Assembly: GCF_005405185.1 (NCBI RefSeq)
Contig: NZ_BJDO01000022.1
Span: 1-39,749 of the forward strand
Length of the DNA stretch: 39,749 bases
Direction: 5' to 3'
From: Secundilactobacillus hailunensis
Lineage (GTDB): Bacteria > Bacillota > Bacilli > Lactobacillales > Lactobacillaceae
Below, in pieces: positions 1 to 39,749 of this stretch. Position 1 is the stretch's first letter; each line of letters opens with the position of its first letter. The notes beneath the pieces are model-generated. The model was not told where the DNA came from. It made no database searches and was given only the letters and a program-made list of their open reading frames with translations. A program made the translations under genes and the position numbers.

Positions 1-1035
1 AACCCGGGCAACTAAGGCCAAGGCTTCATTGGTATCATTAGCGTAGTCTTTAACTGCGGAAACCGCGGTGTTACCAAGGGTCAAGGTACCAGTTTTATCG
101 AAAACGAAGGTGTCGACTTTCGCAAAGTCGTCCATGACAGCGCCACCCTTTAGCAGGATACCGCGTTTAGCGCCGTTACCAATGCCGGCCACGTTAGAAA
201 CGGGGGCCCCGATAACCAAGGCACCTGGGCAGCCAAGAACTAAGACGGTAATGGCCGTTGGAAAATCACGGGTGAAGATGTAAACCAGAGTAGCGATTAC
301 TAACACTGCTGGGGTGTAGTACTGCGCAAATTTATCAATGAAGGATTCGGCAGGGGATTTAGCATCCTGAGCGTCTTCCACCAATTCAATGATCTTACCG
401 AAAGTGGTATCTTCACCAATTTTAGTAGCTTCAACCGTTAAGGTCCCGTTACCTAAGATAGAACCGGAGTAAACGGAATCGCCCTGGGTTTTAGCAACTG
501 CTTTCGATTCGCCGGTGATGACGGATTCGTCTAAGTAACCAGAGCCAGAAACAATGTTACCATCGACTGGCACGGAAGCCCCGGTCTTGACCATGATGTG
601 GTCGCCTTCGTCAACGTCATCGATATCGACTTCTTCTTGGGTGCCGTCTTCGTGGAGGATAATAGCGGTTTCTGGGGCCATCTGCGTTAATGACTTGATT
701 GACTGACGGGTCTTGGATAAGGTCCGCTGTTCTAGGTAACTCCCGAATAGGAAGAGGAAAGTTACGATCGCTGATTCGTTATATTCGCCAATGATGAAGG
801 CGCCGACTACCGCAATGCTGACCAGCAGTTCAATACTGATGACTTTCACGCGCAGGGACTGGTAAGCGTGAATCATAATTGGTACAACCGCGATGATGGA
901 CGCAATGATGAATGCCCAGTCGTAGATGAGGGTCGAATTAAGCAGGTACTTACCTGCGTACCCCACCGCGATGAGGATCGCACTGATCAGGGTAATTTGA
1001 TTTTGGTGATTTTGTATATACCGTTGAAATTTCAT
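1..1035 (-). CDS. Heavy-metal translocating P1B-type ATPase, N-terminal part (runs off the left edge)
   Basis: Membrane pump that should export a transition-metal ion at the cost of ATP. The 345 residues visible start at ATG 1035 with AAAGGAGC just upstream. They show an early pair of membrane helices with no N-terminal CxxC metal-binding domain, the actuator-domain TGES motif at about residues 174-177, the transmembrane metal motif at 269-271 reading Cys-Pro-Gly, and the phosphorylation motif DKTGT at 313-317. The rest of the P domain and the ATP-binding domain lie outside the window. The usual motif is CPC (Cu, Zn, Cd) or SPC (Co), so substrate cannot be read off; Cd/Zn/Co-type pumps of lactobacilli are the nearest match I recall. 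An inverted repeat at 1093-1114 lies in its upstream region. Family certain, substrate not. Confidence 0.9.
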   Translation of the reverse strand, partial: MKFQRYIQNHQNQITLISAILIAVGYAGKYLLNSTLIYDWAFIIASIIAVVPIMIHAYQSLRVKVISIELLVSIAVVGAFIIGEYNESAIVTFLFLFGSYLEQRTLSKTRQSIKSLTQMAPETAIILHEDGTQEEVDIDDVDEGDHIMVKTGASVPVDGNIVSGSGYLDESVITGESKAVAKTQGDSVYSGSILGNGTLTVEATKIGEDTTFGKIIELVEDAQDAKSPAESFIDKFAQYYTPAVLVIATLVYIFTRDFPTAITVLVLGCPGALVIGAPVSNVAGIGNGAKRGILLKGGAVMDDFAKVDTFVFDKTGTLTLGNTAVSAVKDYANDTNEALALVARV

Positions 1036-1092
1036 ATTGATCGCTCCTTTGATCATTTGATTATCTATAGTGTAGGACGGAATGGTCTAGTT

Positions 1093-1114
1093 GAAATTGA
1101 CGTAGGTCAAGTTC
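1093..1114. promoter_or_regulatory. Inverted repeat, possible Crp/Fnr-type operator between the ATPase and the DUF998 gene
   Basis: The core TTGAC-GTAG-GTCAA (1097-1110) is a perfect dyad, and the outer arms extend it with one mismatch. It has the TTGAN-N4-NTCAA layout of Crp/Fnr-family sites. It lies about 60 bp upstream of the ATPase start and about 80 bp upstream of the DUF998 gene. No Crp/Fnr gene is in the window, so the regulator is inferred only from the site. Confidence 0.45.
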
Positions 1115-1194
1115 GATTAAAAAGTTGAAAGGACTTGCCAATTTTACTGAACTATCCCAAAATAGGTTCAGACAATAATCTTTGGGAGAAAAAT

Positions 1195-2379
1195 ATGAAA
1201 ATTGAATTACCAGATAAGGTAGCAGAACAGCTTCAGATGAAAGGTACTGACAACGTCAAAATCGAGCTGCGCAATCACGATGCAGTGATCACGACGGAAG
1301 CCAGTGAAATGTCATTGTTTCAACGCATATCTTTGTGGTGGTACTTAGCGCCAGCGATGCTTAGTGCCATTGCGTTTAACATTTTTTTTGCGACGAAAAA
1401 TCAGAACCAGATTCCACTATCGGGGAATACGTCGTTAGGGACTACGGTGATTTTAGGTGGCGTGGCGATTGGGACGTTAATGTTCGCCATCTTTTTTATT
1501 CGTGAACGACGGAACCAAACCAATACGTTTTCGGCGAATATTTATTGGCGAAATTTTCCGGTAGTTATTTTATCGTTTGCGGTGATTTTAGGCTTAGCAC
1601 TGCTGGGTGTTTTTTGGCTTTTGGGGACCATCTTCGCAGGTGCAACTTTTGATCGGTTAACGTCCACAATCATCTTTTTTATTTTTGAGAGTATTATCAA
1701 CTACCTCATGATTTACGCTGCTTTTTCGATTTCTTCACGCACCCTTGTCCGGCTGTTTACGCTGGTGATCGTGAGTGGGGCAGTAATTGCGATGGCAACG
1801 AACGGGACCAGAAAATGGTGGCAGTATAATCTCAGCTTTTTAGGGACTCATTTAGCCAGTAACAGTTGGCAATTCAACATTACGTTGATGTTTTCGGCCT
1901 TGATCATGGTGGCGTTGATTGATTATATTTTCGTGTCGTTAAACGCCATCTATCCGCATTCAATTAGGTTACTGACTTTGCGAGTACTATTAACGGCAAT
2001 GTCGGTTGATCTGGGTGCCGTGGGCTTTTTCCCCAATAATGCGGCCTCACACGATATTCACGATCGGTTAGCCTCGTTTCTGGTATACTTCATTATTATT
2101 TTAATCGTGGGGATTCGCTGGCTGCTGCCCAGAATTCCCAGTGCGTTTTTGCAGATGTCCTACTCAGTGGGGGCTATCTTAGTCACGGCCGAGGTACTGT
2201 TCAAGGTTGTGGGCTATTTATCGTTAACCGCATATGAAATTATTGGGTTCACTTTGGCGTTTGGCTGGGTCGTTTTACTGCTGCAATTCTTGCAGGAGTT
2301 GGTCGATAGGGGGACCCGAGTGTTTTATGTAGAAGCAACAGAAGAGAGTAAGCGTGTGAAAACTAAAGATTTAAATTAG
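1195..2379 (+). CDS. DUF998-family membrane protein with an AbrB-like N-terminal segment
   Basis: Integral membrane protein of unknown function, 394 aa. I chose ATG 1195 over an in-frame ATG at 1135 because GGGAG lies 7 bp before 1195 and the upstream residues look non-coding. Residues 1-35 resemble the short beta-strand pattern of SpoVT/AbrB or MazE-like domains (starting MKIELPDKVAEQL). The rest is about nine or ten hydrophobic helices. The segment with VGFFPNN followed by HDRLASF in the last third matches my memory of DUF998. It stands alone: divergent ATPase upstream, terminator directly downstream. The combination of a DNA-binding-like head with a membrane body may mean a membrane-tethered regulator, but that is inference. 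Confidence 0.75.
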   Translation: MKIELPDKVAEQLQMKGTDNVKIELRNHDAVITTEASEMSLFQRISLWWYLAPAMLSAIAFNIFFATKNQNQIPLSGNTSLGTTVILGGVAIGTLMFAIFFIRERRNQTNTFSANIYWRNFPVVILSFAVILGLALLGVFWLLGTIFAGATFDRLTSTIIFFIFESIINYLMIYAAFSISSRTLVRLFTLVIVSGAVIAMATNGTRKWWQYNLSFLGTHLASNSWQFNITLMFSALIMVALIDYIFVSLNAIYPHSIRLLTLRVLLTAMSVDLGAVGFFPNNAASHDIHDRLASFLVYFIIILIVGIRWLLPRIPSAFLQMSYSVGAILVTAEVLFKVVGYLSLTAYEIIGFTLAFGWVVLLLQFLQELVDRGTRVFYVEATEESKRVKTKDLN

Positions 2380-2389
2380 ATACCAAAAG

Positions 2390-2424
2390 CAGTCATAACG
2401 AAATCAAGTTATGACTGTTTTTAA
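2390..2424 (+). terminator. Rho-independent terminator of the DUF998 gene
   Basis: A 10-bp perfect stem, CAGTCATAAC paired with GTTATGACTG, is followed by a T-rich run. It lies 10 bp after the stop codon and may also serve lysR from the other side. Confidence 0.85.
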
Positions 2425-2440
2425 TTTAGAATCAACGTGC

Positions 2441-3331
2441 TTAAAACTCGTTTAAAAGTTGTTTGAGCATTGGGTTTTGATTAATTTTATTGTAAAGAAC
2501 AACAATATCATATTGCTGATTGAGGGGACTCTTAATAGGTAGATAACGAATCTGACCATCCGCGCTAAGATCTTGATGATTGATCAAGCCACTGGGATAA
2601 AACGCAAAGGCTTGATTTAAGGCTACCAAAATAGTCATTTGCTCAGTGCTTGTCACTCGCTGAACCTGATTATAGTCTTTTAAAAACGGCATACTAGCCA
2701 TAAAGCTTTCCAATAAAAAGGTCGAAGTTTCGGGACTGTAATAGAGGATGGGGAGAGTTGCAAGATCCGAGGCACTTAAGTAGGGACGTTTGCTTAATGG
2801 ATTTAGTGTACTGATACCCATCACCATCTTATCCGAAAAAATGATTTGAGTTGCTAGATTAGACTGTGGTGAAACAGCTGGCTGGCCGTAGTTAATTGAT
2901 AATGCTAAGTCTAAATTACCATTTTTAACGTTTTCAGTCAGATGTTCGTTGCTTCCTTCTTGAATCGTGAGAGAGAGGTTGGGCTGTTTTTTTAATAAAG
3001 GATAGAGCGCGTTTTGTAACAGTCCTTTTTCAAATGCAGAGAAGTAACCCACTCGTAATACCTGATCAGTTGTTACGGAACGACGAAGCTCAGTAACCGC
3101 ACCCGTATAATTATTCACAATATCTTGTGCTGATGAAATAAACCGACGTCCCGCTGACGTTAGCGTCAATTTGTTTTTTCCACGTTGAAATAGTGGCACG
3201 TTAAGTTCATCTTCCAATTGTTTCATTTGCTTAGAGACAGCCCGTTGGGTAATGAAGCTTTCATCTGCAACTTGCTTAAAACTACCATACTGGGCAACTT
3301 TCAAAAACGTTTTTAATCGATTTAGATCCAT
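2441..3331 (-). CDS. LysR-family transcriptional regulator
   Basis: A 296-aa regulator with the standard LysR layout. The N-terminal winged helix-turn-helix (residues 1-60) has the usual pattern with QRAVSKQMKQLEDELNVPLF. A substrate-binding domain of the periplasmic-binding-protein fold follows (about 90-295). It is transcribed divergently from the FAD flavoprotein gene at 3504, the classic arrangement for a LysR activator and its target. The shared 170-bp region holds two good palindromes (3357-3379 and 3411-3424). The ligand is unknown and presumably related to the flavoprotein substrate. Confidence 0.93.
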   Translation of the reverse strand: MDLNRLKTFLKVAQYGSFKQVADESFITQRAVSKQMKQLEDELNVPLFQRGKNKLTLTSAGRRFISSAQDIVNNYTGAVTELRRSVTTDQVLRVGYFSAFEKGLLQNALYPLLKKQPNLSLTIQEGSNEHLTENVKNGNLDLALSINYGQPAVSPQSNLATQIIFSDKMVMGISTLNPLSKRPYLSASDLATLPILYYSPETSTFLLESFMASMPFLKDYNQVQRVTSTEQMTILVALNQAFAFYPSGLINHQDLSADGQIRYLPIKSPLNQQYDIVVLYNKINQNPMLKQLLNEF

Positions 3332-3356
3332 AGTCGATTCCTCGCTTATACGTACT

Positions 3357-3379
3357 TTTAGTTCGCCTGACGAACTAAA
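3357..3379. promoter_or_regulatory. Inverted repeat in the lysR 5' region
   Basis: Perfect 9-bp arms TTTAGTTCG and CGAACTAAA separated by 5 bp, starting 26 bp upstream of the lysR start codon. It may be an autoregulatory operator or a hairpin in the lysR leader. Confidence 0.55.
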
Positions 3380-3410
3380 TGGCTGTTTTCGTTAACTGAT
3401 TTTAACACTA

Positions 3411-3424
3411 TGATAACGTTATCA
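3411..3424. promoter_or_regulatory. Perfect palindrome, candidate LysR binding site
   Basis: TGATAACGTTATCA is a 14-bp perfect palindrome midway between lysR and the flavoprotein gene. It contains a symmetric ATAAC/GTTAT pair as in many LysR-type boxes. Its position about 80 bp upstream of the flavoprotein start fits an activator site. Confidence 0.55.
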
Positions 3425-3503
3425 AAGCTTCATGAGAAGCCATCAGTCGGTAATTTTGAATTTTCATATTCAGTAATGAGCATATAAAATGGAGGAATAT
3501 TTA

Positions 3504-4967
3504 ATGACGGTCAGCAAGAGTGATCATTATGATGTCGTCGTTGTTGGTACGGGTGCCGCTGGAACTTCAGCTGCTTTGGAAGCTTCCCAAAAAGGCGCGA
3601 AGGTACTGTTACTGGAAAAGGGCCGTACAACCGGTGGCAGCAGTAACTATACTGAAGGTCTGTTTGCGGTTGATTCCTATCTCCAAAAAGAACAGGGCAT
3701 CAAAGTTTCTGGTACAGACGTCCTCAAAGAAGAAGTCGAATACTCAAAATTCAAAGCTGATTCACGAATTTGGCGGAACTACGTTGATGACAGTGCTGGT
3801 ACGGTTCAATGGCTGAAAGATCAAGGTGTTGAATACGAAGGCGTTCAAGCGATGGGTGCCGGTGAAGCTACTTGGCATATTTACAAAGGCATGGGTTTTG
3901 CCGTTCTACACGACGCCTTATTGCCAAAAGCCGAGAAAAATGGCGTTGAAATTTTGACGTTGACTAAGGCAACTCAATTGCACACCAAAGCTGACGGTGC
4001 CATTAGTGGCGTCACGATTCAATCAGCAAAAACTAAAGAAACCCAAGAAATCACAACCAGTGCTGTAATTTTAGCTACTGGTGGCTATTTGAACAACGCT
4101 AAGATGATGGATGAGTTGACACCCTATGACACTTCTCGGCTGATTCCAGTGAGTTCTGGTAAGGGTACTGGTGATGGTGTTCGTATGGGCTGGCAAACGG
4201 GCGCAAAACACTATGGTACCGGTATGGCCATGCTATTTGGCGGTTACTTGAAGGATCCTGACGAACCTTCATTTAAGATGATGCCGTCTCAAATGAACGC
4301 GGCAGCTGGTCAGCAACCATTGCTTTGGGTCAATGAGAAGGGCGAACGGTTTGTTGATGAATCAGTTGCTTATAATTTCTCATATGCTGGTAACGCAATG
4401 TACACGCAAAACCAAGTTTATAGTGTGCTGGATCAAGGTGTCATCGACCGGATGGCCAAAGACGGTAATTTCATGGGCTTAGGCGTTTACGTAAAGCGTG
4501 GCGAAAAGATGACCAAGCTGCAGGATGAAATCGATGCTGCATTGGCAGCTAAGAAACCCTTCATTTTCAAAGATGATACAATTGAAGGCCTTGCCAAACA
4601 AATGGGCGTTCCAGTCGAAACGTTCCGTCAGACAGTTGATACGTATAATGGCTATTGTGCCACTGGCGACGACAAAGAATTTGGTAAGAACAGCGACTAT
4701 TTAGTTGGTGTTGAACACGGTCCCTACTACGGCTTCAAATTAAACATTGGTGCCTTTTGTACCATGGGCGGGATGCAAGTGACTACTAACAATGAAGTTA
4801 TGGACGAAAAGGGCGCGGCCATTAAAGGCTTATACGCCGCTGGTAATGATGCTGCCGGTTTAACCGGTGACACATACGGTCCTAACATGCCAGGTACTTG
4901 TGTCGGTTATGCTTACTACTCAGGACGTAATTCTGGGAAGCACGCAGCTGAATATGCTCAAGCATAG
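3504..4967 (+). CDS. FAD-dependent oxidoreductase of the fumarate reductase/ketosteroid dehydrogenase superfamily
   Basis: Cytoplasmic flavoprotein, 487 aa, likely a reductase or dehydrogenase of an unknown small molecule. I chose ATG 3504 because GGAGG (3491-3495) sits 8 bp before it, inside the longer open frame. The N-terminus carries the FAD-binding GxGxxG loop (VVGTGAAGTSAA) and the ELEKG-like strand end; the C-terminal FAD segment reads GLYAAGNDAAGL. Annotation tools would probably say fumarate reductase flavoprotein subunit. However, the His-His before TMGG is replaced (AFCTMGGM), and the Arg of the usual GNRLGG segment is absent (GPNMPGTCVG). The Arg in GERFVDE is kept. There is no FMN-binding or haem domain. 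I conclude it does not reduce fumarate; the substrate is open. Probably activated by the divergent LysR protein. Confidence 0.85.
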   Translation: MTVSKSDHYDVVVVGTGAAGTSAALEASQKGAKVLLLEKGRTTGGSSNYTEGLFAVDSYLQKEQGIKVSGTDVLKEEVEYSKFKADSRIWRNYVDDSAGTVQWLKDQGVEYEGVQAMGAGEATWHIYKGMGFAVLHDALLPKAEKNGVEILTLTKATQLHTKADGAISGVTIQSAKTKETQEITTSAVILATGGYLNNAKMMDELTPYDTSRLIPVSSGKGTGDGVRMGWQTGAKHYGTGMAMLFGGYLKDPDEPSFKMMPSQMNAAAGQQPLLWVNEKGERFVDESVAYNFSYAGNAMYTQNQVYSVLDQGVIDRMAKDGNFMGLGVYVKRGEKMTKLQDEIDAALAAKKPFIFKDDTIEGLAKQMGVPVETFRQTVDTYNGYCATGDDKEFGKNSDYLVGVEHGPYYGFKLNIGAFCTMGGMQVTTNNEVMDEKGAAIKGLYAAGNDAAGLTGDTYGPNMPGTCVGYAYYSGRNSGKHAAEYAQA

Positions 4968-4975
4968 ATTAAATT

Positions 4976-5014
4976 AAAAAATCGTTTCTCATATAATGAG
5001 AAGCGATTTTTTGT
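4976..5014 (+). terminator. Rho-independent terminator of the flavoprotein gene
   Basis: The stem pairs AAATCGTTTCTCAT with TGAGAAGCGATTT (one wobble/mismatch) across a short ATA loop and is followed by a T run. The spacing to the stop codon is about 8 bp. Confidence 0.85.
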
Positions 5015-5038
5015 TTAGGGCCTATTTATTATACTGAA

Positions 5039-5053
5039 CAAGGTTTACTTTAT
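5039..5053 (+). repeat. 15-bp direct repeat upstream of the EamA gene (copy 1)
   Basis: CAAGGTTTACTTTAT occurs here and again at 6034-6048, just after the EamA gene. The second copy contains the TTTAC at which the IS605-type element begins. The pair is consistent with a tandem duplication of the eamA gene with its upstream DNA. Confidence 0.6.
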
Positions 5054-5113
5054 CGTCAAACTTCTCTAACATGATATTCAGAAACTTTTGTAAGAGAAAG
5101 AGAGGCAATTAAT

Positions 5114-6031
5114 GTGACCGATAAGCATAAAGGTCTAACTTTTGCCATTGTTGGGACAACTTTGTGGGGTATGTCTGGTGTCACGGCGCAATATTTATTT
5201 GCTCGTCAACCGATAGAGCCGGCTTGGCTGGTAGGTATTAGATTAGCTATAGCGGGAATATTGCTGGTTATCTGGGGTGCCTTTAGTAATTTTCATGAAC
5301 TGATCTCGATTTGGCGGGACCGCCACGATTGGCTATTACTGATTATTTTTGCCTTGTGTGGGATGATTCCTTCTCAGTTCTCCTATTTTATGGCGATCAA
5401 ACATGGTAACGCACCAACTGCCACGATTTTACAATTTTTAGGACCGATTTTTATTATTATTTACGTTGCAATCCGTCATTGGCGGATGCCGCGGCGAATC
5501 GATGTTATTTCCATGCTGATTGCGCTGTTGGGTACCTACCTGTTAGTCACTAAGGGCAGTTTTGATAGCCTTCAGTTAGCACCGGCTGCCGTCTTTTGGG
5601 GCGTCATGGCAGGGGTCAGCCAGGCACTGTACACGCTGATTCCCATTTCATTGCTGAAAAAGTATGATGCCAAAATTGTGACTGGCTGGGCGATGCTCAT
5701 CGGTAGTTTGGTTTTTATGCCGCATATTCTAACGTCACCGATGCCTAAGCTAAATGTTGCTGGCTGGCTAGGTGTCCTATTCGTGGCGACCTTCGGAACA
5801 ATGTTTGCTTATTTACTGTATTTAAAGAGTCTGAATTTTATCCTGCCAGCAACTACCGGTATGTTGAGTTCCTTCGAGCCGCTAACGGCAACCTTTTTAT
5901 CGATCGTTGTTTTGCACACTGCGTTTGGGTTACCCGAAATGTTAGGCGGTGCCATGATCTTAGCCACTGCCTTCTTACAGGCGTGGGCTGTTAGCCGGCC
6001 GAAAAAGGCCAACATCAAAAAGGCATCTTAA
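5114..6031 (+). CDS. DMT-superfamily transporter, EamA/RhaT type
   Basis: Ten-helix inner-membrane carrier made of two EamA repeats (about residues 5-145 and 155-290), 305 aa, full length. Proteins of this family export amino acids or other small metabolites; the substrate here is unknown. It starts at GTG 5114 with AGAGAGG upstream; the overlapping ATG at 5112 is followed at once by a stop. Motifs typical of the family include WGMSGV near the N-terminus and the conserved SFEPLTA stretch in the second repeat. The gene is monocistronic, behind the flavoprotein terminator. A paralogue remnant with nearly the same C-terminal 100 residues lies at 7895-8213, after the IS element. Confidence 0.92.
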   Translation: MTDKHKGLTFAIVGTTLWGMSGVTAQYLFARQPIEPAWLVGIRLAIAGILLVIWGAFSNFHELISIWRDRHDWLLLIIFALCGMIPSQFSYFMAIKHGNAPTATILQFLGPIFIIIYVAIRHWRMPRRIDVISMLIALLGTYLLVTKGSFDSLQLAPAAVFWGVMAGVSQALYTLIPISLLKKYDAKIVTGWAMLIGSLVFMPHILTSPMPKLNVAGWLGVLFVATFGTMFAYLLYLKSLNFILPATTGMLSSFEPLTATFLSIVVLHTAFGLPEMLGGAMILATAFLQAWAVSRPKKANIKKAS

Positions 6032-6033
6032 AT

Positions 6034-6048
6034 CAAGGTTTACTTTAT
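6034..6048 (+). repeat. 15-bp direct repeat at the IS left junction (copy 2)
   Basis: Second copy of CAAGGTTTACTTTAT (first at 5039-5053). The inferred IS left end falls inside it, after TTTAC (6039-6043). The last five bases shared with copy 1 would then belong to the IS by chance, unless the true boundary is a few bases further right. Confidence 0.6.
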
Positions 6049-6069
6049 AAGTGGCATCAGTTGAGAAAA

Positions 6070-6089
6070 CTCGGTATTTTAATGCCGAG
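6070..6089 (+). repeat. IS left-end subterminal hairpin
   Basis: Nine-base arms CTCGGTATT and AATGCCGAG (one G-T pair) around a TT loop, 26 bp inside the left end. It mirrors the right-end hairpin and is the likely TnpA recognition structure on single-stranded DNA. Confidence 0.75.
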
Positions 6090-6094
6090 ATGAA

Positions 6095-6516
6095 TCAACG
6101 TCTTGGACGTCCACCGTTGTATCGGTCTAATTGTGAGTCAACATATTGAACTATTGTTTCTTTTGAAGCATTACCAAAGGTACTCATAAAGAAGCTAGGA
6201 GACCATAAATGTCTGCCCCAGAGTGATTTTTGGGTTTGCGGAAACTGAATAAACCACTATTTTGCTGAACCACCTTTAAAAGCTTTAACGATTGAAGATG
6301 GCGCTGACTTAGGCGGAAAGCTGATCATCATTTGAACCTGATCAGGCATTACCTCCATGTGAGATATTTCAACTGAGTTTCTTTCAGCAATCTTTTTCAC
6401 GATAGTTTTCATAGCATCAACTTGTTTTTCAGTTGTAAATATCTTTTTCGATACTTGGTAGTCCAAACCAGTTGAAAGTTAAAATCAGACACATTAGGAT
6501 GTTTGTGCTTAATCAT
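6095..6516 (-). pseudogene. tnpA: IS200-type Y1 transposase TnpA, inactivated
   Basis: HUH single-strand transposase of the IS element, now dead. Reading from ATG 6516 gives the typical LVWTTKYRK start. A missing A in an A-run just after it shifts the frame into the stretch that continues to a TAG at 6259-6257. Beyond the TAG the same frame gives KSLWGRHLWSPSFF and then ETIVQYVDSQ, with the expected catalytic Tyr. The His-x-His metal site is replaced by Gln-Val-Gln (DQVQMMISF where relatives have DHVHMLISF). One frameshift, one nonsense codon and loss of both HUH histidines mean the element cannot move by its own TnpA. Repairing the frame gives about 140 residues, the normal family length. 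Confidence 0.88.
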
Positions 6517-6608
6517 ACGTTTACCTAATTTCGTTGATATAGAGCCACTCGTATTCATTTCTAGCATACCATTATGATATACTAAAAATGGAAAAGAGGT
6601 GAAGTTAT

Positions 6609-7760
6609 ATGACTTTAAAAGGGATCAGATTACGGCTATATCCTAATCAAGAGCAGCAACTCAAAATCAAGCTCAACTTTGGGTATAACCGTTTTGTTTG
6701 GAATCAAATGCTAGCTATGATGGTTGAAAGATATCAAAATAACCCAGAAGCTAAATTCTTAAATGCGTTTGCCTTGAATAATTTACTACCAGCTTTGAAG
6801 ACTGAATATGAATGGTTAAAAGACGCTGAAAGCACTAGCTTACAGTCAACCAATCATGACTTAGTAGAAGCCTATAAAAAGTTCTTTAGGCTGCATAAAG
6901 GCTTCCCTAAGTTTAAATCGCGTAAATACCCGAAGCAGAGCTATCAGACCAAGTCAGTCAATCACAATATTAAACTAGTTGATAATCATCACATCCAGTT
7001 ACCAAAATTGGGAAAGCTAAAATTTAAATCAGGTAGAAAACCAGTTGGCAAGATCAAGAATGTGACTATCCGCCTTTCGACTACAGGTAAGTTCTATGCC
7101 ATTATTCTAGTTGACACTGATATTAAAGCCTTAGCCAAGACCGGTAATCCAGTCGGTATTGATCTGGGGGTTGCTGATTTAATGATTACTTCCGATGGGG
7201 TGAAGTACCCAACGATTCGCTTTGATAAACGACTCAGTAAAAAGAAACACTACTGGGAAAAACGTTTAGCACGGAGAAGATTACAAGCTCAGCAAGAAAT
7301 TGCTTGGGATAAACACAATAAAGTCAGCGAACCCCGCGAGCTTGCTGATTTTAAAAACTATCAAAAAGCTAAAAGAATGGTCGCTAAGTATGCGGAAAAA
7401 ATAGCTAACCAACGTAACAATTACTTAAATACGTTAACAAAAGCTTTGGTAGCCCAATATGATGTGATTAAAATAGAAGATTTGAAAACCAATAATCTGC
7501 TTAAAAATCACAAACTTGCCAGAGCGATTGCTAACCAAAGCTGGCGAGAATTGCGTCGAATGCTGGAATATAAGTGCGCTTGGTATGGAAAACAGTTAGT
7601 CACTGTTAACCCTCGAAAGACTTCGCAGATTTGCTCAAGCTGTGGCTATGACGACGGTAAGCACACTTTAGATATTAGACAGTGGGCTTGTCCCAATTGT
7701 GGCGTTAGTCATGATAGAGATATCAATGCCGCAGTTAATATCCTACAAGCGACTGCGTAA
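6609..7760 (+). CDS. tnpB: TnpB RNA-guided nuclease of an IS605-type element
   Basis: A 383-aa TnpB that looks complete. It has the N-terminal OrfB helix-turn-helix region (starts MTLKGIRLRLYPNQEQ), the RuvC-I Asp in GIDLGVADL (about residue 192), the RuvC-II Glu in IKIEDLKTNNL, a zinc finger CSSCG...CPNCG, and the final RuvC Asp in SHDRDINAAVNI. In the family, TnpB uses an omega-RNA from the element's right end to cut DNA next to the target motif and so keep the element in place. The ribosome site AAGAGGTG lies 8 bp before the ATG. All catalytic residues and zinc ligands that I can recognise are kept although tnpA is dead. The gene is divergent from tnpA. Confidence 0.93.
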   Translation: MTLKGIRLRLYPNQEQQLKIKLNFGYNRFVWNQMLAMMVERYQNNPEAKFLNAFALNNLLPALKTEYEWLKDAESTSLQSTNHDLVEAYKKFFRLHKGFPKFKSRKYPKQSYQTKSVNHNIKLVDNHHIQLPKLGKLKFKSGRKPVGKIKNVTIRLSTTGKFYAIILVDTDIKALAKTGNPVGIDLGVADLMITSDGVKYPTIRFDKRLSKKKHYWEKRLARRRLQAQQEIAWDKHNKVSEPRELADFKNYQKAKRMVAKYAEKIANQRNNYLNTLTKALVAQYDVIKIEDLKTNNLLKNHKLARAIANQSWRELRRMLEYKCAWYGKQLVTVNPRKTSQICSSCGYDDGKHTLDIRQWACPNCGVSHDRDINAAVNILQATA

Positions 7761-7914
7761 CTTAGCGTCTAAAAGACTATCTGGCACGGAACATGCCTTA
7801 GTAAATAGCCGTAACCGCTGCATGCCATTCGTAGAATGCTGTGTAAGTCAGCGGTGTTCCTAGAAGCTCGTTACTTTAGTGACGAGTAGTTCACGCCTAG
7901 TGTGGTCACAACGC
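7740..7914 (+). ncRNA. Probable omega-RNA (reRNA) of the IS605-type element with its guide
   Basis: In IS605-type elements the guide RNA for TnpB comes from the 3' end of tnpB plus the right end, with the guide copied from the flank. Here 7761-7894 is non-coding and rich in local pairing: CCGTAACCGCTG and CAGCGG arms near 7808-7855, ATGCCATTCGTAGAATGC in between, and the right-end hairpin at 7867-7886. The guide would start at 7895 and read into the eamA remnant. Its 5' limit inside tnpB is unknown. The call rests on position and family knowledge, not on a covariance match. Confidence 0.55.
7867..7886 (+). repeat. IS right-end subterminal hairpin
   Basis: Arms CTCGTTACT and AGTGACGAG with a TT loop, 8 bp from the right end TTCAC. 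Same architecture as the left-end hairpin at 6070-6089. Confidence 0.75.
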
Positions 7915-8213
7915 CGATGCCAAGGTTAAATCTTCTTGGCTGGCTGAGTGTTGGCTACATTTCTATTTTCGGGACAATGTTTGCTTATCTACTGTATCTG
8001 AAGAGCTTAAATTACCTATTGCCGGCCACCACGGGAATGCTGAGTTCCTTTGAACCGTTAACAGCAACGTTTTTATCCATTATTCTCCTGCACACCGCGT
8101 TTGGTTTACCGGAAATGCTGGGTGGGGCCATGATTCTAGCAACTGCCTTTTTACAGGCGCTGCCAGTTCACAAGGTTAAAAAGGTTACCAATATCAAAAA
8201 AGCAGTTCACTGA
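7895..8213 (+). pseudogene. C-terminal remnant of a second EamA transporter
   Basis: An in-frame stretch of about 105 residues that aligns with the last third of the intact EamA protein at 5114-6031, for example FGTMFAYLLYLKSLN and TTGMLSSFEPLTATFLS in both. Homology begins exactly at the IS right end: the codons at 7896-7916 give PSVVTTP against PHILTSP. The N-terminal two thirds are missing, and the sequence left of the IS is the intergenic DNA after the first eamA gene. IS insertion followed by (or accompanied by) an adjacent deletion is the simplest history. A GTG at 7902 could start a short peptide, but there is no ribosome site. Confidence 0.9.
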
Positions 8214-8235
8214 ATTTGAAGTGAGCTGCTTTTTA
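8196..8235. terminator. Bidirectional terminator between the eamA remnant and the NCS2 permease gene
   Basis: Arms AGCAGTTCACT and AGTGAGCTGCT (one mismatch) are flanked by an A run on the left and a T run on the right, so both strands end in U-rich tails. It overlaps the stop codon of the eamA remnant. Confidence 0.8.
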
Positions 8236-8248
8236 CTGTTTTTATCGA

Positions 8249-9616
8249 TTACCGGCCACTTGAAACTGGTGCAGTTTCAGACTCTGCGGTCGGCACCGTT
8301 GCTTTTTTTGACATTAATAGATTTAAAATGATCGCACTAATTGCAGCAATTGTGATTGGTGAACCTAACAGGTATTGCAGCATTTGTGGTGCTTCGCTGA
8401 CAACTTTGGCTGGTAACAAGACCATAGCCATTGTCAAAACGATTGGGACACCAATGATGTAGATACCAGCTTCACCAGTATCCAAGTGACGAACAACATT
8501 CAGTCCGTTTAACATGATAATGACACAGATGATGGAGTAAACACCACCGATGACGGGTGCGGGAACAGCAGCGAAGAAGGCTGCTAATTTGCCACAGAAA
8601 CCAAGAATGATAAACCAGAAACCAGCGGAGATGAAGACCCGTTTGCTGGCAACACCAGTAACGGAGATAACACCGGCGTTAGTTGAGTAACCAGTCATAG
8701 GGGTGGCACCTAGCAAAGCTGATAATAGACAGCTGATACCTTCGCCAATGATTCCCATGTTCCATTGTTTCTTGGTGATCTTTTCACCGGTAACGGCACT
8801 CATAGCAAACCAAGTACCTGTTGTTTCAGTCGTTAACACAAGGTAGATGACTACAAACGTTAAAATAGCAGGAAGTGAAAAATGCAGTCCGTAGTGTAAT
8901 GACGTAAACTGAGGCAGGCTGAACCATGGAGCGGCCGTAACGGATGACCAATCAAAGGCACCCATCGCAGTAGCAACTATCGAGCCAACAACTAAGGCAA
9001 TGATGATTGAACTCACTTTGAGCACTTTCCTGAGTTGTGGTACCCGTGTACTTAAAATAATGGCAATTAACATGGTAATACCAGTGGCACCAGCAATAAT
9101 CATATTCGTATTGATATTGCCTGAAGCCTTAAAGATATTATCGTTCAAAGCGCCTGGTAATAATGATAAGCCCACACAAGTGATAATGGTTCCGCCAACG
9201 ATGGCAGGAACTAACTTGGAAATGACCTTTTGAAAGACACCAGTCACGCCTAATGCAATCAGTAAAAATGACCCGACAACTAACGATCCTAAAACGGTTG
9301 CCATCCCACCGTGTGCACCGCCGTTAGCTAAATAAATACCGGCAACGGCACCCACGGGAACGAAGGATGGGCCTTGAGAAACGGGCAACTTCAAGAAGAA
9401 TCGAGTTTGGATAATTGTCCCGAGACCGCAGGCGATGAAAGCTGCTTGTAAGAAGCCGCTCTTTTGCGCTACGGACATTGATAATAAACCAGCCATGATA
9501 ATTGGTGCAACGTACACGTCCATGGCAAGAACGTGTTGTAATCCTAGAAAACCAGCTTGTGTAACCGGCACCTTATCTTCTGGTCCATACAATAAGCCAT
9601 TCTGTTTGCGATCCAT
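8249..9616 (-). CDS. NCS2-family nucleobase permease (xanthine/uracil type)
   Basis: Proton-coupled uptake carrier for a purine or pyrimidine base, 455 aa, about 12-14 membrane segments. Family marks are QHVLAM near residue 27, GPSFVPVGA near 81, ETTGTWFA in TM8, and the NAT signature region STNAGVISVTG followed by VASKR. The xanthine/urate branch fits better than UraA, but the base cannot be decided from sequence. The start ATG 9616 has only a distant AAGGGAG. A good promoter (TTGAAA, 17 bp, TATAAT; 9986-9958) lies about 335 nt upstream, so the gene has a long leader with several hairpins. Confidence 0.9.
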   Translation of the reverse strand: MDRKQNGLLYGPEDKVPVTQAGFLGLQHVLAMDVYVAPIIMAGLLSMSVAQKSGFLQAAFIACGLGTIIQTRFFLKLPVSQGPSFVPVGAVAGIYLANGGAHGGMATVLGSLVVGSFLLIALGVTGVFQKVISKLVPAIVGGTIITCVGLSLLPGALNDNIFKASGNINTNMIIAGATGITMLIAIILSTRVPQLRKVLKVSSIIIALVVGSIVATAMGAFDWSSVTAAPWFSLPQFTSLHYGLHFSLPAILTFVVIYLVLTTETTGTWFAMSAVTGEKITKKQWNMGIIGEGISCLLSALLGATPMTGYSTNAGVISVTGVASKRVFISAGFWFIILGFCGKLAAFFAAVPAPVIGGVYSIICVIIMLNGLNVVRHLDTGEAGIYIIGVPIVLTMAMVLLPAKVVSEAPQMLQYLLGSPITIAAISAIILNLLMSKKATVPTAESETAPVSSGR

Positions 9617-9634
9617 AATATTGGTTATTCTCCC

Positions 9635-9799
9635 TTAAATTGACTTGAGTTCCTTGAACATCATCATCAACCGTCTGCTTAGTCGTTTGATATATTTTGC
9701 TATGTCAAGATTGGTAACACTGCCAGGTGGAATAGAGGGTGGACAGTGAAACCAGTGTAAGGCGGCTAAGTAGCCAAGTATGATTTTCCTCCTTGGCAT
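9635..9799 (-). CDS. Possible 54-residue ORF in the NCS2 leader
   Basis: Open frame ATG 9799 to TAA 9635, ending 18 bp before the NCS2 start. It begins MPRRKIILGYLAALHWFH and has a basic C-terminal half with KYIKRLSRRL. No ribosome site precedes the ATG, and it overlaps hairpins, so it may be non-coding or a decayed fragment. I do not recognise it. Confidence 0.2.
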   Translation of the reverse strand: MPRRKIILGYLAALHWFHCPPSIPPGSVTNLDIAKYIKRLSRRLMMMFKELKSI

Positions 9800-9889
9800 C
9801 TAGGCAAGTGGTTCCTGAGCCATGCCTAGTGAATATTCCGCTAAGTTTGCGACAAGTGTAACCACCTCACTTTATATTAAATTATATGC

Positions 9890-9949
9890 AGGTATTGGAA
9901 ATGACGAATGTTGGTTATCAAACAATAGTCATCATTCGTCCCAATACCT
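9890..9949. repeat. Two-step inverted repeat at the 5' end of the NCS2 leader
   Basis: Outer arms of 9 bp and inner arms of 8 bp are perfect, with a 4-base bulge on one side and a 22-base loop. It begins at the predicted transcription start, so it would form the first hairpin of the leader; it may instead be an operator or a terminator-like element without a T run. Confidence 0.6.
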
Positions 9950-9957
9950 TGTCAGTT

Positions 9958-9986
9958 ATTATAAGCACAATTTTATAGGGTTTCAA
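9958..9986 (-). promoter_or_regulatory. Promoter of the NCS2 permease transcript
   Basis: On the minus strand TTGAAA (9986-9981), a 17-bp spacer, and TATAAT (9963-9958). No other consensus promoter lies nearer the gene. Confidence 0.65.
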
Positions 9987-10325
9987 TGGAATTTCACGAA
10001 CAATTTAAATTTTAATTTTTGACAAAATAATATGCAAAAAGCGGAAAAGTTTTGTTAGCGGTTTCGTTACTGCAGGCGGGGTTTCAATCACAATTTACAT
10101 TGAATTCATAAACAGTCTTTATTTAAATAATTATTCATAGACACTTAAGAAATGCACTAATTTTATTTTAATAGTTTAATCGAAATCTAATATATCAGGA
10201 GCTATGCATGGGAAACTACTGAAACGGCAGAACGATTGTTGACTGCCACAGCTTTTGTGGTTAATTGCTCGTATAGATCCGATAGTGCGCGTCGTTCGGA
10301 ATAGTCACGAGACCCCAAAGACAAC
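9987..10325. other. 339-bp stretch without a recognised gene
   Basis: AT-rich DNA between the NCS2 promoter and the small transcript. It contains no open frame with a ribosome site. A short inverted pair CAGCTTTTGTGG/CCACA-like sequence near 10240-10262 was the only local structure I saw. Confidence 0.5.
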
Positions 10326-10356
10326 AAAAAAGTCCTGCGAATAGATTTCGCAGGAC
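10326..10356 (-). terminator. Terminator of the short transcript
   Basis: Perfect 10-bp stem GTCCTGCGAA/TTCGCAGGAC with a 5-base loop; on the minus strand it ends in six Ts (10331-10326). Confidence 0.9.
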
Positions 10357-10373
10357 CCTCTCTTAAGTATCAG

Positions 10374-10427
10374 CTAGTTAACTGAAGTCTCCGTAGCTGA
10401 TGCTTTAAGACTTATTCCGTAACTCAA
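10374..10427 (-). CDS. Possible 17-residue peptide
   Basis: TTG start at 10427, stop TAG at 10376-10374, product MSYGISLKASATETSVN. The sequence AGGGGGTGAT matches the 16S anti-Shine-Dalgarno in nine of ten positions and stands about 7 bp before the TTG, which is why I list it. An ATG within the SD (reading ATG CTT TGA) gives only two codons. No signal sequence or membrane segment. Function unknown; it might be a leader peptide coupled to the overlapping hairpins. Confidence 0.4.
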   Translation of the reverse strand: MSYGISLKASATETSVN

Positions 10428-10452
10428 AGCATCACCCCCTTTTTTAATTGTG

Positions 10453-10484
10453 ATTATAATACAATGATATTTAGTATTTGTCAA
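10453..10484 (-). promoter_or_regulatory. Promoter of the short transcript
   Basis: TTGACA (10484-10479), 17-bp spacer, TATTAT (10461-10456), or an overlapping TATAAT 3 bp further on. It lies just after the stop codon of the aldo/keto reductase gene. Confidence 0.75.
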
Positions 10485-10539
10485 TCAATTGCGATAAAGC
10501 GCATAGCTGCAGCATTTGTAGCTTGAATAATGGCCATAA

Positions 10540-11382
10540 TTAGTCGAATTCTTCATATTCGTTCGGGTCTTGACCAGCCACCCGGCCATCTGGTTTATTC
10601 AGGTTGTTGATTGCCTGAATTTCATCCGGTGTCAGCTTAAAATCAAAGATATCTAAGTTCTGGCGTTGATGGATCAAACTGCTGGATTTTGGAATCGGAA
10701 CGATACCGCGTTGGGTATGCCAGCGTAGAATAATTTGACCGGCATTTTTATCGTATTTTTTCGCCAATTTTTGAATCACCGGTTCTTTTAGCGACGCGCT
10801 GCCACGGCCTAATGGACTCCAAGCCTCAGTGGCAATACCACGTTCTTGATCAGCTTGTAAGCCAGCTTCATTGATCCAGTAGGGATGGACCTCAATCTGA
10901 TTAACAGCTGGTGTCACGCCCGTTTCTTTAGTTAAGCGGTCCAGATGTTCCGGTAGAAAGTTGGATACACCAATCGTGTGGATTAGACCCAGCTTTTGTG
11001 CTGTGATCATCGCTTTCCAGGCTTCAACGTAGTGGTCGCGTTTCGGCAGTGGCCAATGGATCAAAAACAGATCAAAGTAGTCCAGTCCCATTCGTGCTAG
11101 GGATTCCGTGATGGCATTTAACGCATCATCATAACGGTGATACTTGCCGGGCAGCTTAGAGGTGACAAAGAATTGACTGCGGGGAATGCCGCTTTGACGA
11201 ATGGCTTTCCCCACGATGCCTTCATTATCGTAATTAGTTGCGCTGTCTAATGACCGATAACCATCGTGGATGGCAGACAGAATCTGGTCGACACCTTGAG
11301 CACCGCGAATCTGGTAGGTCCCAAGTCCCAGCATAGGTAATTGGTGGCCATCATTTAGTAAGATATTTGGAATTGTCATCAT
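10540..11382 (-). CDS. Aldo/keto reductase (2,5-diketo-D-gluconate reductase-like)
   Basis: NADPH-dependent reduction of aldehydes or ketones in the cytoplasm, 280 aa, normal family length. The catalytic tetrad is visible: Asp in SLDSATNY, Tyr in ATNYDNE (about residue 52), Lys in VTSKLPG (about 77) and His in FLIHWP (about 110). The cofactor-binding IPKSSS stretch lies near 230. GGAGG precedes two adjacent ATGs, 4 bp before the first (11382) and 7 bp before the second (11379); the true start may be the second. The upstream promoter has a 19-bp spacer with a central dyad, the hallmark of MerR control, which would fit aldehyde or disulfide stress. Confidence 0.93.
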   Translation of the reverse strand: MMTIPNILLNDGHQLPMLGLGTYQIRGAQGVDQILSAIHDGYRSLDSATNYDNEGIVGKAIRQSGIPRSQFFVTSKLPGKYHRYDDALNAITESLARMGLDYFDLFLIHWPLPKRDHYVEAWKAMITAQKLGLIHTIGVSNFLPEHLDRLTKETGVTPAVNQIEVHPYWINEAGLQADQERGIATEAWSPLGRGSASLKEPVIQKLAKKYDKNAGQIILRWHTQRGIVPIPKSSSLIHQRQNLDIFDFKLTPDEIQAINNLNKPDGRVAGQDPNEYEEFD

Positions 11383-11409
11383 TGAACCTCCTTATAATAT
11401 ATTGCCTTC

Positions 11410-11440
11410 ATTATAACGGTTAGAGTTGACTCTAGGTCAA
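11410..11440 (-). promoter_or_regulatory. MerR-type promoter of the aldo/keto reductase gene
   Basis: On the minus strand TTGACC (11440-11435), a 19-bp spacer, TATAAT (11415-11410). The spacer holds the perfect-arm dyad TAGAGT-TG-ACTCTA (11421-11434). An over-long spacer with a dyad inside is the classical MerR activator layout. No MerR gene is in the window. Confidence 0.65.
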
Positions 11441-11486
11441 ATAAAAAGTCGAGTAAATCGCTTATTTTAATATTGACCCATTAGTC

Positions 11487-11516
11487 ATTGACTTACAAGT
11501 CAATCTAGAATATACT
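11487..11516 (+). promoter_or_regulatory. Promoter of the ABC exporter operon with overlapping TetR operator
   Basis: TTGACT (11488-11493), 17-bp spacer, TATACT (11511-11516). The 18-bp palindrome ATTGACTTACAAGTCAAT (11487-11504) covers the -35 box. Because the third gene of the operon encodes a TetR protein, this is very probably its autoregulatory operator. Confidence 0.7.
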
Positions 11517-11580
11517 CTGGGTGAAATTTCAGATCAGTTCCTTTTAGCTGCTTTAAAAGTGTGAATAAGGAGGGAAAATC

Positions 11581-12504
11581 ATGACCCAAACAATCGTCAG
11601 TATTTATCATTTGCAGAAATCTTTTGGTAAGTTTCAGGCGTTAAAGGACATTACTTTTGATGTGAATGCCGGAGAAGTATTTGGTTTTATTGGGCCCAAC
11701 GGTTCCGGTAAATCAACTACGATTCGGGTGTTGCTAGGAATCCTAAAGGCCAGTGGTGGACAGGCAACAATCTTTAATCAGGACGTCTGGCAAAAGGCGG
11801 TTGCGATTCACAATCGAATTGCTTACGTACCTGGTGATGTTTATCTGTGGCCGAACCTGACCGGCGGCGAGATGATTGATTTTCTGCTGAAGCTTAACCA
11901 CCAATCCCATAGCGCTAAAACGGATGAGCTGATTCACGAGTTTGAGTTAGATCCCAAGAAAAAATCGCGGACGTATTCTAAAGGTAACCGCCAGAAAGTG
12001 GCGCTGATTGCGGCGTTATCAACGGAGGCTGACCTCTATATTTTCGATGAACCTACCAGCGGATTGGATCCCTTAATGGAAGAACTATTTCAAAAACATG
12101 TGTTAGCTTTAAAACGCTTAGAGAAAAGTGTTCTGCTTTCCAGCCATATTTTATCGGAAGTGGAGCGGATGTGTGACCGAATTGGGATCATTCGAACCGG
12201 AGAGATCGTTGAAACTGGGACCCTTGATCAGATGCGGCAATTGACCCGTAATCAAGTCATTGTCCAGACTAAACAGACGCTGACTGGCATTGAGACATTA
12301 ACGGGCGTTCATGGGTTTAAACCCGATGAACACATTGCCAATAAAGCAGTCTTTGCGGTGGATACAGCTCAGATCGGCACAGTTATGGCAGAACTGACGC
12401 GACGGGAAATCGTGGCACTGCAGACGACACCGCCAACCTTGGAAGACTTATTTATTCGGTATTACAACAATACAGAGGGGACTGAGGGACATGACACGAA
12501 GTAA
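11581..12504 (+). CDS. ABC exporter ATP-binding protein
   Basis: ATPase subunit of an ABC-2 type exporter, 307 aa. Walker A GPNGSGKST near residue 40, a variant signature YSKGNRQKVAL in place of LSGGQ, Walker B LYIFDEPTSGLDP, and the H-loop SSHIL. A C-terminal extension of about 90 residues follows the nucleotide-binding domain, usual in drug/antibiotic exporters. GGAGGG lies 7 bp before the ATG. The gene overlaps the permease gene by 14 bp. Substrate unknown; the TetR partner suggests it responds to a toxic compound. Confidence 0.92.
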   Translation: MTQTIVSIYHLQKSFGKFQALKDITFDVNAGEVFGFIGPNGSGKSTTIRVLLGILKASGGQATIFNQDVWQKAVAIHNRIAYVPGDVYLWPNLTGGEMIDFLLKLNHQSHSAKTDELIHEFELDPKKKSRTYSKGNRQKVALIAALSTEADLYIFDEPTSGLDPLMEELFQKHVLALKRLEKSVLLSSHILSEVERMCDRIGIIRTGEIVETGTLDQMRQLTRNQVIVQTKQTLTGIETLTGVHGFKPDEHIANKAVFAVDTAQIGTVMAELTRREIVALQTTPPTLEDLFIRYYNNTEGTEGHDTK

Positions 12505-14110
12505 TCGGACTGCTCAGACTGGTTATTTGACGCGGATGTATCTCAGACGCGACCGGTTGGCCATTATCATCTGGCTGTTAGGGATTGTCAGCATGGTGGC
12601 TGCGGGAGCTAGTAAGATTATTGGCCTCAGTGGCAATGATAAGCAGGTAGCGTCACTGGTTATGGCACTGGACACGCCATCAATGGCCGCTTTATTTGGT
12701 CCCTTTACGGCGGTCAAGCCCTATACCACTGCAGCGATTTTTGCCGCTTCGATGATGGTTTTTACCGGGTTGCTGATGGCCATCATGAATATCTTCTTTG
12801 CGATTCGTAATACGCGGGCACAAGAAGATAATGGGGTGCTGGAAATGGTGCGAGCTCATAGTGTTGGCCGGCAGAGCCCGTTATTAGCCACCATCTACGA
12901 GCTACTGATGATCAATACTGTCGCGGGATTATTATCTGCTGTGACCCTGCAAGCAATTAAAATGGATGGGGCTGACGTCACGGGTGACTGGCTGTTTGGT
13001 ATCGGGATCGCCATTTTTGGCCTGATGTTTGGTGCTTTTACTCTGTTTCTGGCACAATTAGCTAGTAATTCCCGTGGTGCGACGACCATGAGCTATAGTT
13101 TGCTGGGAATCCTGTATCTTTTGCGAGCGATGACCGACGTCCAAAACGTGAAATACACTTGGTGGACGGTTTTCGGTTGGATCGAAAAAATCGATCCGTA
13201 TGGTAAAAATCGCGTTTTACCGCTCTATGACATGCTGGCGCTTGCGGTTGTTATTTTGCTGCTAACCTTTGTGATCAGTTCAGAACGGGATCTCGGTTCC
13301 GGTCTTCTACCTGATCGACCCGGTCGAGGACACGCTAGTCCGTTATTAGCTGGGCCTACCACCTTAGTTTTTCGATTAGAACGCACTAGTATGATTGCGT
13401 GGTTCATTGGGTTAGCAGTCTATGGTACTAGCATGGGGACGTTATTTAATACCATTGGGGACATGATGAATAACAGTCCCATGATCGCGAAAATTATTGG
13501 GCCAGCCGCGGCCGCTTCAGCAGGTCGGACAATGACGCTGCAATTTGCGGCTTTGATGAGTGTGATGATGGCCATCGGTGCCAGTGTGCCCGCCATTGCC
13601 ACTATGCTACGAATTAATAGTGATGAACAAAAAGGCTGGCTAGAAGCGATTCACGCCCGTAGCGTTTCACGACTGCATCTATTTAGCGCCTACACGATAG
13701 TTGGAACCGTGGCCGGATTACTGGCTTTATTCGCTGGAACGTTTGGGATGGCACTGGGCGGCCAAGGGGCGAAACACGCCTTTGAAATCAGTCGAATCAT
13801 GCGGTCGTTTTGGGGATTCGCACCAGCGGTTCTGGTGGTTATCGGTATCGTTGCCGTGGTGTTAGGTTTACTGCCAAGGTATCAACAAATTGCCTGGATC
13901 ATTCCAATTTATGCAGTGTTGTCGATTTATCTTGGCGGGTTGCTGGATTTCCCAGAATGGACGAAAAAATTAACGCCCTTCGGCTGGATCAATAACGTAC
14001 CATTAAAAGCTGTGCAGTGGGACCAAGTCGGTTGGCTGGTACTATTGAGTATTATCCTAGTCGTTGTGGGTTACGGTTTGTATCGGCGACGTGATCTGGT
14101 TGAAAATTAG
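12491..14110 (+). CDS. ABC exporter permease (polyketide-antibiotic exporter type)
   Basis: Membrane subunit partner of the preceding ATPase, 539 aa, about 12 hydrophobic segments arranged as two similar halves. This double-length ABC-2 layout matches what I recall as the putative polyketide antibiotic exporter group (COG3559). Its ATG 12491 lies within the end of the ATPase gene, preceded by GAGGGGACTGAGG, so translation is coupled. The tetR gene follows after 11 bp. Confidence 0.88.
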   Translation: MTRSNRTAQTGYLTRMYLRRDRLAIIIWLLGIVSMVAAGASKIIGLSGNDKQVASLVMALDTPSMAALFGPFTAVKPYTTAAIFAASMMVFTGLLMAIMNIFFAIRNTRAQEDNGVLEMVRAHSVGRQSPLLATIYELLMINTVAGLLSAVTLQAIKMDGADVTGDWLFGIGIAIFGLMFGAFTLFLAQLASNSRGATTMSYSLLGILYLLRAMTDVQNVKYTWWTVFGWIEKIDPYGKNRVLPLYDMLALAVVILLLTFVISSERDLGSGLLPDRPGRGHASPLLAGPTTLVFRLERTSMIAWFIGLAVYGTSMGTLFNTIGDMMNNSPMIAKIIGPAAAASAGRTMTLQFAALMSVMMAIGASVPAIATMLRINSDEQKGWLEAIHARSVSRLHLFSAYTIVGTVAGLLALFAGTFGMALGGQGAKHAFEISRIMRSFWGFAPAVLVVIGIVAVVLGLLPRYQQIAWIIPIYAVLSIYLGGLLDFPEWTKKLTPFGWINNVPLKAVQWDQVGWLVLLSIILVVVGYGLYRRRDLVEN

Positions 14111-14121
14111 AGGAGGGATAA

Positions 14122-14775
14122 ATGAGTATGCTTGAATTGAATCCTGAAATTCCAAAGGACCCAGATAAGGTTAAGCGGATTATGAAAAGTGCCACTCGGA
14201 TCTTTGCTAAAAACGGTTATTTACAGGCTAAGACGGCTGATATTGCCAAGGATGCTGAGGTTTCCAAGGGCATTGTTTTTCGCTATTTCGGCGATAAGGG
14301 GCACCTGTATTTGGCCACTGTGGAATACGTTTATGAGCGGTTGACCGATGTTGCTGACCTTTCAGTTTGGACGGATGCCAAGGATCTCGGCGATATGATT
14401 GAACGTGCGGTGCGGTACAAGATTCAGATGCAGCTGGATTACCCAGCAGAATTTAAGGTGTCAGTTCAGTCATTTTCAGATATGAAATTATTACCAGCGG
14501 ATGTTCAACCAGAAATGGCTGAATTTTGGAAAAAGCGAACCGCAAAATCCACGGCAACGCTGGAACAGCCGGTTTTGGATCGGATGCATGTCCGTGCCGG
14601 GGTTGATAAAAAGGTTCTTGAAAAATTGCTTAATTCGGTTGGTGAAGCGGTTTTTGCGGATGCACAAGTGTTTATGCAGAAACATCCCAACGCACAGATT
14701 GAGGACTTTGAACCAATCATTGAACAGATTCGTAGTGAATTTGATATTATTGAGCACGGTTTTCTTGATGAATAA
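14122..14775 (+). CDS. TetR-family transcriptional regulator of the exporter operon
   Basis: A 217-aa repressor. The N-terminal TetR DNA-binding domain spans about residues 18-65, with TRIFAKNGYLQAKTADIAKDAEVSKGIVFRYF-type helices and the typical FxYF end. The ligand-binding half is all-alpha and not recognisable. GAGGAGGG stands before the ATG, 11 bp after the permease stop, so it is the third gene of the exporter operon. The palindrome on the operon promoter (11487-11504) is the likely autoregulatory site. Confidence 0.93.
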   Translation: MSMLELNPEIPKDPDKVKRIMKSATRIFAKNGYLQAKTADIAKDAEVSKGIVFRYFGDKGHLYLATVEYVYERLTDVADLSVWTDAKDLGDMIERAVRYKIQMQLDYPAEFKVSVQSFSDMKLLPADVQPEMAEFWKKRTAKSTATLEQPVLDRMHVRAGVDKKVLEKLLNSVGEAVFADAQVFMQKHPNAQIEDFEPIIEQIRSEFDIIEHGFLDE

Positions 14776-14776
14776 A

Positions 14777-14818
14777 AAATAAGTGAGCGGTCGTTTTTAA
14801 CCGCTCACTTATTTTTTA
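14777..14818. terminator. Bidirectional terminator between tetR and the YczE-like gene
   Basis: A 15-bp perfect stem, AAATAAGTGAGCGGT paired with ACCGCTCACTTATTT, with an 8-base loop; it has A runs on the left and T runs on the right, so it ends both convergent transcripts. Confidence 0.92.
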
Positions 14819-15484
14819 ATTTGTTTCGGCTGTCTTAGTTCTAAAGTTATGCGTTAAGTGTGGCCAGATGTAACGATCAGCTGCGGCAATGATGAACCCA
14901 TTACAGATGATGGAGAACAGGGTCGCTAGATTGATTGAGTCGATTCGACCAGTTGGGAAATAAGCGATAGCGCACACAATCAGCGGTGGTAAGAAATCCA
15001 GCAGTTGAGAGGCTGTGGCGTTACCTTTTAAATACATAAACCTCAAGATGTTAGTCGTGTCATCGTTTGGATGCATCACAATGTTGGCTCGCTGATAGAG
15101 TGAGATACCCACGCAAAAGAGAGCGATTCCGGTACAGCTCAATATCAATCGCCAGATGATGGGTGCAGTGTTCACGCCGATCGAATCAAACCAGCGCACG
15201 AAATACTGCACGAAAGTTCCGAAGAACATGACAAACAGGACTTCACCAAAAAAACGTTTGCCATCCCAATGATGAATGAGAATCTGGTTGGTAATCGCAT
15301 TGATGACACCGATACAAAATAGGAGCACACCCAAGCCAACACCAGTCCAGTTATGTAAGTTGACAGCGGAAGCGGACCACACCCCGCTTCCCATATTACC
15401 GGCAATGGATAACGCATTACCAAAAGCATTACAAATTAGACCGGCGATAAGGCCGATCCACCGTTCTTTCAAAGTATTTTTCAC
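14816..15484 (-). CDS. YczE/YitT-like membrane protein
   Basis: A 222-aa integral membrane protein with five or six helices. The layout (NAFGNALSIAGNMGSGVWSA near residues 19-38, then GISLYQRANIVMHPNDDT) matches my memory of the YczE/YyaS group, whose members are thought to help transport or membrane processes but lack a firm function. It starts at GTG 15484, with GAGG 8 bp upstream. It is transcribed alone, opposite to the exporter operon. Confidence 0.75.
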   Translation of the reverse strand: MKNTLKERWIGLIAGLICNAFGNALSIAGNMGSGVWSASAVNLHNWTGVGLGVLLFCIGVINAITNQILIHHWDGKRFFGEVLFVMFFGTFVQYFVRWFDSIGVNTAPIIWRLILSCTGIALFCVGISLYQRANIVMHPNDDTTNILRFMYLKGNATASQLLDFLPPLIVCAIAYFPTGRIDSINLATLFSIICNGFIIAAADRYIWPHLTHNFRTKTAETN

Positions 15485-15829
15485 ATTCTCCGCCTCACTT
15501 CTTGATTAGTTTATCATTATTAGACCGAGAATGTAATGTATCAGTTTAAATTAGACTTTGAGTTGACAGTATTCTTAGTTAAATTAATGATTTTTTGTGA
15601 AATATTATTGGTTTCCTTTAGCTACAATCACCAACTTTAACGATAAGGTGAGCGTCATCATATTTTATTTTTGATTTAGCGTGGGGCAAATAGGCACTAA
15701 CATTAGCTGATGATGAGAAAATAATTGCAAAATATTTTTTAATATCTATAAATGCCTATTTGGAAGCATTTATAAAGGTAAAACTTTAATCATAAATGAG
15801 AGTGTGGATTAAGAAACGCTAATTTAATC
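15485..15829. other. 345-bp AT-rich gap before the Met T-box promoter
   Basis: No gene seen. It contains a perfect inverted repeat ATAAATGC/GCATTTAT (15748-15773) and a wider pair AAATAGGCA (about 15685-15693) / TGCCTATTT (15753-15761) that overlaps it. Either could be an operator for the downstream operon or a weak hairpin. Confidence 0.5.
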
Positions 15830-15858
15830 TTGACACGCTCAAAATCGCGCGTCATACT
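15830..15858 (+). promoter_or_regulatory. Promoter of the Met T-box operon
   Basis: TTGACA (15830-15835), 17-bp spacer, CATACT (15853-15858), just upstream of the T-box leader. Confidence 0.7.
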
Positions 15859-15865
15859 AATACCA

Positions 15866-16178
15866 GTTGTTAAATACGAAGCAAGCGACAAGATGAGTAA
15901 GCTTTGCATGGTCTTCAGAGAGTTACCGTTTGGTGAAAGGTAACGGCTGTGTCCAGCTGAATATGGTCTTGATAATCGCTCTGTTGCTGAACCGTTGGGC
16001 TAGGCAGTGGCGGGAACTCCCGTTATAGAGTTAGGGTATGCACTGATAGCAGTAAGTACTGAACCGCTGTTAGTCAGTACCCGATGAGGAATATTTCCGC
16101 GAGGGGTATTCGAACTAAGGTGGTAGCACGATTAAATCGTCCTTTTATTTAGAGATAAATAAAGGGGCGATTTTTTGT
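15866..16178 (+). promoter_or_regulatory. T-box leader, probably methionine-specific
   Basis: Full T-box leader. Stem I has an AGTA bulge, the distal loop sequence CAGAGAG and the GGTGAAA bulge. The specifier loop reads GAATATGG, giving an ATG (Met) codon at about 15963-15965. The T-box sequence AAGGTGGTAGCACG lies at 16117-16130. The terminator stem AATCG(T)CCTTTTATTTA...TAAATAAAGGGGCGATT ends in a T run at 16176. Uncharged tRNA-Met should favour the antiterminator and so expression of metN-metI-metQ-luxS. The specifier assignment fits the downstream methionine transporter. Confidence 0.92.
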
Positions 16179-16185
16179 TGCCAAG

Positions 16186-16293
16186 GTGTGGAAGCAGGCG
16201 GTTAGAGACTGGAGTGTAACGAAGCCTGGGCAAAAATCCCGGGTCTGGATTTATGACCGGGATTCGTTACGCGCAAGTCTCTGCCTGCTGAAA
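16186..16293 (+). repeat. Covarying hairpin repeat, copy A (in the metN leader)
   Basis: About 108 bp that folds into one long hairpin: AGCAGGC/GCCTGCT at the base, AGAGACT/AGTCTCT next, then GTAACGAA/TTCGTTAC, with an apical ATCC...GGAT. It lies between the T-box terminator and metN, so it is part of the metN mRNA leader. Sister copies are at 20257, 20382 (degenerate) and 21071. Confidence 0.85.
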
Positions 16294-16331
16294 CCCGATT
16301 AAACTATGTAAAATTAAGGGAGAGCAGCAAT

Positions 16332-17411
16332 ATGACTGAGACAGCAGCAAACGCAATTGAATTAAAAAACACATCAGTCCACTTTGATAACGGCGACCAA
16401 CAGATCGATGCTGTGAAGAACGTTGATCTAACGGTTCCGCGGGGTGATATCTACGGCATCATCGGTTATTCCGGAGCTGGGAAAAGTACCTTGGTGCGCG
16501 TCATCAACCTATTGCAGAAGCCAACTGCTGGGACGGTGATCGTCAACAATCAGAAAATTCAGCAACTAAAACCAGTTGAACTACGGCAAGCCCGCAAAAA
16601 GGTCAGCATGATTTTTCAACATTTTAATTTAATGAAGTCCCGCACGGTACAAGGTAACGTGGAATACCCACTGTTAGGAACCAAGATCAGCAAGGCTGAC
16701 CGGCACGCCAAGGCAGAGAAGTTACTAAAATTAGTTGGCTTGAGTGAATACGCGGGTACGTATCCCGGCCAGTTATCCGGTGGGCAGAAACAGCGGGTGG
16801 CCATCGCCCGAGCGTTAGCCAGTGACCCTGAAATCTTAATCTCAGATGAAGCCACCAGTGCGTTGGACCCGAAGACCACGAAATCAATTCTAGAATTACT
16901 GAAACAGCTGAATCGTGATTTGAATTTGACAATCGTTTTGATCACCCATGAAATGCAAGTAATCAAAAGTATTTGTCATAACGTAGCGGTCATGGATGCC
17001 GGTGAAATTATTGAACGTGGATCGGTCGCCAAGGTCTTCACGGAACCGCAGCAAAAGTTGACTAACGATTTTGTTGAAACTTCGACTAACGTGAAAGAAG
17101 CCATTGAGCGCATTACCAGCACGATCAAAATCAGTGAGTTTAAAGCTGATCAGGAACTGATGTACTTCAACTTTATTGGTAATTCTACCAAACAAAGCGT
17201 TGTTTCCGAGTTATCACAAAAGTACGGTGTGGACGTGAACATCCTGTTTGCTAACATCGATCAGATCGATGGCGAGAACGTGGGTTATATGATCGCCATC
17301 ATTACCGGTGATTTGGCTGGCTTTAATGGCGCGGTTCAACAAATGAAAACGGAAGGCGTTAAAACTAGAATTTTGACGGATGAAACACTTAAAGGGGGTG
17401 ATGGTCAATGA
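16332..17411 (+). CDS. metN: Methionine ABC transporter ATP-binding protein MetN
   Basis: ATPase of the D/L-methionine importer, 359 aa. Walker A GYSGAGKST near residue 44, signature LSGGQKQR near 148, Walker B ILISDEATSALDP. A C-terminal NIL (ACT-like) domain occupies about residues 275-350; in MetN this domain binds methionine and inhibits transport. AAGGGAG is upstream of the ATG. The gene is first in the T-box operon and overlaps metI by 4 bp (ATGA). Confidence 0.96.
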   Translation: MTETAANAIELKNTSVHFDNGDQQIDAVKNVDLTVPRGDIYGIIGYSGAGKSTLVRVINLLQKPTAGTVIVNNQKIQQLKPVELRQARKKVSMIFQHFNLMKSRTVQGNVEYPLLGTKISKADRHAKAEKLLKLVGLSEYAGTYPGQLSGGQKQRVAIARALASDPEILISDEATSALDPKTTKSILELLKQLNRDLNLTIVLITHEMQVIKSICHNVAVMDAGEIIERGSVAKVFTEPQQKLTNDFVETSTNVKEAIERITSTIKISEFKADQELMYFNFIGNSTKQSVVSELSQKYGVDVNILFANIDQIDGENVGYMIAIITGDLAGFNGAVQQMKTEGVKTRILTDETLKGGDGQ

Positions 17412-18079
17412 ATGCGATTATGCCAAACGTCATGGCAATGAAGGGCGAGTTTATTCAGGCCACCTGGGAAACAATCTACATGACGCTGATGTCAGCCATC
17501 GTTTCAGCAGTTTTGGGATTGCTGGTCGGCGTGCTGTTAGTGGTTACGCAGCCAGGCGGAATTTTGGAAGACAAGCTGACGTATTCAGTTGTCGATAAGC
17601 TGGTTAACCTGTTGCGGTCCATTCCCTTCATCATCTTGCTGGCGGTGATTTCACCACTGACCAAGTTTCTAGTGGGGACCACCGTTGGGACGACTGCTTC
17701 GCTGGTACCGTTGATTTTCGGCATCTTCCCGTTCTACGCTCGGCAAGTTCAAAATGCGTTGCTGGACGTGGATCATGGAGTGATCGAGGCTGCTGAATCG
17801 ATGGGTTCCAGTCCCATGGCAATCATCTTTCGAATTTATCTGCGGGAGGGTCTCGCCGATATCATCCGAGTTTCCATCGTGACCATTATTAGTCTGATCG
17901 GTTTAACGACCATGGCTGGTGCCATTGGTTCCGGTGGCCTTGGGGATGTCGCTATCAACATTGGCTACGCTCGTTTCGAGAATGACATTACCTTCATGGC
18001 AATGATCATCATTTTAATCTTAGTGTTTGCGGTTCAGCTGATTGGGGACTGGATCGTTAGAAGAGTCGAACATAATTAA
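17408..18079 (+). CDS. metI: Methionine ABC transporter permease MetI
   Basis: Five-helix permease of the importer, 223 aa. It carries the coupling EAA loop (VIEAAESMGSSPMAIIFRIYLREG). It starts at ATG 17408 within the metN stop, so translation is coupled; AAAGGGGGTG lies 6-10 bp before it. metQ follows after 14 bp with its own AGGAGTG. Confidence 0.95.
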   Translation: MNAIMPNVMAMKGEFIQATWETIYMTLMSAIVSAVLGLLVGVLLVVTQPGGILEDKLTYSVVDKLVNLLRSIPFIILLAVISPLTKFLVGTTVGTTASLVPLIFGIFPFYARQVQNALLDVDHGVIEAAESMGSSPMAIIFRIYLREGLADIIRVSIVTIISLIGLTTMAGAIGSGGLGDVAINIGYARFENDITFMAMIIILILVFAVQLIGDWIVRRVEHN

Positions 18080-18093
18080 AGGAGTGATATAAA

Positions 18094-18954
18094 ATGAAAA
18101 AAAGCGCGTATTGGTTAATTGGTATTGTAGTCGTCGTTGTTTTAGCAGCATTTGGGATTCACGATATTTCTAATACCCAGGCGGCTAATAAGAGTAAGTC
18201 CAGTTCAATCTTGATTGGGTCGCAGGGGTCTGACATTGATATTTGGCAGCACATCGCCAAAACCAACGATGCTAAGAAATTGGGACTGAAGATCAAGGTG
18301 AAAAATATTGCTGATGGGGTGCAACTGAATAAGGCCACTGCGGATGGTGACGTGGATGTGAACGCCTTCCAGTCTTGGTCATACCTAGAAACCTATAATC
18401 AGCAGAATAAGTCTAACAAGTTGGCCGCATTAGGAACAACTTACTTGGAGCCCATGGGCCTGTATTCTAAGAAATACAAGAACGTTAAGGATATTCCGGC
18501 AGGGTCAACGATTGCCATTGCTAATAACCCATCGCAAGCTGCCCGTGGTTTAGTACTCCTGCAAAAGGCTGGTTTGATCAAATTGGATAAGAACTTCGGT
18601 TACGTTGGCACAGTTAAGGATATCAAGTCCAACCCGAAGAACTTCAAGTTCAAGCAGATCGATGACACCACTGGTCCGCGGGTGATCAACGATGTGGACG
18701 CGGTGCTGATTTCCAACACGGTGGCTTTGGAAGGCCATCTGCACGTGCTGACGGATTCCATTTATCATGAAAAAGTTGACCAAAGCACAAAGGACAACAT
18801 TAACATTCTGGCCACTTCAGAAAAGAACAAGAATAATCCTAACTACAAGAAGTTAGTGAAGCTCTATCACAAGAAAGATATCCAAAAGTACATCAAGGAT
18901 AAGTACTATGGCACCAAGATCGAAGTTAACAAACCACTTAGTTATTTGAAGTAA
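18094..18954 (+). CDS. metQ: Methionine-binding protein MetQ-like, without a lipobox
   Basis: Extracytoplasmic methionine-binding component, 286 aa, NlpA/MetQ family. Residues 8-24 form one hydrophobic segment. The body shows the family pattern including DVDVNAFQSWSYLE and GSTIAIANNPSQAARGLVLLQKAGLI. The usual lipoprotein Cys is absent: the stretch reads VLAAFGIHD and the protein has no cysteine at all. It must therefore be held by an uncleaved N-terminal helix or be released. AAAGGAGTG precedes the ATG. It sits between metI and luxS. Confidence 0.92.
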   Translation: MKKSAYWLIGIVVVVVLAAFGIHDISNTQAANKSKSSSILIGSQGSDIDIWQHIAKTNDAKKLGLKIKVKNIADGVQLNKATADGDVDVNAFQSWSYLETYNQQNKSNKLAALGTTYLEPMGLYSKKYKNVKDIPAGSTIAIANNPSQAARGLVLLQKAGLIKLDKNFGYVGTVKDIKSNPKNFKFKQIDDTTGPRVINDVDAVLISNTVALEGHLHVLTDSIYHEKVDQSTKDNINILATSEKNKNNPNYKKLVKLYHKKDIQKYIKDKYYGTKIEVNKPLSYLK

Positions 18955-18986
18955 CAGCTATTTAAAAATCAAAAGGAGAGCATATT

Positions 18987-19460
18987 ATGGCTAAAGTTGA
19001 AAGTTTTACATTGGATCACACAAAGGTTAAAGCACCATACGTTCGGTTGATTACTGAGGAACACGGGGAAAAGGGCGACATTATTAGTAACTACGATTTG
19101 CGGTTAGTACAGCCTAATACAAACGCAATCCCAACAGCTGGTCTGCACACGATTGAACATCTGTTGGCGGGTTTGTTGCGTGACCGGCTTGATGGCGTGA
19201 TCGACTGTTCACCATTTGGCTGCCGGACCGGGTTTCATTTGATTACTTGGGGTCAGCATTCTACTACCGAAGTTGCCAAAGCTTTGAAGAGTTCACTAGA
19301 AGAAATTGCCGACAAGATCGAATGGAAAGACGTTCAGGGGACTGATAAGTACAGTTGCGGCAACTACCGCGACCATTCACTCTTCTCAGCAAAGCAGTGG
19401 TCATGCGATATTGTTGATGCAGGTATCAGTGACGATCCATTCGAACGGCACACGATTTAG
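18987..19460 (+). CDS. luxS: S-ribosylhomocysteine lyase LuxS
   Basis: Splits S-ribosylhomocysteine into homocysteine and DPD, the precursor of autoinducer-2, in the activated methyl cycle. At 157 aa it is full length. The zinc ligands are in HTIEHL (residues about 54-58) and a Cys in the [10 protein letters not shown] stretch (about 124); the catalytic Cys is in [11 protein letters not shown] (about 84). AAAAGGAGAG precedes the ATG. Being in the Met T-box operon next to the methionine importer, its main job here is probably homocysteine recycling. Confidence 0.96.
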
Positions 19461-19480
19461 ACTAGTCAGGAGGTCATAGC

Positions 19481-20251
19481 ATGGCAAAATTAGCAATTGT
19501 AACGGGTTCAGGACAAGGTATTGGTGAAGGAATCGCGCACCGTCTCGCAAAAGAGGGTTACGCCATCGCTGTGGCCGACATTAACGACACTACCGCAGCT
19601 AAGGTCGCTCAAGATCTACAGAGCGAAGGCTATAGTGCCAAGGCTTATCATGTGGATGTGGCGCACCGTGACGAAGTATTTGCATTGGTCGATGCAGCGG
19701 TCAAAGATTTAGGGGAGTTGGCCGTTTATGTGAACAATGCCGGGGTAGCGTTCATTGAAAGCTTTATCGACTCGGATCCAGCAGACGTTGAACGCCTATT
19801 AGACGTGAATTTGAAGGGAACTTACTGGGGCATTCAAGCTGCTGGTAAGAAATTTAAAGAACAGGGTCACGGCGGCCGAATCGTTAACGCGGCTTCTTTG
19901 GCGGGCTATGAGGCTTCGGCATTGCAGAGTGCCTATTCAGCTTCTAAGTTTGGTATTCGTGGTTTGACGCAGTCGGCGGCTAAGGAATTTGCCAAGGATA
20001 AAATTACTGTGAATGCTTATAACCCAGGAATCGTGCGCACTAAAATGCGTGATGCGATTGATGAAAAAACGGCGGCAATTAAGCATAAGAGTGTGGCAGA
20101 GCAACGAGCAGACTGTTTAACTGAGATTGCGATTGGTCGTGAAGCCACGCCAGCAGATGTTGCTGCGGTGGTCGCTTGGTTTGTGAGCCCAGATGCCGGT
20201 TATGTGACTGGACAGAGTTTACAGGTTGATGGGGGAATGAGATTTCATTAA
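19481..20251 (+). CDS. Acetoin(diacetyl) reductase / 2,3-butanediol dehydrogenase, SDR family
   Basis: Classical short-chain dehydrogenase, 256 aa. Cofactor motif TGSGQGIGEG (residues 8-17), NNAGV at about 86-90, catalytic Ser in NAASLAGY, Tyr-x3-Lys in YSASKFG (about 152-158), C-terminal YVTGQSLQVDGGMRFH. The overall sequence fits the acetoin reductase/meso-butanediol dehydrogenase subgroup, which uses NADH to reduce diacetyl and acetoin. AGGAGG precedes the ATG, 20 bp after luxS, so it is probably the last gene of the Met T-box operon. Why a diacetyl reductase is tied to methionine supply is unclear. Confidence 0.88.
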   Translation: MAKLAIVTGSGQGIGEGIAHRLAKEGYAIAVADINDTTAAKVAQDLQSEGYSAKAYHVDVAHRDEVFALVDAAVKDLGELAVYVNNAGVAFIESFIDSDPADVERLLDVNLKGTYWGIQAAGKKFKEQGHGGRIVNAASLAGYEASALQSAYSASKFGIRGLTQSAAKEFAKDKITVNAYNPGIVRTKMRDAIDEKTAAIKHKSVAEQRADCLTEIAIGREATPADVAAVVAWFVSPDAGYVTGQSLQVDGGMRFH

Positions 20252-20256
20252 AGAGA

Positions 20257-20367
20257 GTGCGGAACAAGGCGGTTAGAGAGCGACGCGTAACGCCACCTTG
20301 CCATAAATCCCGGGTTTGGATTTGTGGTGAGGTGGTGTTACGCACAGCTCTCTGCCTTGTGTAGCAC
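20257..20367 (+). repeat. Covarying hairpin repeat, copy B
   Basis: About 111 bp directly after the acetoin reductase stop. Outer GTGC/GCAC, then ACAAGGC/GCCTTGT, AGAGAGC/GCTCTCT, GTAAC..CCACCT/AGGTGG..GTTAC and an apical AAATCC/GGATTT stem. The ends and apex are nearly the same as in copy D (21071), while the middle stem differs and still pairs. Confidence 0.85.
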
Positions 20368-20381
20368 GTTTAGGCTAGGTA

Positions 20382-20458
20382 AACTCAACAAGCCTATAAA
20401 TCCCGAACTTGGATTTGTGGTAAAGTCTCTTACATGGAGGTCTCTGTCTTGTTGAACA
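20382..20458 (+). repeat. Covarying hairpin repeat, copy C (degenerate)
   Basis: Keeps the outer CAACAAG/CTTGTTG pair, the apical AAATCC/GGATTT unit and the AACACG end, but lacks the left GCGGTTAGAGAGC arm. It is immediately downstream of copy B and looks like a decayed tandem copy. Confidence 0.65.
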
Positions 20459-20487
20459 CGTTTCCGCTAGATAACATCAACGAGTAT

Positions 20488-20545
20488 AAAAAAACGCTTT
20501 ACACCAACACTGCAAAAACAGCATTGATGCAAAGCGTTTTTTATG
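20488..20545 (+). terminator. Terminator downstream of the luxS-SDR operon
   Basis: Arms AAAAACGCTTT and AAAGCGTTTTT with an inner pair CACTGC/GCATTG-like helix and a final T run. Probably ends the Met T-box transcript after copies B and C. Confidence 0.75.
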
Positions 20546-20620
20546 TAAATGAGTTTAGCAGTCTGACTGCAACAGGGGTAAAATAGAGGTAAATACATAG
20601 CAGGAAAGAAGTAACAGATC

Positions 20621-21070
20621 ATGACAGAGCATTTGCAAGCGGCTAAACCGTCACAACAGATCTACCAAAGACGAGAGCCAGATGCACCAACGCACTATCA
20701 ATATATGATTAGCGACATGACCAAAGTTAAACACCCGTTGGTCGAGCCAGCCCCACAGCTAGAAATGGCCCATCGTTCTAAGGCTAAGAAAAAGCATTCT
20801 TGGCTGACCACTATTGGTACGGGGATTGTTGTGCTAAAAGTTGGTGTCTGGGTATGGCCATACGTAGAGGGCTGGGTGATCGATATTGGCCTGATACTAT
20901 TGATGATATTGGGATTATTTTTAATGTACGCATTTTGTGTTTGGCTCGATAATAAAACGGGTGGTAGTGGCTACTCCGGTCCGTATGATGATGACAGCTA
21001 CGATGCCGGCTGGTTTGATTCGTGGGCGTTTCATAATGATGGTAATGATCATAATGATAACTTGTACTGA
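20621..21070 (+). CDS. Hypothetical membrane protein
   Basis: 149 aa of unknown function. Residues 1-60 are polar, with a basic RSKAKKKHSW patch. Two closely spaced hydrophobic helices follow (about 63-80 and 84-106), then an acidic, Asp/Tyr/Asn-rich tail ending in DGNDHNDNLY. Ribosome site AGGAAAG is about 12 bp before the ATG. It lies between the operon terminator and repeat copy D, alone. The His/Asp-rich tail could bind a metal, but that is speculation. Confidence 0.6.
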   Translation: MTEHLQAAKPSQQIYQRREPDAPTHYQYMISDMTKVKHPLVEPAPQLEMAHRSKAKKKHSWLTTIGTGIVVLKVGVWVWPYVEGWVIDIGLILLMILGLFLMYAFCVWLDNKTGGSGYSGPYDDDSYDAGWFDSWAFHNDGNDHNDNLY

Positions 21071-21180
21071 GTGCGAAACAAGGCGGTTAGAGAGCGACGC
21101 ATAACGGGTATCACCATAAATTCTGGGCTTGAATTCGTGGTGATACCCGTTATACAAAGCTCTCTGCCTTGTTGAACACG
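21071..21180 (+). repeat. Covarying hairpin repeat, copy D
   Basis: The best-formed copy: CAAGGC/GCCTTG, AGAGAGC/GCTCTCT, a perfect 15-bp middle stem ATAACGGGTATCACC/GGTGATACCCGTTAT and an apical AATTC/GAATT. It starts 1 bp after the stop of the preceding gene. Confidence 0.88.
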
Positions 21181-21220
21181 TTAAGGCTAGTTAAGGCTAT
21201 ATAAAAGAAATGAGCAAATT

Positions 21221-21256
21221 AAAAGGCGCTGATCCAATCAGATCAGCGCCTTTTCC
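21221..21256. terminator. Terminator at the 3' end of recA
   Basis: A 14-bp perfect stem AAAAGGCGCTGATC/GATCAGCGCCTTTT with a 6-base loop, 15 bp beyond the recA stop. Its symmetry could end transcripts from either side. Confidence 0.88.
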
Positions 21257-21268
21257 ATGTGGAATCAA

Positions 21269-22360
21269 CTAAACTGCTTCAGTGTGATTACCAGTGGATT
21301 TATCATCCTTATCTAGTTCCTGATCTTTTTTCTCGTCATTCCACATATCTTTAATGTCTTTTTCAATCTTATCTTCTAGTTCGGGATGCTGTTCCAAATA
21401 ATCGATCACGTTTGGCTGGCCTTGACCCAGGCGTTCGTCTTGGTAGGAATACCATGAACCGGACTTTTTAACGATATCGTTATCTACTGCAATTGTCAGT
21501 AGATCACCCGCATGAGAAAGTCCCTTACCGAAGAAGTTTTGCACTTCGACCTGTTTAAATGGCGGGGCAACCTTATTTTTAGTGACCTTAATCTTAACGT
21601 TAGTCCCAATGATGTCCTGACCGTTTTTAATGTTGTCACGCCGCCGAATCTCCAACCGAATCGTTGAGTAGAACTTCAGCGCACGACCACCAGGTGTGAC
21701 TTCAGGATTACCGAACATGACACCCACTTTTTCACGAATTTGGTTAATGAATAGCAGGGTCGTTTGCGTTTGATTGGCTAAACTAGTGAGGCCACGTAAT
21801 GATTGCGACATTAGCCGCGCTTGTAAACCAACGTGGTTATCACCAATTTCACCGTCAACTTCAGCTTTGGGCAGCATGGCTGCGACTGAGTCGAAAACAA
21901 TCATATCCACGGCACCGCTTTTAACTAATTCGCTGGCGATGTTAAAGCCATCTTCAGCAGTTCCTGGTTGCGATAATAGCAGTGAATCCAAATCAACGCC
22001 AAGGTTCTTAGCGTAAGCTGGATCCAACGCATTTTCAAAATCAATGTAGGCCACGATCCCGTTTTCTTTTTGAAGGGCAGCAACGGCTGTTAAAGCCAAG
22101 GTAGTTTTCCCAGATGATTCCGGTCCATAAAGCTCCATGATGCGGCCATATGGATAACCACCGCCAATTGCGTGGTCTAATGAAAGTAAGCCGGATGAAA
22201 AACGATTAATTTCAAGGTTAGGTTTATCGCCCATGCGCATCAAAGCGCCCTTACCGAATTTTTTATCAATTGCTTTTAAAGTTTGATCTAACGCCTGTTT
22301 GCGTTCCTTAGAGTCAGTCCGCTGTGACGGATGACCGGGTTCGAATAGTTGTAAGGCCAT
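21269..22360 (-). CDS. recA: RecA recombinase, divergent
   Basis: Strand-exchange ATPase and SOS co-protease, 363 aa, typical length with an acidic C-tail. Walker [10 protein letters not shown], Walker B IVFDSVAA, the L2 region [17 protein letters not shown] and the [10 protein letters not shown] stretch are kept. The catalytic Glu is kept in [10 protein letters not shown], where most RecAs have [22 protein letters not shown] replaces the very conserved SQPDTGEQ(A/G)LEI. It stands alone, not next to cinA and rny as in most lactobacilli, with its own LexA box and terminator. It could be the only recA of a divergent species or a second, SOS-induced paralogue. GGGGG is 9 bp before the ATG. Confidence 0.9.
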
Positions 22361-22380
22361 AAAGGCAATCCCCCTTATCT

Positions 22381-22394
22381 CGAACGTGTGTTCT
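22381..22394. promoter_or_regulatory. LexA (SOS) box upstream of recA
   Basis: CGAACGTGTGTTCT matches the Gram-positive CGAAC-N4-GTTCG/T pattern. It lies 21 bp before the recA start and just downstream of a plausible -10 TACAAT (22409-22414 region, minus strand), a good place for repression. Confidence 0.8.
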
Positions 22395-22462
22395 TACACT
22401 ACTGCTCTATTGTAGTCTTATTCATTGGATAAACAAAGCGAAAGGCAAAAATTACTGTCGAT

Positions 22463-22478
22463 TGTTCCATGTGAAACA
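22463..22478. promoter_or_regulatory. parS centromere site (ParB/Spo0J binding)
   Basis: TGTTCCATGTGAAACA differs from the Bacillus-type parS consensus TGTTCCACGTGAAACA at one position. It lies in the intergenic DNA between recA and the small membrane protein gene. parS sites cluster near the replication origin in Firmicutes. Confidence 0.75.
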
Positions 22479-22496
22479 ATGCCAGTAAAATCAGTT

Positions 22497-22901
22497 TTAC
22501 AAACTAATCAAAATGTAGCCGCAAACGACACCCAGTGCAATCACAATGTTGAGCTTATCCAGTTGTTTGCCACGCTGGTAGTAGCGTTTGCACTGATCGT
22601 AAACGGATTGGTCATCCTGTGAAAGCTGTTTGTCATCCTTAGCCATAAACTGTTTAAATTTATTGACTGCTTGATTCTGCCGGTTGACCTTGCCAAAAGT
22701 TAAAATGATGCTGAGCGCAATGATCACAAGGACAGCAATAAAGAGCACGTTTGAAGTTGATGCTGAAACAACAGCTCTGCCACCAATCAGGCCATTCGCC
22801 ACGGTTGCGGCTAATGCGATCACGAAGATAGCCGTGTTAAATATTTCTGTTCGCCAGTACGAACGCAGGTATCGCTGGTAATAGTTCAATTCTTTTTGCA
22901 T
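22497..22901 (-). CDS. Hypothetical small membrane protein
   Basis: 134 aa, unknown function. Two hydrophobic helices near residues 20-40 and 48-68, a polar and probably coiled helical stretch (FGKVNRQNQAVNKFKQFMA...), then a C-terminal helix (about 117-134). The sequence AAAGGAC is 14 bp before the ATG. Transcribed alone toward recA with 130 bp between. Confidence 0.65.
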   Translation of the reverse strand: MQKELNYYQRYLRSYWRTEIFNTAIFVIALAATVANGLIGGRAVVSASTSNVLFIAVLVIIALSIILTFGKVNRQNQAVNKFKQFMAKDDKQLSQDDQSVYDQCKRYYQRGKQLDKLNIVIALGVVCGYILISL

Positions 22902-23212
22902 AGTTATTAAGTCCTTTTTAGTTAGAAGGTTACTATAACATTATAGTCGATAATGTGATGGAGTAGGGTGAGAAATATAATGAGGATTGATTACAAAAAT
23001 CAAAAAATGTATGAAAATTTCACTTAAATAGCTGCTATTTTGCCAAAATACTGCCTGAAATAATTGAAAATAACGCTCCAAAAGGCGTTTTAAGACGGAT
23101 AATGGCGTTAAAAGTTCCCTCAAACTAGTTGAGCTGATTTTTATTTTGAAGTTTTTTAAATGAGGATAAAATGAGTCAAGTTAAATTTCAAAAAATTTTG
23201 GGTGGTTCCTGT
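22902..23212. other. 311-bp AT-rich gap before the Tyr T-box promoter
   Basis: No gene recognised. One small inverted repeat AACGC...GCGTT (about 23067-23085) with a T-rich right side may be a weak terminator. The left end carries the start region of the gene at 22901. Confidence 0.5.
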
Positions 23213-23241
23213 TTGACATTCAAACTACAGCATGATACTGT
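23213..23241 (+). promoter_or_regulatory. Promoter of the Tyr T-box transcript
   Basis: TTGACA (23213-23218), 17-bp spacer, TACTGT (23236-23241). Confidence 0.7.
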
Positions 23242-23247
23242 AAGTTA

Positions 23248-23484
23248 CAACATCAAAGGTCGTAAACTTTAACCTTTTCGTGAGTAGGACATTACCTCAG
23301 GGATCAGAGAAATAGTGGTTGGTGAAAACTATGCAGGGTAATGTTTCAAAATACTAAAGTGTTAGGACGCGGTTGCCCACCGATATATGGGAGAGAGTGT
23401 GAGGTGCTTGACACCTTGAACTAGGGTGGTACCGCGTTAAAAAACGTCCCTTCATTAGAGATAATGAAGGGGCGTTTTTTTGTA
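23248..23484 (+). promoter_or_regulatory. T-box leader, probably tyrosine-specific
   Basis: Contains the AGTA bulge (about 23282), the distal loop CAGAGAAA, the GGTTGGTGAAA bulge and a stem GACATTAC/GTAATGT. The specifier region is TTCAAAATACTAAAG, with a TAC (Tyr) codon at 23352-23354. The consensus T-box AGGGTGGTACCGCG is at 23423-23436. The terminator AACGTCCCTTCATTA...TAATGAAGGGGCGTT ends in Ts. Tyr specificity fits the downstream tyrS. It should switch on transcription when tRNA-Tyr is uncharged. Confidence 0.92.
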
Positions 23485-23513
23485 CCTTGATGAAACTAAA
23501 AAAGGTGGTGTAA

Positions 23514-23639
23514 ATGATGAAATCTAGTGATGTTACCATTCATTGCCCCGAATGCGGGGACATTGTTTTTGAGAAACACAACAATGGTGAAATTGTTTGT
23601 GCAGAATGCGGACACGTGATCAACAGTGCCACTAAATAA
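23514..23639 (+). CDS. Small zinc-ribbon protein (41 aa)
   Basis: Encoded directly after the Tyr T-box terminator. Two CxxC pairs (CPECG at residues 11-15 and CAECG at 29-33) form a TFIIB-like zinc ribbon, and little else is present. AAAGGTGG is 6 bp before tandem ATGs (23514 and 23517). Its function is unknown; such free-standing ribbons may bind nucleic acid or protein. It is the first gene on the T-box transcript. Confidence 0.7.
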   Translation: MMKSSDVTIHCPECGDIVFEKHNNGEIVCAECGHVINSATK

Positions 23640-23711
23640 CGTCAACGAGTTAACGAGCAGGTTCGCTATGGCAGTAGTAGATCTGCAATATAGCATAGGA
23701 GGTATAAATGT

Positions 23712-23960
23712 ATGGAAAATACAAAGATAAAACCACATCAAGTTCTCAAAGCTAAGTTAACTCGAATCATTGTCACGCTAATTATGCTTTCTCCTTTGTT
23801 CATTATAATGATTAATGCGAGTTGGTCAAACGTTGATGGTATTTCTGGTGCTGTGATCTTGATTCTGATGGCAAGCATTGTCGTTGGACTGTGGCAACTG
23901 TCCAAGAGTTTGATCCTCACCATTCAAAAGGGTGCGGATACCGACTATAAAGAAAGATAA
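23712..23960 (+). CDS. Small two-helix membrane protein (82 aa)
   Basis: Polar N-terminus, hydrophobic helices at about residues 20-36 and 44-68, polar C-terminus. AGGAGG lies 9 bp before ATG 23712; a nearer ATG at 23708 in another frame opens only 15 codons. No family recognised. Second of three small genes between the Tyr T-box and tyrS. Confidence 0.6.
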   Translation: MENTKIKPHQVLKAKLTRIIVTLIMLSPLFIIMINASWSNVDGISGAVILILMASIVVGLWQLSKSLILTIQKGADTDYKER

Positions 23961-23978
23961 TCAGATGCAGGTGATGAT

Positions 23979-24254
23979 ATGTTTGATTTAAATAACCATG
24001 ACATTATGTCTTCCAGTGAAGCAGCTAGACGCTGGCATAAAGCTGACGATTACGTGCGGCAGGCCTATCGAAAGACTCCCTGGAAATTTCCGGAAGGCAC
24101 TATTCGTAAATTTGGAAAACAGCTGATCGTAACGCGGCATGGCATGGAAGTAGTGACTGGATTAACTGAAGAAGAAGCAGCTAATGATGAGCATCAGTTT
24201 ATACCATTAACTAATCGAGCTATTGGAAAAAATTATGATAAAAATGCCGGTTAG
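23979..24254 (+). CDS. Helix-turn-helix DNA-binding protein (91 aa)
   Basis: Starts with MSSSEAARRWHKADDYVRQA, typical of a small Firmicutes family of helix-turn-helix proteins that read a motif followed by FPEGTIRKFGKQLIVTRHGME. Members are often found next to toxins, mobile genes or as stand-alone regulators; their targets are not known to me. GCAGGTGATG is 5-9 bp before the ATG, and the gene lies 18 bp after the membrane-protein gene. tyrS follows after 106 bp. Confidence 0.7.
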   Translation: MFDLNNHDIMSSSEAARRWHKADDYVRQAYRKTPWKFPEGTIRKFGKQLIVTRHGMEVVTGLTEEEAANDEHQFIPLTNRAIGKNYDKNAG

Positions 24255-24360
24255 AATTAAAAGATTAGCTTGAGATGAGATAAGCACTATGTTGACACCG
24301 TTTACATGGCTGGCTTATGTTTATATCCGAAATCAAAGAATTCATTTGGAGGTAGAGGAC

Positions 24361-25620
24361 ATGAATATTATTGATGAGCTGACTTGGCGGGGTGCAATTA
24401 ACCAGCAGACGGATGCTGAAGGCCTCAAAGAGCTGACTGAGAACAAGTCGATCTCGCTGTATTGCGGGGTCGATCCAACTGGTGACAGTATGCACATTGG
24501 TCATCTGATTCCGTTCATGATGATGAAACGGTTCGAACTGGCGGGCCACCACCCATACATTCTGATCGGTGGTGCCACCGGTAGTATCGGTGATCCAAGT
24601 GGGCGGAAATCAGAACGTCAGCTGCAGACCATGGAAACCGTTCAGGCGAACGTTAAATCGTTAACGCAGCAAATGCAGAAACTGTTTGGCGGGAGTTCGA
24701 ATATTTCGTTTGTGAATAACTATGACTGGCTCTCAAAAATTTCATTACTCGATTTTCTCCGTGATTACGGGAAATTAGTGAATATCAACACCATGTTGGC
24801 TAAGGACATTGTTGCTAGCCGCTTGGATGTTGGTATTTCTTTTACCGAATTTACGTACCAGATCCTCCAATCGGTCGATTTTCTCACACTGCATCACGAA
24901 CATGGGATTCAACTGCAGATTGGTGGCGCGGACCAATGGGGCAATATCACGAGTGGAATCGATCTGATCCACAAGATCGATGGCGCGGATGAACAAGTCT
25001 ATGGGTTAACGATTCCGTTAATGCTGAAGGCGGATGGTACTAAGTTTGGGAAAACCGCTGGTGGTGCGATTTGGCTCGATGCTAAAAAGACGTCGCCATA
25101 CGAGTTTTACCAATTCTGGCTGAATCAAGACGACCGCGATGTTGTTAAATACCTCAAGTACTTTACGTTCTTAAATCAGACTGAAATTGCGGATTTGGAA
25201 CAAAGTGTGAAAAAAGAACCGGAAAAGCGCTTAGCCCAAACCAGATTAGCGGAAGAAGTGACCCGTTTTGTGCATGGCCAAGAAGCCTTGGACACGGCAC
25301 AGAAGATCACGGCCATTTTATTCTCTGGGAACGTCAAAGAACTGTCGGCCGCCGAAGTGCAGGATGCTTTTGGAAAAGCCCCCAGTGTGTCGGTAACAAG
25401 TGATCCGCAAAACGTCGTGGATCTGCTGGTTGAAACGAAGGTTGAACCGTCCAAGCGTCAAGCACGAGAAGATGTGACTAACGGTGCCATTACGATCAAC
25501 GGTGACCGGATTTCGGATACCGCTTTTGAAGTGGATCCCAGCACGCAGTTTGACGGTCAATTCATCATTATTCGACGCGGTAAAAAGAATTACTTCCTGG
25601 CAAAAGTCCAACAGCAGTAA
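24361..25620 (+). CDS. tyrS: Tyrosyl-tRNA synthetase
   Basis: Charges tRNA-Tyr; class I synthetase, 419 aa, full length. Start at ATG 24361, where GGAGG stands 8 bp upstream; an earlier in-frame ATG at 24289 is not supported. CGVDPTGDSMHIGHL carries the HIGH motif (about residues 45-53). The KMSKS-equivalent is KFGKT (about 230-234). The C-terminal S4-type RNA-binding domain is at about 350-415. In tyramine-producing lactic acid bacteria a second tyrS precedes the decarboxylase gene and is controlled by tyrosine through a T-box; this appears to be that copy. Confidence 0.94.
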   Translation: MNIIDELTWRGAINQQTDAEGLKELTENKSISLYCGVDPTGDSMHIGHLIPFMMMKRFELAGHHPYILIGGATGSIGDPSGRKSERQLQTMETVQANVKSLTQQMQKLFGGSSNISFVNNYDWLSKISLLDFLRDYGKLVNINTMLAKDIVASRLDVGISFTEFTYQILQSVDFLTLHHEHGIQLQIGGADQWGNITSGIDLIHKIDGADEQVYGLTIPLMLKADGTKFGKTAGGAIWLDAKKTSPYEFYQFWLNQDDRDVVKYLKYFTFLNQTEIADLEQSVKKEPEKRLAQTRLAEEVTRFVHGQEALDTAQKITAILFSGNVKELSAAEVQDAFGKAPSVSVTSDPQNVVDLLVETKVEPSKRQAREDVTNGAITINGDRISDTAFEVDPSTQFDGQFIIIRRGKKNYFLAKVQQQ

Positions 25621-25649
25621 ATTAGTTTTTAATTAATTTAGTAAAAGTA

Positions 25650-25686
25650 AAAGGCAATAACCGATACCGGTTATTACCTTTTTTAA
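25650..25686 (+). terminator. Terminator between tyrS and the tyrosine decarboxylase gene
   Basis: AAAGG(C)AATAACCG pairs with CGGTTATTACCTTT around an ATAC loop, followed by Ts. It separates the T-box unit from the decarboxylase unit. Confidence 0.85.
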
Positions 25687-25747
25687 TGCGGCTTTACAGC
25701 CTTTATTGCAAGCAAATGTGAATATCACAGAAGCTATATTACAATTT

Positions 25748-25783
25748 GAATACTCTTTACAGGGTATTTCTGTAAGCGTATTC
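25748..25783. promoter_or_regulatory. Compound inverted repeat upstream of the tyrosine decarboxylase gene
   Basis: GAATAC...GTATTC enclose TTACAG...CTGTAA with a 7-base loop (spacers 3 and 2). It lies 40-76 bp before the start codon. It may be an operator or an mRNA hairpin; no regulator gene is adjacent. Confidence 0.5.
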
Positions 25784-25823
25784 TCTAATTGCAAAACAAA
25801 AATACAACTTGGAGGCTGTTACC

Positions 25824-27713
25824 ATGGAAATCACAGATTCGAAGATTAATGATTTAAATTTGGATGCCTTGTTTATCGGCGATAAGGCTGAAAACGGTGA
25901 TTTGTACAAAGAATTGCTGAACAAACTTGTTGATGAGCACTTAGGCTGGCGGAAAAATTACATTCCTCAGGATAAGAACATGATTTCGCCTGAAGAACAG
26001 CAATCTCCCGAATTTCAAGATACGGTTAATCGCATGCGTAAGGTGCTGGATGATGTATCAAACCGGATTCGGACTGAATCGGTGCCATGGCATTCAGCCG
26101 GTCGCTACTGGGGCCATATGAATTCCGAAACCTTGATGCCTGCACTGCTGGCCTATGATTATGCCATGCTCTGGAACGGGAACAACGTGGCTTATGAATC
26201 CTCACCGGCGACTTCGCAGATGGAAGAAGAAGTCGGCCATGACTTTGCGACCATGATGGGCTATAAGAATGGCTGGGGTCACATTGTGGCTGATGGTTCG
26301 CTGGCTAACCTGGAAGGCCTTTGGTACGCACGGAACATTAAGTCGCTGCCACTTGCCATGAAAGAAGTCACTCCAGAGTTAGTTCAAGGCAAGTCAGATT
26401 GGGAACTGCTCAATATGCCAACCGACGAAATTATGAAACTGGTTGAACAATCCGGTGAAAAACTAGACGAATTAAAAGCCAAATCCGCACGTAGCGGCAA
26501 GAACCTGCAAAAACTCGGTAAGTGGCTGGTACCGCAAACGAAGCATTACTCATGGATGAAGGCGGCTGACATCATCGGGATTGGTCTGGATCAAGTGGTT
26601 CCCGTTCCAATCGACGAACATTACCGGATGGATATTGACGAGCTGGAAAAGATCATTCGCAGTTTGACCTCAGACCATACGCCAATCCTAGGGGTTGTCG
26701 GTGTTGCGGGATCAACTGAAGAAGGTGCCGTAGACCAGATCGATAAAATCGTTGAACTGCGACACAAGCTGCAGAAAGAGGGCATCTACTTCTACCTGCA
26801 CGTGGATGCTGCTTACGGCGGCTACTTTAGAACCATTTTTCTTGATGAAGATAATAACTTTGTCCCATTCGACCAATTGAAGCCACTTCACGCCGAGAAC
26901 CACGTGTTTACCGAATCAAAAGATTATATCAAACAAGATGTCTATAACGCGTATAAGGCCTTTTCCGAAGCTGAATCAATCACGATCGATCCGCATAAGA
27001 TGGGCTACGTTCCTTATGCCGCTGGTGGGATCGCCATCAAGGACGTGGCAATGCGCGACACGATTTCATACTTTGCGACTTACGTCTTTGAAAAGGGTGC
27101 CGATATTCCAGCACTGTTAGGAGCCTACATCCTTGAAGGTTCAAAAGCCGGGGCCACTGCTGCTGCCGTTTGGGCTGCTCACCACACGTTGCCTTTGAAC
27201 GTAACGGGTTACGGCAAATTAGAGGGTGCTTCACTTGAAGGCGCCCACCGTTACTACGATTTCTTAGATAAATTGAGCTTTAAGATCAATGACAAAACGA
27301 TTGAAGTTCATCCGCTGGTCGATCCTGATTTCAACATGGTGGACTACGTACTCAAGGAAAAGGGTAACGATAGTTTAGCTGATATGAACAAGTTAAACCA
27401 CCAATTCTACGAACAGGCTTCGTATGTGAAGGGCACCCTTTACAGCAAGGAATACATTGTGTCACATACTGATTTTGCCAGTCCAGATTATGGTGACAGT
27501 CCACTGCCATTTGTTGAAAGTTTGGGGATCAGCGAAGCCGACTGGAACAGCGTTGGCAAGGTGACGGTTATCCGGGCGTCAGTTATGACACCCTACATGA
27601 ACCGCCAAGAAAACTTTGATTACTTTGTACCCAAGATCAAAGTTGCCATGAAAGAAGATCTGCAAAATATCTTCGTGGCAGAAACAACCAAACAATTATC
27701 TTCAGCAAAATAA
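25824..27713 (+). CDS. tdc: Tyrosine decarboxylase (PLP-dependent)
   Basis: Converts tyrosine to tyramine and CO2, using a proton inside the cell. Group II PLP decarboxylase, 629 aa. I chose ATG 25824 with GGAGG 8 bp upstream, against a TTG 15 bp earlier. The PLP-binding Lys is in [16 protein letters not shown] (about residue 392). The stretches [40 protein letters not shown] and [13 protein letters not shown] are the same type as in the L. brevis and Enterococcus enzymes I remember. tyrP follows 29 bp later. In relatives the cluster is induced by tyrosine and acid. Confidence 0.95.
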
Positions 27714-27742
27714 TGATATAAGGTGGATGGAAGGAAGTTACC

Positions 27743-29170
27743 ATGAATAAACAAGCAACCAAATTGGGCCTGGGTACCTTTATTGGGATGACGATGGCCC
27801 TATGCGCGACAGTGCGTTCAATACCATCTGTGGCTGCTACCGGTTGGTCTCAGATTACCTATATGATTTTCGCGGTTTTGTTCTTTGCTTTACCAGTTGC
27901 CCTAATCTCAGGGGAATTGGGTACGATGCTCCAAGCTGACGGTGGCCCACAACTGTGGGTCAAAACGGCTTTGGGTGAAAAGTGGGGTTTTGTCACGGCC
28001 TGGCTACTCTGGGTTCAGATGTTTCCAGGAATGGTCATGGTGGCCTCAACCATTGGGCCGCTGTGGGGCAACACGTTCGGCAACGTCTCACTGGGCAATA
28101 ACCACTGGTTTATTTTAGCCAATATTCTCGGCTTCTACTGGCTCATCACCGTGTTGAATTTACGGTTTGATATGGCTAAAGTCGGCGGTAACGTGGGGGT
28201 CTGGTTAGGCGTTTATATTCCCATCGTGACTATGCTGGTAATGGGGATCGCCGCCCTAATCAAAGAGGGGATCGACCCCGCAAGTTACCTGGGGACCTTT
28301 TCAGTTTCAAAATTGATTCCAAACCTCGGTAATTTACAAACTCTGCAGTACTTTGCTGCGATTTCATTTATTTACACGGGGATCGAAATGTCGTCCGTGT
28401 TTATTCCTCGGCTAAATAATGCCAAGAAAACTTACACTCGCGGGATCTTCGTTGCCCTGATTGGGTTAATCTTAATGAATATCCTGAACGGGATCTTAGT
28501 CGCAAACGCTGTGCCAAATGGTCAAATTCAGCTCTCAAACATTACGCAACCCATTCTGCTGTGGTGCCAGATTCTCGGCTGGCCAACGATCATTGCTAAT
28601 ATCTTCAGCTTCATGGTGGTGATTGGCGTGCTGATTCAATTATCTGCCTGGGTAACGGGGCCATCCAAGACCATGACGCAAGTTGCCCGCGATGGCCAAT
28701 TGCCCGCTAGCTTTGGCTATCACAAGGTCAACAAGTATGGGGTTTCCCGCAACGTGGTGTTAACGCAAAGTATCTGTATCTCACTTTTCGCCTTACTCTA
28801 CGGTGTCATGAAGAACGTTAATAACGTTTTCCTAACATTAACGAACGCAACGACTGTGATCTACGCTCTGGTCTATATTCTGATTGCCATCGCGTTGATC
28901 AAGTTACGGCAAACGCAACCGGATTTAGAACGACCATATCGATTAGGTAAAACTGGGAATGCAGTGGCCTATGTAGTGGCTTATGCCTTGATCTTCGGGA
29001 TCATTGTCATCATCGCGGCAACCTTCTTGGCTTCCAACTTACTGCAATCGATCTTCGTTATCGCAATCACGCTCATTTTGTTTATCATTCCACTCATTAT
29101 TGATCGCAACAAGAATAAAGAATGGATGATTCAAGTTCAAGCTGATTTACAATCGACGAATAACTTCTAG
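27743..29170 (+). CDS. tyrP: Tyrosine/tyramine antiporter
   Basis: APC-superfamily exchanger, 475 aa, about 12-13 membrane helices. It imports tyrosine in exchange for tyramine, which has one positive charge more, so the cycle builds a proton motive force. The assignment rests on its place after the decarboxylase and on the glutamate:GABA-antiporter-type sequence (GTFIGMTMALCATVRSIP at the start, GPSKTMTQVARDGQLPAS in the middle). GGAAGGAAG is upstream of the ATG. A terminator-like hairpin follows. Confidence 0.92.
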   Translation: MNKQATKLGLGTFIGMTMALCATVRSIPSVAATGWSQITYMIFAVLFFALPVALISGELGTMLQADGGPQLWVKTALGEKWGFVTAWLLWVQMFPGMVMVASTIGPLWGNTFGNVSLGNNHWFILANILGFYWLITVLNLRFDMAKVGGNVGVWLGVYIPIVTMLVMGIAALIKEGIDPASYLGTFSVSKLIPNLGNLQTLQYFAAISFIYTGIEMSSVFIPRLNNAKKTYTRGIFVALIGLILMNILNGILVANAVPNGQIQLSNITQPILLWCQILGWPTIIANIFSFMVVIGVLIQLSAWVTGPSKTMTQVARDGQLPASFGYHKVNKYGVSRNVVLTQSICISLFALLYGVMKNVNNVFLTLTNATTVIYALVYILIAIALIKLRQTQPDLERPYRLGKTGNAVAYVVAYALIFGIIVIIAATFLASNLLQSIFVIAITLILFIIPLIIDRNKNKEWMIQVQADLQSTNNF

Positions 29171-29186
29171 GTTGGCTGGAATGTCG

Positions 29187-29224
29187 AACAGGGACTTATC
29201 TGTTGATAGGTTCCTGTTTTTGTT
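29187..29224 (+). terminator. Terminator or attenuator between tyrP and nhaC
   Basis: A near-perfect 14-bp stem AACAGGGACTTATC/GATAGGTTCCTGTT with a TGTT loop and Ts after it, 16 bp after the tyrP stop. nhaC starts 16 bp downstream, so some read-through is likely. Confidence 0.8.
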
Positions 29225-29239
29225 TTGGAAAGAGGGCCG

Positions 29240-30670
29240 ATGAAAATGGATTCTTCTAATAAGGCAGCCAGGTTTAGCTTGGGAGAAAGCTTGGTTGTGA
29301 TGTTAGCCATGTTTACGATTTTAGGTGTGATGATCATTAAGTTTGATATGTCGCCGCAGATTCCCATCCTGTTTGTTTTCACCCTGGTCATGTTCTACGG
29401 CCACTTGAAGCACTTTTCCTGGGATGAGATTTTCGATGGGGTTTCCGAGGGCGTCACACCAGGAATTATTCCCATTTTGATTTTTTTGATGATTGGTATT
29501 CTGGTCGCTAGCTGGTTAAAGGCTGGAACGATTGCCGGCATGATGTTTATTGGGTTGAAATTAATTTCAGTGCAGCTATTTTTACCAACTGTTTTTATTA
29601 TCTGTGCCATTATTGGTATCACCGTTGGCAGTTCATTTACGACCGTTTCGACCATCGGCATTGCCTTTATGGGTATCGGCCATGTGCTGGGGTTTGCAGC
29701 GCCGGTGATTGCCGGTGCCGTCGTATCGGGGGCCTTTTTAGGCAATAATATGTCACCCTTGTCAGATACGTCGAATCTAACGACCGGTATCGCCAAGGTT
29801 AATTTGTATACGCATTTGAAAAATATGAGTCTGACGGTTATTCCAGCTGCCGCTATTTCGCTAGTGGCCTTTGCGATGATTGGCCTGCACTCTGCTAAAA
29901 ATGCTAATCTGAGTGCGGTTAACGCCATCTCCGTTCAGCTGATGGCGACCTACCATATCTCGTTGCTGACTTTTCTGCCAGTATTGGTGCTGCTCATTTT
30001 GGCTTGGCGTAAGGTACCGGCAATTCCAACGTTGCTGCTAGGGTCGTTAACCGCTATTATTCTGTCACTGTTTCAAGATCGGTCATTCTCTTTTGATCAG
30101 ATTGGTGATTTATTGATGAACGGCAATCACGTTGCCAGCAGTAATACAGTCATTAATCGCTTGATGAGTGGCGGTGGAATCACTAACATGCTGAGCTCTG
30201 TAGCACTGATTATCCTAGCGCTATCGCTGGGCGGGTTACTGATTAAATTTGGCATTATTGAGGTATTGATCAATAGCATGCGTAGTCTGATCAGCACGCC
30301 TGGCCGACTGATATTGGCCACCTTAACCGGTTCATTAGCTGTAAATCTATTGGTGGGGGAGCAGTATCTGTCGATTATTTTGCCCGGCGAGACGTTTAAA
30401 AAGTCCTATGACGAGCTACAAGTCGATAAAAAATACCTCTCCAGAACCTTAGCTACGGGTGGTGCCGATATTAACGCGTTAGTACCTTGGGGGGTCAGCG
30501 GTATCTTCTGTTCGGCCACGCTGGGAGTCAGTGCCTTTCAATACATTGGCTACGCGTTTTATCCGTACTTGAATCCGTTGATGACGATCATTTTGGGGTT
30601 TACGGTAGTGACTTGGACCACCAAACGGTTTAAGAAGCGTCACGCGAGTAACAAGGAAGAGTTTAGTTAA
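29240..30670 (+). CDS. nhaC: Na+/H+ antiporter NhaC
   Basis: About 11-12 membrane helices, 476 aa from ATG 29240 (GAGG just upstream; a TTG at 29225 opens the frame earlier). NhaC marks include GITVGSSFTTVSTIGIAFMGIG and AFLGNNMSPLSDTSNLTTG. It exchanges sodium for protons at the membrane. It is commonly the last gene of tyramine clusters in lactic acid bacteria, and here it follows tyrP after an imperfect barrier. Confidence 0.93.
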   Translation: MKMDSSNKAARFSLGESLVVMLAMFTILGVMIIKFDMSPQIPILFVFTLVMFYGHLKHFSWDEIFDGVSEGVTPGIIPILIFLMIGILVASWLKAGTIAGMMFIGLKLISVQLFLPTVFIICAIIGITVGSSFTTVSTIGIAFMGIGHVLGFAAPVIAGAVVSGAFLGNNMSPLSDTSNLTTGIAKVNLYTHLKNMSLTVIPAAAISLVAFAMIGLHSAKNANLSAVNAISVQLMATYHISLLTFLPVLVLLILAWRKVPAIPTLLLGSLTAIILSLFQDRSFSFDQIGDLLMNGNHVASSNTVINRLMSGGGITNMLSSVALIILALSLGGLLIKFGIIEVLINSMRSLISTPGRLILATLTGSLAVNLLVGEQYLSIILPGETFKKSYDELQVDKKYLSRTLATGGADINALVPWGVSGIFCSATLGVSAFQYIGYAFYPYLNPLMTIILGFTVVTWTTKRFKKRHASNKEEFS

Positions 30671-30677
30671 TAGGAAG

Positions 30678-30740
30678 AAATTGGGTACAAGAAAAGCACT
30701 TCTATTGTAAGAAGTGCTTTTCTTGTACCCAATTTTTTGA
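30678..30740 (+). terminator. Very strong terminator at the end of the tyramine cluster
   Basis: Perfect 26-bp stem (30678-30703 with 30710-30735), 6-base loop ATTGTA, then a T run. It marks the right border of the cluster; beyond it the DNA becomes more AT-rich. Confidence 0.95.
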
Positions 30741-30811
30741 TGATTGAATTTAATTAATAGTAGGTTTTAGTTTCAATTTTTTATGAACTGCCCGTCACGA
30801 TGATTCAAGAA

Positions 30812-31045
30812 TTATATTTTGGTGTAGCCTAAACCAATATAATTCCCAGCTGAACCATTTTGACTAGTAATATCTGAGACGCCAGTCATATCGTTGACGG
30901 TGGCAGTACTTCTAGAAGAAGTTGTTACTTTAGCAGGAGAAGTTTTTGAAGCTGTTGAATTTGCTGATGATGACACACCAACTCCTACGAAAAGTGCACA
31001 TGTACAGATAGCTAACAGAAGACCCTTAATTGTTTTAGATGACAT
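30812..31045 (-). CDS. Small secreted protein (77 aa)
   Basis: Basic start (MSSKTIKG), a hydrophobic helix at about 8-26 (LLLAICTCALFVGVGV) with a likely signal-peptidase site near SSSANS, then a Ser/Thr-rich short domain. CTGGAGG is 9 bp before the ATG. No known family; an extracellular peptide is likely. Confidence 0.6.
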   Translation of the reverse strand: MSSKTIKGLLLAICTCALFVGVGVSSSANSTASKTSPAKVTTSSRSTATVNDMTGVSDITSQNGSAGNYIGLGYTKI

Positions 31046-31303
31046 CGATTTGAAACCTCCAGAAATAAGTTATTGTTAAATAGTGAACAAATTAACACAT
31101 TCAATTATAGCCTTAATTACGACCAAGAGAAACCCAAGAATGTACTGCTGGGGACTATTAGGGTTTGGCTATATGTGAAACAAACGACAAAAGCAGTTAT
31201 GGCAATTAATTGGATTGTATTTTAGACAATGTTTGAGCTAAATGATCCTCTAAAAAATTAAAAACAACTTCTTTTCCTTTTGAGGAAAATTAAGTAGCGA
31301 TAC

Positions 31304-32797
31304 TTATTTTGCATGCAGAAACTTTAAAATTTTAAAACTATATTCGACTTGAAAAAGTTGTTCACTATTACTTAAATCAAGATTAGTGAGCGTTGTAATC
31401 TTTTCCAACCGATTAGTTAATGTATTGCGATGGATATATAAGGTAGCAGCAGTTTCCTTCAATAATCGATTACGCTGTAAATAAACTTCTAAAGTTTTGA
31501 GTAATTCACTATCATGTTGCTGATCATGTTTTTTTAAGACCTTTAAGATAGGACTCTCTGTCATTTTTAAAAGGTCATCATCATTTAATTGACTCAAAAT
31601 AATTTCAAAACGGAAACTTGAACTTTGATTAATTTCTGAGAGTTGATGCAATTTAGATCCAATTTTAAAAGCCGCTTTACAGTAATTTAGATGATTTAAA
31701 CTCTCAAAAAAATTGGAATAAACATCGGAACTCATGATATTTAGATTTAATTTTTTAGCCAATGAGCGAAGCTGATGCATGAAACTATCAGTGGCTTGAT
31801 TGGGGAAAATGGCATAAATATATTGATCACGGATAGAAATAAATGCGTTAACATTGAATGCTTTTAATTCTTCAGAAAAGTAGCGAAGTTCTTGATTTGT
31901 ACCTTGACGTTGAGGCTTTATTATAGCTGCAATACAATTTTTTGAAAGTGTTATTTTAGCTTCAGATAATAATATTTTAATACGTTCTGACGTATTTTGA
32001 TCCAGAATGCAATCTAATATTCGCTGACGAGAATTACCATACATTTCGCCAAAATTCGGGCTTTGACTCAATGTTTCAGTCGTAATTTCAGCAATTTTAG
32101 GGAGTAATGCCCAATGAGTTGCATTAATTGGTGTAGGAACATTAAACATGACAATATAACCAATATTGTAATTTTCCCAAGTAAGACGAATACCTAATTT
32201 ATGGACTGGGGATAGATCACAACTAACATAAAATGGTGAAAGTGCATCATCAGGGTTAGAGTTGCTGACGATACGGTTCATTTCTAGTAGCAAGGAGTAT
32301 GGTGCGTAACCATCTTCAATAATTCGTTCCCATAGTGGATCGGAGATGTCATATTTAGTTGAATAAGTGATGACTTTATATGAATTATCAATGACGATAA
32401 TTGGATTGCTTAAAATCTTGGAGGCTTGGTTAATAATATCCTGTAGTGGTGTTCGCTTCATAGCTTGAAGTGAGAGATTAGTAATCGCTAAACTTTGTTT
32501 GTTTTCGGTGGATAATAAATTACTGATAAAATTTTGAATAGCGATAAGATCATCCTGTTTAGCAATAATGCCAGAATTAATTTTAGGATACATATTCTCG
32601 TTATAACTCAAAATAGATTTGGAAAAATGATTCAATGAACCCTGTAAATCAGTATAAATGATATCATTTTCAGGTTGTCGATCATCAGCCTGATTAAGCA
32701 GTTGTATTTCACTGATATCAGGATTAAATTCAACATTCTTAACTATCTGACAATCGAAATTTGTTCGAACTGCATTATAAATTGTGTCTAATTTCAT
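31304..32797 (-). CDS. PucR/CdaR-type transcriptional regulator
   Basis: 497-aa regulator whose last 55 residues form a PucR-type helix-turn-helix (LLKETAATLYIHRNTLTNRLEKI). The N-terminal 400 residues hold a sensory region with a GAF-like part (IDNSYKVITYSTKYDISD near residue 135) and a GGDEF-related CdaR domain. It is transcribed divergently from the Old-Yellow-Enzyme/SDR pair, which it probably controls. Three copies of TGCATAA lie in the shared promoter. Start ATG 32797 has only AAGGGATG upstream. Confidence 0.85.
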   Translation of the reverse strand: MKLDTIYNAVRTNFDCQIVKNVEFNPDISEIQLLNQADDRQPENDIIYTDLQGSLNHFSKSILSYNENMYPKINSGIIAKQDDLIAIQNFISNLLSTENKQSLAITNLSLQAMKRTPLQDIINQASKILSNPIIVIDNSYKVITYSTKYDISDPLWERIIEDGYAPYSLLLEMNRIVSNSNPDDALSPFYVSCDLSPVHKLGIRLTWENYNIGYIVMFNVPTPINATHWALLPKIAEITTETLSQSPNFGEMYGNSRQRILDCILDQNTSERIKILLSEAKITLSKNCIAAIIKPQRQGTNQELRYFSEELKAFNVNAFISIRDQYIYAIFPNQATDSFMHQLRSLAKKLNLNIMSSDVYSNFFESLNHLNYCKAAFKIGSKLHQLSEINQSSSFRFEIILSQLNDDDLLKMTESPILKVLKKHDQQHDSELLKTLEVYLQRNRLLKETAATLYIHRNTLTNRLEKITTLTNLDLSNSEQLFQVEYSFKILKFLHAK

Positions 32798-32818
32798 TAT
32801 ATTAAATCATCCCTTGTG

Positions 32819-32873
32819 TGCATAATGCATAACTGAAAGAACTAATTCTGTACATGCATAATAGTGAATGCGT
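32819..32873. promoter_or_regulatory. TGCATAA repeats in the PucR/OYE intergenic region
   Basis: The dyad TGCATAATGCAT (32819-32830) is followed by another TGCATAA at 32855-32861 and an ATGCG half at about 32868. They sit between the divergent genes and are candidate regulator sites. Confidence 0.45.
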
Positions 32874-32944
32874 TTTCAGTATGTGCTAAATTCATTATAT
32901 AGATTGATACAGAAATCACAAGTAAAAGAAAGGATGTATTTAAT

Positions 32945-34114
32945 ATGAGTTATCAATTTCTTGAACCATACACTTTTAAAAATGGAATCAAAGTTAAAAA
33001 CCGGGTCGTTATTCCGCCGATGACAGAATGCATGAGTTTTGCTGATGGTACTGTTACTTCGGATGAATGTAATTATTTTAATATTCATACAGGTGGCGCT
33101 GGCATGTTCATCACTGGTTGTGCATTTGTTAATGAAGAGGGTCGTGGCTATGAAGGTGAATTAGGTGCTTCAGATGATAAATTTATTCCAGGACTCACTC
33201 GATTAGCTAGTGCAATTAAACAAAATGGCACTAAGGCTATTTTACAAGTGTTCAGTGCTGGTCGGATGAGCACCACAGCAATTTTACGTGGTAAGAAGCC
33301 AGTTAGTGCTAGTGAAGTTCCTGCACCACGTCCAGGAGCAGAAACACCTCGTGCACTTAAAACTGAAGAAGTCGATCAATTAGTTAAGGATTTTGGAGAA
33401 GCAACTCGCCGTGCAATCCAAGCTGGGTTTGATGGCATTGAAATTCATGGTGCCAACACTTATCTAATTCAACAATTTTTCTCACCACATTCAAATCGTC
33501 GAACCGATAAATGGGGTGGCAGTCTAGAAAAACGGATGCGCTTCCCACTAGCTATCATTGATGAAGTTAGTGCTACAATCAAAAAATATGCTGACCGACC
33601 ATTCTTGTTTGGTTATCGAATTTCACCAGAAGAAATTGAAGAACCAGGCATCCGCTTCAGTGATACGCTCGCATTGATTGACGAAATCGTCAAACGTCCA
33701 GTGGACTACTTACACGTTTCAATGGGAACAGTATGGCGTACGTCATTGAACAATAAAGATGATAAGACTGCGTTGAACCTAGAAATCAAAGAACGTATCG
33801 GTGATATGCCATTGATTGGTGTTGGTGATGTTGAAAAGCCAGAAGAGGCTGAAGATGTAATTGATAAGGGTATGGACTTTGTTGCTATCGGGCGTGAATC
33901 AATTCGTGAACCACATTGGGTACAAAAAGTTGAAGCTAATGATGAAAAATCAATTCGTTATGACTTGTCATTGACTGATTTAGACGAATTAGGTATTAAA
34001 GCACCATTTTGGGACTTTATTATGTCACTATTTGGTGCAGGAATGCATGTGACAGGGCAAAACAACATTGATCGTAAGACTTATCGAGATGCCGTTGACC
34101 AATTGTTAAGCTAA
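32945..34114 (+). CDS. NADH-dependent flavin oxidoreductase, Old Yellow Enzyme family
   Basis: FMN enzyme of the OYE / 2,4-dienoyl-CoA-reductase N-domain type, 389 aa. TIM-barrel marks are VKNRVVIPPMTECM (residues about 16-29), GFDGIEIHGANTYLIQQFFSPHSNRRTDKWGGS (about 159-192) and DFVAIGRESIREPHW. The usual active-site Tyr lies in this HGANTYLI segment as expected. Such enzymes reduce activated C=C bonds. AAAGGATG is upstream. The SDR gene follows after 25 bp, so both form one unit. Confidence 0.92.
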   Translation: MSYQFLEPYTFKNGIKVKNRVVIPPMTECMSFADGTVTSDECNYFNIHTGGAGMFITGCAFVNEEGRGYEGELGASDDKFIPGLTRLASAIKQNGTKAILQVFSAGRMSTTAILRGKKPVSASEVPAPRPGAETPRALKTEEVDQLVKDFGEATRRAIQAGFDGIEIHGANTYLIQQFFSPHSNRRTDKWGGSLEKRMRFPLAIIDEVSATIKKYADRPFLFGYRISPEEIEEPGIRFSDTLALIDEIVKRPVDYLHVSMGTVWRTSLNNKDDKTALNLEIKERIGDMPLIGVGDVEKPEEAEDVIDKGMDFVAIGRESIREPHWVQKVEANDEKSIRYDLSLTDLDELGIKAPFWDFIMSLFGAGMHVTGQNNIDRKTYRDAVDQLLS

Positions 34115-34139
34115 TCAAATCAAAGGATAGGTGAAAAAG

Positions 34140-35006
34140 ATGCTAAAAGATTTTCAAGGAAAAGTTGCCTTTATTACTGGTGCTGCTAGTGGATTTGGTA
34201 AAGTACTTGCCAAGGAGGCTGCCAAACGTGGCATGAAATTAACTTTGGTAGATATTGATAGCGATAGTTTAAAGGCCGTCGCCGATGACCTATCAAAACA
34301 AACAGATGTCTTGGCAATTTCTGGAGACGTTTCTCTACAAGCAACCGTTGATGATGCCGTCAAACAGGCCATGGCTAAATATGGACAAATTGACTTACTT
34401 ATAAATGATGCTGGTGTTGTAGTTGAAGGTAATGTATGGGAGCTACCACCACATGATATTGAGTGGATCTTGGGTGCTAATGTTATGTCACAAGTTTATT
34501 CAATGCATGATGTTATCCCGATTATGAAAAAGCAAGGAACACCAGCCCACATCGTTAACGTGGCATCAATTGCTGGTTTACTCGCGATTCCAGGGATGCC
34601 TGCCTATCATACAAGCAAGTACGCTGCAGTTGGTTTATCAGAAAGCACTAGTCTTGATTTACAGTCTGCAGGTATTAATAATGTTGGTATTTCAATTTTT
34701 GCACCTGGGTTTGTTCAAACAGACCTACATCACTCAGAGACGCATCGTCCAGAACGTTTTGAAGATAAAAATAATCCTTATTACCAAAGTGAAACGTTTA
34801 AAAACGGCAAGAAGTGGATGGAACAATGTATCACCACTGGGCACCCACTAGATACGATTGTTCAACCAATTTTTGATGCGATTGAGAACAATACGTTCTA
34901 CATTTTGACTGATCGTGATTATGATGGCGTTTTAAAAGACCGTGCACAACGCATTATGGACACTAAAGGGCCAGATTTAGGGTTCTTAGGACAATTTTTA
35001 GGTTAG
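34140..35006 (+). CDS. Short-chain dehydrogenase/reductase
   Basis: 288 aa from ATG 34140 (AGGTG 6 bp upstream; a GTG at 34131 is the alternative). TGAASGFGKV is the cofactor site, NDAGVV replaces the usual NNAG, catalytic Ser in NVASIAGL and Tyr-x3-Lys in YHTSKYA. A C-terminal extension beyond 250 residues follows. Paired with the OYE gene, suggesting sequential reduction of an enone or ketone, or oxidation of an alcohol before reduction. Substrate not known. Confidence 0.9.
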   Translation: MLKDFQGKVAFITGAASGFGKVLAKEAAKRGMKLTLVDIDSDSLKAVADDLSKQTDVLAISGDVSLQATVDDAVKQAMAKYGQIDLLINDAGVVVEGNVWELPPHDIEWILGANVMSQVYSMHDVIPIMKKQGTPAHIVNVASIAGLLAIPGMPAYHTSKYAAVGLSESTSLDLQSAGINNVGISIFAPGFVQTDLHHSETHRPERFEDKNNPYYQSETFKNGKKWMEQCITTGHPLDTIVQPIFDAIENNTFYILTDRDYDGVLKDRAQRIMDTKGPDLGFLGQFLG

Positions 35007-35031
35007 TAATAAGTAAATAAATATTGATACG

Positions 35032-35078
35032 AACAGGATGTTTGATTCTCCGTTAGAGAATTGAACATCCTGTTTTGT
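35032..35078 (+). terminator. Terminator of the OYE-SDR unit
   Basis: A 19-base stem with one two-base mismatch (AACAGGATGTT..ATTCTC with GAGAAT..AACATCCTGTT) around a 5-base loop, then TTTT. Confidence 0.88.
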
Positions 35079-35103
35079 GATGGATGTTTAGCTAAGGATA
35101 TAC

Positions 35104-35688
35104 GTGATACAGAACTATTATTTACTAATTAAAGATCGAAAGCTAAATGACTATTTTAAGCAGGAGAGTATCAAGTATGCTAGTGAGATGGCTAGGTTAG
35201 ATCAATATAATGAGAAACGAGAAAAGAAAATTAACTATGATAAAATGCTCGCAGCTAAGAAACAAGATCAAGTAATTTACTCCACTAATCCACAAAAAAA
35301 GAAGGTTAAAACTGATTAAGCAGCTGCTACTGTTAATCAAGAACTGGCTCGAAAAGTTCTTAAAAGTACCAAAATTATTCTCATAGATTGGCAAACAACG
35401 TATCCAATTACCAAGGCGCTAACTAGATATGGTGCAGAAGTGATGACCTTTAATGACAGTAATTATCACTATAATCGTTTACAGACAGTTCTTAACCGTG
35501 AGGATATTGATCTCATACTGATTAATCCGAATGGCATGCATCATGAAGTTGATTTAATTATTAAAGATCCAAACTTTAAATATCAGAAACGAGTGCTGAA
35601 CTTACAGCGGGTTAAGGATAGTAAGCGGAATGCTTTTGATGAAGTTGTTTGGTGGTTGAATGGGATGAGGTCGAGGGGAGAAAGGTAA
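35104..35688 (+). pseudogene. Unknown gene split by one in-frame stop
   Basis: The frame from GTG 35104 reads 71 residues, meets TAA at 35317-35319, and continues in the same frame without gap to TAG at 35688 (194 codons in total). The first part is basic and lysine-rich; the second contains KIILIDWQTTYPITKALTRYGAEV and DIDLILINPNGMHHEVD, a Rossmann-like pattern. I do not recognise the family. A strong terminator follows. One nonsense change of a single older gene explains it best; two genes are possible, since ATGs exist at 35440. Confidence 0.55.
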
Positions 35689-35737
35689 AGTAGTATACCT
35701 ATATGTAGGTTTTTCGCTTAAATCGAAATTAATAATA

Positions 35738-35796
35738 AAAAATGATGTGGTGTTCTAAAGGGGATAATGACTTTAGAATTACACATCATTTTTACT
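35738..35796 (+). terminator. Strong terminator after the split unknown gene
   Basis: Arms of 23 bases (AAAAATGATGTG..TTCTAAAG with CTTTAGAA..CACATCATTTTT, two mismatches), a 10-base loop and a T-rich end. Confidence 0.88.
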
Positions 35797-35868
35797 ATTA
35801 CCATTCTGATACCGTTTTAGATGTGATAATATATTATTATTAGACACAGAGAACGAAAGGTGTTCAAT

Positions 35869-36294
35869 ATGAGAAAGCAAATTAACGTGGTGGGAGCCAC
35901 TTTTATTGAAAATGGTCAAATCTTAGCAACAAAACGAAATGATGATCGTGTATTAGGAACACTATGGGAGTTTCCTGGTGGAAAAATTGAGCCGCATGAA
36001 ACACCAGAACAAGCTTTAAAGCGGGAATTAACTGAAGAGTTCAATGATGAAATTATTGTGGGCCCTCGTGTGACTGAAACCAGTAGTTATGAGTACGATT
36101 TTGGGGTTGTTAATTTAACGGTTTATTATGCTAAGTTCTTAACCCATCATTTTGATCTGATAGCGCATAGTAAAGTCGAGTGGTTGAATCAAGACGAGCT
36201 GGGTCAACTATCTTGGGCAGAAGCTGATCAGAAAGCAGTTAAGATAGTTTCAAAAGCAGATTTAACACAGGTGAAATTTAATGAATTTAACTGA
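35869..36294 (+). CDS. NUDIX hydrolase (MutT-like)
   Basis: 141 aa from ATG 35869, with GAAAGGTG 8 bp upstream (a GTG at 35860 is inside the ribosome site). The full NUDIX box runs GGKIEPHETPEQALKRELTEEF. The start ATKRNDDRVLGTLWEFPGGK is like the small MutT/(d)NTP pyrophosphohydrolase group that removes oxidised or unusual nucleotides. Its last 14 bp overlap the next gene, so the two proteins are translationally coupled and probably act together. Confidence 0.92.
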   Translation: MRKQINVVGATFIENGQILATKRNDDRVLGTLWEFPGGKIEPHETPEQALKRELTEEFNDEIIVGPRVTETSSYEYDFGVVNLTVYYAKFLTHHFDLIAHSKVEWLNQDELGQLSWAEADQKAVKIVSKADLTQVKFNEFN

Positions 36295-39127
36295 TATTCA
36301 ATCTAAAATTGAAAATTCATTAGCTAATGGTTTTGTTGACCAAAAAATTGCTGGTTCTGAAGAATTAATGCCACAATTTATTCATAATGGTCCTGGCGAT
36401 ACGATGTTGCTACATATTGAAAGGGAGCTGTCGCACTGTTCATCATTTACCTTTGCTATCGCATTTATAACTGAAGGTGCACTAACCTCTCTTAAGGTGA
36501 AATTGGCTGATTTAGCAACCAAGGGTATTCGTGGTCGAATTTTAACCTCTACATATTTGAACTTTAACTCTCCAAAAGCGTTTCAAGAATTAAGAAAATT
36601 GGCTAACGTGGATGTTCGGATTGCTGAAAATGATAATTTTCATGCTAAGGGCTATATTTTTGATCATGATGCACAACACTATCAGTCTGCTATTATTGGG
36701 AGCTCTAATCTAACTGAGCAAGCCCTAATGAATAACTACGAATGGAATATCAAATTTACTTCTTACGATAATGACTCAATTACAGAAAAATTAATTCAAG
36801 AAGTTGAGCTGGCCTGGAAACAAGCGACACCACTGACTACAGATTGGATTACAATTTATTCTGAGAATTATCAACCAGTTGTTCGAGCTGAACCAAATAC
36901 GAATAAGACTATTTCAGCAAATAAAATAACGCCCAACGCTATGCAATGTGAGGCACTTAATAATTTGTTGGAAATTCGAAATAGTGGTGCCAAACGAGCA
37001 TTGATTATTTCAGCAACTGGTACTGGTAAAACTTATCTAGGAGCTTTTGATGTCGCTAATTATCAGCCCAAAAAGTTTCTATACATTGTATATCGAGAAC
37101 AAATTCTTGATAAAACTATGGATAGTTTTCGGCAAGTGTTAAGTGATGAACCAGAAAATTCCTTTGGGAAAATTTCTGGAACGCATCGGGACATGGATGC
37201 TAAATAAACTTTTGCGACCATTCAAACTTTATCTAAACAGAGTTGTCTTACACAACTTAATCCAGATGAATTTGATTATATTTTAGTTGATGAAGCTCAT
37301 CGAATTGGTGGAGAGACATACCAGCGCGTTCTAGATTATTTTCAACCAAAGTTCTTATTAGGCATGACTGCCACGCCAGAACGGATGGATGATTTTAACT
37401 TATTCGAAATGTTTGATCATAATATTGCCTATGAAATCCGTTTGCAGAAGGCACTAGACGAAAAGATGCTGTGCCCATTTCACTATATTGGGATAACCGA
37501 CTATGAAAAAGATGGCGTAGTTAGCGATGATACCAGTACGTTGAAATGGCTAGTATCCGATGAACGAGTGGATTATATTATCAAACAAACGACATATTAT
37601 GGCTATTCCGGAGATTGTTTACACGGCCTTATTTTCTGTAGTCGAAAAGATGAAGCTTATGAATTAGCTGATCTTATGACTAAAAAAGGTTATCCCAGCA
37701 AGGCACTCACTGGAGAGGCAGCTCAATCAAAACGAAATGAAGTCGTCGATGAATTGGAACAAGGAAAAATTGAGTACATTATTACTGTTGATGTTTTCAA
37801 TGAAGGCATTGATATTCCTTGTGTCAATCAGGTCGTTATGTTAAGAAATACGCAGTCCAGCATCGTTTTTATTCAGCAATTAGGACGTGGCTTGCGAAAG
37901 GCAAATAATAAGTCATATGTGACAGTAATTGACTTCATCGGTAATTACAAAAACAACTATTTAATTCCAATTGCACTTACGGGTGATAAGTCCCGCAGTG
38001 CTGACAAAGCGCGTGATGATTTGGAAGTTAGACAAATTTCAGGTGTATCAACGGTTAATTTCTCAGAAATTGCTAAAGAAAGAATTTACCAGTCGATTAA
38101 TCACACGAGTTTAGATGGTTTGGCTGTTCTACGAGACGATTATAAGAATCTTAAGCACCGAGTAGGTCGTGTACCATTACTGTGTGATTTTCAAAAATCC
38201 GAAAAGGTTGATTGCACGGTATTTGCTGATAAATGTCAGAACTACTATCATTTTCTACTTAAAATGAAAGAAGACGTACATCTTACTGCAGATCAAGAGG
38301 CCATTCTTAGTTTTATTTCGATTGAATTGATGAATGGAAAACGTAGTGTGGAATTAATTTTATTAAATGAACTGATTAAGCACCAAGGAAAATTTGCTAA
38401 ACGTAATCTTGAAACTTTGATGGCTAAACAACAAATTTTCTATAATGCAGATGTATCTAGGTCGGTTGAACGTGTACTTTCACTTGAGTTCTTCCAGAAG
38501 GCTGCGAAAAAGAAGTATGGTGATGAACCGGTTGTTTTAATTGAAGATGGTAGTTATCAATTAAATACAAAGATTATTGATTGGCTTGAGAATAATACAC
38601 TGTTTAATGAATTACTAACGGATGCTGTTCATGTAGGCATAATGAGATCTAATAAGTACAATCAAGATGAGCAATTTACTTTGTATCATCGATATAACAG
38701 GAAAGACGTTTGCCGAATATTATGTTGGGATAATGATACTAGTTCAACAATTTATGGCTATCGAGTAAGAGACCATGAATGCCCCATTTTTGTGACTTAT
38801 GCTAAGTCGGATCAAATTGATTCAAGTATTAATTATCAAGATCGGTTTATTAATGCTGATACTTTTCAATGGTACACACGACATAATGTGAAGCTGGATT
38901 CAAAAGAAGTTGTGAATATTAAAGATAGTCAAACGACTATTCGATTATTCATTAAAAAGAACGATGATGAAGGCAAAGGTTTTTATTACTTTGGTGAAGT
39001 ACAGGTTAGAGAAACAGAACAACAAGAGTTCCAGGTTAAAGATGATAAAGTTGAACCAATTGTATGGATGATTTTACAGTTGGATGATAGTGCACAGTAT
39101 GATAAGTATTTGTTGTTTGAAAAATAG
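36281..39127 (+). pseudogene. PLD-nuclease / SF2 helicase / DUF3427 protein with one in-frame stop
   Basis: One frame of 948 residues interrupted only by TAA at 37205-37207; the same frame continues directly as TFATIQTLSK. In order: an N-terminal phospholipase-D-like nuclease domain with an HKD motif (FHAKGYIFDHD near 120, then IIGSSNLTEQAL); SF2 helicase motif I ATGTGKT near 246, DEAH near 336, TATPERMD near 361, motif V DVFNEGIDIP, motif VI QQLGRGLR near 531; and a C-terminal DUF3427-type domain with TLYHRYNRKDVCRILCW and PIFVTYAKSDQI. The domains fit a DNA repair or defence enzyme. The stop leaves only the PLD plus motif I in the first product and helicase motifs III-VI plus DUF3427 in the second. 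Sequencing error, recent decay or real splitting are all possible. Confidence 0.85.
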
Positions 39128-39313
39128 TTTGACTAGAATGGTATAGATTCTTAAGCTTGCAAAAATGAGGTATATTTTCTAATGTTAAAGAGAATCAATC
39201 CGATGAATTATGAAGAAAAGTATCTACAGTGTTAAAGCTTCGAAATGAGTGTTGTTGGAATAAGTACCACACAATTTGTTCGGGTTAGGGCTATAATTGA
39301 AGGTATGCTAAAT

Positions 39314-39348
39314 AAAACGAGACCACAATAATTGTGATCTCGTTTTGT
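39314..39348. terminator. Bidirectional terminator between the helicase gene and the small secreted protein gene
   Basis: Arms AAAACGAGACCACAAT and ATTGTGATCTCGTTTT (one mismatch, single-base loop), with A and T runs on the two sides. The 186 bp before it (39128-39313) hold nothing I recognise. Confidence 0.85.
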
Positions 39349-39606
39349 TTATCGTTTTTCAATACGACATAGCGTATATCCGGTAGCTTTGGCTTTTGCT
39401 AGGGATATGTGTTTAATGTGGTGATGAGCTCGCGTTAACCCCCAACAGTGTTTGTTATAGTGGTACTTTTTCCCATGACGAGGAGCAATCCACACCATAG
39501 CTGCCGCATCAGTGATCTTGGGGGCAACCACTGAAGTAGTAAGCCCAGTTGAAGTAGAGACTAATAGGATAATAACAATACGGGTGATGATTTTTTCATT
39601 GTTCAA
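39349..39606 (-). CDS. Small secreted protein with an HGKxYHYNKHC motif (85 aa)
   Basis: N-terminal hydrophobic signal at about residues 6-25, then a short basic domain with two cysteines (HYNKHCWGLTRA and TGYTLCRIEK) and many histidines. I remember this short domain as widespread in Firmicutes secreted or mobile-element-borne proteins, function unknown. AGGAGTTG is upstream of the ATG. The likely IS21-type end lies 45 bp upstream, so its promoter may have been replaced or altered. Confidence 0.7.
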   Translation of the reverse strand: MNNEKIITRIVIILLVSTSTGLTTSVVAPKITDAAAMVWIAPRHGKKYHYNKHCWGLTRAHHHIKHISLAKAKATGYTLCRIEKR

Positions 39607-39650
39607 CTCCTAAATATTTTTTAGTGAAAGGCTTATGATAGAATAATTAA

Positions 39651-39749
39651 TGTCAACGCCGATGTGAAAATGTCGTTTTTTGCCGATTAAAAAATGCTGT
39701 TTTTTACCGATAAGGTTTACAGTGTCTCACTGCTCCTTTCTTTATTTTG
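39651..39749 (+). mobile_element. Terminal repeats of a probable IS21-family element (runs off the right edge)
   Basis: From TGTCAACGCCGATG onward, the motif TGTCGTTTTTTGCCGAT recurs as TGCTGTTTTTTACCGAT 24 bp later (39670-39712), followed by AAGGTTTACAGTG. Multiple short direct repeats with a TG start are typical of IS21 ends. istA/istB would lie outside the window, so this is a pattern call only. Confidence 0.55.

What the first reader, a model, noticed from the sequence alone, without database searches (positions are those of the whole stretch)
16186..21180. A family of about 110-bp hairpin repeats whose stems covary between copies
Copies at 16186-16293, 20257-20367 and 21071-21180, plus a decayed one at 20382-20458. 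The base pairs AGCAGGC/GCCTGCT in one copy and ACAAGGC/GCCTTGT in others; AGAGACT/AGTCTCT versus AGAGAGC/GCTCTCT; the apex ATCC/GGAT versus ATTC/GAAT. The middle stem has entirely different sequences (CGAA/TTCG, CCACCT/AGGTGG, a 15-bp perfect stem) that all still pair. Conserved structure with changing sequence argues for selection on an RNA or DNA hairpin, not just copying. One copy lies in the metN leader; the others come right after stop codons. I know no described element that matches.
Basis: seen in the sequence. Interest (0 to 1): 0.8.

Follow-up and report, generated by a model that had tools for sequence, protein, structure and literature searches.

The report
Stop-codon RNA hairpins of lactobacilli
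Dozens of similar long hairpins lie in the genomes of certain lactobacilli, often right at the end of a gene, and their paired stems keep changing letters while staying paired, which shows that the shape is being preserved and suggests an undescribed kind of RNA element.

Summary
The window copies belong to a family read at 64 places in this genome (a Secundilactobacillus) and 65 in its nearest held relative. A model trained on 27 copies matches 139 of 301 genomes of the family (24 of 40 genera). Each copy is a ~40-bp hairpin: outer stem, bulge, second stem, 3x3 internal loop, and a long inner stem whose middle ~11 bp are free in sequence but nearly always paired. Covariation is strong among paralogs and, decisively, among orthologous copies at fixed gene ends (sufB, 12 species: 96.8% of cells paired, 107 double-changed). 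Mismatches on the element's own strand are G·T far more often than A·C (346:69), so one strand is selected. The 5' end lies within -8 to +11 nt of a co-oriented stop codon in 57 of 129 copies, 33 times as T|AA or T|AG. Inner stems diverge about twice as fast as the rest of the element, by stepwise compensation and by exchange between copies. No Rfam family fits; no conserved Y1 transposase was found. Best reading: an ERIC/REP-like 3'-end RNA element, a new family. Its effect is inferred, and antisense copies are unexplained.

The parts
15879..16147 (+). T-box leader upstream of metN; context of copy 1, not part of the element
   Evidence: Rfam RF00230, 92.2 bits, E 1.9e-19, just under the gathering score 93 (L010:1194-1462 converted to window coordinates)
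16178..16307 (+). Copy 1: hairpin element in the metN leader, between the T-box and metN; first conserved base (A) at 16183
   Evidence: covariance model R1, 127.0 bits, E 2.3e-29 (one of the 27 training copies); fold -56.9 kcal/mol, z -6.5
20249..20378 (+). Copy 2: hairpin element directly after the SDR gene stop codon (TAA, 20249-20251)
   Evidence: R1 135.6 bits, E 1.3e-31 (training copy); fold -75.8 kcal/mol, z -10.6; element at the orthologous site in 9 of 11 genomes read
20382..20474 (+). Remnant: apex and 3' half of a second, tandem copy whose 5' arm is missing
   Evidence: alignment with the nearest held relative, which has one intact copy there; BLAST match 20396-20481
21063..21190 (+). 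Copy 3: hairpin element whose 5' end overlaps the stop codon (TGA, 21068-21070) of the ORF 20621-21070
   Evidence: R1 112.4 bits, E 1.5e-25 (training copy); fold -59.2 kcal/mol, z -9.6; in the nearest held relative the inner hairpin is deleted at this site
20489..20542 (+). Inverted repeat with a T-run: terminator-like hairpin downstream of copy 2 and the remnant
   Evidence: inverted repeat I3, 24-nt arms, 83% complementary
21221..21254 (.). Terminator-like palindrome between copy 3 and the convergent recA gene
   Evidence: inverted repeat I21, 14-nt arms, 100% complementary

Best explanation
A dispersed family of ~110-130-nt structured RNA elements, often carried at the very 3' end of coding sequences (5' end on the stop codon) and read as part of the mRNA. 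Shown: a long hairpin with conserved unpaired features is kept at fixed sites by compensatory change while the inner stem's letters turn over quickly; one strand matters; copies exchange inner stems. Inferred: on the mRNA the hairpin stands against the terminating ribosome (in the commonest register the outer stem starts about 11 nt after the first base of the stop codon, and a weak GUG/CAC closing pair lies closer still), so ribosome and fold compete. The fold then sets how the 3' end is cut or degraded and how the last codons are translated, as proposed for ERIC and REP elements. How the family originally spread is unknown; no active mover was found.
For: 27 copies: 95.9% of cells paired, 207 double-changed cells against 54.5 in shuffles. 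Orthologs only: jag, sufB. Window genome against nearest held relative, 29 ortholog pairs: 79 WC-to-WC double changes; single changes WC<->G·T 75, WC<->A·C 11, WC<->other 25. Strand asymmetry over 127 of 129 copies: G·T 346, A·C 69. 28 of 39 (G000) and 29 of 40 (G007) copies with a co-oriented left gene start within -8 to +11 nt of its stop; these 57 copies are 37 distinct sites once the listed ortholog pairs are merged; 33 of the 57 use T|AG (23) or T|AA (10) with the element's own first bases. Across six gene ends, chosen because this genome has the element there, 53 of 82 orthologous ends read carry it. A terminator-like site follows 21 of 57 at-stop copies, against 4 upstream and 2 shuffled. 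The at-stop position recurs in other genera and families: 12 of 30 loci read.
Against: No expression data. 22 of 129 copies (14 distinct sites) lie antisense to both neighbours by our gene calls, yet keep the same asymmetry (G·T 73, A·C 9), and no promoter signal over shuffles was found upstream of copies (a crude consensus score). 72 of 129 copies are not at a co-oriented stop. The upstream genes share no evident function. The element is missing from 29 of the 82 orthologous ends, three of them in genomes with a shortened or second locus, so it is not essential there. Gene calls come from a simple codon-usage script, not an annotation.
Confidence: 0.55

Rival explanations
1. A non-autonomous mobile element (REP or MITE type) whose top-strand hairpin, as single-stranded DNA or RNA, is recognised by a transposase. 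Pairing and strand bias are demands of mobility, and insertion prefers stop codons (T|A).
For: High copy number, tandem copies, antisense copies equally biased, strand specificity. REP ends also supply TAG stops (PMC3733652, passage read). A near-identical copy with near-identical flanks sits in 6 genomes of four genus codes.
Against: Y1 transposase (PF01797) is found in only 7 of 15 genus genomes although all 15 carry the element; other transposase families were not searched. No clean empty site in nine sister-genome comparisons: 3 truncated copies, 2 full copies, 2 absent without clean ends, 2 not comparable. No terminal inverted repeats at the outer ends. Orthologous copies evolve compensatorily in place.
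Confidence: 0.25
2. Pairing is kept by a mutational mechanism: within a DNA hairpin one arm templates the other (palindrome correction), and copies convert one another, without selection on function.
For: Clustered double changes and whole-stem replacement with the first 28 nt unchanged, e.g. G000 C10:24959 and C11:52949. Identical stems at unrelated loci and chimeric hairpins. Deletions inside the hairpin were met at several sites.
Against: A DNA mechanism should treat the two strands alike, or follow replication, but the G·T/A·C bias follows the element's own strand in all gene contexts tested. Chimeric, badly paired hairpins exist uncorrected. A locus-specific apex persists at jag in 7 species while the stem below it changes.
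Confidence: 0.12
3. Many copies are independent small RNAs that happen to lie in intergenic space.
For: Antisense and far copies keep the bias and fold.
Against: No promoter-like signal over shuffles upstream of copies. Anchoring of the 5' end to stop codons.
Confidence: 0.06

Closest known systems
ERIC / IRU / RU-1 (enterobacterial 127-bp repeats)
   Same: Similar length, intergenic, long stem-loop. [quoted passage not shown]
   Different: Other phylum; here a free-sequence inner stem and stop-codon anchoring. Sequence similarity to ERIC was not tested.
GTAG REP elements
   Same: Palindromes whose end often supplies the TAG stop of the flanking ORF; alternative complementary stem residues, and G·T pairs taken as a sign of RNA function (PMC3733652, passages read).
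   Different: REPs are 20-40 bp with a GTAG tag and often RAYT genes. Here ~110-130 nt, no GTAG tag, no conserved Y1 transposase, near neighbours mostly head to tail (7 of 9 and 12 of 13 pairs).
BOX / RUP / SPRITE repeats of pneumococcus
   Same: Small interspersed structured repeats of Lactobacillales; SPRITE is enriched near 3' ends of genes and one BOX forms a composite with two T-boxes (PMC3049150, abstract and passages read).
   Different: Those have terminal inverted repeats (BOX and RUP with target duplications), are modular or terminator-like, and are almost absent outside pneumococcus and S. mitis. Sequence similarity was not tested.

Membership tests
GTAG/CGTC REP | terminal GTAG or CGTC tag | tested here: not met
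   5' end is A[AG][GA]GTG in 110 of 129 copies (copies were picked for the logo by about that pattern), preceded by T in 46% and C in 33% of the 110
GTAG/CGTC REP | size 20-40 bp | tested here: not met
   model of 130 positions, 40 base pairs
GTAG/CGTC REP | associated tyrosine transposase (RAYT) | tested here: not met
   PF01797 in 7 of 15 genus genomes only, several matches broken; the element is in all 15
GTAG/CGTC REP | end supplies stop codon of flanking ORF | tested here: met
   33 of 57 at-stop copies use T|AG or T|AA
MITE | terminal inverted repeats | tested here: not met
   by comparison of the end logos: 5' A[AG][GA]GTG; 3' tail CNCGWTTMGGCTAKRTAA has no 5' counterpart
MITE | target-site duplication seen against an empty site | tested here: inconclusive
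   no clean empty site in nine sister-genome comparisons
ERIC / RU-1 | ERIC core sequence | not tested
   no ERIC sequence was compared
ERIC / RU-1 | transcribed with neighbouring genes | not testable with these tools
   no RNA data; position at stop codons and a downstream terminator-like site in 21 of 57 are indirect
Any Rfam 15 family | score at or over the gathering cut-off | tested here: not met
   0 hits in the window; five loci searched at E<=5 gave 16 matches, none at its gathering score: the T-box just below, the rest far below

The most novel reading that the evidence does not exclude
A class of stop-codon-anchored RNA elements, spread over Lactobacillaceae, in which the inner stem is a replaceable cassette: its sequence is free, is swapped between dozens of copies and is rewritten at about twice the rate of the rest of the element, while pairing, outer stems and unpaired motifs are kept. 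Each gene end thus carries its own double-stranded tag, read as structure by the terminating ribosome or by a ribonuclease.
Probability: 0.3. Interest if true: 0.85.

Novelty: new variant of a known kind. Interest (0 to 1): 0.72.

Why it matters
The element is abundant (64 and 65 places read in two genomes), widely spread in one family of food bacteria, and absent from Rfam 15. Because orthologous copies at one gene end carry different stems in different species, it offers natural replicates for testing what a bacterial hairpin at a stop codon does, and for measuring how fast compensatory change and stem exchange can run.

Tried and rejected
Known RNA family: Rfam at gathering (window) and at E<=5 (five loci) gave nothing for the element. 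Phages and plasmids: blastn of one 161-base window stretch found no match. Y1 transposase as mover: patchy. Regulon: the upstream genes of the 28 at-stop copies of this genome look diverse by eye; they were not run through a family search except those in the window. Own promoter: none over shuffles. In-frame second stop (TAG or TAA formed in the bulge): in all 27 aligned copies but not kept in other genera, so taken as incidental. Integron attC-like site and transcription terminator were considered by eye and dropped (no matching motifs known to me, no T-run). Clean empty sites: not found. Faster inner-stem change than the downstream flank: not significant over all 46 pairs (Wilcoxon p 0.07), significant over the 31 pairs with flank divergence at most 0.25 (p 0.0003). 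In the jag set one of five covariation measures (number of pair types) was not above shuffles, 132 of 500.

Literature: ten counted searches, (listings seen; one search had no hits; the ten listed papers did not hold the genus name). Passages seen: PMC2267715, PMC2864571, PMC3231932, PMC3733652, PMC2777011, PMC12320835, PMC3049150, PMC2229807; no matching passage in PMC5009743. The report that REPs close to stop codons slow ribosomes and call tmRNA is recalled, not read.

Rows left out: one spurious stretch of 28 before alignment A2; two weak own-genome places (C8:663, C60:7802) and five weak G007 places (C18:4978, C2:220845, C8:65724, C5:81221, C15:33081) before the 64 and 65 copies; ortholog pairs of unequal length or over 30% difference (29 of 46 kept); 19 of 129 copies from the 5'-end logo and a further 18 from the 3'-end logo.
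Full report
OBSERVATION. The three intact copies fold at -56.9, -75.8 and -59.2 kcal/mol, with 0 of 200 dinucleotide shuffles as good for each; the remnant folds at -21.3 with 1 of 200 as good. Copy 1 lies between a T-box (RF00230, 92.2 bits, E 1.9e-19, just below the gathering score) and metN. Copies 2 and 3 start at the stop codons of the SDR gene and of a 149-aa ORF. The 'decayed' copy is the apex and 3' half of a tandem second copy: G007, the nearest relative held, has a single intact copy at this place, whose 3' half matches it.

FAMILY. BLASTN in the own genome gave 40 matches. A regular expression found 28 stretches in the first 30 loci; I dropped one spurious row and aligned 27. The anatomy: 5' end A[AG][GA]GTG; outer stem of 7 bp; 4-nt bulge (GGTT type); second stem of AGAGAGC/GCTCTCT type; 3x3 internal loop; 26-column inner stem with a frequent A·A mismatch near the apex; a loop of CGRRYTT type; 3' tail CNCGWTTMGGCTAKRTAA (the end logos rest on 110 and 92 of 129 copies picked by similar patterns). 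A covariance model of it (R1) gave 110 matches in the own genome, counting both strands of the palindromes. I read 64 distinct places there and 65 in G007, leaving out two and five weak places. The first look scored only 150 of 508 and of 527 candidates, so these are lower bounds.

TAXONOMY AND SPREAD. A pattern scan of named genomes hit 17 stretches, all Secundilactobacillus (silagincola, yichangensis, pentosiphilus, mixtipabuli, silagei, similis), a genus of Lactobacillaceae. R1 matches in 21 of 41 genomes, own included, at E<=0.001, among them 15 of 15 of the genus, and in 139 of 301 genomes of the family, 24 of 40 genera, at E<=1e-6 (matches per genome capped there). Of the 16 genomes from other families of the order, two had matches (G025, G036). 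This speaks against frequent false hits; the G036 copy shows the AAGGTG end and lies 5 nt after a stop.

COVARIATION. In the 27 copies 95.9% of 1073 cells pair (shuffled mean 76.5), 29 of 40 pairs have double changes, the covariation score is 0.573 against 0.188, and sliding the partner by 1-3 columns drops pairing to 31-45%. Paralogs might owe this to copying, so I compared orthologs. Between G000 and G007 I paired 46 copies by flanking DNA. In the 29 pairs of equal length and at most 30% difference there are 79 WC-to-WC double changes, 13 other double changes, and single changes WC<->G·T 75, WC<->A·C 11, WC<->other 25. At jag, 7 species: 99.3% of cells paired and 23 double-changed cells against 6.9 shuffled; one of five measures, the number of pair types, was not above shuffles. 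At sufB, 12 species: 96.8% and 107 against 28.4. At the SDR gene end of this window, 9 of 11 genomes read have the element, mostly with different inner stems (two, G001 and G013, share one). Reading five further gene ends across the genus: purB 5 of 13, asnA 8 of 13 plus one truncated, ychF 12 of 15 plus one shortened, sufB 12 of 15 loci (G011 has two), jag 7 of 15 (the ychF copy of G007 fell under the energy cut-off but is visible; purB of G005 and G010 and asnA of G008 and G014 were not read). With the SDR site that is 53 of 82. These six ends were chosen because this genome has the element there, so the fraction is not an unbiased estimate.

STRAND. On the element's + strand the 27 copies have 966 Watson-Crick, 63 G·T, 4 A·C, 40 other cells and 7 with gaps. 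With 36-nt arms in 127 of 129 copies: 3762 Watson-Crick, 346 G·T, 69 A·C, 375 other (internal loop included), 40 gaps. The bias holds in each gene context: at-stop 137:35, co-oriented but far 59:5, left gene divergent and right gene co-oriented 57:16, antisense to both 73:9. A cruciform or a replication-linked DNA process should not follow the element's own strand, so RNA, or a strand-specific single-stranded DNA, is the likelier target.

POSITION. With a codon-usage gene caller trained on ten window genes, 39 of 64 copies (G000) and 40 of 65 (G007) have a co-oriented left gene. In 28 and 29 of these the element starts within -8 to +11 nt of the stop codon, and the commonest case (15 and 18) is a stop made of T plus the element's first two bases, TAG in 23 and TAA in 10. 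The two genomes are not independent: the 57 at-stop copies are 37 distinct sites. Among 30 loci from other genera and families, 12 show the at-stop position; six of the 30 are near-identical copies of one element in another setting. The upstream genes are diverse by eye. A terminator-like site follows 21 of 57 at-stop copies within 220 nt, against 4 in the upstream control and 2 in shuffles; for copies with a divergent left gene it is 7 of 45 against 7 upstream, and for co-oriented far copies 7 of 22 against 4. No promoter-like signal over shuffles precedes the copies.

STEM TURNOVER. Between orthologs the inner arms differ at 22% of sites, the rest of the element at 9-10% and the upstream 300 nt at 7%. 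The downstream flank differs at 17% over all 46 pairs, where the inner-arm excess over it is not significant (p 0.07). Over the 31 pairs with flank divergence at most 0.25 it is 9.4% against 19%, p 0.0003. Some changes are single base-pair swaps (C32:16501); others replace the inner stem while the first 28 nt of the element stay identical (C10:24959, C11:52949) (some large distances are register shifts, as at C10:25338). Exact inner stems recur at unrelated loci (G000 C11:52949 and G007 C12:85850; G007 C8:65365 and C2:311922), and chimeric hairpins with arms from two copies occur (G007 C16:42941, C2:66522). So copies exchange inner stems, besides changing stepwise. Donors were not found for most replaced stems.

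MOBILITY. In nine places where a copy had no listed partner I read the sister genome: three hold truncated hairpins (outer stem kept), two hold full copies (one with a nearly identical stem, one with a different stem), two lack the element without clean ends, two could not be compared. At copy 3 of the window G007 has lost the inner hairpin. No clean empty site and no target duplication was seen. PF01797 is in 7 of 15 genus genomes. Neighbours within 400 bp are head to tail in 7 of 9 (61 G000 copies) and 12 of 13 (65 G007 copies) cases.

MECHANISM. Shown: structure kept in place, one strand, frequent anchoring to stop codons, exchange of inner stems. Inferred: the element acts on the mRNA of the gene it ends. 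In the commonest register the outer stem begins about 11 nt after the first base of the stop codon, so a terminating ribosome would stand against it (from the alignment columns; inference). Known models are ERIC, where ribosomes are thought to expose a cleavage site and orientation matters (PMC2229807, passages read), and REP, whose ends give TAG stops (PMC3733652). Against this: 22 copies (14 sites) antisense to both neighbours keep the same bias, which mobility or unseen transcription would have to explain.

CLASS. By function it may work like ERIC or REP; it is not a REP or MITE by the features tested. No Rfam family matches.

Noticed in passing
window 15879-16147: T-box leader upstream of metN that scores just under Rfam's gathering score (92.2 against 93) and is therefore missed at default settings.
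   Followed up: partly
window 6131-6448, strand -: Match to the Y1 (IS200-type) transposase family with a stop codon inside; a decayed insertion-sequence gene in the window.
   Followed up: no
L097, L098, L099, L100, L102, L103: A near-identical 130-nt copy with near-identical flanks in six genomes of four genus codes (g5, g6, g38, g44), suggesting that it travels inside a horizontally moved segment.
   Followed up: no
G000 contig C36 near 26567 (L182) and window 18987-19460: A second LuxS-like gene (by eye) in this genome, near a contig end, with an element 5 nt after its stop.
   Followed up: no
L101 and L117 (G258): In another genus the stem is still longer; G258_C43_108425 folds at -97 kcal/mol as a nearly perfect long hairpin.
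   Followed up: no
L113:1255-1368: Sub-threshold match to Streptococcus RNA Srn266 (31.2 bits, gathering 63) beside an element; probably chance.
   Followed up: no
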